Shown here: in pieces, positions 1 through 52,399 of the stretch | Position numbering within the stretch: position 1 is the first letter of the stretch | Layout of the letters: each line of letters opens with the position of its first letter | Assembly (NCBI GenBank): GCA_020073015.1 | Contig: JAIQFZ010000043.1 | Span: 1-52,399 of the forward strand | Reading direction: 5' to 3' | Length of the DNA stretch: 52,399 bases | Origin: Terriglobia bacterium | GTDB lineage: Bacteria; Acidobacteriota; Terriglobia; Terriglobales; Acidobacteriaceae | The notes under the pieces: generated by a model | Told to the model about the DNA's origin: nothing | The model's input: the letters and a program-made list of their open reading frames with translations, nothing else | Database searches by the model: none | Program-made: the position numbers and the translations under genes

Positions 1-126
1 ATCGGCACCTACATCGACCGCCACAACGAAAGCCCGAAACCGTTTATCTGGACCGCCAGCGCTGCCGACATCCTGGAAAAAGTGAAACGCGCTCAACGCA
101 CCCTCAATAAACGTCAATCTGCATGA
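1..126 (+). pseudogene. IS630-family transposase, C-terminal fragment (cut by window edge)
   Basis: The frame is open from base 1 and ends at TGA 124-126, giving 41 residues. They include YIDRHNESPKPFIWT and a basic helix ending KRQSA, which is the usual C-terminal signature of IS630/Tc1-mariner-like DDE transposases. The catalytic DDE residues would lie upstream, outside the window, so it cannot be told whether the element is intact or a remnant. I could not define a terminal inverted repeat or a TA target duplication in the bases that follow. The identification rests on this tail alone. Confidence 0.7.
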
Positions 127-453
127 CGCACTACACTAGTTCGGTGCCGATTAGTTCTCTTGTCTCTGCTTCACCCCAGCATGAGATTGTTCTAGCCGGT
201 AGATCACGCCGCACGATCCACTTTCCCCACAGATCTTTCGGGATGGTTTGCGCGGAGATGGTCGACGCAAGGCAGAGAGACCAAAGGATCGCGGACGGTA
301 ACCGGCTCATACGCCCCAGTTTAGTCCATAGGCGTTTTTCGGAGTGTGCCGTGCCAGCAACCGTGGGCTTGGTGGCACTCCGCCGTCTTATCTCGTGGGA
401 TAATGGTCCCTCCGGCGCCGGAGTCGTTTCCTAGCCGAGGGCATCCAACTATC
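127..453. other. Intergenic stretch between transposase fragment and tldD
   Basis: About 330 bases with no gene I can support. The open frame covering most of it gives a low-complexity Arg/Ser-rich translation with no recognisable domain. The right end of the insertion element should lie near the start of this stretch, but no convincing inverted repeat can be paired without the left end. No clear sigma-70 promoter for tldD was found. Confidence 0.4.
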
Positions 454-1911
454 GTGACAATCCATCAAGAGCACTTCTTCTTCGAGCACTACGGCCTTGC
501 GAATCAGGATCTTGAGCGGTATCTTGCCGCTGCCCTTTCAGCCGGTGGCGAGTACGCCGACCTCTACTTCGAGTACCTGACCTCGACCTCGCTGATGGTT
601 GATGAGTCGATGGTGAAGTCGGCGTCGCAGGGCATTTCGGCGGGTTGCGGTGTGCGCGTGGTTTCAGGCGAGCGCACCGGATACGCTTACACCGACGACC
701 TTTCGCCCGAGCGCATTCTGCATGCCGCCCGCACGGCCGCACTGATTGCCAGCGCCCCGGCCAAAACGACCGTGACTGGATTCCAGCAGAAGCCGGCGCG
801 AAGCCTGTATCCCGTGGCTCTGCCTTCGGTCGACGCCGACATCACCGCCAAAGTCGAGTTGCTCATGCGTGCCGATCGTGCCGCCCGTGGATACGATGTG
901 CGCATCAAAGAAGTCCGCACCAATTACGCCGATGAACTCCGCAACATTCTCGTCGTCGGCTCCGACGGAACCTTTGCCGAAGACTCACAACCGCTGGCGC
1001 GCATGAACGTTTCCTGCATCGCAAAGACGGAGGCCCAGTCAGGCCGTGGAACGTCGGGCGGTGGCGGTCGCGTCGCTCTCGATTTCTTCTTCGGCGAGAA
1101 GACTCCCGAAGGCTTTGCGAAAGAAGCTGCGCGGCAGGCCATCCTGCAACTCGACGCGCGCGAAGCTCCAGCGGGCGACATGGAAGTTGTGCTCGGTCCG
1201 GGGTGGCCCGGTGTTCTGCTACACGAAGCGGTAGGTCACGGGCTCGAAGCCGATTTCAATCGCAAGAAGACATCTGCCTTTGCAGGGCTGATTGGCAAGC
1301 GCGTGGCCAGCGAGAAATGCACGGTAGTCGACAACGGCACCATGCCGTGGCGTCGCGGATCGCTCAACGTGGATGACGAAGGCCAACCCACGCAGGAAAC
1401 CGTCCTGATCGAAAACGGAATCCTGAAGGGATACCTCAGCGACAAGCTTTCCTCGAAGCTCATGGGTCTGGCCGATACCGGCAACGGACGCCGCGAAAGC
1501 TACGAGCACATCCCGATGCCGCGCATGACCAATACCTACATGCTCGCGGGGCAGGACGATCCCGGCGACATCATCCGCTCGGTGAAGAACGGCGTGTATG
1601 CCGTGAACTTCGGCGGCGGACAAGTCGACATCACCAACGGCAAATTTGTGTTCTCGGCGTCGGAAGCATATCTGATAGAAAACGGCCAGATTACCGCGCC
1701 CATCAAAGGCGCAACCCTGATCGGCAACGGTCCGGACGTGCTGACCCGCGTTTCCATGGTCGGCAACGACCTCAAACTCGACGAAGGCGTCGGCACCTGT
1801 GGCAAGGACGGGCAAGCCGTTCCAGTCGGCGTCGGCATTCCCACGATCAAGGTCGATCGCCTCACCGTCGGCGGAACCGCCAAGCGGGAAACCGGCGGCT
1901 TCATGCAGTAA
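454..1911 (+). CDS. tldD: TldD-type metalloprotease subunit
   Basis: This is the metal-binding subunit of the TldD/TldE heterodimeric protease, known for processing modified peptides and antitoxins. The motif HEAVGH (about residues 257-262) is the family HExxxH zinc site, and the C-terminus has the family's GNGPDVLTRVSMVGND stretch and a GVGTCGKDGQ loop. I chose GTG 454 because homology begins at once (FFFEHYGL..DLERYLAAAL). An ATG at 403 and a start at 346 would add residues that look non-coding. Length is about 485 residues, normal for the family. tldE follows on the same strand after a 138-base gap filled by a dyad repeat, so the two are probably co-expressed. Confidence 0.93.
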   Translation: MTIHQEHFFFEHYGLANQDLERYLAAALSAGGEYADLYFEYLTSTSLMVDESMVKSASQGISAGCGVRVVSGERTGYAYTDDLSPERILHAARTAALIASAPAKTTVTGFQQKPARSLYPVALPSVDADITAKVELLMRADRAARGYDVRIKEVRTNYADELRNILVVGSDGTFAEDSQPLARMNVSCIAKTEAQSGRGTSGGGGRVALDFFFGEKTPEGFAKEAARQAILQLDAREAPAGDMEVVLGPGWPGVLLHEAVGHGLEADFNRKKTSAFAGLIGKRVASEKCTVVDNGTMPWRRGSLNVDDEGQPTQETVLIENGILKGYLSDKLSSKLMGLADTGNGRRESYEHIPMPRMTNTYMLAGQDDPGDIIRSVKNGVYAVNFGGGQVDITNGKFVFSASEAYLIENGQITAPIKGATLIGNGPDVLTRVSMVGNDLKLDEGVGTCGKDGQAVPVGVGIPTIKVDRLTVGGTAKRETGGFMQ

Positions 1912-1919
1912 CAGCATTC

Positions 1920-2036
1920 TCACCACAGAGACACAGAGGGACGGAGAAAACCAAACTCTTTCTTAATTTATTCGCGGAACCGCAGATCAGAATCAGGCTG
2001 TTGTTTTTCTCTGTGTCTCTGTGACTCTGTGGTGAA
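1920..2036. repeat. Dyad repeat of the CACAGAGACACAGAG family between tldD and tldE
   Basis: The left arm begins CACCACAGAGACACAGAG at 1921. The right arm, ending near 2036, is its approximate reverse complement (CTCTGTGTCTCTGTGACTCTGTGGTG). About 60 A/T-richer bases separate the arms. The same unit recurs at 40261-40407. No protein-coding signal lies inside. It could fold as a long hairpin in the tldD-tldE transcript. Confidence 0.85.
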
Positions 2037-2049
2037 ATAGATTTCAAAA

Positions 2050-3753
2050 ATGACAACAACACTAGAAACCAGCAACCAGCCGCAAGCAACGGACCTCAAG
2101 TCTCTCGCGACCGACGTGGTCAGCCGCGCCATGAAAGGCGGCGCGACCTCGGCGGAATGCGTTGTCCGCGAGGGGGACGAATTCTCTACCACGGTTCGAC
2201 TCGGGCAGGTCGAGACCCTGAAAGAATCCGGCTCGAAAGCCATCGGCGTGCGCGTCTTCTTCGGTCAGCGCTCAGCGAGCACCTATTCCAGCGATTTCTC
2301 GCCGGCGGGCATCGAGCGCATGCTCAAGTCTGCGCTCGAACTGGCGAAGATCACTTCGGAGGACCCTTATGCGGGTATCCCCGAAGCAACGAAGCTCGGT
2401 TCACTTGCCGGAGATCTGAATCTCTACCACGAGGACGTGTACTCGCTTCCAGGAACCGAGCGTATCGAGTACGCTCGCCGGGCGGAAAAGGCCGCGCTCG
2501 ATTGTGATCCGCGCATCAAGAACTCGGACGGCGGATCGTTCGACGCCGCCACCGGTCGCAAAGTTCTCGCCAACTCGCACGGGTTCGTCGGTGAATATCG
2601 GCGCTCGTATTGTTCCGTCGCTGTCGTCCCGATCGCACAAGATGACAAGGGCAATATGCAGCGAGATTACTGGTATTCAGTTGCCCGCAGCCTCGCCAGG
2701 CTCGACTCCGCCGAAGAGGTCGGGAAGGAAGCGGCTCGCCGCACGCTGCGCCGGTTGGGAGCGCGCAAGGTTAAGACTGCGCATGTCCCGGTGGTGCTCG
2801 ATCCCATGGTCGCGAGTTCCATGCTCGAACATATTTTCGAGGGCGTGAATGGCGACTCGGTGTATCGCGGCGCGTCGTTTCTGGCCGGCAAGCTCGGCGA
2901 AAAAATTGCCGGGCCGAACGTTACGGTCGTCGACGACGGAACGATGGTGGGCGGTTTCGGCACCTCGCCGTTCGATGGCGAGGGCATTCCCACTCGGCGC
3001 ACAGTCGTGATCGAGAACGGAGTGCTCAAGTCGTATCTGCTGAACACCTACACCGCAAAGAAACTTGGTCTCGAAACGACGGCGAACGCTTCGCGTGGAC
3101 TCGCCGGCACTCCGGGGATTGGCCCTGGAAATTACTTCCTGCAGCCCGGAACGAAAACACCGCAGCAGATCATCGGCGAAATTAAAGATGGCCTCTATGT
3201 CACCGAGTTCCTCGGCCACGGCGCCAATCTGGTGACCGGCGATTATTCGCGGGGAGCGTCCGGCCTGTGGATCGTCAACGGCGAACTCGCCTATCCGGTC
3301 GAAGAGATCACGGTCGCTGGCAATCTCAAGGACATCTTCTGCAACCTCTCGGAGATCGGTACCGACCTTGAGTTCCGCGGCAGTGTTGCTTCGCCTACGA
3401 TCCGGATTGACGGGCTCACCGTGGGCGGCGGCGGGAATCTGGGGCTTCCTGGTGCTCACCCCGCTGTATTTCCTATTCGATCGGATTGGCCGGCAGGACC
3501 CGCCGCCGATCACTCATCCCGGTTTCTACTACGGCTTTGTGGGAGTCGGCCTCGCCTGGCAGATCGCGTTCCTGATCATCGCCACCAACCCCGTACGCTA
3601 CCGCCCGCTCATGATCGCCTGCATGGTCGAAAAGTTCGGCTACGCGGCTTCCCTTGCGGTTCTATATCTGCAGCGCCGCTTGCACGGGTCCGATCTGACC
3701 TTCGGCGCCGTCGACCTGCTGTTCGGGCTGCTGTTTGTGGTCGCGTTCTCTAG
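2050..3753 (+). CDS. tldE: TldE/PmbA-type metalloprotease subunit with abnormal 3' extension
   Basis: Partner of TldD, lacking the HExxxH motif as expected for the TldE/PmbA subunit. Family features include the VREGDEFSTTVRLGQVETL region near residue 40, the YRRSYCS segment and a C-terminal IRIDGLTVGGGG stretch around residue 455-465, where homologues normally end (about 450 residues). Here no stop follows. The frame runs about 100 codons further to TGA 3751-3753 through DNA that encodes a membrane protein in another frame, and this tail has no family character. A deletion or frameshift at about 3430 is the simplest explanation. The N-terminal residues TTTLETSNQPQ overlap repeat-like DNA. Confidence 0.9.
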   Translation: MTTTLETSNQPQATDLKSLATDVVSRAMKGGATSAECVVREGDEFSTTVRLGQVETLKESGSKAIGVRVFFGQRSASTYSSDFSPAGIERMLKSALELAKITSEDPYAGIPEATKLGSLAGDLNLYHEDVYSLPGTERIEYARRAEKAALDCDPRIKNSDGGSFDAATGRKVLANSHGFVGEYRRSYCSVAVVPIAQDDKGNMQRDYWYSVARSLARLDSAEEVGKEAARRTLRRLGARKVKTAHVPVVLDPMVASSMLEHIFEGVNGDSVYRGASFLAGKLGEKIAGPNVTVVDDGTMVGGFGTSPFDGEGIPTRRTVVIENGVLKSYLLNTYTAKKLGLETTANASRGLAGTPGIGPGNYFLQPGTKTPQQIIGEIKDGLYVTEFLGHGANLVTGDYSRGASGLWIVNGELAYPVEEITVAGNLKDIFCNLSEIGTDLEFRGSVASPTIRIDGLTVGGGGNLGLPGAHPAVFPIRSDWPAGPAADHSSRFLLRLCGSRPRLADRVPDHRHQPRTLPPAHDRLHGRKVRLRGFPCGSISAAPLARVRSDLRRRRPAVRAAVCGRVL

Positions 3754-3772
3754 AACGAAAGACAAGGCTTAA
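3407..3772 (+). CDS. Small integral membrane protein overlapping the tldE 3' end
   Basis: From the TTG at 3407 this frame gives about 121 residues with three to four hydrophobic segments: GIWGFLVLTPLYFLF, YGFVGVGLAWQIAFLII, a segment near FGYAASLAVLYL and a C-terminal VDLLFGLLFVVAF. The pattern DRIGRQDPPPITHPGFYYGF resembles small uncharacterised membrane proteins of about 120-130 residues, but I do not know the function. The start is uncertain: TTG 3368, GTG 3383 and TTG 3407 are all inside tldE and none has a clear ribosome-binding site. The natural start may have been lost in the event that joined the two genes. Confidence 0.6.
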   Translation: MTGSPWAAAGIWGFLVLTPLYFLFDRIGRQDPPPITHPGFYYGFVGVGLAWQIAFLIIATNPVRYRPLMIACMVEKFGYAASLAVLYLQRRLHGSDLTFGAVDLLFGLLFVVAFSRTKDKA

Positions 3773-3784
3773 CAGCTGTATGCA

Positions 3785-3843
3785 GAACGTGGGCAGAGCC
3801 TGCCCTGAGCGCAGTCGAAGGGAGTGCCCGCGCCACACAGGTT
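3785..3843. repeat. Intergenic repeat with CCTGAGCGCAGTCGAAGGG core
   Basis: The short gap between the membrane-protein gene and the convergent peroxiredoxin gene carries CCTGAGCGCAGTCGAAGGG followed by GTGCCCGCGCCACAC. A related CCTGAGCGGA...GGAGTCGAAG sequence occurs at 47521-47575, where the arms are separated by extra bases. It is one of several short repeat families in this window. Confidence 0.55.
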
Positions 3844-3844
3844 C

Positions 3845-4330
3845 TCAGCCTAGTCCGCGGAGCGCGGTCAGCAGCTCCTCGACGTCGGGCAGCTGGCTGA
3901 TGCCGTAGACCTTAGCGAAGGCGATCTTTCCATTCTTGTCGACAATGAAGGCAGCGCGCTCGCTGATGCCGGGGACGGGCGGGGCTTCGCGGAGAATGCC
4001 GAACTTGCGGGTAACCTCGGCGTGGGGATAGAAGTCGGCGCAGAGGGGAACCTGGACGGGGCCAACCTCCTTCTGGCGCCACGCTACGTGACTGGGGATG
4101 GAATCTACGCTGATGTCCAGAACCTGGGCATTGAGCGCCTCGAACTCTTTGCGACGGGCATCGAGTTCGGGCACCTGGATGGCTCAAGTCGGGGTCCAGT
4201 CGAGCGGGTGAAAGGTGACGACCAAGTGCTGTTTGCCGAGATAGTCGCGGGAGCGGATGGTGATTTTCTTCTCGCCTGCGACGGCCGGAAGCTCGAACTC
4301 GGGGGCGAGATCGCCGACTTTCAGGGGCAT
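3845..4330 (-). CDS. AhpC/TSA-type peroxiredoxin, putative selenoprotein (in-frame UGA at codon 49)
   Basis: Thiol-peroxidase-fold enzyme expected to reduce hydroperoxides in the cytoplasm. Read from ATG 4330 (GGAG eight bases upstream), 161 codons include MPLKVGDLAPEFELP, then FHPLDWTPT-UGA-AIQVPEL, then VLDISVDS, ADFYPHAEV and ERAAFIVDKNG. The UGA (complement of 4184-4186) stands exactly where peroxiredoxins have the peroxidatic Cys of the PTC motif. Both flanks are well conserved in one frame, so decay is unlikely. A perfect 7-bp hairpin lies 21 nt downstream of the UGA. A standard caller would start at 4174 and lose the active site. A further Cys sits in the PLCADFYP segment and could be a resolving residue. 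A selD gene lies about 12 kb away. Confidence 0.87.
4141..4169 (-). promoter_or_regulatory. Candidate bacterial SECIS hairpin in the peroxiredoxin mRNA
   Basis: On the minus strand the arms CGAACTC (4169-4163) and GAGTTCG (4147-4141) pair perfectly over 7 bp around a 15-base loop whose first base is G. The loop begins 21 bases after the UGA. This fits the published bacterial SECIS model in spacing and in having a G at the start of the apical loop; the loop is about one base longer than that model. The fold is inferred by eye, without energy calculation. Confidence 0.6.
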
Positions 4331-4485
4331 GCTTTTCTCCGAAACGAGATTGTAATTGAAGTTGGGGGAGGCAGATTAATCACAGAGACCACCCTGCAAC
4401 TTCGCTCAGGGCAGACTCCGGACAGGGCGGAACACGGGTCCCAATCCTTTCTCGGATCAACATTGAATTAGCAGACAAAAAGAGA

Positions 4486-4511
4486 GGCGGCCTTTTCCGG
4501 CCGCCTTCTTT
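4486..4511 (-). terminator. Rho-independent terminator of cspA
   Basis: GGCGGCC (4486-4492) and GGCCGCC (4499-4505) form a perfect 7-bp GC stem with a 6-base loop. Reading the minus strand, it starts about 25 bases after the cspA stop and is followed by TCTCTTTTTG. The plus-strand side is followed by TTCTTTT, so it may act in both directions. Confidence 0.85.
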
Positions 4512-4529
4512 TCGAATTTTGGGTGTGGC

Positions 4530-4730
4530 TTAGACGCCTTTGACGTTCTCTGCTTGCCAGCCTTTGGGGCCCTTCACGACGTCAAATTGAACTTGTTGAC
4601 CTTCCTGCAGGCTGCGGAAGCCGTTGGCCTGAATGGCGGAGAAGTGAACGAAAACGTCCTCGCCGTTCTGGCGGCTGATGAATCCATAGCCCTTGGCATC
4701 GTTAAACCACTTTACTGTTCCTGTTTCCAT
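4530..4730 (-). CDS. cspA: Cold-shock domain protein (CspA family)
   Basis: A 66-residue single cold-shock domain that binds single-stranded RNA and DNA and acts as an RNA chaperone. RNP1 is KGYGFISR and RNP2 is VFVHFSAI; the start is [11 protein letters not shown] and the end WQAENV. Length is exactly that of the family. The start ATG 4730 is preceded by AAAGGAACACAAGTAACACC. About 240 bases separate it from the divergent thioredoxin-fold gene, leaving room for the long structured leader typical of csp mRNAs, though I found no conserved cold box. A strong terminator follows. Which paralogue this is (CspA to CspG type) cannot be told from one domain. Confidence 0.95.
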
Positions 4731-4969
4731 GGTGTTACTTGTGTTCCTTTGGTGTTGAAGTATGCGCTGGAGCTCGCTGGATAGTGCAGGCAGGTCACGC
4801 TGTAGAGCGGGGTACTGCTTACAACCGCAAAGATCAAACGCAGCTAAATTCTACCTGCGCTCGGGTTAAATAGCTACTAGATTCTGCGGTTACGGACGTA
4901 AGAGCTTATGGAAACGTGCGTCGGAGGCCTTGATTTGCAACTTTCTAAAGCCTGATTGATCATAGAGTT

Positions 4970-5911
4970 ATGAGCTTCCGTGTGGGGAAATTGGGGCTGG
5001 TTCTGGCGGGAATGGCGCTCTGGGTTGCTCCTCTGGCTGGCCAGGGAGACCTCATTAGCGACGTCCTCCACCGGCTGGCGGGGAGCGATTTTTCGGGTGC
5101 GGAGTCGGAACTTCGTAGCTACAAGGGCCAGCGCGGCGTCACTCCGGAGTATTTGGAGGCCCTGTCGTGGATGGCGCGCGAAGCCGCAGATATGAAGCAG
5201 TTTACCCAGGCCACCGGGTATGCCACCGAGACTCGGAAACTTTGCGAACAGCAACTGACCAAGCGCAAGCTCGACGTCGAACCGCACTTGCCGCTTGCGC
5301 TGGGGGCGGCGTACGAGGTGCTGGCGCAGGGGATGGCTGAAAAAGGTCAGCATGCCCAGGCGGTTGCGCTGCTGCGGTCGGCGTTGGTGCGGTACGGGAG
5401 CACATCGATTGCGCCACGCCTGCAGAAAAATCTCAACCTGCTGTCTTTGGTCGGACGAGCGGCCCCGGCTTTGCAGGCAGCACAGTATCTGGGACCGAAG
5501 CCGCCGGCGTTAGCGTCGCTGAAGGGCTCTCCGGTGCTTCTGTTCTTCTGGGCGCACTGGTGCGCAGACTGCAAGGCCGAGGTGCCGATCATCGCGCGCT
5601 TGCGCCAGGAGTTCGCGCCCGCCGGGCTAGTGGTGATTGGCCCAACGCAACTCTATGGCTACGCGGCGCAGGGGGCCGATGCTTCGCCGGCGCAGGAACG
5701 CGTTTATATCGAATCGGTCCGCCAGCGGTATTACGCCGGATTGCTTGATATGCCCGTGCCGCTGAGTCAGCAGAATTTCAAAATTTACGGGGCGAGTACA
5801 ACGCCTACGCTGGTCGTGCTGAATCGTGCGGGACAGGTGGAACTGTATCATCCGGGGGCGCTCTCCTACGACGAGCTTCGATCCGCCTTGCAGAAGGTGG
5901 TGGCTCGCTGA
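4970..5911 (+). CDS. Secreted TlpA/thioredoxin-fold protein with helical N-terminal domain
   Basis: A 313-residue protein with an N-terminal signal sequence (VGKLGLVLAGMALWVAPLAG). Residues of about 30-165 form a helical, TPR-like region (LEALSWMAREAADM, LGAAYEVLAQGMAEKG). A thioredoxin fold covers about 170-313. The redox motif WCADC places Cys at 198 and 201, followed by a TTPTLVVL cis-Pro loop. It probably acts in the periplasm as a thiol reductant or oxidant, in the ResA/TlpA style. The partner is unknown. It is divergent from cspA and stands alone as a transcription unit. Confidence 0.85.
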   Translation: MSFRVGKLGLVLAGMALWVAPLAGQGDLISDVLHRLAGSDFSGAESELRSYKGQRGVTPEYLEALSWMAREAADMKQFTQATGYATETRKLCEQQLTKRKLDVEPHLPLALGAAYEVLAQGMAEKGQHAQAVALLRSALVRYGSTSIAPRLQKNLNLLSLVGRAAPALQAAQYLGPKPPALASLKGSPVLLFFWAHWCADCKAEVPIIARLRQEFAPAGLVVIGPTQLYGYAAQGADASPAQERVYIESVRQRYYAGLLDMPVPLSQQNFKIYGASTTPTLVVLNRAGQVELYHPGALSYDELRSALQKVVAR

Positions 5912-6047
5912 CCCCCCGACCGTCAGCCTGTCCTTCCGGGGCACCTGTTCGGGAAGCAGCGCCCTCGATGGGCTGCAGTATCATAGCCTTTCGTTTTCCG
6001 AAAACGGTTGAGATTACTTGCGTTGTTACCCATCGAGGGATGCCCGA

Positions 6048-6524
6048 ATGCGTACGCGAGGATTCATCCAGTTGCTCTTCCTCCTCGGACCGATGGCTTT
6101 GTGCAGTTGTTCCAAAAAGACCGACGAGATGGTCTTCATTCCGGCAGAGAGCTATGCCTGCACCGTGAGGATTGCGGTTCCCACGGAGGCAACGGCTGGG
6201 GAGTGGATCCCCCTTAAAGCTTCCCGAACCAGCGGTCCCTGGCGGCAGGTGAAACGCAGCGAGGTTCCCGAGGGGACAAAGTTCTATCTGAAGAGTCCGC
6301 CCGGCGTGGAGGACGATGTCCAGGCCAATGTGAACTGGCAGACTGATCCCCCCAATGCCGCGCAATTCAACCTGCCCGCCGTAGCGGAGAGCGCTCTGAG
6401 CGGCGTAAGAGAGCGACAGGCTGTTTTCTCCCAACCAGGCGTCTACAAGATTTGGGCAGTGAATGTCTACCCCACACCAGCCACCAGTAATGTGGAGACC
6501 ATCACCATCCGACTCAGGAAGTGA
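6048..6524 (+). CDS. Putative lipoprotein of unknown function
   Basis: A 158-residue protein starting at ATG 6048, with CGAGGGA about seven bases upstream. It has a basic N-terminus, a hydrophobic stretch LLFLLGPMAL and then CSC, where either Cys (19 or 21) could be lipidated. The mature part has no motif I recognise; it looks mostly beta (VRIAVPTEATAGEWIPL, VYKIWAVNVYP, VETITIRLR) and may be an immunoglobulin-like fold. Upstream, at about 5990-6005, is the short dyad CGTTTTC-CGAAAACG, which could be an operator. It is convergent with mnmG. Confidence 0.7.
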   Translation: MRTRGFIQLLFLLGPMALCSCSKKTDEMVFIPAESYACTVRIAVPTEATAGEWIPLKASRTSGPWRQVKRSEVPEGTKFYLKSPPGVEDDVQANVNWQTDPPNAAQFNLPAVAESALSGVRERQAVFSQPGVYKIWAVNVYPTPATSNVETITIRLRK

Positions 6525-6582
6525 GTAGTAGTCCGCGGGCGCCACTTTTCCTGCCATTCGCTTCCTGGGCACTGCAGCCACG

Positions 6583-8769
<2,187 letters not shown>

Positions 8770-8849
8770 CTGCACTGCTTCTGGACCCACAAACGCGGGC
8801 GGGAACTTCGCTCACTCGATTGTAACAATGTTGTTTCGTTTAACGTCGT

Positions 8850-8961
8850 AGTAGTGTCCTAATTAACCGCGAAGGACACAATGGAGCACAAAGGAAAACC
8901 TCAGGGGAGTCACACCTTTGTGCGACTTCGTGTCCTTTGTGGTTAATGAACTTGAGGGCAC
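8850..8961. repeat. Long imperfect dyad between mnmG and the CADD-like gene
   Basis: The outer arms TAGTGTCCTAATTAACC and GGTTAATGAACTTGAGGGCACTA surround inner arms TTAACCGCGAAGGACACA (about 8863-8880) and TGTCCTTTGTGGTTAA (8930-8946). The centre repeats the GAGCACAAAGG/CCTTTGTGCG theme. It lies in the divergent promoter region of mnmG and the CADD-like gene. It is related in style, though not in exact sequence, to the CACAGAGACACAGAG repeats. Confidence 0.75.
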
Positions 8962-9030
8962 TACCTGACGTTGTCATGTCCTTGTCATGGCAAAGGGCAG
9001 CCCGTATAGTGAAGAGTCCGGGAGGTAGTT

Positions 9031-9732
9031 GTGGAAACAAACGCATTCTTGTCTCTTCTTGACCAACGCATTCATAAATACGACTTGCTGTGCCATCCCT
9101 TTTACAAGGCATGGTCTTCCGGCAAACTGACCCGTGACGATCTGCGGGAATACGCCGAGGATTACTACCATCACGTGGAAGCTTTTCCGACTTACCTGGC
9201 CGAACTCGGCATCCGGCTGGAGGAGGGCGAGCTGCGGCGCGCCATTCTGGCCAACATGACCGACGAAAAGGGTGGCGAAGATTCGTTTGGCGAGCCGGAG
9301 CGCGCCCACTCCGCGTTGTGGCAGGACTTCGTGCAAGGTATGGGCGGAAGCCGTATCGCGAAGCGGAAGCCGGTGCGGGAGATTCGCGAGCTCGTTTCCT
9401 GGTTCCACCGCGTGGCCAGCGAAGGGACGGTGGAAGAAGCGCTGGCGGCCTTTTATGCGTACGAGTCGCAGGTGCCGCGCATTGCGCAGGAGAAAGACCG
9501 TGGGCTGCGTGAGTTGTATGGAGCCGACGAAAAGACGCGTGCCTATTTCACGCTGCACACCACCGCCGATGTGTATCACTCCCAGGTGTGGCGCAAGCAG
9601 TTGGAGAAACGGATCAAGGCGAATCCGAAAGTTGCGGAGAAAGCGCTGGCAGCAGCCGAAGGCGCGGCCAAGGCTCTCTGGAAAGCCCTGGATGGGATTG
9701 AAGCGCGGCGGCAGGCCGGAGTAGCCGCGTAG
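9031..9732 (+). CDS. CADD-type heme-oxygenase-fold protein, putative self-sacrificing para-aminobenzoate synthase
   Basis: A 233-residue all-helical protein of the TenA/PqqC/CADD superfamily. It aligns over its length with Chlamydia CADD (CT610), which makes para-aminobenzoate for folate from its own Tyr and Lys side chains with a di-metal centre. The Tyr of HPFYKAW (residue 25) matches CADD Tyr27, and the Lys of ESQVPRIAQEK (155) matches Lys152. Metal-ligand candidates are EDYYHHVEAFP, TDEKGGE and HTTADVYH. GTG 9031 is preceded by GGGAGGTAG. No other folate gene is adjacent. Enzyme activity is inferred from the family; the Chlamydia residue numbers are from memory. Confidence 0.82.
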   Translation: METNAFLSLLDQRIHKYDLLCHPFYKAWSSGKLTRDDLREYAEDYYHHVEAFPTYLAELGIRLEEGELRRAILANMTDEKGGEDSFGEPERAHSALWQDFVQGMGGSRIAKRKPVREIRELVSWFHRVASEGTVEEALAAFYAYESQVPRIAQEKDRGLRELYGADEKTRAYFTLHTTADVYHSQVWRKQLEKRIKANPKVAEKALAAAEGAAKALWKALDGIEARRQAGVAA

Positions 9733-9822
9733 TTTGTGGCCGGTTAGAAGTAAGAAGTTGGATTGCAGAACGCTGCCCAACAGCAGCGCGCTTGCGCATT
9801 CTGCGATCTGATTTCTGCCATC

Positions 9823-10530
9823 ATGAAGGCCTTTTTCGAACTCTCGGTCGCCGCACGATACTTCCTTTTTATCGTCCTCATCTTTGTTCCGGTGTCAGGC
9901 GTTGTGGGGTATCTCCGCATTCGCAGCGGAAAGCCATTGCGTCCGAAGCGGCAGCGATACCGCGTCATCATCGTGGTGCAATTCATTGTGTTGTTGGTCA
10001 CTCTGTGGGCCGCGCACCGCGAGGGGATCGTGTTGCTGGGGCGGGAGTGGGGAAGTCCCGCCATCTGGCTGATCACGGCCGGATATGCGGGGCTCATCAT
10101 CTGGCGTGGAAGGCGCGCGTGGGCCCGGATGAGCGCCGATCGCATGGAGAAAGCGAGGCGGCTTCTACCCGACGATCCGTCCCTGATGCGCCTGTGGGTC
10201 AGGATTGCGGCCATGGCCGCGATCAGCGAAGAATGCGCCTTTCGCGGGCTGGCCTACCAGCTGCTTGTGCGGATGAGTTTTGTGCCTGCGCTGGCTGTTC
10301 TGGTGTGCGTCGTCTGTTTCGCGATCGGACACATGACCCAGGGATGGCGCGGTGTGTTGGGCACGTTTCTATTGGCACTGATCTTTCACGGATTGGTCTT
10401 CGCGACGCAGTCGCTCTATCTGGCGATTGCTTTCCACGCGGCGTTCAACCTGATTGTGGGATCGATTGCCATGCCGGTATTGAGCCGCTTCGCCAAGGCA
10501 CAGGAAGTCAAACAGGTGGTGGAGGTGTAG
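9823..10530 (+). CDS. CPBP-family (CAAX/bacteriocin-processing) intramembrane metalloprotease
   Basis: A 235-residue polytopic membrane protein with about six hydrophobic segments. Motif 1 is ISEECAFRG (Glu136-Glu137 and Arg), motif 2 CFAIGH and motif 3 AFHAAFNLIVG, the Glu/His set that binds metal in the CPBP/ABI family. ATG 9823 (MKAFFELSVAARYF) gives the natural hydrophobic start; an earlier start at 9763 adds an unlikely Cys/Gln-rich leader. The substrate is unknown. The Sel1-repeat gene starts 23 bases downstream on the same strand, so the two may be co-transcribed. Confidence 0.85.
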   Translation: MKAFFELSVAARYFLFIVLIFVPVSGVVGYLRIRSGKPLRPKRQRYRVIIVVQFIVLLVTLWAAHREGIVLLGREWGSPAIWLITAGYAGLIIWRGRRAWARMSADRMEKARRLLPDDPSLMRLWVRIAAMAAISEECAFRGLAYQLLVRMSFVPALAVLVCVVCFAIGHMTQGWRGVLGTFLLALIFHGLVFATQSLYLAIAFHAAFNLIVGSIAMPVLSRFAKAQEVKQVVEV

Positions 10531-10553
10531 AACAACCTGAAGTCAGATCTGGA

Positions 10554-11696
10554 ATGTGTCGTCGATTGAGCGTAATCTGTGCGGCTATGCTGGTTACGAT
10601 ACTGGCTTCGTTTCTTCTGGCCACCCCTGACGGTCCAGCAACCGGTTCCCTACAAACCGCACCCCAGGCTGCGGCCGAAAGCACCATCACCAAGCTCCCG
10701 CACGCTGAAATATCCGACCTTCAGAAAAGAGCCGATTCCGGAGATGCCATTGCCCAGTTCACGTTGGGAAAGGCTTACGAGTCCGGCAATGGCGTTCCTC
10801 AAAGTCCGGACCAAGCGGCAATCTGGTACCGCATAGCCGCCGAACAAGGAAACGCGAGGGCACAAAACAGTTTGGGTGTTCTCTACTGGTTGGGGGAGGG
10901 CGTTGAGAAAGACAAGACCGAAGCGGTCCGGTGGTATCGCAAAGCGGCTCGCCAAGGCGATGCAAGTGCAATGTTCAATCTCGGCGCAGCGTATTACAAC
11001 GGCGAGGGCGTCGGCAGAAACGACACTCTGGCGTATGCCTGGTTCTTGCTGTCGAGTGAAGCTGGGGATCCCAGCGGTCAAGATGCCGCCAAGCGCTCGC
11101 AAGGGGAGCACGGCCAGGCCGCCCTCAACGATGCCTGGGTCGCAATAGGGCAGATGTACGAAAAAGGCGAAGATCTTCCTCAGAACATGGATCTGGCCTC
11201 TGCATGGTATCGAAAGGCCGCGGAAGGGGGGAACACTGAAGCCCAGGTCAGCCTTGCTATCCTGTCGATGAGCGTCAAAAACTACAACGAAACACGCCAT
11301 TGGTGTGAAATGGCGGCCAAGGCGAGGCACTCGGGCGGATACTCCTGCTTGGGGTATCTTTACCGGCACGGTCTCGGAGTCGAACAGAACTCGCAAGAAG
11401 CCTTCAACTGGTACCTGCAAGGCGCTCGGGGCAGCAATCTTGGAGCCATGCGAGCTGTTGCCCAGATGTACGAGAAGGGGGAGGGTACAAAAATAGATCG
11501 TTCAGAGGCTTTTCTTTGGTATTTCTATGCGGGGCGGAGACGTGGTAAAGAATCGTTGCTCGAGGCACAAGAGGTGCGCTCCGCTATGACTGAAAAAGAG
11601 TGGAAGGATACACAAAAAAAGCTGAGGCAACAAGGCTACAAGCTGAACGAAGTTGATGAGATGTTGCACAGTGCCGGCTCCCAACCCGTGCAGTGA
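10554..11696 (+). CDS. Secreted Sel1-like repeat protein
   Basis: A 380-residue protein with an N-terminal signal (LVTILASFLLA) followed by about seven Sel1-type TPR-like helical repeats. Clear examples are AQFTLGKAYESGNGV, AQNSLGVLYWLGEGV, AMFNLGAAYYNGEGV, AIGQMYEKGEDLPQ, YSCLGYLYRHGLGV and AVAQMYEKGEGT, each followed by a WYRKAA-like second helix. The fifth repeat (VSLAILSMSVKNYNE) is degenerate. Sel1 arrays mediate protein-protein contacts, often in envelope signalling. ATG 10554 starts the signal peptide. No catalytic domain is present. Confidence 0.88.
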   Translation: MCRRLSVICAAMLVTILASFLLATPDGPATGSLQTAPQAAAESTITKLPHAEISDLQKRADSGDAIAQFTLGKAYESGNGVPQSPDQAAIWYRIAAEQGNARAQNSLGVLYWLGEGVEKDKTEAVRWYRKAARQGDASAMFNLGAAYYNGEGVGRNDTLAYAWFLLSSEAGDPSGQDAAKRSQGEHGQAALNDAWVAIGQMYEKGEDLPQNMDLASAWYRKAAEGGNTEAQVSLAILSMSVKNYNETRHWCEMAAKARHSGGYSCLGYLYRHGLGVEQNSQEAFNWYLQGARGSNLGAMRAVAQMYEKGEGTKIDRSEAFLWYFYAGRRRGKESLLEAQEVRSAMTEKEWKDTQKKLRQQGYKLNEVDEMLHSAGSQPVQ

Positions 11697-11745
11697 TCCG
11701 TTGGAACATCCATTAGAATAACGGTCGCATTCTCAGCTCATTTCC

Positions 11746-12147
11746 ATGGCCCAGCCCATCCCCCTCGGTACGCGTGGTGAAGCCGAAGAGACGGTTGAAC
11801 TGAAGCATACCCTCGCCGGTCATCATCCCGAGTTGCCTCCGGTGTACTCGACCCCGGACATGATCCGCCTGATGGAAATCGCCTGTTTTAACGCGCTGCA
11901 GCCCTTTTGCGACGAAGGCGAAATCACGGTGGGGATCTCGATCCATGTTGAGCACCGGGCGGCGAGCGGCATCGGGATGCGGATTCGCGCCGAGGCGGAA
12001 CTGGAATCGTTCGACGGGCGCTTCTACATCATGCGAGTCACCGCGCACGATGGAGCGCAGGAGATTGGACGCGGCACGGTGGGTCGCGCCGTGGTGCATG
12101 TGCCGAGCTTCGTGGCGAAGATGCGCGAGAAAGCTGAACGTAAATGA
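11746..12147 (+). CDS. Hotdog-fold thioesterase family protein
   Basis: A 133-residue single hotdog domain resembling the fluoroacetyl-CoA thioesterase/FlK-like group of acyl-CoA hydrolases. Visible elements are STPDMIRLMEIACFNAL (the long helix), GEITVGISIHVEHRAASGIGMRIRAEAELE (strands) and GRGTVGRAVVHVPSF at the end. The Thr in STPD and the Glu in MEIA lie where catalytic polar residues usually sit in FlK. The natural substrate is unknown. It lies just upstream of the PEP-mutase-like gene (gap 47 bases), suggesting one transcript. Confidence 0.78.
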   Translation: MAQPIPLGTRGEAEETVELKHTLAGHHPELPPVYSTPDMIRLMEIACFNALQPFCDEGEITVGISIHVEHRAASGIGMRIRAEAELESFDGRFYIMRVTAHDGAQEIGRGTVGRAVVHVPSFVAKMREKAERK

Positions 12148-12194
12148 TGTAGAGACGAGGCTTGCCTCGTCTCTACCCAAGTGTAACGGTGTCT

Positions 12195-13025
12195 ATGAAT
12201 CCTCAGACCGACAAAGCGATGCAATTCCGGCAGCGTCATCGCGGGCCGGGCGCGCTGGTTCTGCCAAATGCCTGGGACGTCGCGAGCGCCCGCATCATCG
12301 AAGAAGCGGGGTTTCCGGCGATTGCCACCACTTCTGCCGGGATTGCTTTCTCGCTCGGCTATCCGGATGGGCAGCGCATCCCGCGCGAGGAGATGATCGC
12401 GCGCATCGGCCGCATTGCGCGCGCCGTGAAAGTGCCGGTCACCGCCGATATTGAAGCGGGTTACGGCTCAACTCCCGAAGACGCCGCGCGCACGACCCGC
12501 GAACTGATTCAAGCCGGTGCAGTGGGAATGAACATGGAGGATGCGACCAGCAATGCGGATCAGCCGCTGCTCGATCTTCCGCTGGCGGTTGAGAAAATCA
12601 AGGCGGCGCGCGAGGCTGCAGCGCAGTTGCGAGTGCCGATGGTCGTGAATGCACGCACCGATGTTTACCTGCTTCCGGATGCGCAGCCGGCGACCGGATA
12701 CTACGAGGCCCATCGCCGGTTGACGGCTTATCGCGACGCCGGGGCGGATTGCGTGTTTGCGCCGGGGCTGAAAGCTGCTGAGACGATCGGGCGGCTGGTG
12801 CGGGACCTGCAATGTCCGGTGAACATTCTTGCGGTTGCGGGGACGCCCTCGGTTCCGGAATTGGAGAAGCTCGGTGTGGCACGCGTGAGCCTGGGATCAG
12901 GGCCCATGCGGGCAACGCTGGGGCTGCTGCGGAAGATGGCGGAGGAGTTGAGGGCGACGGGGACGTACAGTGTGCTGGATATCGCCGTGCCCTACGCGGA
13001 AGTCAACAAGATGCTGGGCGGTTGA
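12195..13025 (+). CDS. Isocitrate lyase/PEP mutase superfamily protein
   Basis: A 276-residue (beta/alpha)8 enzyme. The order PNAWDVASARIIEEAGFPAIATTSAGIA, then VTADIEAGYG (Mg-binding Asp), then NMEDAT and VNARTDVY is characteristic of the superfamily. The flexible-loop Cys motif (KKCGH type) of true isocitrate and 2-methylisocitrate lyases is absent, so it belongs to the broad oxaloacetate-hydrolase or PEP-mutase-like group, with substrate unknown. ATG 12195 was chosen because homology begins just after it; a start at 12162 only adds MPRLYPSVTVS, which is not family-like. Confidence 0.85.
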   Translation: MNPQTDKAMQFRQRHRGPGALVLPNAWDVASARIIEEAGFPAIATTSAGIAFSLGYPDGQRIPREEMIARIGRIARAVKVPVTADIEAGYGSTPEDAARTTRELIQAGAVGMNMEDATSNADQPLLDLPLAVEKIKAAREAAAQLRVPMVVNARTDVYLLPDAQPATGYYEAHRRLTAYRDAGADCVFAPGLKAAETIGRLVRDLQCPVNILAVAGTPSVPELEKLGVARVSLGSGPMRATLGLLRKMAEELRATGTYSVLDIAVPYAEVNKMLGG

Positions 13026-13069
13026 GATATGGAGATATAGCCTCACCTGATTTGTGTAGTGACGCCGAC

Positions 13070-13120
13070 ATCAGCGGAGCTTCGCTCCGCTGGGCGGCCG
13101 AGGGCGGCCGGCCCTACGCG
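13070..13120. repeat. GC-rich dyad repeats between convergent genes
   Basis: The hairpin AGCGGAGC-TTCGCTCCGCT is followed by GGGCGGCCGAGGGCGGCCGGCCCTACG, a variant of the GGACGGCC dyad found in mnmG at 7133-7154. It sits between the convergent PEP-mutase-like and aldo/keto reductase genes and might assist termination, but it has no T tract. Confidence 0.65.
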
Positions 13121-13148
13121 AGCTCTTCGCTAGTCCCTCCCTGACGAT

Positions 13149-14138
<990 letters not shown>

Positions 14139-14258
14139 GATTTCCTTTCGCATGAGCAACAAAAAAGCCTGGCTCCATGTATAGATGCGAAGGGACAGGA
14201 TACGCTTCGGGGTTCACGGACGTTGTGCGACCGTCGAACGTCGGGCATCGGGCATCAT

Positions 14259-14765
14259 TCAGTACGAAGCCGAGATTGTCCCGGATGCGCTCTGCTGATT
14301 CAGACGATCAAGGATGGGCAGCAACTTCAATCCTGACGACATCCGATAGAGTGCGTACGCGTGGAACGCGATGGCGAGATAATCTTTGAACAGCAGCAGA
14401 AGAAGGCCGTCCACCGCGTAGAGGGCCATGCCGAGATACCACGCCCATCTCTGGCCTTTCCGGGCAAAATTCCAGAACAGCACGAAGACTCCGGCGATAA
14501 TTCCATTGATAATCAGGTCGAGTAAGTAGCCCGGAGAACCGGCTTGATGAGCGAGTTCGTCGACAACCGACGATAGTCCGAGACCGAAGATGAATCGGAC
14601 AGTGGCGCCGCTCATTGCCAGGACTGAGTTCACCACCGACAGCCCCGCAATCATGACGAACCAGCTGGCACTCCCTTTGAGAGCTTGCTCGACGCGCAGC
14701 TTCTGTTCGGCCGCGGCGGGCTGGCTGGTACTGCTGGGCGTGTAGCTATATCCGGGATCAGCCAT
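14259..14765 (-). CDS. Polytopic membrane protein of unknown function
   Basis: A 168-residue protein with a short polar N-terminus (MADPGYSYTPSS) and about four membrane segments: WFVMIAGLSVVNSVLAM, a segment around FIFGLGLSSVV, LIINGIIAGVFVLFWNFA and WYLGMALYAVDGLLLLLF. The last is followed by an amphipathic LAIAFHAYALYRMSSGLKLL stretch. Homologous sequences in soil bacteria are annotated only as hypothetical as far as I know. ATG 14765 was preferred over 14783. No operon partner lies within 100 bases on the same strand. Confidence 0.7.
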   Translation of the reverse strand: MADPGYSYTPSSTSQPAAAEQKLRVEQALKGSASWFVMIAGLSVVNSVLAMSGATVRFIFGLGLSSVVDELAHQAGSPGYLLDLIINGIIAGVFVLFWNFARKGQRWAWYLGMALYAVDGLLLLLFKDYLAIAFHAYALYRMSSGLKLLPILDRLNQQSASGTISASY

Positions 14766-14963
14766 GCGAGGCCTCGCTTCCAAACGAGATTGTCTTTCTA
14801 AGTTCCCGGAAATGTAGCACAGCTTCCAACAAAAGTAAGTTAGAAATATGCTTCACTATTTCACATACCGTCAGCGTGGGAACCGTAGGCACAATAGTTG
14901 CGACAAACTTGTGGGCACAACGTCACCCATCGTGCACAAGGGATGCTTTTATAATTAACAGCC

Positions 14964-15479
14964 ATGAATCAACCGCCGATCTGGTTTGAGCGAAAGTTTG
15001 AGTTCACGTTTCCCGTGGAACAGCATCCGAACCTGTGCGCGCGCTTGCGAGGCACGCCGGCCCGCTTGGACGAAGTCGTCCGCGGCGTTGCGCGCGACCT
15101 TCTGGTGAGGAAACCGGGCGAGAAATGGTCGGCCCAGGAACATGCCGGGCACCTGCTGGACCTCGAGCCTCTCTGGATGTCCCGGGTCGGTGACTTTTTC
15201 ACGGAAGCGTCAACCCTTACCGTCGCGGACCTGAGCAATCAGAAGACGTTCGACGCGCACCACAACCAGCGTCCGATCGGCGAGATCCTGGCCCAATTCC
15301 GAAGCGCACGCTCACTTTTGGTCAGTCGAGTGGATAAGATCGATCCCGCCATTGTCGGCCGCTCTATCCTCCATCCGCGGCTGAAAATACCCATGCGACT
15401 GGTGGACCACTTGTATTTTGCGGCAGAACACGATGACCACCACCTCGCCCACATCTGGGCGCTGATCAACACGGGTTAG
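14964..15479 (+). CDS. DinB-like / DUF664-type four-helix protein
   Basis: A 171-residue protein with the DinB_2 metal-dependent fold. Candidate ligands are His in QEHAGHLLDLE (near residue 60) and the EHDDHHLAH cluster near the C-terminus. Some members are bacillithiol or mycothiol S-transferases; many have unknown substrates. The sequence TATAAT at 14950-14955 lies only about nine bases before the ATG, with no ribosome-binding site between, so the transcript may be leaderless; no -35 element was found. Confidence 0.8.
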   Translation: MNQPPIWFERKFEFTFPVEQHPNLCARLRGTPARLDEVVRGVARDLLVRKPGEKWSAQEHAGHLLDLEPLWMSRVGDFFTEASTLTVADLSNQKTFDAHHNQRPIGEILAQFRSARSLLVSRVDKIDPAIVGRSILHPRLKIPMRLVDHLYFAAEHDDHHLAHIWALINTG

Positions 15480-15494
15480 CGGGCAACGCACGTA

Positions 15495-16607
15495 TCAAGA
15501 TGCCACGCGGATCAGGGGTTTGGTACGCGGCAACACTTTGCCGATTTCGATGGCGGGAACTCCAGCCGCCTGCAGACCTTGGGTGAGCCCAACGGAATCA
15601 TTGCCCGCCACCGCGATCAGCAATCCACCGGCGGTCTGCGGGTCGTACAGGATCGTTTTCACTTCCTCGGAGATTCCACTCTCATATTCCACCACGCACT
15701 CCGCAAACTCGCGGTTGGCTTTGAGGCCGCCGGGGATGTAGTCGGCGCGGATGCAATCGAGGGCGCCTAAAAGCACGGGGATCTTCGCGGTATGAAGCAC
15801 CAGACTCACGTTTGAAGCGAGCGCCATCTCGCGGGCATGGCCGATGAGGCCGAAGCCGGTGATGTCGGTGAGGGCGTGAACGGGGAAGCAGTCGCTCGTA
15901 GTTCGGAGTTCGGAGTTCGCCGAGCCTCGCGGCGGCTGAACCGCATCGGAAACACGCGTAATTACTTCCGCGGCTGTCTTGTTCAGCGTAGTCATCGACT
16001 TCACAGCGGCGTCGATCCATTCCTGGCGCGCGACGCCTTTCTTGATGGCCGTCGAAATCACCCCGGTGCCGAGCGCCTTGGTGAACAGTAGCTTGTCGCC
16101 CGGTTGCGCGCCTTGGTTGGCGAGCACGCGTTTGGGATGAATCACGCCCGTCACCGAGTATCCGAATTTCATTTCTTCATCGCGAATGCTGTGACCACCG
16201 ACTACGGTGCATCCGGCTTCGATCATTTTCGACAGGCCACCGGCGAGGATCCGCTCGAGGATTTCGACATCCGCCTTCTCTGGAAAGCAGACCAGTGCGA
16301 GCGCCGTCAGCGGCTTTCCGCCCATGGCGTAGACATCGCTGAGGGAATTGGTAGCGGCGATCTGGCCGAAGGTGTAGGGGTCATCGACGATCGGTGTGAA
16401 AAAGTCGACCGTCTGGACGAGCGCCGTCTCCGGCGTGAGCAGATACACGCCGGCGTCGTCGGCGTGATCGAAGCCGACCAGTACATTCGGGTCCTGTTGC
16501 CGGGCTAATTTCCCAAGCACCGCGTCCAGCACCGCCGGACTCAGCTTGGACGCTCAACCCGCGGCTTTGACGGACTCCGTCAGACGGAATGGTTTCACGT
16601 CGGGCAC
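15495..16607 (-). CDS. selD: Selenophosphate synthetase, itself a putative selenoprotein (in-frame UGA)
   Basis: SelD makes selenophosphate from selenide and ATP for selenocysteine and selenouridine. The conserved core includes LVGFDHADDAGVY, VQTVDFFTPIVDDPYTFGQIAA and GCTVVGGHSI. Usual calls would begin at GTG 16532, but the same frame continues upstream as FRLTESVKAAG-UGA-ASKLSPAVLDAVL, which is the SelD N-terminus. The UGA (complement of 16554-16556) is at the catalytic Cys/Sec position. The frame is open to a stop at 16634. GTG 16607 (Sec18) or GTG 16598 are the likely starts; neither has a strong ribosome-binding site. Length is about 370 residues, normal for SelD. The peroxiredoxin at 3845-4330 is a candidate user of its product. 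Confidence 0.92.
16524..16551 (-). promoter_or_regulatory. Candidate SECIS element in the selD mRNA
   Basis: Downstream of the UGA, GTCC (16540-16537) can pair with GGAC (16527-16524) around the loop GGCGGTGCT, which begins 17 bases after the UGA and has G first. An alternative stem uses GTCCA-A-GC with GC-TGGAC but starts too early for the usual spacing. The stem is short, so this is weaker than the hairpin in the peroxiredoxin gene. Confidence 0.4.
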
Positions 16608-16642
16608 GAGGCCATTGTAGCGGAGAGAAGGCTACAGGCCTC

Positions 16643-16694
16643 GAGCTTCGAGCCACGAGCAACCAGTTCGTTCGAAGCTCGTGGCTCGAAGCTC
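16643..16694. repeat. Perfect 18-bp inverted repeat upstream of selD
   Basis: GAGCTTCGAGCCACGAGC (16643-16660) and GCTCGTGGCTCGAAGCTC (16677-16694) are exact reverse complements with a 16-base spacer. Each arm is itself partly palindromic (GAGCTTCGAGC). It lies between the selD start and the stop of the upstream gene and has no T tract. It may be a mobile repeat or a processing hairpin. Confidence 0.8.
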
Positions 16695-16698
16695 GTAG

Positions 16699-17202
16699 TT
16701 ACTTGGTATTGACCTGCGTGATCTGCATATCCGGATACGCGTGGTTCCACTGGGCGGAGATGCTTTCGAAGATCAGGCGGAACGGCTTGGTTTGGCCCGG
16801 CTCCAGCGGTGACATATTGAGATCGACGGCTTCATCGTAGGGTCCGCCGGTGCGCAGAACGCGGATGGGGAGTTCTTCGCGCTGGGCCGTCTGTCCCATG
16901 TCATCTTTGAAGGTGATCTGCACCACGGCGTGGATCACGGTCTTGTCTCCGGTATTGGTGACCGTGCCATCCAGGTAGCTCACCGTGGCGCCCACGAAAT
17001 TCTGCGCCGCGCTCGCCTTCAGGTCGGAAAACTTCAGGCTGGCGGAATAGGCCGGAGGCTGAGCAGGCTTTTTCTGTTCTCCGCGGAACACGAGCACCAG
17101 GATTCCGACGACCACGGCGACGATGAACACCCCAATCAGAATGGGCCGCAGACCGGATTCTTCCCTTTGCGTGGCTGGAGTCTGCTGGATCAGGCCGCCC
17201 AT
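16699..17202 (-). CDS. Membrane-anchored DUF2393-like protein
   Basis: A 167-residue protein starting at ATG 17202 (MGGLIQQTPATQREES). One transmembrane segment (PILIGVFIVAVVVGILVLVF, about residues 20-40) is followed by a Pro-rich linker and an extracytoplasmic beta domain. The patterns GTVTNTGDKTVIHAVVQITFKDDMGQ and LEPGQTKPFRLIFESISAQWNHAYPDMQI are typical of FxLYD/DUF2393-like domains. Role unknown. It is upstream of selD on the same strand but separated by an inverted repeat, so co-regulation is uncertain. Confidence 0.72.
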   Translation of the reverse strand: MGGLIQQTPATQREESGLRPILIGVFIVAVVVGILVLVFRGEQKKPAQPPAYSASLKFSDLKASAAQNFVGATVSYLDGTVTNTGDKTVIHAVVQITFKDDMGQTAQREELPIRVLRTGGPYDEAVDLNMSPLEPGQTKPFRLIFESISAQWNHAYPDMQITQVNTK

Positions 17203-17465
17203 ACCTGAAATTGTACTACCGCGAATGGCTCGCCCCCGGTCGGAGAAGCGCAAGCCACCAACCTGGAGTCGGTCCGTTCCGGCAAGCGGTTGCGAGCTAT
17301 TCAGGAATTCCGGCATAGGGAGCAAATCCTACTAGTATCTTGACGATCTGACCTGGTGGCGAGACGGAAGGCTGGATGGCGAAGGAATGTTTTCAGTTAC
17401 TTGCGGCTGGGCAAGGAACGGTTGGACAATTGCCATTAAATTCGACCGTAGAAGGAGCCTCCCCC

Positions 17466-17597
17466 ATGCTCATTCCTGAAAGAGAACGCCTTGTTCAGCT
17501 GAACTGGATCGCGATCTTGTCGTACACCGGGTCGCTGGCCGTAAGCTTGGCAATCTGGGCCGGCTTGTTCCGGGTAGTGCAGCACTTTGTAAAGTAG
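17466..17597 (+). CDS. Small single-span membrane protein
   Basis: A 43-residue open frame beginning at ATG 17466, preceded by AGAAGGAGCCTCCCCC, a convincing ribosome-binding site. It encodes MLIPERERLVQLNW followed by one hydrophobic segment (IAILSYTGSLAVSLAIWAGLF) and a short basic tail. A frame extending upstream to 17376 lacks such a site. The strong Shine-Dalgarno and clean transmembrane pattern support translation. Function unknown. It is convergent with apt. Confidence 0.6.
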   Translation: MLIPERERLVQLNWIAILSYTGSLAVSLAIWAGLFRVVQHFVK

Positions 17598-17656
17598 GAA
17601 GCGGCCGCCCGGGCTTTCGGGATAAGGACCCGGACACCCCTGCCGCCGAGTCGGAA

Positions 17657-18202
17657 TTACCGGTCGTAGTGCAGCAGCGAGAAGACGTCATAGTTCGGCA
17701 GCTTTTCCCGCCCTTTCAGGAAGTCGAGTTCCACCACAAACGCCAGTCCAGCAATTTGCGCTCCCAGACCCTGGGCGAGTTCGGCGGTTGCGACGGCGGT
17801 GCCGCCGGTGGCCAGTAGATCGTCCACGATCAGCACGCGCTGGCCTTTCTTGATGGCATCTTTGTGGACCTCCAGAGCGTTGCTGCCGTACTCCAAGTCG
17901 TAGCTGACCTTCACCGTCTCGGCGGGCAGCTTTCCGGGCTTGCGGACGGGCACGAATCCGGCGTTGAGCCGGTAGGCCAGCGCGGGCCCGAAGATGAAGC
18001 CACGCGCCTCCATACCCAGCACCAAGTCAATTTCTTTGCCGATGTAGTTTTCCGAAAGCGCGTCAATCAGGCGTGCGAAGCCCACCTTGTCTTTAAGCAG
18101 TGTGGTGATGTCGTAGAACAGGATGCCTTTTTTGGGGAAGTCGGGGACTTCCCGGATCAGTTTCTTCAACTCGTCGCAATCCACGGCTACCTTGGTCGAC
18201 AT
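17657..18202 (-). CDS. apt: Adenine phosphoribosyltransferase
   Basis: A 181-residue purine-salvage enzyme that makes AMP from adenine and PRPP. The PRPP-binding motif [14 protein letters not shown] and the N-terminal [21 protein letters not shown] are diagnostic, and the hood segment includes [17 protein letters not shown]. The ATG at 18202 directly follows the stop of the upstream acylphosphatase gene (TAG-ATG), pointing to translational coupling. Length matches the family. Confidence 0.97.
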
Positions 18203-18499
18203 CTACGCTCCTTGAATTTGAAATGAAGCCAGGCCGGCGACCGGCTGAGCTTCGGATACTTCCACCTCATCCACGCGTGCCGCCCGCGGGCCTTCGCGCA
18301 GCCGCGAATGCAATCCGGCCAACTGCTCGCGCGTTCCCTGGGCCAGCACTTCCACGCTCCCGTCAGGATTATTGCGCACCCAGCCGGCGACCTGCAGAAT
18401 GAACGCTTCGCGCTCAACGAACCAGCGAAAGCCGACGCCCTGGACGCGGCCACGCACTAGAAAACGCCGGGCATGGACGGAACTTCGCTCAGGAGGCAT
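18203..18499 (-). CDS. acyP: Acylphosphatase
   Basis: A 98-residue small alpha/beta enzyme that hydrolyses acyl phosphates. The phosphate loop GRVQGVGFRWF contains the catalytic Arg, and NNPDGSVEV supplies the catalytic Asn. ATG 18499 (MPPERSSVHARRF) was preferred to a start at 18556, whose extra residues come from AT-rich repeat DNA. Its stop abuts the apt start. The C-terminus ends F-Q-I-Q-G-A, lacking the usual final Tyr. Confidence 0.93.
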   Translation of the reverse strand: MPPERSSVHARRFLVRGRVQGVGFRWFVEREAFILQVAGWVRNNPDGSVEVLAQGTREQLAGLHSRLREGPRAARVDEVEVSEAQPVAGLASFQIQGA

Positions 18500-18588
18500 T
18501 TGTGATTTCAAATTTGTAATTTGTAATTGGAAAACCGGACCCACAGATGGATTCAATCACAAATTACCAATTACAAATTCTCAATTCC

Positions 18589-19149
18589 CTACGCTCTCGA
18601 CAAGTACGTTCCTTCCGCCGTGTCCACCTTGATCTTCTCGCCTTCGTTGATGAACGGGGGCACCTGCACGACCAGTCCGGTCTCGGTCTTGGCGGGCTTG
18701 GTCACGCTGGAGGCAGTTGCGCTCTTCAGGCCAGGCTCGACTTCCATCACGGTCAGCACGACGGTTTGCGGCAACTCGATGCCCACGGCCTTGCCATCAA
18801 AAAACTCCACCTTGATCTCCAGGTTCGACGTGAGGTAGTCCACGGCGTCGCCCAACGTCTCACGCGTCAGGTGGGTCTGCTCGTAGTTCTCGGTGTTCAT
18901 GAAGTAATAGTCGTCGCCGTCGCTGTAGAGAAACTCCATGTTGACTTCATCGACGTTGACCTTTTCGATCGGGTCGGGCGAGCGGAAGCGGTGCTCAAAC
19001 ATGGCGCCCGTGCGCAGGTTGCGGAGCTTGGCCTGAATGAACGCCCGCAAGTTGCCGGGGGTGCGGTGCTCGACGCTGAAGACGGAATGCAGATCATTGT
19101 TGTGCTTGATGATCATGCCGGGACGCAGTTGGGTCGCAGGAATTGCCAT
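18589..19149 (-). CDS. efp: Translation elongation factor P
   Basis: A 186-residue three-domain EF-P that relieves ribosome stalling at polyproline runs. The N-terminal KOW-like domain is MAIPATQLRPGMIIKH, the second domain contains DYYFMNTENYEQ, and the end is INEGEKIKVDTAEGTYLSR. The domain I tip reads RTPGNLRAF, so the position that carries modified Lys34 in E. coli (PGKGQAF) is Asn33 here. This excludes EpmA-type lysylation and EarP-type rhamnosylation. About 315 bases of GC-rich dyad DNA lie upstream. Confidence 0.97.
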   Translation of the reverse strand: MAIPATQLRPGMIIKHNNDLHSVFSVEHRTPGNLRAFIQAKLRNLRTGAMFEHRFRSPDPIEKVNVDEVNMEFLYSDGDDYYFMNTENYEQTHLTRETLGDAVDYLTSNLEIKVEFFDGKAVGIELPQTVVLTVMEVEPGLKSATASSVTKPAKTETGLVVQVPPFINEGEKIKVDTAEGTYLSRA

Positions 19150-19189
19150 TGCTGGTTTACATCTCCTTCTCTCTATCCCAGGAATTCTC

Positions 19190-19275
19190 GGCAGCGGGGC
19201 AGGACCGGGGTCCCCGGCGGGCCCGCGTTTGGCCCGCTGGGGTGGAGGTCGCCGGGGCTTCCGCCGCTCACAGGG
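19190..19275. repeat. GC-rich palindromic block upstream of efp
   Basis: The stretch contains nested dyads: GGGGTCCCC, GGGCCCGCGTTTGGCCCGC and CGCCGGGGCTTCCGCCG. It lies in the 315-base gap between the divergent efp and ytxH genes. The rest of the gap has no gene. It could be another intergenic repeat family or part of the efp leader; no second copy was found in this window. Confidence 0.5.
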
Positions 19276-19465
19276 TTAACACTCTATTTTACACAGGCTT
19301 CGGAACTTCTGAAAACCGCGCTTGCCTCGCCTGTAAGTCACGACCCGCTATGACTGCGGTCACCGCGTTTCTGTCTGTGGCGTGCTACTAAAAGGAAGTA
19401 CCTGTTCCGTGGGAGTTCGCCTCGCTCGCTCGGGTCTACAATAATAGAAGCTGTTGGAGGTCCTT

Positions 19466-19756
19466 ATGCAGATCGGAAAATATCGGAGTTCGGATGGTAG
19501 TGCGGGCACGGCGGTTACTTTTCTGCTGATCGGGCTCGGGGTAGGCGCGGCGCTTGGGATGTTGCTGGCTCCAAAGTCGGGCCGGCAGATGCGGAAAGAC
19601 CTGCGGCGCTCCTACGAGGACGCCCTGGGAACCATTTCCGAGTGGACCGACGAAGCCAAAGACCGCTTCGATGAAGCAGTCGAAAAAGGCGCGGACTTCG
19701 CCGATGAACTGCGCGCCAAGGCTGAGCCGTTGACCGATTTACTGCGCAAGCCGTAA
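19466..19756 (+). CDS. YtxH-domain membrane-associated protein
   Basis: A 96-residue protein with one N-terminal hydrophobic segment (AVTFLLIGLGVGAALGMLLAP), followed by the YtxH signature KSGRQMRKDLRRSYEDAL and a long amphipathic, probably coiled-coil tail ending LRKP. Members are small stress-associated proteins of general function. ATG 19466 follows TTGGAGGTCCTT, an excellent ribosome-binding site. TACAAT at about 19436 could be a -10 element, though no matching -35 is evident. Confidence 0.85.
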   Translation: MQIGKYRSSDGSAGTAVTFLLIGLGVGAALGMLLAPKSGRQMRKDLRRSYEDALGTISEWTDEAKDRFDEAVEKGADFADELRAKAEPLTDLLRKP

Positions 19757-19818
19757 ATCACGGCTGGACACTGCATGCAAAGACGGGCGGGGGTGCCCGT
19801 CTCTCCCTCGTCAGCACT

Positions 19819-20511
19819 TTACTGCTCAGGCGGGTTCTCCTCTTCCAGCGTGCGCTTCTTCTTGTGCACGTTGCGGATGACAATGCCGATCGAGAACCGC
19901 ACATTATCCTGCTTCAGCTTGAACCCGCGAGTCTGCAGATAGTCTGCCTTGAAACGCAGGGCAAGGCGGGGGCTGATTTTGTAGTCCACTCCGCCGCCGC
20001 CCATGAGCCCCATGCCGCTGCCGACCCGGGCATACAGAGTCCCGTCTGGTGACGAACGTGCCTCGCCGCGGAATCCCGAATGCCCAAACAGCGCTTCGCC
20101 AAACGGCGTCAAGCGGTCCCACTTGCGGTAAGGAAACTGGGCCCCAAACAGATAGTTGTAGAGCGTGGTATTCACGTTGAACGTGTTCGTTCCGAGCGGA
20201 CAAAACGGCGGGCAGTTCGGGAACGGTGCCTGCGCGGCTCCTCGGGGAATTTTCGAGATCCCATAGTATCCGCTGCCTTCGAAGACGAACCCCAGCCACG
20301 GGGCGGCGTTCAGGCCGAGCGACGCGTTCCACCCGTTGAGCCCCTCGCGGTACCCCGAGTTAAAAAGATCAGTCAGGCCGTATGAGTATCCGCCGTATAG
20401 TTCCGCGCGGGGAAATTGGGGGCCGGGTTGGGGATTCTCTCCCGGAAGTTGCGCCCACGACATCACGCTGAGCGCAACCACAGCAGCCACCAAGCCCAGA
20501 GTTTTCCTCAC
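19819..20511 (-). CDS. Outer-membrane beta-barrel protein (OmpA-like porin domain)
   Basis: A 230-residue protein with a signal peptide (TLGLVAAVVALSVMSWAQ) and alternating strands of an eight-stranded barrel: AELYGGYSYGL, GWNASLGLNAAPWLGFVFEGSG, PFGEALFGHSGF and a late FSIGIVIR strand. The tail KKKRTLEEENPPEQ is polar. There is no OmpA peptidoglycan domain. Such barrels are abundant in acidobacteria and their roles are mostly unknown. It is flanked by convergent ytxH downstream and a repeat-rich gap upstream. Confidence 0.78.
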   Translation of the reverse strand: MRKTLGLVAAVVALSVMSWAQLPGENPQPGPQFPRAELYGGYSYGLTDLFNSGYREGLNGWNASLGLNAAPWLGFVFEGSGYYGISKIPRGAAQAPFPNCPPFCPLGTNTFNVNTTLYNYLFGAQFPYRKWDRLTPFGEALFGHSGFRGEARSSPDGTLYARVGSGMGLMGGGGVDYKISPRLALRFKADYLQTRGFKLKQDNVRFSIGIVIRNVHKKKRTLEEENPPEQ

Positions 20512-20577
20512 GATTCCTCCTTGAATCAGTACCTAGTACTCAGTGGTCAGTATCCCGTGAACGGAAGTGCTCGGATC

Positions 20578-20610
20578 CGGAACACTGGCTACTGGCTACT
20601 GGGTACTGCT
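20578..20610. repeat. Short tandem CTACTGG repeat
   Basis: ACTGGCTACTGGCTACTGGGTACTG covers the gap just before the cysteine dioxygenase stop. The motif resembles the GTCGCTAGTCGCTAGTCG tandem inside mnmG at about 8268. It is a minor repeat with no sign of function. Confidence 0.5.
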
Positions 20611-21170
20611 TTCCCGTACATCGTATTGTAGTGAAGCCGAATGTCTCCGCAGGTTCCCTGCTCGAGCGAATAGACCACGCATGTATCAAAGGGCCGCGAG
20701 TAAACATGCAGAGTCACCGCGCGCTGGTTTGTTGTCCGCGGATTCACCACCCGGCGCACCGGTTCCCGTGGATCGACGGCGCACGGATTCTCGGGCGTCA
20801 ACTCCACGCGATTAGATGCGTCCAGGCGGCACTTGCCTGCCTCGATATCCTGAAATCGGACGTGAAAGTGTTCGACCACCAGGCATCCGATAGGCGCCGC
20901 CATCCAGCACATTTGGTCGCGATGGTTGTGGACCGAACTCGTCTGCCCAATTTCCCAGCAGATGGCAAGCAGTTCGTAGAGATCCGATTTATCGATCAGA
21001 TTGCGCGTGTAGTGCTTCCGGTCCCAGGTCAGATAGGGCGCAAGGCTTGCTTCTTCGACCGGCATCTCCTGCAGGAAGGTGCGGATTGTTTCGGTGTGGT
21101 CGAAGGCCGAAGCGGGGTAGGTCCGCAGTTTCTCCACAAATGCAGTGACCGGAACGCGCGTAGGTTTCAT
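20589..21170 (-). CDS. Cysteine dioxygenase-like cupin with an altered iron ligand
   Basis: A 193-residue cupin of the cysteine dioxygenase type I family, which oxidises cysteine to cysteine sulfinate. SVHNHRDQMCW carries the first two iron His ligands and the Cys equivalent to rat Cys93; TLHVYSRPFDTC carries the equivalents of His155 and Tyr157. The third iron ligand, His140 in the rat LHRVEN motif, aligns with Arg in PVRRVVN (codon CGC, complement of 20754-20756). This could mean weak or changed activity. ATG 21170 was chosen; homology starts soon after, and a longer frame to 21626 overlaps queA in antisense-like DNA. Confidence 0.82.
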   Translation of the reverse strand: MKPTRVPVTAFVEKLRTYPASAFDHTETIRTFLQEMPVEEASLAPYLTWDRKHYTRNLIDKSDLYELLAICWEIGQTSSVHNHRDQMCWMAAPIGCLVVEHFHVRFQDIEAGKCRLDASNRVELTPENPCAVDPREPVRRVVNPRTTNQRAVTLHVYSRPFDTCVVYSLEQGTCGDIRLHYNTMYGKAVPSSQ

Positions 21171-21237
21171 AGCAATAAAAAACCGTGGTTCGCGGAACCC
21201 ACGGGGCGAACGAACAACGGCGAACAAACAACTTAGT

Positions 21238-21275
21238 ATAGCGGGACGCGGGCCGGAATGCCCGCGCCACACTTT
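21238..21275. repeat. CGCGGGCCGGAATGCCCGCGCC dyad
   Basis: The dyad GCGGGCC-GGAAT-GCCCGCG at about 21247-21268 is followed by CCACACTTTC. It fills the gap between queA and the cysteine dioxygenase-like gene. The flanking GCGCCACAC also follows the repeats at 3785 and 45411. Confidence 0.6.
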
Positions 21276-22369
21276 CATTCCACGAGCATGCAGTCGCCGT
21301 AGGAGTAAAATCTGTAGCCCGCTTGGACAGCGTGGCGGTAGGCGCCCATCACGAAGTCCTTCCCGCCGAACGCGCACACCAGCATCAACAGGGTCGATTG
21401 TGGCAAATGGAAATTCGTCAGCAGGGCATCGACCGTCCGAAACTGGTATCCGGGATAAATGAAAAGGCCCGCTTCGCCGGTGCCCGCTTCGATTCGATCC
21501 GCACCGGCGCGTTGCGCCGCGAATTCGAGTGTTCGCACGGTGGTCGTGCCCACCGCTACGATTCGCCGCCGCGAGGCCTTCGCCGCGTTGATCGCGTGCG
21601 CCGCAGCTGGTGAAATCTCGTACCACTCGCTATGCAGTCGGTTGTCCTCAACCTTTTCCGCTCGCAGGGGTTGAAACGTCCCAAGTCCAACGTGCAATGT
21701 GACCTCGGCAATCTCCACCCCGCGTTGGCGAATCCGCTCCAGGATTTCGGGCGTGAAGTGCAGCCCCGCTGTTGGCGCAGCCACCGATCCCCGCGTCTGG
21801 GCGTACACGGTCTGGTAGCGCTCCCGATCGGCCGGCCGATCATCGCGGTCAATATAGGGTGGTAGCGGAATGTGGCCCAGGCGCTCCACTTCCGCAAAGA
21901 AATCTGCCGCTGGAGCAAACCGGACGCGTCGCTCCCCGAAGGTGCCGCGCGCAATAACCTCCGCTTGCAGTTTGGGCGGATCACTAAAATAGAGTTTTTC
22001 CCCCATCCCAATTTTGCGCCCCGGCCGCACCAGGCATTCCCATTCGTTCGGATCCATGGAGACCTGTCGGGTCAGCAGGACTTCGACCCGCCCCTGTAGA
22101 AAATCCCGTGCAGCCGGGTTGTGAGGGCTCAGGGGCTGCGCCCGCTGCCCGCTCCGGTGTCCGTAAAGCCGTGCGGGAAACACCCGGGTATTGTTCACTA
22201 CCAGCAGGTCGTCGGCCTGCAGCAGGTCCGGAAATTCACGGAACATCCGGTCCTGCTGGGTGGCCGCCCGCCGATCCAGGTGCAGCATGCGCGAGGCGGC
22301 GCGGTCGGGCAAGGGGTCCTGCGCGATTCGTTTGGGCGGCAGGTCGTAGTGGAAGTCGGAAACAAGCAC
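21275..22369 (-). CDS. queA: S-adenosylmethionine:tRNA ribosyltransferase-isomerase
   Basis: A 364-residue enzyme that transfers the ribose of SAM to preQ1 in tRNA to form epoxyqueuosine. Diagnostic motifs are [61 protein letters not shown] and [17 protein letters not shown]. The start is GTG 22369, which gives the normal MLVSDF N-terminus. Length is slightly above 340-350 because of a loop around [18 protein letters not shown]. No other queuosine gene is in the window. Confidence 0.97.
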
Positions 22370-22511
22370 CGCCCAGATTATAGGGTGCTGGTCGCCGGGG
22401 ACGGTGGCCGCCCATACACTCCTTCAATCTGCCCTGCGTAAAAAAATTATCGGTTTTTGATGGCAGGCTGGTTGTAAGGGCAAAAATGCTGGGTTACCAT
22501 GAAAGTCCGGA

Positions 22512-23195
22512 ATGCCCAGCGAACGTCAACATCGCCTCGCAATCGTGCAGTTTGGCCGCCAACTGCACGATAACGGATTCGTCGCCGCCACCGATGGCAA
22601 TCTCTCGGTTCGTCTCGACGAACATCGCCTGCTGGTGACACCCACCTGCATGAGCAAAGGCATGATGCGTCCCGCCGACATGGTGATCGTCGATATGGAG
22701 GGCAATCGCCTGGCAGGCAAGCGGAGAGTATCCACCGAGATCGGGATGCACTTGCTGATTTATCGGCTGCGGCCCGATGTGCGTGGGGTAGTGCATGCAC
22801 ATCCGCCCACGGCGACTGGGTTTGCAGCTTCCGGGTTCGATTTGAACCGGCCGCTGGTTTGCGAAGTAGTGCTGGGCCTGGGCTCAATTCCTCTGGCGCG
22901 CTATGGAACCCCCGGCACACCTGAGTTGACCGACGGTTTGGAGCCGCTCATTCCTGATCACGACGCCATTCTGATGGCCAACCACGGCGTGGTGACGTTC
23001 GGCTCGTCGCTCGAAAATGCTTACATGAAGATGGAAACGGTCGAGCACTTCGCCAAGATTGCGCTCGTGACTCACCTGCTCGGTCACGAGCAACCGCTCG
23101 GAGAAAAGGAAGTCGAAAAGCTCGTAGCCGTGCGCGACCGCTATAACGGAGGAGGCAAGCCCGCCGCGGATATTTGTTTTCCCGCACACTGCTGA
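22512..23195 (+). CDS. Class II aldolase/adducin family protein
   Basis: A 227-residue zinc-dependent aldolase-fold protein similar to L-fuculose-1-phosphate aldolase. AATDGNLSVRL binds substrate phosphate, and VVHAHPPTAT and LMANHGVVT supply the zinc His ligands. In the family a sugar phosphate is cleaved to dihydroxyacetone phosphate and an aldehyde; the substrate here is unknown. ATG 22512 immediately precedes the conserved RLAIVQFGRQLHDNGFV. It is divergent from queA, with a short dyad (GGGGACGGTGGCCGCCC, about 22397-22413) in the gap. Confidence 0.88.
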   Translation: MPSERQHRLAIVQFGRQLHDNGFVAATDGNLSVRLDEHRLLVTPTCMSKGMMRPADMVIVDMEGNRLAGKRRVSTEIGMHLLIYRLRPDVRGVVHAHPPTATGFAASGFDLNRPLVCEVVLGLGSIPLARYGTPGTPELTDGLEPLIPDHDAILMANHGVVTFGSSLENAYMKMETVEHFAKIALVTHLLGHEQPLGEKEVEKLVAVRDRYNGGGKPAADICFPAHC

Positions 23196-23204
23196 TCCGA
23201 AGTC

Positions 23205-25373
23205 CTAGTCTCCCCCGATCCGAAATCTCATTCCCGCCCGGAAGTTTGCCGTCAGCGCCGGATATCCCACCACCTCGTTGTAATGATCGTTCATGGCGTT
23301 TTCGACATTCACGTACGCAGTGACCCGCGGGTGGATCGCATACCAGCCGCCCAGATCCACGCGCGCGTAGCCGGCGGCGTGCTTGACGTCGAATCCCAGA
23401 AAATCCGAATCCGTCCGGCGGCCGACAAAGCTGCCTCCCAGGTTCGCGCCCCAGCGTGATCCGAGATAAGTCAGGAGCATATTCCCCGAATGCTTGGGTC
23501 GGCGGAGGAGCGGCTGGCCCGGCTGGTGCAAGGGATCAAACGCAGCCGGTGCCGCCAGAATTTGCGACGACGTATAAACGTACGCACTCGTCCACGAAAG
23601 GCGCGACGTCACACGTCCCACTAACCGCAATTCCGCACCGTGGGCCATCGACTTGTCGATGTTCTGGTATTGGCCGATGAAGTTCACGAAGTCGACGGTG
23701 GTGTAGTCGATCTGGTTGCGAAACAGGTTGTTGAAGTACGTGGCCGAAAGCTGGTACCTACTGTTGAACAGCCCCTGCTCAAACCCCGTTTCGAAGGCAC
23801 GGTTCTGCTCTGCTTTCAAATGCAGGTTCGGGATCGAATACGGCGGGCCGGCATATTCTTCCTCGAAACGCGCCTCCTTGATGCCTGTCGAATACGCAAA
23901 GCGCAAACGCGTCCCGGAGAACAGGCTGCCGCCCTTCAGTGCTGCCAGCGTGAGTGCCACGCGTGGCACTGCCTTGTCGCCGAAGGTTGCGTTGTGGACG
24001 TAGCGCACTCCCCCCACCGCCGACAGACGCTTCCACGTGGCGCGCTGCAAGACATAAGCAGCATGGTTCAGCCGTGGAATCGGAGGAGTAGTGGCATAGG
24101 TCAAACGGCCGTTCTCATCCTCGACTTCGTATCCCACAGCCGTTTGCAGCCAGGTGCGCGGTGTGTAGTCGCCCTGGTACATGAACCCAGCGCGATTGAG
24201 ATGAGTCGAGTCCAAAAACGGACAATCGTATGGCGGGGCATCACAGCCACGATCTGGAGTCGTGTCCTGATTCAATCGCCGGGTGTTGTAGTCGTAGCCC
24301 GTCAGCCGGTGCTGCCAGCGGGAAGGCCCGGCAATCAGAAGTTCCGCGTCGCCCAGGAAATTGTTCGCGCGTGCCCTCTGGTCCGCATCGGGCGGCAGCA
24401 GTCGTTGACCGTTAAAGTTCCACTCTCCCGGAACTCCGGTACGGCTGTTGGAATGCCGCGCCCGCAGGCGGAACAGCACGCGGCCGCTGACCTGCACGCC
24501 GAAGTTTCCGCCCTGCAATGCATTCGTGTAGTCGGCGTTCGGACCCTGGCCGTGGGTGTTGAACTGGTCGGCAAAAACATCGTAGTCAAAACGCGAACGC
24601 GCGCCAGAGAGCGCTGCATATCCGTGCGCCGTGCCAAACGTCCCGCCATCGGCTCCTAAACGCAACTCAGGGGTCGCGCTGGTTCCATTCTGCGAGAAGA
24701 CCTGGGTCACGCTCGTCATCGCGTCGGATCCGTACAGCGTGCTCTGTGCCCCATGCAGGAATTCGACGCGGTCGGCTTCGGCGAGAGGCAACGTTGAGAA
24801 TTCAAACGTCCCGCCCGGATCGTTCACCGGCACGCCATCCACCAGCACTTTGTTGTAGCGCGAGTCTCCGCCCTCCACGAACAGCGATCCCAACCCGCCG
24901 CGCTGGCCCGCCACGTTGACCACCGCCCCCGGCAAAAACCGCATGGCGTCCGCGAACGAGACCGGCTGCATGGTTTTGATCGTGTCGCCACTCAACAACG
25001 TCACGCTGCTGGCCGTCTCCTGCTCGGGAGCAAATGTCCTTGTTGCCGTCACCACTACCGTTTCCGAAGCAGCGGCCACCTGCAACTTGACCAGGACCGG
25101 AAAGGAAGATGTATCTACCTCAATCCACGCCGCCGCGAATCCGGGCGCCAGCACCTGCACGCGCAGGCTGGCCGCACTCGCCAAATGAAAAACAGCCTCG
25201 CCGTCTCCCGATGTGCTTCTGACCTGAAGTGGCACGGACTCACCCTGGCGATAGACCGACACTTGCGCCCCGGCCACGGCGGCCGAATGTGGATCGACGA
25301 CTTTGATACGCAGATCTGCAGCCAACGCCGTGGAAACGGAAAACAGAAGCAGCAGAAAATTTAGATAACGCAA
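23205..25373 (-). CDS. TonB-dependent outer-membrane receptor, probably for cobalamin (BtuB-like)
   Basis: A 722-residue receptor. A signal peptide (LLLLFSVSTALAA) is followed by a carboxypeptidase-regulatory-like beta domain (about residues 20-95) and then the plug: ETVVVTATRT, FLPGAVVNVAGQRG, FVEGGDSRYNKVLVDGVPVNDPGG and VEFLHGAQSTLYGSDAM. The 22-strand barrel ends in NFRAGMRFRIGGD. A cobalamin riboswitch just upstream on the same strand identifies the likely ligand as B12 or a related corrinoid. No BtuCDF transporter genes lie nearby in this window. Confidence 0.93.
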   Translation of the reverse strand: MRYLNFLLLLFSVSTALAADLRIKVVDPHSAAVAGAQVSVYRQGESVPLQVRSTSGDGEAVFHLASAASLRVQVLAPGFAAAWIEVDTSSFPVLVKLQVAAASETVVVTATRTFAPEQETASSVTLLSGDTIKTMQPVSFADAMRFLPGAVVNVAGQRGGLGSLFVEGGDSRYNKVLVDGVPVNDPGGTFEFSTLPLAEADRVEFLHGAQSTLYGSDAMTSVTQVFSQNGTSATPELRLGADGGTFGTAHGYAALSGARSRFDYDVFADQFNTHGQGPNADYTNALQGGNFGVQVSGRVLFRLRARHSNSRTGVPGEWNFNGQRLLPPDADQRARANNFLGDAELLIAGPSRWQHRLTGYDYNTRRLNQDTTPDRGCDAPPYDCPFLDSTHLNRAGFMYQGDYTPRTWLQTAVGYEVEDENGRLTYATTPPIPRLNHAAYVLQRATWKRLSAVGGVRYVHNATFGDKAVPRVALTLAALKGGSLFSGTRLRFAYSTGIKEARFEEEYAGPPYSIPNLHLKAEQNRAFETGFEQGLFNSRYQLSATYFNNLFRNQIDYTTVDFVNFIGQYQNIDKSMAHGAELRLVGRVTSRLSWTSAYVYTSSQILAAPAAFDPLHQPGQPLLRRPKHSGNMLLTYLGSRWGANLGGSFVGRRTDSDFLGFDVKHAAGYARVDLGGWYAIHPRVTAYVNVENAMNDHYNEVVGYPALTANFRAGMRFRIGGD

Positions 25374-25410
25374 ACCATCCTCCTTTGCACGCGAAAGGGT
25401 TCTTGGTGAT

Positions 25411-25610
25411 GGTTCGCGCCGGTCTCCTGGCTTGCGAGCTAGGGCTTTGTGGAGCCCGCTTGCTGGCGGCGTCCTTCCCAGGAGCTTCGGTAAGAGCTTG
25501 TTCCCAGTGGACGTTCGCCGTGTCCTCGCTTACAGTTGCGCGGCAGCGCGGGATTTGCACCCGCTTCCCATAGAGCCAGCAAGGAGCCGGCCTACGATCA
25601 TGCGCGAACC
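25411..25610 (-). promoter_or_regulatory. Cobalamin riboswitch
   Basis: On the minus strand the closing stem GGTTCGCGC (25610-25602) pairs with GCGCGAACC (25419-25411). Inside are the conserved GGGTGCAAATCCCGCGCTGCC, read from about 25560, then GCAACTGTAAGCG, CCTGGGAAGG and GCCAGCAAGCGGG, and the B12 box AGCCAGGAGACCGG (complement of about 25419-25432). This is the full class I arrangement. It ends about 40 bases before the receptor start, consistent with control by hiding the ribosome-binding site when B12 is bound. Confidence 0.95.
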
Positions 25611-25715
25611 CAATGTTGGAAAAGAGCGGAAACAACGACCTCGCAAATTTACCGCGAGGCCGAGCTCAAGTCAAACCAGCCAAAAGTTGGCTGTGCGCCG
25701 TGCTCTTCCACTTGA

Positions 25716-25744
25716 CGGGGGCTGCGGCCGGGTGTACGGTCACC
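25716..25744 (+). promoter_or_regulatory. Weak candidate sigma-70 promoter
   Basis: TTGACG (25716-25721) and TACGGT (about 25739-25744) are separated by 17 bases, about 50 bases upstream of the gene at 25790. The -10 is poor. A hairpin CCTCGC-N9-GCGAGG lies at about 25640-25660. Confidence 0.25.
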
Positions 25745-25789
25745 CCCTGAACGAGAATCCAAACAATCCCAAACAACTTAGGAGGCGGT

Positions 25790-26704
25790 ATGCAGCGGAA
25801 AGCTCTATGGGCCTCTGTCGTGGGTGTGGTTGCGCTGGCGATCGCCGCCGGCCAGGCTCAACAAATGCAAGAAGACTACCTGGACGTCCTTACCGTCCAG
25901 GTGAAACCAGAGAAACGGGCGGAGTTCGATGCCCTCACCAAAAAGATGGCTGCGGCGAACCGGCAAAACCATGGCGATATCTGGTTGGCCATGGAGACCG
26001 CCTACGGCCCGGGCAATCGGGTGACCTTCATCAGCACGCGCCACAGCTATGCGGAAGTAGAAAAAGCCACGGCGATCTTCAATGAGGCATTGGAGAAGAC
26101 GTACGGGAAAGCCGCCGCGGACAAGATGGAACAGGATTTCAATCAATGCATCGTGAGCTCGCGGGGCGAATTCCGGCGCCGGCGCTGGGACCTGAGCAGC
26201 AACGCACCGGCCGACGCCGCAGCGTATAGCAAGCTGATTGGAGAGACTCGCTGGCTGCGTACTACGGTGGTCTCTCTGAAACCAGGACAGGTTGCCAGCT
26301 TCGAGGCGCTGGCGAAGGACGTCAAAGCGGCGCGCGATAAATCCTCGCCAGCGCAGACCGTGTTTGTCTCCCAAGCGGTTGCCGGCCAGGAAGGCACCGT
26401 CTTCTACGTCACCACGCTACAGAATTCGCTGGCGGGATTTGACAACCTCCCATCGTTACCGCAGATGTTAGGGGACGAGGGTTACCAGAAGTTCCTGAAA
26501 ACAAATGCCGAGGCGATTTCGGGCACCGAGACGGTGATCAACCGCTTCTTGCCGGAGATCAGCAATGCGCCGGAACAAGTCGTTGCCGTTGCCCCTGATT
26601 TCTGGCGGCCAAAGGCGGCCATCAACGCCAAAGCTCACGCCGGGAAATCTCCGGCGGTGCCGGCAAGCACGACGAAGAAGATCGAGGAGAAACCGCAACA
26701 GTAG
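25790..26704 (+). CDS. Secreted two-domain protein with ferredoxin-like/ABM-type repeats
   Basis: A 304-residue protein with a signal peptide (ALWASVVGVVALAIAAGQA). Two similar domains follow: YLDVLTVQVKPEKRAEFDAL to ATAIFNEAL (about residues 29-105) and WLRTTVVSLKPGQVASFEAL to LPSLPQML (about 155-230). Both have the pattern of a dimeric alpha/beta-barrel, where one strand ends in VKP or LKP and a helix follows. This suggests an internal duplication forming a pseudo-dimer. The tail is Ala/Pro/Lys rich. Function unknown. ATG 25790 follows TTAGGAGGCGGT, a very strong ribosome-binding site. Confidence 0.72.
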   Translation: MQRKALWASVVGVVALAIAAGQAQQMQEDYLDVLTVQVKPEKRAEFDALTKKMAAANRQNHGDIWLAMETAYGPGNRVTFISTRHSYAEVEKATAIFNEALEKTYGKAAADKMEQDFNQCIVSSRGEFRRRRWDLSSNAPADAAAYSKLIGETRWLRTTVVSLKPGQVASFEALAKDVKAARDKSSPAQTVFVSQAVAGQEGTVFYVTTLQNSLAGFDNLPSLPQMLGDEGYQKFLKTNAEAISGTETVINRFLPEISNAPEQVVAVAPDFWRPKAAINAKAHAGKSPAVPASTTKKIEEKPQQ

Positions 26705-26736
26705 CGGAAAGCTGAGCCCTTTCCTAAACTTGCCGT

Positions 26737-26801
26737 CTTGAGCGGGCGAAGCGTCTGCTTGCACTCGAAGGAGTCAAGCGGGACTCCCGCCCGCTTGAGC
26801 A
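26737..26801. repeat. Inverted repeat CTTGAGCGGGCG / CGCCCGCTTGAG
   Basis: Twelve-base arms at about 26737-26749 and 26789-26801 are reverse complements around a 40-base spacer. A run of eight T at about 26831 follows on the plus strand. It lies between the convergent secreted-protein and acyltransferase genes and could serve as a terminator, but the T run is about 30 bases from the stem. Confidence 0.5.
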
Positions 26802-26853
26802 CGGCGTCGCGATCAAGTGCGCTCAGGGTTCTTTTTTTTGGCCGCGGCGGGTC

Positions 26854-27603
26854 CTACGCCTTGCGGAAAGGAAAATCTTCTGTTCCCACGCGCGCAACGT
26901 TTTCTTCGGCAAACCCGGTTACGCGTTCGAGGGCTTGCTGCAGTAAACCGTGGAAGTCTCTGATCTGCGTTTCATCGGCCTGCGCGGGCACGTACACCTT
27001 CGAACTTACCCGCACCAGCGCCTTCGAAAACGGTTTCGGGATCATGAGCTCATCCCACGTCCTGAGCACCCAGGCATCGCTCAAGGCTACATAGAACGCC
27101 GCCATCGGCAGGCCGCTGGCGCGCGCGAGCAGCACCGGTCCTGGCTTCGCCACGTACTTCGGCCCGCGCGGGCCGTCAATCGTAAACGCCACGGCAGCGC
27201 CCTTTTCCAACTCTCCCTTCATTTCCCGCAGAGCTTCGGACCCGCCGCGGCTGCTCGAGCCTCGGACCGCCACAAAGCCAAACTTTTCGATGATCCGCGC
27301 GATGTATTCGCCGTCGAAGCTGCGGCTGACCATCACGGCGATTCCGAGCTTCCTCCACATCCATGCCGCCGGGAACACCGAACGGTGCCAGAAAGAATAG
27401 ATCACCGGTTTCTCAAAGACCGCGTCGGGCGGGGACGGCGGCTCTTCCCAGGAGATCGAGTAGCGCAGCGTCGGGCAAATAAGGCGGATGGCAAGGTAGC
27501 CGGCGGAACTGATGAACCAAAGCAGAATTCGCTGTCGGAGTGTGAAGCCGCGCTGCTCAGAGGAGTCTTGCGCAGGGGCTGTCACAGCCGGCGGTGCGTT
27601 CAC
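26854..27603 (-). CDS. DUF374-type lysophospholipid acyltransferase-like protein
   Basis: A 249-residue membrane-associated protein of the LPLAT superfamily. The key blocks are FWHRSVFPAAWMWR (in place of the HxxxxD motif), VMVSRSFDGEYIARIIEKFGFVAVRGSSSRGGSEALREM and FTIDGPRGPKYVAKPGPVLLA. The family is thought to act on Kdo-lipid A or similar acceptors, but this is unproven. GTG 27603 (MNAPPAVTAPAQDSS) is the probable start; frames beginning at 27699 run into repeat DNA. The PilZ gene lies directly upstream on the same strand. Confidence 0.85.
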   Translation of the reverse strand: MNAPPAVTAPAQDSSEQRGFTLRQRILLWFISSAGYLAIRLICPTLRYSISWEEPPSPPDAVFEKPVIYSFWHRSVFPAAWMWRKLGIAVMVSRSFDGEYIARIIEKFGFVAVRGSSSRGGSEALREMKGELEKGAAVAFTIDGPRGPKYVAKPGPVLLARASGLPMAAFYVALSDAWVLRTWDELMIPKPFSKALVRVSSKVYVPAQADETQIRDFHGLLQQALERVTGFAEENVARVGTEDFPFRKA

Positions 27604-27676
27604 CCCGTTATTGTAGCGAGAACACGTCGGAACCCGGGAACTAGAAAACCAGCAACTGGAAACCGGCAACCGGGGG

Positions 27677-28387
27677 TTACGTCTCCAGATACCCCACAAT
27701 CCACTCCTTCAACCGTTGCCGCCGCTCATCCGTGGCGTCGAAGCGGATGCCAAAGCTCTTACTGGGCCTCTTCCAGGTGACGTATCCCCGCACCCAGACG
27801 CGTGGCAGGGTCAGCAATGCAAACGATAGTTCGACCAGGGTGCCCGGCTCGGGCGCGTAGTTTGCCTTGAGCGACATTCCTCCCGAACTGATTTCCAGAC
27901 TGGTGGCGGTTACGCGCATGCCGTCGGTGGCCACGACCGAAACCTCCGTCATGACCGGGACCCGTACGTAGCGGCGGAATTCGTGCAGCACCAGCATCCG
28001 GGTCGCGCGCACCAGCTTCAACGCCGCCGACCGGTCCAGGGGTTCCTGGAAGACTGCGTTGATGCAGAGCTTGGAGTACTGCAGCGAGTCCTGCGCGCTG
28101 CCACCCAGGCCGTAGATTACCAGACGGCTGTTGGACGCCGATCCGCGGGCCAGTTCGATCACGCTGCCGGCGGAAGGTCCCAGGGGCAGCACACACGCCT
28201 CGAACTTCTCACGCCGCAGGCGGTCCGCATCCGCTGCCGAGATCGGCACCGTTTCGATCCCGAATTGCCGGAAACACTCGGAGATCAGTATGGAAGATGG
28301 CTCGGGCAGATTAAACAAAGCGACGCGCGCCGCGGATTTTCGGTGCGCAGACAGGGGAGCGAGGGCGGTACCGGCAGCAGTAGGCAT
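27677..28387 (-). CDS. PilZ-domain protein with degenerate receiver-like N-terminus
   Basis: A 236-residue protein. Residues of about 20-120 look like a receiver fold (ARVALFNLPEPSSILISECFRQFGIETVPI, ACVLPLGPS) without the phospho-acceptor Asp. Residues of about 130-230 form a PilZ domain with RRYVRVPV (RxxxR) and SLEISSGGMSL in place of D/NxSxxG. PilZ domains bind cyclic di-GMP; with the Asp/Asn replaced by Glu, binding here is uncertain. ATG 28387 was chosen over a start at 28480, which would overlap a structured leader. Confidence 0.8.
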   Translation of the reverse strand: MPTAAGTALAPLSAHRKSAARVALFNLPEPSSILISECFRQFGIETVPISAADADRLRREKFEACVLPLGPSAGSVIELARGSASNSRLVIYGLGGSAQDSLQYSKLCINAVFQEPLDRSAALKLVRATRMLVLHEFRRYVRVPVMTEVSVVATDGMRVTATSLEISSGGMSLKANYAPEPGTLVELSFALLTLPRVWVRGYVTWKRPSKSFGIRFDATDERRQRLKEWIVGYLET

Positions 28388-28454
28388 GAGTCCCAGGGGT
28401 TTGAACTCCTTTGAATGTCCATTCTGACGGGCTTTTTGCCGGTTGCACAGGTTT

Positions 28455-28529
28455 CGAAGGGGCCTAGTTCCCCGTACCAAGGGGCCATTACGGAGGGTGG
28501 ACCTACGCCTGCCACCCCTAGTCCCTTCG
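28455..28529. ncRNA. Candidate structured three-way-junction element between PilZ and threonine ammonia-lyase genes
   Basis: CGAAGGG (28455-28461) pairs with CCCTTCG (28523-28529), and this stem is extended by CTAG on both sides. It encloses two perfect hairpins: CCGTA/TACGG (28472-28476 with 28489-28493) and GGGTGG/CCACCC (28495-28500 with 28512-28517). The fold can form on either strand. It lies about 70-140 bases upstream of the PilZ start and about 110-180 bases upstream of the lyase start. It matches no riboswitch class I could recognise. Confidence 0.4.
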
Positions 28530-28620
28530 TTTCACACCCGATGCCGAGCCCCAGTTCCACGTGCCCCCCCTGTGATTCAGGTAAGATGTTGAAATCGTTC
28601 ATCCCAGTCATCTGGTTAGG

Positions 28621-28645
28621 AATGATCACGTTTGGAAATGATCAC
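28621..28645. promoter_or_regulatory. Direct repeat AATGATCAC across the lyase start codon
   Basis: AATGATCAC occurs at 28621-28629 and again at 28637-28645, 16 bases apart. The second copy contains the ATG start. The spacing, with TGATCA cores, could suit a regulator, but a chance origin is possible. Confidence 0.3.
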
Positions 28646-29846
28646 ACTTACTGACATCCAGGCGGCCTTGGGCCGCATTCGCAGTTCCATCTATCTCTCG
28701 CCCTGCGCGCGCTCGGAGACCTTCTCGCAGTCGACCGCCAACCATGTCTACCTGAAGCTCGATAACCTGCAGCGCACGGGTGCTTTCAAGGAGCGGGGCG
28801 CTCTCAACAAACTGCTCCTGCTGAGTGCCGAAGAGCGTTCCCGCGGGGTGATTGCGGCCTCGGCCGGAAACCACGCCCAGGGGGTCGCGTACCACGCCGG
28901 CAAACTCGGAGTCCGGGCCCAGATCGTCATGCCGCTCACCACGCCCCTCATCAAAGTGTCGGCCACGCGCGGCTACGGTGCTGACGTCGTTCTCCACGGC
29001 GCCAACTACGACGAAGCCTGCGAAGAGGCCATCCGGCGCAGCCAGGAGGGAGGCATGACGTTCATCCATCCCTTCGACGATGACAGCGTCATCGCCGGCC
29101 AAGGGACCATCGGCCTTGAACTTCTCCAGCAGCATCCAGACCTCGAAGTCGTTGTCGCCCCCATCGGCGGCGGAGGCTTGATCGGCGGCCTCGCCTGCGC
29201 CGTCAAAGAATCGAATCCGAAGATTCAAGTGTTCGGCGTCCAGCCCTCGCGCCTGCCCTCGATGAAAGTCGCGGTCGCTGAAGGCAAGCCCGTCACGCTG
29301 AATGCCGCGTCCACCATCGCCGACGGCATCGCCGTCCGCCGCGCCGGTGACCGCACGCTCCCAATGGTGCAGAAATACGTGGACGACATCGTCACCGTAG
29401 AAGAAGAGGAAATCGCCAACGCCATCCTTCTGCTGCTGGAGCGCGAGAAAACGCTGGCCGAAGGCGCCGGAGCGGCCGCCATCGCCGCGCTGGTCAACCG
29501 CAAGCTGCCGTTTATCGAGAAGAAAGTTGCCGTGCTCGTGTGCGGCGGCAATATCGACGTCACGCTGCTCTCGCGCATCATCGAGCGCGGCCTGGTCAAA
29601 GATGGACGCCTGGTCCGCCTGCGCGTCCACCTGGGAGATTTCCCCGGCGCCCTCCACCGGCTCACGTCGATCCTGGCCCAGCACCGCGCCAACATCGTCG
29701 AGACCGACTACGACCGCGCCTATCACGGCGTGAACCTGGGCGAGACCGCAATCGAAATCACCATGGAAACCCGCGGCCCCGACCACATCGCAGAAATCAT
29801 CTCAGCGCTAGGCGCAGCAGGCTACGCCCACGAACGGGTGCTGTAA
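28638..29846 (+). CDS. ilvA: Threonine ammonia-lyase (PLP-dependent threonine dehydratase with ACT domain)
   Basis: A 402-residue enzyme converting threonine to 2-oxobutanoate, feeding isoleucine synthesis or threonine breakdown. The PLP Lys is in GAFKERGA, the phosphate loop is PIGGGGLIGG, and SAGNHAQGVAY is typical. A C-terminal ACT-like regulatory domain (about residues 325-402, RVHLGDFPGALHRLTSILA) suggests allosteric control. The 400-residue, single-ACT form matches the TdcB/IlvA-short group rather than the long IlvA. ATG 28638 is used; TTG 28632 is less likely. The ribosome-binding site is weak. Confidence 0.94.
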   Translation: MITLTDIQAALGRIRSSIYLSPCARSETFSQSTANHVYLKLDNLQRTGAFKERGALNKLLLLSAEERSRGVIAASAGNHAQGVAYHAGKLGVRAQIVMPLTTPLIKVSATRGYGADVVLHGANYDEACEEAIRRSQEGGMTFIHPFDDDSVIAGQGTIGLELLQQHPDLEVVVAPIGGGGLIGGLACAVKESNPKIQVFGVQPSRLPSMKVAVAEGKPVTLNAASTIADGIAVRRAGDRTLPMVQKYVDDIVTVEEEEIANAILLLLEREKTLAEGAGAAAIAALVNRKLPFIEKKVAVLVCGGNIDVTLLSRIIERGLVKDGRLVRLRVHLGDFPGALHRLTSILAQHRANIVETDYDRAYHGVNLGETAIEITMETRGPDHIAEIISALGAAGYAHERVL

Positions 29847-29854
29847 GGTCGTGT

Positions 29855-29930
29855 GGGGACGGGCGCCCTCGCCCGTCCAAGCCGAGCGCAGCTCGGCAGG
29901 TTGTGTAGGGCGGATAATCCTGTCCGCCCA
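29855..29930. repeat. Pair of intergenic dyads after the threonine ammonia-lyase gene
   Basis: GGACGGGCGCCC-TCGCCCGTCC (29857-29878) is followed by GCCGAGCGCAGCTCGGC and GGCGGATAATCCTGTCCGCC (29909-29928). These are members of the two main dyad families of the window. The same order (GCCGAGC hairpin, then GGCGGACA dyad) also occurs inside mnmG. Confidence 0.85.
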
Positions 29931-29979
29931 CTTGCAACTTTTTCCCCACCGGCATCTCATGACAGCAATCGAAGAAAGG

Positions 29980-30669
29980 TTAGAAATCGTCTGAGGACGG
30001 GAACCCATGTGACTCTTCAAGCTGTTGTGACAACCCCACTAGTCGGCTTGAAATCGTTCCCGGACCGTTGCGCATCCACATTGTCGGCAAAAGGTCGATG
30101 ATGTCCTTACAGCCTCCAATTCGTGCAAGACAGCCCAAATTGATGGCAAGGGCAGCATCCCTCTGCTGAGGCGTCGCTCTAGTGTCGAATTCTACAAGGC
30201 CGTTCCACATCTGCTGGGTAGTCCCGTGGGGATTCACATCGAAACGCACCCCGCAGCCGTGGGCGCACATCCCCTGCTGGACATGGACAACGGGGCTATT
30301 TGGACTTGTGAGTGCGGTCCTGTACTCAAGCATCGCTTCCTGCAACGACCCTTTGTAGACGGTGAACCACACATTCATTTCCGCGTAAGGCACAACGCGT
30401 AACTTTGAAATGCTCCCATTTGAAAGGTTCATTTCGTATTGGCAGAAATGCTGGGTGCAACCCTCAAGTGGGTACAATTTGCTTCCATACTTCCGCCGCA
30501 GTGATTCGAAGTTGGCAGTCGGGTTTGTTGAAGTTCCTAGTTCTCTGAATTCATTCAATCTGGCTGTCGCATCTCTGCGCGTTTTGTATGCGGATATGCC
30601 CACGAATGCACAGAACATAATTGAAACCGCAGCCAGGCCTAGCAACACGGCTTTGGCAGTGTTCTTCAC
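29980..30669 (-). CDS. Membrane-anchored Cys-containing protein of unknown function
   Basis: A 229-residue protein with one N-terminal membrane segment (AVLLGLAAVSIMFCAFVGISA), then an extracytoplasmic region. It contains LYPLEGCTQHFCQYEM and MCAHGCGVRF, so four Cys could form disulfides, plus a further Cys pair in NLGCLARIGGCKDI. I do not recognise a family. Its GC content and codon use look lower than its neighbours, which may mean recent acquisition. It lies between repeat-rich DNA and a non-coding gap. Confidence 0.65.
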   Translation of the reverse strand: MKNTAKAVLLGLAAVSIMFCAFVGISAYKTRRDATARLNEFRELGTSTNPTANFESLRRKYGSKLYPLEGCTQHFCQYEMNLSNGSISKLRVVPYAEMNVWFTVYKGSLQEAMLEYRTALTSPNSPVVHVQQGMCAHGCGVRFDVNPHGTTQQMWNGLVEFDTRATPQQRDAALAINLGCLARIGGCKDIIDLLPTMWMRNGPGTISSRLVGLSQQLEESHGFPSSDDF

Positions 30670-30802
30670 AGGTCACCGAGGGCGTTCACACAGAGGCCTC
30701 AAAAGATTTAGACACCGAACCTAATCACAGTATCGCGCGGTTATTGACGAGACGTCGTCATTTCTCAAGCAACCGCCAGACAGAGCATGTGTTAGACCAG
30801 TC

Positions 30803-31459
30803 CTACTCAAACTGCTTCCGAAACCGCTCCAGCTGATCCTTCACCTCGCCCACGTCGCGCCGCAACGCCGCCACTTCTTCCTCAAGCCGAGCGATACGCG
30901 CCGCATCGCCAGGATCGCGCCCAACGGCGGCACTTGCGGGAGCAGGTAAGTCCGGAACCGCCACATCCCCCGCCAGCAAATGTACCCAGCGCGACTCCTT
31001 CGTCCCGGGCTGGCGCGGCAGCACTTTCACCAGCGGCGGCTCGCGCTGCATCAGTTTCTGCAAAGCGGACTGCACGTCATCGAGCGTCTCGAACCGAAAC
31101 ATGCGCTCGGTGCGGCCGCGCAGCTCGCCCGGCGTTTGCGGGCCGCGCAGCAGCAACACACACAGCACCGCCGTTTCCGGACGCGTGAAGTTAAACACCT
31201 CCTGGATTCGGTGCTCATACTTCGTCACGCGGCTGTCGGCGCCACCCGCCGGTCCTGCCATGTGCCGCTCCTGCAACGCGGCCAGAGCGTCGCGCACGGC
31301 GTTTTCGTCGAGCTGCATGAAGGGGTCGCGGTTCGACTTCTGGTTGCACGCATTCACCAGCGCGTTCAGCGACAGCGGATAGTACTCGGGCGTAGTGATG
31401 TCCTTTTCAACCAGCGACCCCAGTACCCGCACTTCGTTTTCCGTTAGCAGTAAATCCAT
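30803..31459 (-). CDS. YceH family protein (DUF480)
   Basis: A 218-residue protein with tandem winged-helix domains, starting MDLLLTENEVRVLGSLVEKDITTPEYYPLSLNAL and continuing ACNQKSNRDP, hallmarks of the UPF0502/YceH family. The C-terminus after about residue 160 is an Ala/Pro linker and a coiled coil (ARIARLEEEVAALRRDVGEVKDQLERFRKQ). The molecular function is unknown; a DNA-binding role is presumed from the fold. ATG 31459 begins the conserved domain, so longer frames to 31672 are not used. Confidence 0.93.
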   Translation of the reverse strand: MDLLLTENEVRVLGSLVEKDITTPEYYPLSLNALVNACNQKSNRDPFMQLDENAVRDALAALQERHMAGPAGGADSRVTKYEHRIQEVFNFTRPETAVLCVLLLRGPQTPGELRGRTERMFRFETLDDVQSALQKLMQREPPLVKVLPRQPGTKESRWVHLLAGDVAVPDLPAPASAAVGRDPGDAARIARLEEEVAALRRDVGEVKDQLERFRKQFE

Positions 31460-31689
31460 TCGATGTTGGTCCTGAAACCTCTGCGCGAAATTGTATCGGA
31501 TTGCCACTGCGCCGCAACCAGCGAACTCGCACGCGATTTTGTCCCAATAGCGCTCGACCAGGACAGCCATCCCCGCTGGAGACGAGGTCCCTTCGCTAAA
31601 CGCGCAAGGCTCAATGGCGGCTTCAAGATGCGCCAACCCCACGCCTTTCATTGACTTGCCGGTTTCACCCACGTAAGATTCGCCACGAA

Positions 31690-31812
31690 ATGATCGGCCA
31701 GCCCAGCGCGCACTACCCGGTCATCGAGAAGCTTGGCAGCAGCAGCGTGGGCGTGGTCGATAAGGTCGAGGGAGTCGTGATTCAATCACATTTCAAATCT
31801 GAGGAGGCGTGA
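31690..31812 (+). pseudogene. Remnant of a serine/threonine protein kinase N-terminus, now a 40-codon upstream frame
   Basis: From ATG 31690 the frame gives MIGQPSAHYPVIEKLGSSSVG, then VVDKVEG and a short tail ending EEA. This closely follows the start of Pkn-type kinases (MIGQTISHYRIVEKLGGGGMG, VVYKAED), with the glycine-rich loop degraded to SSS and Tyr changed to Asp. The catalytic lobe is missing. The stop TGA 31810-31812 overlaps the ATG of the STAS gene (TGATG), and the GAGGAGG site that drives STAS lies inside the remnant. It may now act as a coupled leader peptide. Confidence 0.7.
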
Positions 31813-32513
31813 TGCAGCTGCGCCTGGAGAGCCGCCCGGTCGGCGATGTCCTGATCATTCAGTGTCACGGCCGGATCGTGGCCGGGAATGAAGTCTATAC
31901 GTTGCACGCCTACGTTGGAGACTCCATCGTGAAGTACGGCGACGTCGTGCTGCAACTCGACCAGGTCGAGTTCGTCGACAGCAGTGGATTGGGAGCGCTG
32001 GTGCGCCTGATGCAAGCCGCACGATCGAAGGGAGGAGACCTCAAACTCAGCGGCGTTCCACCCAAGATCCGCAAGACGCTGGAGATGACCAACCTGCTCT
32101 CGCAATTCGAAACCTACGATTCGGTCGAAGAAGGGATCACGGCCGCCTATTTAGGCTCGCGCTATTCGCGGGGAAAAGCCGGAGACGCAAGGCCACGCAT
32201 GCTTTGCGTTTACGAGTCGACGGATGTGAGCACGTTCCTGCGAGAGGTGCTGTGCAGCGCCGGATACAATGCCTTGACGACTGCGAGCATCGACGATGCC
32301 CGCATCCTGCTCAAGGCAACGAAAGCGAAACTGGTGGTGATTTCTGCGCGCATGCAATCCGTATACGGCAAACCGACGCGCAAGGTGTTGGAGGAAATCG
32401 ATCCGGCGGTCTCTGTCCTCATCTTGGACGAGAACTTTGCCACCCAGGATCCCGGAGAGGCAGCGGCGAAACTCCTGAGCGGCGTTGGCAGCTGCCTGGC
32501 AGGCCAGGATTGA
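31812..32513 (+). CDS. STAS-domain anti-sigma-factor-antagonist-like protein with pseudo-receiver domain
   Basis: A 233-residue protein. Residues of about 1-110 are a STAS domain (LIIQCHGRIVAGNEVYTL, VVLQLDQVEFVDSSGLGALVRLM, DLKLSGVPPKIRKTLEMTNL). The phosphorylatable Ser of DSSGLGAL is present, so a partner-switching kinase could act on it. Residues of about 128-230 look like a receiver fold (RMLCVYESTDVSTFLREVLCSAGYNAL, VSVLILDE) but lack the acidic pocket and phospho-Asp. ATG 31812 has a GAGGAGG site. No kinase or sigma gene is adjacent. Confidence 0.8.
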   Translation: MQLRLESRPVGDVLIIQCHGRIVAGNEVYTLHAYVGDSIVKYGDVVLQLDQVEFVDSSGLGALVRLMQAARSKGGDLKLSGVPPKIRKTLEMTNLLSQFETYDSVEEGITAAYLGSRYSRGKAGDARPRMLCVYESTDVSTFLREVLCSAGYNALTTASIDDARILLKATKAKLVVISARMQSVYGKPTRKVLEEIDPAVSVLILDENFATQDPGEAAAKLLSGVGSCLAGQD

Positions 32514-32611
32514 AAGCGGCAATGGATCATGATCCGTATAGAAAAGCCGCGGCCCTCACAGTCTTTCTCAGGATACGGCATGTAAACTGATGCAAGTCCA
32601 GATTTGCCTCG

Positions 32612-33250
32612 ATGACTTGCCCTCGCACTGCCCTAGCGCTCCTTCTCGGCCTCTCCCTGGTGGCCGAATCGCAGACGCTGCACAAGCCTTCCGCTGCCCC
32701 CACCGCCAAGCCTGCCGAAGACGCGCAGCTCTACCGCAACACCACCTTCGGTTTCCGCTACCAGATTCCCTACGGTTGGGTCGATCGCACCAAGGACATG
32801 CGAGAACAGGAGGCGACCGAAAAACCCGACGCGAAGGAGAAAGCCAGCAACCTCGGCAAAGGCGAAGTCCTGCTCGCCGTCTTCGAGCGTCCTCCCGAGG
32901 CCACGGGAGAAACCATTAACTCCGCCGTGGTGATCGCAGCGGAAAGCGCCGGCGCGTATCCCGGACTCAAGAAGGCCGAAGACTATCTCGGCCCGCTCAC
33001 CGAACTGACGACGTCGAAAGGCTTCAAAGCCGAAGGCAATCCCGCGGTCATCGAGATCGACGCGCGGCAACTGGTGCGCGCCGATTTTACCAAAGTGCTC
33101 AACGACAAACTCACCATGCGCCAGGCGACGCTCGTCCTGCTCACGCATGGTCAGATTGTCTCCTTCACCTTCATTGCGGGCAGCGAAGACGAACTCGACA
33201 ATCTGATCGACAACCTCCATTTCGGTCCCACAAAACCGCCTGCGCACTAG
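32612..33250 (+). CDS. Secreted protein of unknown function
   Basis: A 212-residue protein with a signal peptide (ALALLLGLSLVAESQ), a low-complexity Ala/Pro/Lys linker, then YRNTTFGFRYQIPYGWVDRT. The latter is reminiscent of PsbP-like or DUF1795-type secreted domains in which an initial beta strand reads FGFRYxIPxGW. The end, GQIVSFTFIAGSEDELDNLIDNLHF, also fits that kind of fold. No catalytic motif is visible. ATG 32612 is the first start of the signal peptide. It stands alone upstream of gyrB. Confidence 0.68.
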   Translation: MTCPRTALALLLGLSLVAESQTLHKPSAAPTAKPAEDAQLYRNTTFGFRYQIPYGWVDRTKDMREQEATEKPDAKEKASNLGKGEVLLAVFERPPEATGETINSAVVIAAESAGAYPGLKKAEDYLGPLTELTTSKGFKAEGNPAVIEIDARQLVRADFTKVLNDKLTMRQATLVLLTHGQIVSFTFIAGSEDELDNLIDNLHFGPTKPPAH

Positions 33251-33429
33251 CCCCAATTGCCTCCGAGGGCAAATCGGCACGCTTGCAGACAAATCCCCAA
33301 AATCACCTGTCTAACCGCAACAAAAAGCGCGGTTTACACTCCCGATTCCAGCCTCAAGACAAGCCTGTTTTGTGCTAAAATAAAAGCAACTCCGGCGACC
33401 GCTAACTAGCAGGAATTTCAATAGTTTGA

Positions 33430-36111
<2,682 letters not shown>

Positions 36112-36114
36112 AGT

Positions 36115-36245
36115 GTAGGGCGGACACTCCTGTCCGCCCCTGTCGCGTGCGTAGGGACGGCCGCCCCCGGCCCGTCCAAGCCTACCTCCAGCAGACGTTT
36201 CGTGAGCGTGTAGGGGGCCCTCGCGTTGCTCGGGATGACAGGGGT
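36115..36245. repeat. Cluster of three dyad repeats downstream of gyrB
   Basis: Three families occur in a row: GGCGGACA-CTCC-TGTCCGCC (36119-36138), GGACGGCCGCCCCCGGCCCGTCC (36155-36177) and CCCTCGCGTTGCTCGGGATGACA (about 36218-36240). The gap of about 390 bases before the next start at 36500 otherwise holds no gene I can support. Confidence 0.85.
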
Positions 36246-36499
36246 TGCCTTCGCATTGCCCCTGTGCCACCCCGTGCCCCCTTTGGGCAAACGTTCCCAC
36301 GCAAGGCCTTGCTCGCTGCGCGTTCTCCCGTCAGGAGGCGAGCCGCGTGTCCTCGTTTAGGAAGGCATGCCAGGAATTCCCTCATCGGAATTTCCAGACA
36401 AGCATAACCAACCGGCTGTCTTCAACGATCAGTAATCAGGATCTCTCCGGGAACAAGCCCGTTGGTTCCTGCGTCTATGTACTCATAAGGGAGACTCAT

Positions 36500-37576
36500 A
36501 TGGCCATCCGCTGGGGAGTGTTCTCGACCAAAAGCAGAAAGGCCCTGAAAACGGGCTGGCTGATTACAGCCGGAGTGGTTGCACTTTACTTGGGAGTCAT
36601 TCAACCGCGCGACCGTGCGCGAGGCATTGCCACCGAGAAGACGTCCGGCCTCGCCGCCGTGAGTGGAGGAGTGCGTTGGGAGCCAGTCTCGCTGTGGCGG
36701 CAGACGTCGATTCTTCCGCACTTCAGCCGCGAAGCCTACCTTCAGAAAGGTGTTATTGGAGGTATTCCCGTAGACCGGGCCGTCGTCGCGCGCGCCTCTC
36801 TCACGACATTTTCAGGAGGAGGTGGCGGTGGAGAGGAAGGGGCGTCCGAGGACCGTAAGCTCGTGCGAACGGCAGCCCTTGGCTTCATCGTCAAGAGTCC
36901 GGCCGAAACCGCTGAGAAAATCATTCAACTCGCTCAAGGCGCAGGAGGGTTTCTCCTAACGTCGAATGTCAACGGCGGATCCGACGCCACCAGCGCCTCA
37001 CTTACTATCCGCGTGCCCGCCGCCAAGTTCGACAAAGTCCGCGCCCAGATCCGCAAACTCGGACTGCGCGTGGAGAGCGAAAGCATCGAGGCCCAGGACG
37101 TCACCAAGCAATACGTCGACCAGGAAGCCCGCCTGCGCAACCTGCGCGCCCAGGAACAGCAGTATCTCGGCATCCTGCGCAAGGCTGCCACGGTGAAGGA
37201 CACGCTCGAGGTCAGCGACAAGCTGAACGAAGTGCGCGGCGCGATCGAGGAGAGGCAGGCGGAATTCGAAGCGCTATCGAAGCAAGTTGAAACCGTAGCC
37301 ATCAACGTCACCCTGCGTGCCGAAGCCGACGCGCAGGTCTTCGGCCTCAACTGGCGGCCACTCTACCAGTTGAAGATCGCCGCTCGCGAGGGCCTCGAAG
37401 GGCTGGGGAACTACGCCGCATCCATGGCCGTATTCGTGTTCTATCTGCCCACGGTCCTGCTGTGGCTATTCACGATACTTGCCGGAGCTGCGGTGGGCTG
37501 GCGGATCTTGAAATGGACGGCCCGAACGCTATTCATTTCGCCGAAGGCAAGCGTGGCGGAAAAGATGGCGAGTTAG
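36500..37576 (+). CDS. DUF4349-domain membrane protein
   Basis: A 358-residue protein with an N-terminal membrane segment (GWLITAGVVALYLGVI), a Gly-rich linker (FSGGGGGGEEGAS), then the DUF4349 region. The DUF4349 blocks are LVRTAALGFIVKSPAETAEKIIQLAQGAGGF, ASLTIRVPAAKFDKVRAQIRKLG, a coiled coil (QYVDQEARLRNLRAQEQQYLGIL) and VAINVTLR. A C-terminal hydrophobic hairpin (AVFVFYLPTVLLWLFTILAGAAVGW) is basic-ended. It is probably an envelope protein of unknown role. ATG 36500 follows AAGGGAGACTCAT, a good ribosome-binding site. Confidence 0.87.
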   Translation: MAIRWGVFSTKSRKALKTGWLITAGVVALYLGVIQPRDRARGIATEKTSGLAAVSGGVRWEPVSLWRQTSILPHFSREAYLQKGVIGGIPVDRAVVARASLTTFSGGGGGGEEGASEDRKLVRTAALGFIVKSPAETAEKIIQLAQGAGGFLLTSNVNGGSDATSASLTIRVPAAKFDKVRAQIRKLGLRVESESIEAQDVTKQYVDQEARLRNLRAQEQQYLGILRKAATVKDTLEVSDKLNEVRGAIEERQAEFEALSKQVETVAINVTLRAEADAQVFGLNWRPLYQLKIAAREGLEGLGNYAASMAVFVFYLPTVLLWLFTILAGAAVGWRILKWTARTLFISPKASVAEKMAS

Positions 37577-37662
37577 TGCGAACTGGATTCAGAAAATAGT
37601 TTTGTTACAGGCAACGTTTCTGGAGTCGTGGAAGTTCCAATCGAATGCTTGGGGAGGCAGGT

Positions 37663-40251
37663 ATGACGCGCCAACTTCGGGGCCCCTTCTGGTTAGTGTT
37701 TTCTTGTCTAGTTCTCGCGGCTCTCGTGTGGAGCTTCTTTTCTACGGAAACAATCGTTAAGGCCGCGCCCGGCGAAACTTCCGGTTCGCTGCAAATTCTT
37801 GGCAAAGACGGCGCGGTGAGTGGCGCCTGCCCGTTGAAGCACACCGAAGTGCGTGGAGCGATCAGCGGGTTTATAGCTCGGGTCGAAGTCACGCAGACCT
37901 TCGAGAATTCCGCGGCGCAGAAAATCGAAGCCGTGTATGCCTTCCCGCTGCCGGAAAATGCCGCCGTCGACGACATGACCATCCAGGTGGGCAACCGCAC
38001 GGTGCGCGGCGTCATCAAGCAGCGCGACGAGGCGCGCGCAATCTACGAAAAGGCCAAGCAGACCGGGCATGTGGCGGCCCTGCTCGACCAGGAGCGTCCC
38101 AACGTTTTCACGCAAGCCGTCGCCAACATCATGCCGGGCGAGCAGGTGGTGGTCACCATCAGCTACCTGCAGACCCTTGAATACGAGGACGGCGCTTACC
38201 AGTTCGTGTTTCCCATGGTCGTCGGGCCGCGCTACATTCCGGGCCAGGCGACCGGAAAGCAGGCAGGAGGCTGGTCGCCCGACACCGACAAAGTTCCGGA
38301 CGCCTCGAAAATCACGCCCCAAGTCACGCCGCCCGGAACGCGCGCCGGGCATGATATTTCGATTGAACTCGCGATTGATGCGGGCGTCCCGATCCAGCAA
38401 CTGAATTCCAACTCGCATGAGATCGATGTGAATCGCACCGGCGCGAGCACAGCTGCCGTGCAACTCAAGGACCTGGCCGAGATCCCGAACAAGGACTTCA
38501 TCTTGAAGTACGAGGTGGCCGGCGAACAGATCAGCGATGCGGTGCTGTCGCAGGCAGCGCCCGCAAATGGCAAGCTCGGCGCGGGCGGATACTTCACGCT
38601 GATCCTGCAGCCGCCGGCGCGCGTGGCGGAGTCGGACATCACGCCGAAAGAATTGGTGTTTGTCCTCGACACTTCAGGTTCGATGTGGGGCTTCCCGCTC
38701 GAAAAGGCGAAAGACCTGATCAGCCACGCGCTCGACGAGCTCTATCCGGGTGACACGTTCAACATCATCACGTTCTCGGGCGACACGCACATTCTGTTTC
38801 CGGAGCCCGTGTTTCCGACGGCCGAGAATATTCGCAAGGCGAAGGCCCTGCTGAGCACGCGTACTAGCGGCGGTGGCACTGAGATGATGAAAGCCATCCG
38901 TGCGGCGCTCGTGCCTTCCGATTCGCAGGACCACCTGCGTGTGGTGTGCTTTCTCACCGACGGCTATGTCGGCAATGACCTGGAGATCATTGGCGAAGTA
39001 CAGAAGCACGCGAATGCGCGCGTGTTCGCCTTCGGGATCGGCACGGCGGTGAATCGTTTCCTGATCGAAGGCATGGCCAAAGCAGGGCGGGGAGAGTCGG
39101 AAATTGTCACGCTCAACGACAAAGCCGACGTGGCGGCGCACCGGCTCTACGAGGGGCTGCGCTCGCCGCTGCTGACCGATGTTTCCATCGACTGGGGCGG
39201 CTTGCCGGTCGCTGATGTTTACCCGCAGCGCTTGCCCGACTTGTACATGGGCAAACCTCTGGTGGTGAGCGGGCGCTACTCCATCGCAACCAACGGAACC
39301 ATTCACATTCGCGGCAGGAGAGCTGGCGAAGATTTTGTCCGCGAGATTCCCGTCAGCCTGAGCGGGAGTGCAGGCGGGTACCGCATTCAGGCCAGCTTCT
39401 GGGCGAGGCGCAAAATTGACGACTTGATGTCGCAAGACTGGGCGGGCCTGCAGAGCGGGAACATGAAGCCCGCATTGCAGAAAGAAATCACTCATCTCGG
39501 GCTCGACTATCGGCTGATGACGCAGTTCACGTCGTTCGTCGCGGTCGAGGAACGTGTGGTCACAAAAGACGGCCAGCCTGTGCGCGTCGAGGTCCCGGTG
39601 GAGATGCCGGAGGGCGTGAGCTACGAGAAAATCTTCGGTGACGAAAAAGACGCGTTGCTTTATGCGCCCAATGCCGGCCTCACGATGTATGCGCAACTGG
39701 GCATGGCGTCGAAGAGCGCTCGCATAAGCCGAAACACGGGTGTAGTGCAGCACAAGATACCCGTGGGAGGCGGTGGTTCTGCTGGTGGTGTAGGGTCGGG
39801 AGCAGGTGTTGGAGCAGGGCAAGGCGGAGGAGTTGGGGGCGGCGTCTATCACGTTGGGAAGTCAGTTCCGCCCCCTCCACCACCGCCTGCGGCGGCCGCG
39901 CAGACGATTGTTGACGCCGATGCTTCGGCTCAGTCCACTACCCGCGAGGAGAAGCCGACCGGCGAGCGCGCAACTCTCGAATCGAAGTTGCATCCCGCGC
40001 TGCTTGAGGCGTTCGATTGCTGGAAGAACTCCGGGCAGGACTGCAAGCTGGTAAAGGATGGGACGGTGGAAGTCCAGTTGTGGTTGACCGATGACTCCGC
40101 TGCAGTTCTCGAACAGCTCAAAGAACTGGGCTTCACCACAACCCAGGCTCGGCCAAAAGAAAAAGTGGTTGTCGGGCAGTTGCCCGCAGAAAAGTTGGCC
40201 GACCTCGCGAAAATGAGCGCCGTGCGTTTTGTTTCTCTAGTAAGGCGGTAA
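37663..40251 (+). CDS. VIT and von Willebrand factor A domain protein
   Basis: An 862-residue protein with an N-terminal signal/anchor (FWLVFSCLVLAALVWSFF). The VIT domain (about residues 45-170) has VTQTFENSAAQKIEAVYAFPLPENAAVDDM and ARAIYEKAKQTGHVAALLDQ. The vWA domain (about 325-510) has the metal site DTSGSMWG and later TDGYVGND. After a beta region comes a Gly-rich linker (GGGGSAGGVGSGAGVGAG), a run of Pro, and a small C-terminal domain. Such proteins bind ligands at the cell surface; no sortase LPxTG signal is present. The start ATG 37663 has GGGGAGGCAGGT upstream. It belongs to the same envelope cluster as the DUF4139 gene. Confidence 0.9.
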   Translation: MTRQLRGPFWLVFSCLVLAALVWSFFSTETIVKAAPGETSGSLQILGKDGAVSGACPLKHTEVRGAISGFIARVEVTQTFENSAAQKIEAVYAFPLPENAAVDDMTIQVGNRTVRGVIKQRDEARAIYEKAKQTGHVAALLDQERPNVFTQAVANIMPGEQVVVTISYLQTLEYEDGAYQFVFPMVVGPRYIPGQATGKQAGGWSPDTDKVPDASKITPQVTPPGTRAGHDISIELAIDAGVPIQQLNSNSHEIDVNRTGASTAAVQLKDLAEIPNKDFILKYEVAGEQISDAVLSQAAPANGKLGAGGYFTLILQPPARVAESDITPKELVFVLDTSGSMWGFPLEKAKDLISHALDELYPGDTFNIITFSGDTHILFPEPVFPTAENIRKAKALLSTRTSGGGTEMMKAIRAALVPSDSQDHLRVVCFLTDGYVGNDLEIIGEVQKHANARVFAFGIGTAVNRFLIEGMAKAGRGESEIVTLNDKADVAAHRLYEGLRSPLLTDVSIDWGGLPVADVYPQRLPDLYMGKPLVVSGRYSIATNGTIHIRGRRAGEDFVREIPVSLSGSAGGYRIQASFWARRKIDDLMSQDWAGLQSGNMKPALQKEITHLGLDYRLMTQFTSFVAVEERVVTKDGQPVRVEVPVEMPEGVSYEKIFGDEKDALLYAPNAGLTMYAQLGMASKSARISRNTGVVQHKIPVGGGGSAGGVGSGAGVGAGQGGGVGGGVYHVGKSVPPPPPPPAAAAQTIVDADASAQSTTREEKPTGERATLESKLHPALLEAFDCWKNSGQDCKLVKDGTVEVQLWLTDDSAAVLEQLKELGFTTTQARPKEKVVVGQLPAEKLADLAKMSAVRFVSLVRR

Positions 40252-40260
40252 AACCGATTT

Positions 40261-40407
40261 CACCACAGAGGTACAGAGACACAGAAAAAGAGACAAGAAG
40301 GTTCTCCGTGACTCCGTGCCTCCGTGGTGAACTGCTGCTTTCAGTCCGCGGGATATGCGGCTCTGGTTACGACGCATTACCTCTGTGCCCCTGTGTCCTC
40401 TGTGGTT
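40261..40407. repeat. CACAGAGACACAGAG-family dyads
   Basis: CACCACAGAGGTACAGAGACACAG (from 40261) and CTCCGTGACTCCGTGCCTCCGTGGTG (about 40305-40330) are inverted arms. A third copy, CTCTGTGCCCCTGTGTCCTCTGTGGTTAA, follows at about 40381-40408. This matches the repeat at 1920-2036. The 300-base gap before the DUF4139 start contains little else apart from a GACGGGGCAAAGCCCCGTC hairpin at 40511-40529. Confidence 0.85.
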
Positions 40408-40555
40408 AAGCCTTCCGACGCAAGTTTCGACCTTCTACCCGTTCTCTGATCAGGACGCAGCAAGCGGCGTCTACAAGAAAAACAGGCAGCTTCCCCCGGT
40501 TGCCTGCTGGACGGGGCAAAGCCCCGTCCCCACACAAATACAGGGGAAAAGGACC

Positions 40556-42064
40556 ATGCACAAACTTCTACTCACGCTCTTCAGCCTTACGCTTTTCGCC
40601 ACCGCGCAGGACCAGACATCGCAATCGCAACGAGACAATGCGCCCGCGCTCACCATCTACAACCAGAACTTCTTCGTCGCCCGCGAGTATCTGCCGCTCG
40701 ATCTGACCGCCGGCGTCAACCACGTAACCTTCGCAGGCATTACCTCGCACCTGGAACCCGACTCGGTCATCCTCCGCGACCTCACCGGACGCCCTCTGCA
40801 GATCATCGAGCAGAGTTACCGCAACGACCCGATCTCGCAGGAATTGCTGCTCTCGTTCTATGAGGGTAAGACGATCAGTTTCCTTGTGCAGCGCGGTGAG
40901 AAGATCGAAACAATTCAAGGCAAGATTATCCGCAGCGGATACATTCCCAGCTCCAGCTACACGCAAAACTACGGCTACCCGCAGCCCGGCATGGGACAGC
41001 CCATCGTCGAAGTGGATGGCGTACTGCGCTTCGGACTCCCCGGCCAGCCGCTCTTCCCAGCGCTCTCGAGCGATTCGATCCTCAAGCCCACGCTCAGCTG
41101 GCAGCTCGCGACAACGCAATCTGGCCATTCGAACGCCGAGATTTCCTACGTCTCCGGCGGCATGACCTGGCAGTCTGACTACAACCTGGTCGTCTCCGAC
41201 GGCCCGAAAAACTCCGGCATGAACTCACTCGACCTGGTCGGCTGGATCACCATGCAGAACCATAGCGGCAAGACGTTCGAGAACGCTCGCATCAAGCTAA
41301 TGGCCGGAGATGTGAGCAAGTTGCAAGGGTCGGTCGGCCAGATCGCCTATCGCGCCGAGGCCAAATCCATGGCGATGGACGCTGCCGCACCCGTCGTTCG
41401 CGAGAAATCCTTCGACGAATTCCACCTCTACACGCTGGAACGCCCCGCAACGTTGCGCGACAACGAAACCAAGCAGGTCGAGTTCGTGCGCTCGACCGGC
41501 ATCCAGTCGCAGCGCCTCTATGTTTACGATGGCGCCCAGACTGGGCAGTACGCCTACTACTCGCCCGAGCAGGTTCGCAACGATCCTGGCTATGGCACCG
41601 CGTCGAATCCGAAAGTGTGGGTCATGCAGGAATTGAAGAACTCGGAAGCGAACCATCTCGGCATCGCGCTGCCCAAGGGCCGCCTGCGCTTCTACCGCCG
41701 CGACTCCGACGGCAGTCTGCAGTTCATCGGCGAGAACTCGATCGACCACACGCCCAAGGACGAACTGATCCGCGTCTACACCGGCAACGCGTTCGACATC
41801 GTCGGCGAGCGCAAACGCACCAACTATCGCGTGGATTCAAATGCTCACTGGATGGACGAGACGTTCGAGATTCGTATCCGCAACCACAAGAAAGAATCCG
41901 CCAACGTGCGCGGGGTCGAGCACCTCTACCGCTGGACGAACTGGAAACTCGCTGAGCAATCGCACGCCAGCAAGAAGCGCGACGCCCAGACCGTAGAATT
42001 CCCGGTCGAAGTCGCTGCCAACGGCGAGCAGGTGATCACCTACACCGTGCACTATTCCTGGTAG
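40556..42064 (+). CDS. DUF4139-type secreted protein
   Basis: A 502-residue protein with a signal peptide (LLLTLFSLTLFATAQ). Early blocks are ALTIYNQNFFVAREYLPLDL and GVNHVTFAGITSHLEPDSV. A central DUF4139-like domain contains AEISYVSGGMTWQSDYNLVV and LVGWITMQNHSGKTFENARIKLMAGDV, and a late block reads TYTVHYSW. The family is common in soil bacteria and has no proven function. ATG 40556 follows AGGGGAAAAGGACC. A gene start at 40355 would run through repeat DNA and is rejected. Confidence 0.85.
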   Translation: MHKLLLTLFSLTLFATAQDQTSQSQRDNAPALTIYNQNFFVAREYLPLDLTAGVNHVTFAGITSHLEPDSVILRDLTGRPLQIIEQSYRNDPISQELLLSFYEGKTISFLVQRGEKIETIQGKIIRSGYIPSSSYTQNYGYPQPGMGQPIVEVDGVLRFGLPGQPLFPALSSDSILKPTLSWQLATTQSGHSNAEISYVSGGMTWQSDYNLVVSDGPKNSGMNSLDLVGWITMQNHSGKTFENARIKLMAGDVSKLQGSVGQIAYRAEAKSMAMDAAAPVVREKSFDEFHLYTLERPATLRDNETKQVEFVRSTGIQSQRLYVYDGAQTGQYAYYSPEQVRNDPGYGTASNPKVWVMQELKNSEANHLGIALPKGRLRFYRRDSDGSLQFIGENSIDHTPKDELIRVYTGNAFDIVGERKRTNYRVDSNAHWMDETFEIRIRNHKKESANVRGVEHLYRWTNWKLAEQSHASKKRDAQTVEFPVEVAANGEQVITYTVHYSW

Positions 42065-42065
42065 G

Positions 42066-42226
42066 TTGTGTGGCGCGGACAATCCTGTCCGCGCTTCTTA
42101 CTCCCAGCAAGAACGTCTGCTGTGCTCTTCAACTCTCAATTCGCCAGATTTTTTCATCTCGAGCGAAGCGAGGGAGTTGCATTTTGCGGCGAACTGCAGA
42201 TCCCTCGCGTTGCTCGGGATGACAAT
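42066..42226. repeat. Two dyad repeats downstream of the DUF4139 gene
   Basis: GCGCGGACA-ATCC-TGTCCGCGC (42073-42094) is a variant of the GGCGGACA dyad. CAGATCCCTCGCGTTGCTCGGGATGACAAT lies at 42196-42225 and differs at one base from the copy in mnmG. A related CGAGCGAAGCGAGG hairpin precedes it at about 42160. Confidence 0.85.
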
Positions 42227-42273
42227 CTAGGAAAGGTACTGGTGCACGCTACAGACCTGACATTCACCACGGG

Positions 42274-43242
42274 CTACGCCCGGTACTTCACTTCCGGATA
42301 CATCCGGTCGAACAAAACCCACAGAGCCGCGATCACCACGAACACGAGATAGCTGCCCTCTGGCCCCACCGAGCCTCCGGTCAGCCACGCCGGCCCATGA
42401 AACGAAGAGTTCAGGAGATGCCCCGGCAGCATCGTCCCGCTGTCCGGCACGGAATACAGATAGCTCTCGCCCCAGTCCCAGGACATGTGGAAGCCCACCG
42501 CCCACCACAGGTCTCCGGTGCGCCGCAGCGTCAGGCAGAAGAAGAAGCCAATCGCGACCACGGCCACCAGACCGACCCTGGCTTCTCCCGGATTGACGCC
42601 GTGCATGGCGCCGAACGAGATCGACAACAGCGCCGCCGCCGGCCAGAAATGCATTCCCTTGGTCAGCACCCACTGCGAATATCCGCGCAGCAGAAATTCT
42701 TCAAAGAATCCAGTCAGCAGGAAAAACACCGCGTAATACAGCGCGAACTTCCAGGCGCGCGTTCCATGCAAGGCCACGGATCCGAACTGAAACGCGCCCG
42801 TCACCCGTAAGGCCAGCATCAGGACGCTCAGGGACACGATTCCCCACAAGGTACCCACCCAGAAGTTACGGCCGAAGGCGCCTCGCCGCGGCAGACCGAA
42901 GTCGCCGAAAGGCCGATCCTCAATGCGCGCCATCACAAACCCCGGCAGGATTGCGGCGAGCATCCAGCTGCCTTCGGTGATCATGCGCCGCCAATGGCTG
43001 TTCACCTCGACGGACGCGAGCAGCCAGGTTTCCAATCCAAAAATGAACCATGCCATCGCCAGGTAAATCAGCCAGCACGCAGCCGAAAAAACAGCGCGCA
43101 GCACAATCTCACGGCGGCCGCCCGGCTGATTCCACAACGACGGGAGAGTCGCAGTTGGCCCCGCCTCGCCCGCCAATCGAGACGTCTCCTGCTCGGCGGA
43201 GGAAGGTGGCAACGGTTTGTTATCCATCATCGTCCCCGACAT
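42274..43242 (-). CDS. CPBP-family intramembrane metalloprotease
   Basis: A 322-residue polytopic membrane protein. The metal-binding motifs are FFEEFLLRGYSQW, SFGAMHGVNPGE and VGFHMSWDWGESY, complete for the CPBP/CAAX family. The N-terminus is polar (about 40 residues) and about eight hydrophobic segments follow. ATG 43242 is the listed start; ATG 43230 or 43227 are also possible. The start overlaps the divergent membrane-protein gene by a few bases. It differs in sequence from the CPBP protein at 9823. Substrate unknown. Confidence 0.86.
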   Translation of the reverse strand: MSGTMMDNKPLPPSSAEQETSRLAGEAGPTATLPSLWNQPGGRREIVLRAVFSAACWLIYLAMAWFIFGLETWLLASVEVNSHWRRMITEGSWMLAAILPGFVMARIEDRPFGDFGLPRRGAFGRNFWVGTLWGIVSLSVLMLALRVTGAFQFGSVALHGTRAWKFALYYAVFFLLTGFFEEFLLRGYSQWVLTKGMHFWPAAALLSISFGAMHGVNPGEARVGLVAVVAIGFFFCLTLRRTGDLWWAVGFHMSWDWGESYLYSVPDSGTMLPGHLLNSSFHGPAWLTGGSVGPEGSYLVFVVIAALWVLFDRMYPEVKYRA

Positions 43243-43257
43243 GGTAAAACACTCGGT

Positions 43258-44514
43258 CTGGCCTTCCTACGCCGATTTCTCGCTCCCGGTTCCGTCGGAG
43301 CGCCGCAGTTCATCGCGGCCGCGCTCCTGTTCGTCTATCTTCTCGAATGCGCGTGGCTTGTCCTGATTGAAACCCGGCAGGGATTGCTCCCCGACTCCAA
43401 TCACGCACTCTGCATCTATCAGGGCCTCGAACAATGGAAAGGCGGCGCTATCGCCGGAACCCCACAGTCCCTGCGCTCCGAAGCCGCCACCGGCGTGCCT
43501 TCCGCGGGACGCGCGGGCCACCTCCGCGTGCGTGACGGATACGACCAGGACCGCTCGCCCCTCTACTATCTGATCGCAGCCGCGCCGCTTCTGGCGCGGC
43601 CCGCGGTCTTGCCGCCCGACTCACGAATCGGACAGCTCTGGATGGCAGCGCCCTACCTGTTTTTCGGCGTCATGCTCGGCGGCTCGCTCTGGTACGTCTC
43701 CCGCCGCTTGTATGGCAACGCCGGCGGATACATTGCGCTCGCTCTCTATTGCTTTTCGCCCGCCATGATCGCGAGCGCAGCCGGAGCGCAGAGTCTCGGC
43801 GAGTTGGGTGCTGTCTGGGGCGCCTTCGGCACGGTCTTCACTGCGATTGCTGTGGCGCACACGCTTTACGCTCCCCGCGAAGTCGTGCTCTGGAACTGGC
43901 GCCGCATTCTGCTGCTCGCCTTGTCGCTAATTCTCGCCGCCGGCAACCAGTTTTCGATGATTGTGCTGGCGTTGGTGGCGTTGCTGCTCATGCTGTGGGT
44001 CGCGCCCATCCGCAAGCGCGCCGTGCTCGCCATCTGGGCCACCGGTTGCGCGGTTGCGACCGCACTGCTATTGGCCGCGTACTTCTTTCAGCCGGCAGTG
44101 TTCGGTCAGGGGATGGCCCATGCGCGCTGGGTCGACTTCGAACCTCACGCACTCACCGCTTCACTTTCTTATGCGCACACTTTTCAGGAAGTCTTTCGCG
44201 GTCCGCCGCTGATGATCGCCTTTCCCTGCGCGTTGTTCACCTACTTGTCCTGGAATCGCGCCCGCTACTTCGGCAACACCGCCCCGCTTCTAATCGCAGT
44301 GATGTTCCTGATTCTCGCCCTGGCCGCGCCAACGTTCCCCGGCCAGGGATTCCAACTGGCAGCGCTGGTTTTCCTGTTCGTCTTCGTCGCCGGCGTCTTC
44401 GCCGATCTGCTCGAGACCAGGCACGGCCTGATCGTAACCGCCAGTCTAAGTGGCCTCTTGCTCGCCTCCGCGGTGTGGAACCTGCTCCAACTGGCCCGCC
44501 TCGCGCGTAGCTGA
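43258..44514 (+). CDS. Polytopic membrane protein resembling glycosyltransferase-39-type enzymes
   Basis: About 418 residues with eight to ten membrane segments. DYGYDQDRSP-like acidic residues in RVRDGYDQDRSPLYYLIAAAPLL sit near the first loop, as in the catalytic Asp region of PMT/ArnT-like transferases. Other segments include LWMAAPYLFFGVMLGGSLWY and AGNQFSMIVLALVALLLMLW. The start is unresolved: there is no ATG, GTG or TTG in frame close to the first conserved residues, so I use CTG 43258. The overlapping ATG 43241 is in another frame. A frameshift or nonstandard start is possible. Confidence 0.6.
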   Translation: MAFLRRFLAPGSVGAPQFIAAALLFVYLLECAWLVLIETRQGLLPDSNHALCIYQGLEQWKGGAIAGTPQSLRSEAATGVPSAGRAGHLRVRDGYDQDRSPLYYLIAAAPLLARPAVLPPDSRIGQLWMAAPYLFFGVMLGGSLWYVSRRLYGNAGGYIALALYCFSPAMIASAAGAQSLGELGAVWGAFGTVFTAIAVAHTLYAPREVVLWNWRRILLLALSLILAAGNQFSMIVLALVALLLMLWVAPIRKRAVLAIWATGCAVATALLLAAYFFQPAVFGQGMAHARWVDFEPHALTASLSYAHTFQEVFRGPPLMIAFPCALFTYLSWNRARYFGNTAPLLIAVMFLILALAAPTFPGQGFQLAALVFLFVFVAGVFADLLETRHGLIVTASLSGLLLASAVWNLLQLARLARS

Positions 44515-44521
44515 ACGTGGA

Positions 44522-44545
44522 GAGACGGGCGCCCCCGCCCGTCCA
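44522..44545. repeat. GACGGGCGCCCCCGCCCGTC dyad
   Basis: Starting 10 bases after the stop of the preceding gene, GACGGGCG and CGCCCGTC form a short GC-rich stem. Similar dyads occur at 29857, 36155 and 50082. Confidence 0.8.
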
Positions 44546-44585
44546 CCACAAATCTCACGTTAAAATAGTCTTCCGGAACGCGACA

Positions 44586-45251
44586 ATGACTGACATGAGC
44601 ACTCCAACTTCCTCACCTAAAACCATCTACGTCACCCGCACCGGACTGCCGCTCAGCTTCAAATTCGACTGGCCCTTCCGCCGTGCCACCTCCGGCGCCG
44701 ACTTCGACGTCCTGCATGCCGAGATCACGCTTGAGGCCTCCGAGAATCTCCGTGCCCTGGTCGCCGTGAATCTCTCCGCCACCTTGCGCGAGGTTCTCCC
44801 GTCGCTCAACCCCAAAGACACCGAAGCCCCCATCATCAATGCCCTACGCAAGGAAGTGGACCACAAGCAAATCGAATTCCCGAAATCACCGAAGCTCGTG
44901 CCGCTGCCCTTCTCCAGTCGCCACTACAACTTCAAGACCAACCAGTGGATCTTCGGCCCAGCCACGGACGAAGAAATCGCGCACTTGATCGAGCGCAAAG
45001 TTTATTGGCAGACGCGCTTGGTCGGTGGAGACGTCTGGCTGGGCGACGCAACTGAGGCTCTCTACGTACAAACCACCACCGACCATATCGCCGAGATCGC
45101 AGCCCATCTCGCGCAGCAAGGTTTGTTCACCATGGCCCGCCGCTATGCCACCGCGCTGCCCGAGCTCATGAGCCAGAAAGACCGCTTCGAGAAAGACATG
45201 GCCGAAGCCGTCCGCCAACTGGAAGAAAAGCACGCCTTCGAACGAGGCTAG
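44586..45251 (+). CDS. Conserved-looking cytoplasmic protein of unknown function
   Basis: A 221-residue protein without signal peptide or membrane segment. The N-terminal half reads RTGLPLSFKFDWPFRRATSGADFDVLHAEITLEASENLRALVAVNLSATLREVLPSL, the middle has FSSRHYNFKTNQWIFGPATDEE, and the C-terminal half is helical with a charged end (KDRFEKDMAEAVRQLEEKHAFERG). Normal codon use for the window and a complete frame support it as real. ATG 44586 is the first start; ATG 44595 is an alternative. I recognise no family. Confidence 0.62.
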   Translation: MTDMSTPTSSPKTIYVTRTGLPLSFKFDWPFRRATSGADFDVLHAEITLEASENLRALVAVNLSATLREVLPSLNPKDTEAPIINALRKEVDHKQIEFPKSPKLVPLPFSSRHYNFKTNQWIFGPATDEEIAHLIERKVYWQTRLVGGDVWLGDATEALYVQTTTDHIAEIAAHLAQQGLFTMARRYATALPELMSQKDRFEKDMAEAVRQLEEKHAFERG

Positions 45252-45261
45252 ATTCTTGCGT

Positions 45262-45440
45262 GTGTAGGGCGGACACTCCTGTCCGCCCAAAGCATGCACC
45301 ATCCAACCATCAACAGGATTGCCCAACGATCAGTCCCAAAGCCCCGACCTTCAACAGCAGCGCCCCGGCAACGCCCCGAGCCGTCCGCAAATTTGTCGAA
45401 GAATGAAAAAGCGCGGACAAGAGTGTCCGCGCCACACAAG
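45262..45440. repeat. Two GGCGGACA/GCGCGGACA dyads in the gap before the M13 gene
   Basis: GGCGGACACTCCTGTCCGCC at 45268-45287 follows the stop of the upstream gene by 16 bases. GCGCGGACA-AGAG-TGTCCGCGC is at 45411-45432, then CCACACAAG. The rest of the gap has no gene. Confidence 0.85.
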
Positions 45441-45454
45441 ATACCTAACCCACA

Positions 45455-47503
45455 TCACCACACCCGGCACGCCTTCTCCCGCACCATCGGCTGCCCGGCC
45501 TTGCAGTGGAACGCGTCGCGAAACTCCGGCATGTTCGACACCACCCCATTCGCCCGGTATTTCTCGGGCGAGTGGGGATCGACCGTCGCCCGGAGTCGCA
45601 TGTTCTCATCGCGATCGTTCGAGCACCAGCTCTGCCCGTACCCGATGAAGAACCGCTGCTCCGGCGTGAAGCCCTCCATCGCTTCGAGCTTCTGATTCTT
45701 CGTGTCTTCCTTCCACGCCAGATACGCCAGCAGCGTTCCACCCAGGTCCGCAATGTCTTCGCCGTTGGTCAGCTTGCCGTTGATCTTGATGTCGTCCACA
45801 ATCGTGTACCCGGAGTACTGATCGATCACGCACTGTGCGCGCTGCTCAAATTCCTTGCGGTCCGCCTCGGTCCACCAGTTGCGCAAATTTCCTCGCGCGT
45901 CGAACTGGCTGCCCTCGTCGTCAAACGCGTGCGTAAGTTCGTGGCCCACGGTGGCGCCCGTGTTCCCGTAGTTCGGGGCCGCGTCCGACTTCGCACTGAA
46001 CAGCGGCGGTTGCAGAATGCCGGCGGGGAAGTTGATGTCGTTCTTCTGCGGATCGTAATACGCGTTCACCGTGGGCGGCGTCATACCCCACTCCGTGCGA
46101 TCCACCGGCTTGCCAATCTTGTTGAGCTGCCGCCGGAACTCGAACCACGAAGCTCGCTGCGAGTTCCCGATCTCGTCCCCACGTACAATCTCGAGCCCAC
46201 CGTAATCGCGCCATTTGTCCGGATACCCGATCTTGTTTGCAATCGCATGCAGCTTCTCGAGCGCCTGCTCTTTGGTAGCCGCTCCCATCCACGGCAAAGC
46301 CTGGACGTCCCGTTGCATGGCTGCTTCAATCTGCTGCACAACTTTGAGCGCCGCCTGCTTTGCCTCCGGACCGAAATACTTCGCGACGTACGCTTGGCCG
46401 AGCGCTTCTCCCAGGTCGTCGTCCACATCGGTCGAACACCGCTTCCAGCGCGGCGGAAGCTGCTCTTGGCCACGCAACGTCGTGCCATAAAAATGGAAGG
46501 TTTCCTTGACGAACGCCGCCGAAAGATCATTCGACGCCTGGTGCGCCGCATGCCACCGCAGATACGTCTTCCAGTCCGCCAGGCTTTCGCTCGCAACCTC
46601 CGCGCTCATCGTCCGGAGATACTCCGGCGCCACCACATTGAGCGACGCCAGAGGTCCTACCCCGATCTTTGCGAAATAGGTGCGCCATTGAAAATCCGGC
46701 GACAGCTTCTCAAGTTCCTCGACCGTCATCTTGTGATAGAGCTTCTGAGGATCGCGCCGTTCGACCCGCGTCATCTGCCCCTTGGCCAGCGCGGTCTCGA
46801 TGCGCATCACCGTCGCAGCCTCCGCCGCCGCATCGGCCGGCTTGTCGCCCAGCAGTTCCAGCATCTTCGCCACGTGCGCCACGTACGCCTTCCTCAACTC
46901 GACGGACTTGGCATCGTCCTTGAAATAGTAATCACGGTCCGGCAGACCCAGTCCGCTCTGGTCCGCTTCCGCAATCACCTGGGTCGAGTCCTTGTAGTCC
47001 TGATCCGACCGGAACGCAAACAGCATGCCCCCGCGGTAGATCGGAGGCGGATACTGTGTCGTGGACATGAACTCAGCCAGGTCCTTCTTCGATTTCAGCC
47101 GCGCGATCCGCTCCAGTTCCGGCGCGAGCGGCTTCGCTCCCAGTTTCTCGATCGCTGCCTCGTCCATGCACGATGCGTAATAATCCCCGATCATCTGGTT
47201 GATCGAACCGTGCGCTGCGTTCGCCTTGGCCGCCTCTTCCAGGATCGCGCGCAATTGGGTCCGGTCTTCATCCTCCAGCTTGCCGTAGGTGCTCCAGCTG
47301 GACTGGTCCGGAGGTATCGGATTCTTCTTCATCCATCCGCCGCACGAATACGTATAGAAATCCACGCAGGGATCCACGGTCGGATCCATTGCCGAAACAT
47401 CCAGCACCGGTTGCGAAGAGGAAGAAGATGGAGAGTTTTGAGAAAACGCAGCAGCCGCAACCAGCAGCATTGCGGCCAGGAGGGAAAAAGATTTTGAGTT
47501 CAT
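45455..47503 (-). CDS. M13-family zinc metallopeptidase (neprilysin/PepO type)
   Basis: A 682-residue secreted peptidase. A signal peptide (LAAMLLVAAAAFSQ) is followed by the N-terminal M13 domain (DPCVDFYTYSCGGWMKKNPIP). The catalytic domain has the zinc site VGHELTHAFDDEGSQFD, the third-ligand helix NGEDIADLGGT and the C-terminal CRVW, which is characteristic of the family. ATG 47503 was chosen over 47521 because it directly begins the signal peptide. It probably degrades small peptides in the periplasm. DUF4097 lies upstream on the same strand. Confidence 0.95.
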   Translation of the reverse strand: MNSKSFSLLAAMLLVAAAAFSQNSPSSSSSQPVLDVSAMDPTVDPCVDFYTYSCGGWMKKNPIPPDQSSWSTYGKLEDEDRTQLRAILEEAAKANAAHGSINQMIGDYYASCMDEAAIEKLGAKPLAPELERIARLKSKKDLAEFMSTTQYPPPIYRGGMLFAFRSDQDYKDSTQVIAEADQSGLGLPDRDYYFKDDAKSVELRKAYVAHVAKMLELLGDKPADAAAEAATVMRIETALAKGQMTRVERRDPQKLYHKMTVEELEKLSPDFQWRTYFAKIGVGPLASLNVVAPEYLRTMSAEVASESLADWKTYLRWHAAHQASNDLSAAFVKETFHFYGTTLRGQEQLPPRWKRCSTDVDDDLGEALGQAYVAKYFGPEAKQAALKVVQQIEAAMQRDVQALPWMGAATKEQALEKLHAIANKIGYPDKWRDYGGLEIVRGDEIGNSQRASWFEFRRQLNKIGKPVDRTEWGMTPPTVNAYYDPQKNDINFPAGILQPPLFSAKSDAAPNYGNTGATVGHELTHAFDDEGSQFDARGNLRNWWTEADRKEFEQRAQCVIDQYSGYTIVDDIKINGKLTNGEDIADLGGTLLAYLAWKEDTKNQKLEAMEGFTPEQRFFIGYGQSWCSNDRDENMRLRATVDPHSPEKYRANGVVSNMPEFRDAFHCKAGQPMVREKACRVW

Positions 47504-47520
47504 AAGTTTGAGTTCTGTCA

Positions 47521-47580
47521 CCCTGAGCGGAGACTGTCGATCCGCGCAGCCGATCGACAGGCGGAGTCGAAGAGCCCCCC
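47521..47580. repeat. Intergenic repeat with CCTGAGCGGA / GGAGTCGAAG
   Basis: CACCCTGAGCGGAGACTGTCGATCC is followed by GATCGACAGGCGGAGTCGAAG. The inner GTCGATC/GATCGAC dyad interrupts the longer CCTGAGCGGAGTCGAAG unit that resembles the repeat at 3785. It sits between the DUF4097 and M13 genes. Confidence 0.55.
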
Positions 47581-47609
47581 TTTACAACTTACCGAGACTA
47601 TTCCTTCCC

Positions 47610-48404
47610 TCAGAACTTATCCAGCGTTACCGACCCGTCGCTGGTGTGAACAGTCAGCCGGTTTCCGCCGCCATTCATCTTCCCGCGCACATCGTGACTG
47701 TTGAAGCTTCCTTCCACCACGATCGGAATGTTGGTCGTGATATGCCCGTCGCTGGTATGCAGTTCGACATCGGCCGCCAGATCTCCCGGAACTCTCAACG
47801 CTACACTCCCATCCGACGTGCGCACGTCCCAGGCCTCCCGCAGGTGCGATCCCGGCCGGGCTTCCACTTCAATGCGCCCGTCACTGGTGTGCAACTCAAG
47901 CACATCGAAGCGTCCCGAAGCGTGCATCGACCCGTCACTGGTCTTCGCGCGCAGACTGCCATCCAAATCCTCCAGATCGACCCTGCCGTCGCCGCTCGCA
48001 AATTCCAACTCGCCTGCGAGGCCCCTTGCCTCGATGCTTCCATCTCCGCTGCGCACGTTCACCTTGGCGCTGCGCGGCATGTGGATTTCCAGGTCTGTCC
48101 GCCGGTTGTCGATACCAAATGACACATGGGTCCGGTGCTGGTGCCGCAACTCCAGATCCACCGCGTTTCCCTGCTGATGCTCCACAATTTCGAGATCCCC
48201 GCCTCCGATATGCCATCCGCGGGTTGTTACGTGCGCTTCAATCTTGTTCTGGTCCCAGGTCTCGATTCGCACGTGGGCGTCCGAAGCCTCCACGCGCAGC
48301 TCCGGCTTGCCGGTCAAATCGTAGGTTTTCGACCAGTCATCGGCGTTGGCAAAGGCTGTAAGGCTGAGAACAGCAAAGAAAACGGCGAAGGTCAGTCTGC
48401 GCAT
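47610..48404 (-). CDS. DUF4097-type secreted beta-repeat protein
   Basis: A 264-residue protein with a signal peptide (LTFAVFFAVLSLTAFAN). Repeated short strands carry the motif TSDGS or SGDGS, for example VRSGDGSIEARG, FASGDGRVDLED, AKTSDGSMHASG, LHTSDGRIEVEA, VRTSDGSVALRV and VHTSDGSVTLDKF. This predicts a right-handed beta-helix of the DUF4097 family. Function unknown, possibly a surface or periplasmic scaffold. ATG 48404 has CAGGAGGGCCCCCTGGTC upstream, a strong ribosome-binding site. The M13 peptidase follows on the same strand. Confidence 0.85.
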   Translation of the reverse strand: MRRLTFAVFFAVLSLTAFANADDWSKTYDLTGKPELRVEASDAHVRIETWDQNKIEAHVTTRGWHIGGGDLEIVEHQQGNAVDLELRHQHRTHVSFGIDNRRTDLEIHMPRSAKVNVRSGDGSIEARGLAGELEFASGDGRVDLEDLDGSLRAKTSDGSMHASGRFDVLELHTSDGRIEVEARPGSHLREAWDVRTSDGSVALRVPGDLAADVELHTSDGHITTNIPIVVEGSFNSHDVRGKMNGGGNRLTVHTSDGSVTLDKF

Positions 48405-48494
48405 GACCAGGGGCCCTCCTGGGCCTCAGACACACGTGTCTCCACATGGTCAGACGTAGATACGGCAATTAGGTGAGGACAGTTCCCAAAAAAG

Positions 48495-48524
48495 TGTAGG
48501 GCGGACACTCCTGTCCGCCCAAAG
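48495..48524. repeat. GGCGGACACTCCTGTCCGCC dyad
   Basis: Copy at 48500-48519 with the usual TGTAG on the left and CAAAGCC on the right. It lies in the gap between the cupredoxin and DUF4097 genes. Confidence 0.85.
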
Positions 48525-48568
48525 CCGACTGAATCAATGCTCAACGGGCAAGCAAGCGTTCTTCGCCC

Positions 48569-48931
48569 TTACTGCGCAACGACCTTCGCCGTCATTTTCG
48601 GATGGATCGAGCAGAAATACGTATACGTCCCCGGCTTCGTAAAGGTAAAACTCCACGACTCGTCGGTGTCGAGCGCACGCGAGCGGAAGGTAATCAGGTC
48701 TTCGCTCACCACCGTGTGCGGAATGTCATCGTGATTTACCCACGTCACCTCCGTGCCCGCCTTGACGCTGAGGCTCTGCGGGCCAAAGCTGAAGTTATCA
48801 ATGGTGACTTCGGCATGGCTGGAGGGTTTTTCGGCCGCCGCACTCCGTCTCGCACCGGTTGCCGCTACCAGCGCCAGCAACGCCACCACCATCATGACCG
48901 TACCGCGCATCTTCGATTTGTCTGATTTCAC
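48569..48931 (-). CDS. Secreted cupredoxin (plastocyanin/amicyanin type)
   Basis: A 120-residue small blue-copper protein. After a signal peptide (GTVMMVVALLALVAATGA) comes a single cupredoxin domain with VTIDNFSFGPQSLSVKAGTEVTWVNHDDIPHTVV and YTYFCSIHPKMTAKVVAQ. The copper ligands are His in IPHT, then Cys, His and Met in CSIHPKM. It transfers electrons in the periplasm. GTG 48931 has AAGGAG seven bases upstream; GTG 48937 is too close to that site. The Tat phosphoesterase lies upstream on the same strand, an arrangement I believe is common in acidobacteria. Confidence 0.92.
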   Translation of the reverse strand: MKSDKSKMRGTVMMVVALLALVAATGARRSAAAEKPSSHAEVTIDNFSFGPQSLSVKAGTEVTWVNHDDIPHTVVSEDLITFRSRALDTDESWSFTFTKPGTYTYFCSIHPKMTAKVVAQ

Positions 48932-48963
48932 TGCCACACTCCTTCTCGTCAATATGTGCGAAC

Positions 48964-49095
48964 TAGAACTGGTTTCATAAATGTCGTTGCCGGGCCGCGA
49001 GCTGGCCCTCTGGGGCTGAAGCCCGTGTTATTGGCGGACCCGAGCGGCACGGCTGAAGCCGTGCCCTCCCCAAGACCTATCTATGAAACCAGCTC
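48964..49095. repeat. Composite inverted repeat between cupredoxin and phosphoesterase genes
   Basis: The outer arms GAACTGGTTTCATA (about 48965-48980) and TATGAAACCAGCTC (about 49081-49095) face each other. Inside are GGGGCTGAAGCCC, and GGCACGGCTGAAGCCGTGCC at about 49048-49067, a perfect 20-base palindrome with a short loop. The arrangement looks like a small non-autonomous element or a strong intergenic hairpin. No coding frame is present. Confidence 0.75.
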
Positions 49096-49097
49096 TA

Positions 49098-50057
49098 CTA
49101 CCCCAGGAACTCATCTGTCACCGCCAGCGCGTGCTGCCCTTTCTTGTACTGAACATCCGTGACCCCGAGCAGCCCGCGCAGCTGCTCGGCCGGCACCTTC
49201 ATCGGCCCCGGAGAGGGCGCCGCTCCCGGCTTCGGCTGCGGAAAGGCGGTCGAAGCCGCCGTGTGAAACGTCACGTTGCCTTCCACCTTCTGCATGGTCT
49301 GATGAATGTGCCCATTCAGCACCGTAACTGAGCCAAACTTCTTCAGATACCCCAGGGCTTGCGCGCTATCTTCGGTACCCCATCCCCACTCCGGATACAC
49401 CGTCCAGAGCGGGATATGCGCGAACACCACGACCGGCGTGCTTTTGGAAAGATGCTTGACGTCTTTCTCCAGCCACTCCAGTTGCTCCGAACCAAGCGAC
49501 CCGAGCCCGCCCGCCTTCAAGCTCGCAACGTTCACCAGCCCAATGAAGTGCACGCCTTTTTTGTCGAAGCTGTACCACCCCGAGCCCTGCGACCCCTTGC
49601 CGAAGCGTTCCAGAAACTGCTTGCCTTCATCGCCCACGAAATCGTGTTCGCCTGGCACATAGAAAACCTCCGACGCCTTCGCGGACTTGAGAATCTGTTC
49701 CACGTTGTCGAACTCCGCGGGCTTGGACAGATGGCTGACGTCCCCGGTGTGCAGGATGAACTCCGGCTCGACCGGCAGCGCGTTGATCTTGTCAATCGCC
49801 GCCTTGAACGTGCCGATGACATCGGGATTGGCCGGCTTGTCGAACCCCATATGACTGTCGCTGATCTGAACAAACGCCAGCTCGCCCTTAGCTACCTTGC
49901 CCATTTCGCCCGTGCGCCCCAGCGCATAAGTTTTCAGCACGCCGCCTTCGAGCACGCACAGAGCGCCTGTCCCCGCCCAAGCCATGCATCGCAGAAATCC
50001 GCGCCGGTCAATGCCATCGTGGTTGTGGTCGTAAAGAATCTGGTTTTTCTCTGCCAT
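49098..50057 (-). CDS. Tat-exported metallophosphoesterase
   Basis: A 319-residue protein. The twin-arginine signal DRRGFLRCMAWAGTGAL is at about residues 17-33. The calcineurin-like metal site is visible in order: ISDSHMGF (DxH), LHTGDVSHL (GDxxx), VPGEHDF (GNHD-like with Glu in place of Asn), FAHIPLW and LNGHIHQ (GHxH). The substrate is unknown; relatives are cyclic-nucleotide or phospholipid phosphodiesterases. ATG 50057 starts the leader; a start at 50114 would run through a dyad repeat. It probably forms an operon with the cupredoxin gene. Confidence 0.9.
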   Translation of the reverse strand: MAEKNQILYDHNHDGIDRRGFLRCMAWAGTGALCVLEGGVLKTYALGRTGEMGKVAKGELAFVQISDSHMGFDKPANPDVIGTFKAAIDKINALPVEPEFILHTGDVSHLSKPAEFDNVEQILKSAKASEVFYVPGEHDFVGDEGKQFLERFGKGSQGSGWYSFDKKGVHFIGLVNVASLKAGGLGSLGSEQLEWLEKDVKHLSKSTPVVVFAHIPLWTVYPEWGWGTEDSAQALGYLKKFGSVTVLNGHIHQTMQKVEGNVTFHTAASTAFPQPKPGAAPSPGPMKVPAEQLRGLLGVTDVQYKKGQHALAVTDEFLG

Positions 50058-50079
50058 AGAGCCTCCGAGAGCGGGTGGA

Positions 50080-50103
50080 GAGACGGGCGCCCCGGCCCGT
50101 CCC
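50080..50103. repeat. GACGGGCGCCCCGGCCCGTC dyad
   Basis: Copy at 50082-50101 lies in the divergent region between the phosphoesterase and sigma-factor genes. It belongs to the same family as 29857, 36155 and 44524. Confidence 0.8.
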
Positions 50104-50236
50104 TCCACTAGCAACTGTTGCTAAGAACCATTGCGCGGGCGTTTTATTCCCGAAAAAAGTATTGGCCTGGTGCGGGAATAAAAATCCGACTAACTGGTTT
50201 ACTCTTATGTGCGTGCCGGAGGAGCGACCGTCTGCG

Positions 50237-50752
50237 ATGTCGTTTGAGCAGTTGGCCATGCCCTTGTTCGAGCGGCTCTACAACTTCGCGCACTGGCTGA
50301 CCCAGAACCGCGACGAGGCGGAAGACCTCGTGCAGGAAACCTACGCCAAAGCGCTGAAAGGATTTTCCTCGTTTCAGCCGGGCACGAATTTCAAAGCCTG
50401 GATGTTCCGTATCCTGCGCAACACGTTCCTGAATTCTCGTACCGGGCTAAGGGCGGCGACCGTCCCGCTCGATCCGGCCGAGGGGGACCCAGCTCTCCCG
50501 GCGGAGGTCCAGACGCCCGAGACGATCCTGATCGATCGCACCAGCCGCGAAATCATGCAAGCGGCCATTGAAGAACTGCCGATCGCCTACCGCGAAGTTC
50601 TTCTGCTCTGCGAGGTGGAAGAGATGTCGTACCAGGAGATTGCTGCCACGGTGGCGATTCCGATCGGGACGGTCATGTCGAGGTTGTCACGTGCCAGGCG
50701 GTTGCTGCGCCAGGCCGTCGAACGCAAACTGCAGCTGAGGAGTGCCTCGTGA
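50237..50752 (+). CDS. ECF-type RNA polymerase sigma factor
   Basis: A 171-residue sigma-70 family protein with region 2 (LFERLYNFAHWLTQNRDEAEDLVQETYAKAL, then FKAWMFRILRNTFLN) and region 4 (LPIAYREVLLLCEVEEMSYQEIAATVAIPIGTVMSRLSRARRLLRQAV). No extra domains. ATG 50237 (MSFEQLAMPLF) is the start chosen, with GGAGGAGC upstream; ATG 50207 would add ten residues. The anti-sigma gene overlaps its stop by GTGA, so the two are translated together. The regulon is unknown. Confidence 0.95.
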   Translation: MSFEQLAMPLFERLYNFAHWLTQNRDEAEDLVQETYAKALKGFSSFQPGTNFKAWMFRILRNTFLNSRTGLRAATVPLDPAEGDPALPAEVQTPETILIDRTSREIMQAAIEELPIAYREVLLLCEVEEMSYQEIAATVAIPIGTVMSRLSRARRLLRQAVERKLQLRSAS

Positions 50753-51498
50753 GCCACGAATTGTGGACCGCACAACTGGACGCCTACCTGGACGGCGAAC
50801 TCGATTCCGCCGAGATGGCGAAGCTCGACAGCCACCTGCGCGAGTGTCCAGCCTGTGCGGCCGAAGGTCTGCGCAGGTTGCAGTGGAAGAAGAACGTTCA
50901 GTCGGCTGCGGCCCAGCGCTATGGGGCGGATCCGAAACTGCGTGAACGCCTTCAGAAAAACATCTCGCCGGAGAAACCCGTGCGACGCTGGTGGCCGGCA
51001 TATGCCGTCACCATGGCCGTTTTGCTCTTGCTGGCGGGCATTGCGGTTCTCAGGGAAGGCTCACGCCAGGAGCGAAACAGCCGGATCATCAGCGAGTTGG
51101 TAGACCTGCACGTCTCCACCCTGGCAAGCTCGACCCCGGTGGACGTAGTCTCCACCGACAGGCACACCGTCAAACCCTGGTTTGCCGGGAGGATCCCCTT
51201 TACCTTCGACCTGCCCGAATTGCAAGGCTCGCCCTTTGAGCTGGTGGGTGGCCGCGTGAGCTATCTCGAACAGTCGCCCGGCGCGGAGCTGATCTTTCGG
51301 GTGCGCAAGCACCAGATCTCAGTCTTCATCTTTCAGGAACGAGCGATCCCCAAGGGATTGCCGAACGTTGGTCCCGTTGACGCACGATCCTTCCACCTCG
51401 AAGCCTGGACGCACAACGATCTGCGTTACTTCGTAATCGGCGACGCGGCGAGGGAAGACATTCAAGCCCTAAGCAATCTGCTGAAAGGGCAAATGTAG
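50749..51498 (+). CDS. Anti-sigma factor with zinc-finger (zf-HC2) domain
   Basis: A 249-residue protein. The N-terminal zinc-binding anti-sigma domain has LDAYLDGELDSAEMAKLDSHLRECPACAAE, with the HxxxCxxC motif (HLRECPAC). One membrane span follows (AYAVTMAVLLLLAGIAVL, about residues 83-101), then an extracytoplasmic sensor-like beta region with FELVGGRVSYLEQSPGAELIFRVRKHQISVFIF. GTG 50749 overlaps the sigma stop. The final codons are ATG-TAG, and the TAG coincides with the left flank of a GGCGGATA dyad. It should hold the sigma factor at the membrane. Confidence 0.93.
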   Translation: MSHELWTAQLDAYLDGELDSAEMAKLDSHLRECPACAAEGLRRLQWKKNVQSAAAQRYGADPKLRERLQKNISPEKPVRRWWPAYAVTMAVLLLLAGIAVLREGSRQERNSRIISELVDLHVSTLASSTPVDVVSTDRHTVKPWFAGRIPFTFDLPELQGSPFELVGGRVSYLEQSPGAELIFRVRKHQISVFIFQERAIPKGLPNVGPVDARSFHLEAWTHNDLRYFVIGDAAREDIQALSNLLKGQM

Positions 51499-51720
51499 GG
51501 CGGATACGCCTGTCCGCCCAAAGCCGACACCACCCGATTGCCGCGGGGAGAGTGGCGTTCCAAATGCAATCCCAGCAACCAGCGGAATTCACCACAAACC
51601 CATGGGTCAACGATCACAGAATTCTACCGTCAACTAAGAGGAGGGTGACAAAGCGCGGACAGGAGTGTCCGCGCTACACAAGAACAAAACAGGGCGGACA
51701 GGAGTGTCCGCCCTACACTT
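51494..51720. repeat. Three dyad repeats between convergent genes
   Basis: GGCGGATACGCCTGTCCGCC (51499-51518), GCGCGGACA-GGAG-TGTCCGCGC (51653-51674) and GGCGGACAGGAGTGTCCGCC (51693-51712) fill the gap between the anti-sigma stop and the regulator stop. The last two point the opposite way (flank CTACAC on the right). Confidence 0.85.
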
Positions 51721-52399
51721 CTAGGTTTCCATTCCTACGTAGCAGATTCGGCCGACGATGTAGTCTCCCGGCTTCTTGCCGCTTTCCATGGTGAGCACTT
51801 CCACCGGGTAGGCCTGGTTTTGCGGGCGCAGAATCAGGTGGTGATTGGCCATTTCCACGTACTTAATCGTGCAGCTCTCATCTTGCTTGCGGACCGCGTA
51901 CATGTTGCTCTCGCCCTTGCGGTACGGAGTGAGAGAGTTGTAGTGCCGGTCGATCAGCAGGGTGGCGCCGGGCAGCATGCGCGGATACATGCTCATGCCT
52001 TCGCGGGCATCCACTTTGATCGCGACGAAGCGTTCCCAGCCATCGCGGTCTCCCTCCACCGACTCCTTCAGCCGCTTCAGGAAGGTCTTCTTGAATTTCA
52101 GGATCTCCTTGACGTTCATGCTCATGATCAGGGGGGCGGAGGCGACGACGCCCGGTTCGGCGACAATGACGCTTTCGAACTCGTCCTCGCTGGGCGGGAG
52201 GATCGAAGCGCGTTTGTTGACTTCAGCGGGATCGAGCAGGTCGAGCACGGAAAGGTGCTGCACATTCAACACTTTATCCATGCCTTCCAAGCTGAGCCCG
52301 CGCTTGCGGTTGAGAAAGTTTGAGATGTGGGCCTGCTTGAATCCGGTCTGCTCGGCGAGACGCAAACCGGTTAGGTCCCCTTCGTCAATACGTTCCCAC
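51721..52399 (-). CDS. HTH-containing LexA/S24-like regulator (5' end beyond window)
   Basis: The frame is open to the right edge, so the gene is partial. The visible part starts WERIDEGDLTGLRLAEQTG. A helix-turn-helix (LRLAEQTGFKQAHISNFLNRKRGL) is followed by a linker, then an S24/LexA-like peptidase domain with REGMSMYPRMLPGATLLID (Ser candidate in GMSMYP) and SCTIKYVE (Lys candidate). The end is YIVGRICYVGMET. It could be a self-cleaving repressor or a regulator that has lost cleavage; I see no clear Ala-Gly or Cys-Gly cleavage pair. Its targets are unknown. Confidence 0.85.
   Translation of the reverse strand, partial: WERIDEGDLTGLRLAEQTGFKQAHISNFLNRKRGLSLEGMDKVLNVQHLSVLDLLDPAEVNKRASILPPSEDEFESVIVAEPGVVASAPLIMSMNVKEILKFKKTFLKRLKESVEGDRDGWERFVAIKVDAREGMSMYPRMLPGATLLIDRHYNSLTPYRKGESNMYAVRKQDESCTIKYVEMANHHLILRPQNQAYPVEVLTMESGKKPGDYIVGRICYVGMET

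Follow-up and report, generated by a model that had tools for sequence, protein, structure and literature searches.

How a peroxiredoxin gene comes to carry a stop codon at the place of its catalytic cysteine, and what in its message could have that codon read as an amino acid, is the question raised by a locus of an acidobacterial genome (Terriglobia bacterium, assembly GCA_020073015.1). The locus lies in positions 1 to 52,399 of contig JAIQFZ010000043.1, a stretch called the window hereafter. Table 1 collects the features on which the argument turns.

Table 1. Features of the window, with offsets in the message counted from the U of the UGA as 0.
Feature	Position	Strand	Basis or remark
Sec-peroxiredoxin CDS, 161 aa with predicted Sec49	3845..4330	(-)	Stop included; Pfam match and UGA/Cys column in relatives
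UGA codon, presumed Sec, peroxidatic position	4184..4186	(-)	Frame reading, relatives' column 49, motif residues
GGAG, ribosome-binding-site-like, upstream of ATG 4330	4337..4340	(-)	Read from sequence
Hairpin A, +11..+52	4134..4175	(-)	Folding; includes 7-bp stem 4169-4163/4147-4141
Hairpin B, +55..+73, AUGCCCA-GGUUC-UGGACAU	4113..4131	(-)	Loop begins 59 nt past the UGA; the window copy has one C.A mismatch
selD (selenide, water dikinase), own in-frame UGA 16556-16554	15495..16607	(-)	Presumed GTG start
selD SECIS-like canonical hairpin, GUCCGGC-GGU-GCUGGAC	16524..16540	(-)	Loop 20 nt after UGA

The gene, its relatives and the codon at the active site

The frame opens at ATG 4330, meets an in-frame TGA at 4186-4184 and runs on to its final stop, TGA 3847-3845, with no other interruption. 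Read through, the protein matches Pfam AhpC-TSA with 101.6 bits over residues 5-138 (curated cut-off 26), and since this match spans both flanks of the UGA, these belong to one family and one frame, just as the first-pass annotation had it. The same annotation had put the UGA exactly at the catalytic Cys, which is borne out by the PxxxTxxU motif and by relatives with UGA or Cys in the same column. The motif and the active-site Arg are all present in the window protein, and in the 48 UGA proteins compared below Pro42 is found in 44, and Thr/Ser46 and Arg125 in every one. The AlphaFold model of the read-through protein (mean pLDDT 96.0, pTM 0.91) superposes on Prx1/AhpC structures with a TM-score of about 0.9 (5zte and other Prx1-type chains). 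At the level of sequence comparison, the gene product is confirmed as an AhpC/Prx1-fold peroxiredoxin with a predicted Sec at the peroxidatic position. Read with table 11, the ORF from ATG 4330 ends after 48 codons and, as had been foreseen, standard annotation loses the active site.

In the catalytic cycle that we envisage, the selenolate of Sec49 would attack peroxides with the assistance of Thr46 and Arg125, and the oxidised enzyme would depend on an external thiol for its re-reduction, as there is no universal resolving Cys: Cys97, the sole other Cys of the window protein, is found in 29 of the 48 UGA proteins and therefore cannot serve all of them in that role. In 2-Cys peroxiredoxins the resolving Cys is carried by the C-terminal tail. 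The window protein, with its 161 aa, is without such a tail and has Sec for Cys, in both of which it differs from the Prx1/AhpC peroxiredoxins whose fold it is predicted to share (PDB 5zte, 1zye). The forward strand of the window encodes, at 4970-5911, a further protein whose domain is AhpC-TSA/thioredoxin-like (37.6 bits) and which begins 640 nt from the Sec-peroxiredoxin start codon. The sequence matches of the window protein include Rv2238c (1xvw), which we take to be AhpE.

The Sec-peroxiredoxin itself is of an already known kind, and what is new here is its RNA signal. The Sec-peroxiredoxin of Eubacterium acidaminophilum was reportedly the subject of a paper in 2001. In the parts of the literature accessible to us, Sec-peroxiredoxins appear as a known selenoprotein family (PMC13188914; PMC1794560) with 91 proteins in 78 organisms (PMC5029168), and selenoproteins are known from Acidobacteriota, with three in Occallatibacter riparius (PMC12013277). 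With the bacterial TxxU type of these enzymes (the E. acidaminophilum type), the window protein has the AhpC/TSA fold and the peroxidatic Sec in common, whereas its gene differs by the two-hairpin signal discussed below. Against NCBIfam PrxU (NF040737) it scores 65.8 bits, below the cut-off of 270, and it therefore belongs to another subfamily.

Relatives were gathered from a GTDB scan (38) and from 200 genomes of the order, 50 of which gave 61 matches at E <= 1e-20. Combined, these make 99 loci with 93 distinct sequences, the window's own counted. Column 49 of their alignment holds UGA in 48 of the 93 distinct sequences, Cys in 36 and Ser in nine, so that the alignment proposed by the first-pass annotation returned Sec or Cys at this place with the exception of the nine Ser rows. 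Eight of these form one group in the tree, and the ninth (L112) falls just under a 38% identity limit and stays outside the tree. Distant rows (<38% identity, or from Poribacteria) make up 15 of the 36 with Cys, and therefore the closer comparisons use smaller sets, i.e., 19 Cys and nine Ser rows for folding, 29 non-UGA rows for synonymous identity and hairpin rules, and 21 Cys and eight Ser rows for the motif. Eight gains or losses of the UGA label are required on the best tree, which holds 80 proteins, and well-supported branches force at least four of them; Sec and Cys have therefore been exchanged repeatedly. Within the order, 35 of the 200 genomes have a UGA-peroxiredoxin.

The Ser paralogues (L108, at G000:C86:10901-11362, with L099, L102, L104, L106, L107, L109, L110 and L112) deserve a remark of their own. 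In their eight aligned rows the catalytic Thr position is Glu, Asp or Gln in six and T or S in two, all nine of their genomes also hold a UGA copy, and at L108, L099, L104, L106 and L110, the five loci whose surroundings were inspected, the paralogue adjoins an ORF resembling, by eye, an M28-type peptidase.

The machinery needed to read UGA as Sec is in place. SelD makes the selenophosphate from which SelA makes Sec-tRNA(Sec), and SelB delivers Sec-tRNA(Sec) to the UGA. All four genes, selA, selB, selC and selD, are found in the genome: the selD that had been noticed in the window is indeed there (Table 1), and a search for the other three, which the first-pass annotation had suggested, gave a tRNA-Sec gene with anticodon UCA (71 bits), selB (374 bits) and selA, the last in two parts on contigs C136 and C189, of which one scores 380 bits and the other is an N-terminal piece. 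A second RF01852 match over the cut-off (47.3 bits) was rejected as tRNA-Sec, ARAGORN calling it a tRNA-Ser. The two selA pieces lie at the start of G000:C136 (L001) and near 73046 of G000:C189 (L002), with residues TAAPGCPAERSSA on both where they part, and our guess is an assembly break at a dispersed repeat. A repeat-like word, CCTGAGCGAAG, occurs eight times in the window at up to one mismatch (1.5 expected), with exact copies at 4400-4410 and 18483-18493, and a Cobalamin riboswitch (77 bits) lies at 25400-25608 on the reverse strand.

Across the order, selD (E <= 1e-40) is present in 88 of the 200 genomes and in all 35 of those with a UGA-peroxiredoxin, a co-occurrence with a hypergeometric probability of 3e-15, uncorrected for relatedness. 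selB (E <= 1e-70) is found in 33 of the same 35, some of the matches being partial. As for the remaining two, G167 has selB-like pieces on several contigs and G126 a 101-bit partial selB match below the cut-off, and each of them has a tRNA-Sec match over the cut-off.

Two hairpins downstream of the UGA

The published model of the bacterial SECIS, as given in the accessible part of a 2026 review, asks for a loop of 3-9 nt with a G in its first two places, 16-37 nt from the UGA, and a folding energy of -7.5 kcal/mol or lower (PMC13188914). The 7-bp hairpin reported by the first-pass annotation, CGAACTC/GAGTTCG, is present at 4169-4163/4147-4141, and its G-first loop does start 21 nt after the UGA. 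That loop, however, has 15 nt against the 3-9 nt of the model (PMC13188914, same part), and in the minimum-energy fold extra inner pairs leave a loop CCGUC, without G in the first two places. Among the relatives a hairpin, here called A, is kept in that place, but the exact stem is not. What had been noticed was probably an incomplete signal, as the invariant SelB-like loop sits in a hairpin further downstream, here called B, that had gone unreported.

Hairpin A keeps its position among the UGA genes, with varying loop and register. Compared with synonymous shuffles, the span +9 to +53 folds with a z of -2.25 in the 48 UGA genes, -0.14 in the 19 Cys genes and +0.13 in the nine Ser genes; in a later gene set, among the matches listed, z is -2.44 in 22 held-out UGA genes and +0.15 in Cys genes. 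These 22 were grouped by a Pro two residues before the Sec, which takes L247 in and leaves L221 out, and among the matches listed the consensus column pairs of stem A form in only 2-15 of 22 held-out genes per pair. Judged from the aligned sequences, hairpin A is kept as folding energy and not as fixed pairs. Its apical loop begins 21-32 nt after the UGA, i.e., at the canonical distance, and passes the published loop rule in 30 of the 48 genes and fails it in 18 (17 for want of a G in the first two places, one for its length), the window's own hairpin A also failing the G/loop rule. In five of the 48 the loop opens with G[G/U], either directly or behind a single extra base.

Hairpin B behaves quite differently. 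Its consensus is AUGCCCA-GGUNN-UGGGCAU, and the word CCCAGGU stands at +58 in all 48 UGA genes, in two of the 36 Cys genes and in none of the nine Ser genes; at least six of its seven pairs form in 48/48, 6/36 and 1/9, respectively. Over +51 to +77 the folding z is -1.84 and -1.85 in two B-bearing sets and +0.56 in others (the later sets among the matches listed). Taking the 48 together with 22 later genes among the matches listed, all 70 B-type genes show a G at the first or second position of the B loop, 67 of them with GGU and one each with AGU, CGU and GAU. The C.A mismatch seen in the window copy recurs in 19 of the 70. Folded alone, this copy reaches -5.0 kcal/mol, the 48 B hairpins spanning -3.5 to -14.7 (-7.5 or lower in the published model), and in the minimum-energy fold of the whole 78 nt B is absent from the window copy and present in 56 of the 70 B-type genes.

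In UGA genes the excess of synonymous identity is highest in stem A, at codons +4 to +8 and +13 to +15, and in hairpin B, across most of codons +18 to +25, with a further peak of 0.41 outside A and B at codon +31; in the 29 non-UGA relatives it is near zero at most codons, with single values up to 0.32. In the gap-free alignment of the 48, 90.8% of the cells of the A and B helices are paired, against at most 45.3% when the partners are slid by 1-3 columns. Doubly changed cells number 18, against 3.8 in shuffles (none of 500 as high), and pairs changed on both sides five, against 2.4 (4/500 as high), whilst the number of further pair types in A and B is not unusual (112/500 as high). A kissing contact between GACC in loop A and GGUC in loop B looked possible by eye in many genes, but every synonymous codon there pairs too, and no such contact is claimed here.

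In the genome, the pattern CCCAGGTNNTGGNC has eight matches (a control pattern has two), with an open UGA frame 58 nt upstream at the peroxiredoxin only, and therefore no second gene using B was found in this genome.

Hairpin B was defined on the first 48 genes and then followed into a held-out set, for which 396 genomes of the phylum were searched with a profile. This set is not fully independent because three GTDB-scan genes that group with distant Acidobacteria (L022-L024) were already among the 48 and in the search profile. Every UGA gene among the matches listed that lay outside the first set, some of them within L211-L235, was taken in; L211 was dropped as a repeat of L022, and 43 held-out UGA genes are left, 20 of them TxGU, i.e., with Gly as the residue before the Sec, and 23 non-TxGU, with another residue there. 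At least six pairs of B are found in 22 of the 23 non-TxGU genes among the matches listed, the exception being L236 with five. Among the changes met in them, pair 60/68 is flipped from C-G to G-C in L217, and C-G replaces T-A at 56/72. None of the 12 held-out Cys genes among the matches listed has six or more; L222, one of these, is identical with L113 in the first set.

Genes with a near hairpin

The TxGU genes (L245-L248, L250-L255 and L258-L267) constitute a sister type of Sec-peroxiredoxin spread across the phylum. Among the matches listed, B is present in none of these 20 (L245 has the CCCAGGU word but five pairs), and every one of them carries G[G/U] at +26, in most cases within a hairpin like UAUCA-GGC-UGAUA with its loop 23 nt after the UGA. 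A strict canonical test, i.e., at least five continuous pairs and a loop of 3-7 nt that opens with G[G/U] either at once or after a single base, is passed by 17 of the 20 TxGU genes against 5/48 and 4/23 of the B-type genes (17/20 and 4/23 among the matches listed), a comparison that is descriptive because the test was chosen after the selD and TxGU genes had been seen. Looser rules do not discriminate: a 4-bp stem at 16-37 nt whose loop has a G as its first or second base is found in 31/48 UGA and 18/29 non-UGA genes, and the loose rule with G[G/U] at 38-65 nt in 45/48 and 16/29.

The selD genes of the order also have their hairpin close to the codon. Matches in 88 genomes gave 71 distinct selD sequences (56 UGA, 15 Cys), and a loop GGY stands 20 nt after the UGA in all 56 UGA genes; six or more of the seven pairs form in 55 of these 56 against two of the 15 Cys genes, with a G-C/A-U exchange at one pair. 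In the selD UGA genes (window 15495-16607 on the reverse strand, relatives within L130-L207) AAATTAGCCCGGCA is kept at the level of nucleotides near +45, including the Leu codon TTA, in 45/56 UGA and 1/15 Cys genes. As a second selD hairpin AAATTAGCCCGGCA was rejected, the windows around it folding less than their synonymous shuffles (z up to +0.8).

How the codon may be read, and what this would mean

The preference of the first-pass annotation for recoding over decay is supported by the presence of UGA in 48 of the 93 distinct sequences and by the sel machinery. That the gene is a pseudogene, or a Cys peroxiredoxin struck by a nonsense mutation, is scarcely credible: the stop that table 11 sees after 48 codons would follow from such decay, but 48 distinct genes share the UGA with a frame open on both sides and their catalytic residues kept, synonymous conservation is tied to the UGA, and selD accompanies it in every one of the 35 genomes. 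It is also very improbable that another tRNA reads this UGA as Cys, Ser or Trp, or that it acts as a programmed stop. Cys is indeed the common alternative at the peroxidatic column, but the genome has a tRNA-Sec with its UCA anticodon and the Sec machinery genes, and B is mostly lost where the codon is Cys, which fits Sec insertion. A sequencing error at the UGA codon was considered and rejected, TGA being present there in 48 distinct sequences out of many genomes. We hold it very likely that the UGA is recoded as Sec and that both hairpins belong to the signal.

The division of labour between the two hairpins is less certain. We favour, with a probability of about 0.6, a distinct bacterial SECIS class in which a predicted SelB-binding G[G/U] hairpin stands 59 nt after the UGA and an intervening spacer hairpin would restore its reach. 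It resembles the bacterial consensus, as the accessible part of PMC13188914 describes it, in having a short stem and a small apical loop with a G, usually followed by G or U, and departs from it in that the conserved loop is 59 nt and not 16-37 nt from the UGA, with another hairpin between. SelB would bring Sec-tRNA(Sec) to the UGA at 4186, A would fold between the codon and B as a spacer, and B would offer SelB its loop, whose first two places contain G and which is GGU in nearly every gene. With about 33-43 nt looped out in A, the path from the UGA to B may shrink from 59 nt to about 16-26 nt, an effective spacing that is largely set by the fold window allowed and that coincides with what is usual for bacterial SECIS elements and with the 20 nt of the genome's own selD. 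It is possible, if doubtful, that SelB binds at A, which is at the canonical distance and would have a relaxed loop, and that B is an accessory, e.g., an aid to pausing or anti-termination. The apical loop of A, 21-32 nt after the UGA, is inside the 16-37 nt rule and obeys the loop rule in 30 of the 48 genes; A folds strongly (z -2.25, and -2.44 in held-out genes among the matches listed); many predicted bacterial SECIS elements are unlike one another (PMC13188914, in the part accessible); and the B of the window has its C.A mismatch, its -5.0 kcal/mol when alone and no place in the 78-nt minimum-energy fold. Against this, the loop of A fails the rule in 18 of the 48 and starts with G[G/U] in five, whereas that of B meets the G rule in 70/70, and the TxGU genes, which have a near G[G/U] loop, all lack B (20/20 among the matches listed), so that replacement fits better than addition.

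Hairpin B is, in our judgement, the likelier candidate for the SelB site, and given its complementary pattern with the near hairpin, the simplest reading is therefore that B replaced the near hairpin in that function. The displaced type would, on balance, characterise a Sec-peroxiredoxin subfamily of many Acidobacteriota families, with the near hairpin retained by the sister subfamily and by the selD of the order. In the accessible parts of open-licence literature only (including PMC13188914, PMC12013277, PMC5029168, PMC1794560, PMC8659212, PMC7609411, PMC3834832 and PMC8533274), we found no description of a displaced or two-hairpin bacterial SECIS, or of an acidobacterial Sec-peroxiredoxin, which does not prove their absence. 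The same part of the 2026 review does state that the model does not fit some of the bacterial SECIS elements predicted so far, and that these speak for distinct classes (PMC13188914), of which the two-hairpin signal would be one defined case.

A gene caller that uses table 11 would truncate this enzyme at the catalytic residue, and 35 of the 200 genomes of the order have UGA copies. Should B prove to be where SelB binds, the distance rule by which bacterial selenoproteins are found is too narrow and may overlook other genes whose signals are displaced. The sister peroxiredoxins of the phylum, with near and far hairpins, also offer a natural comparison for how SelB bound to a far hairpin gains access to the ribosome.
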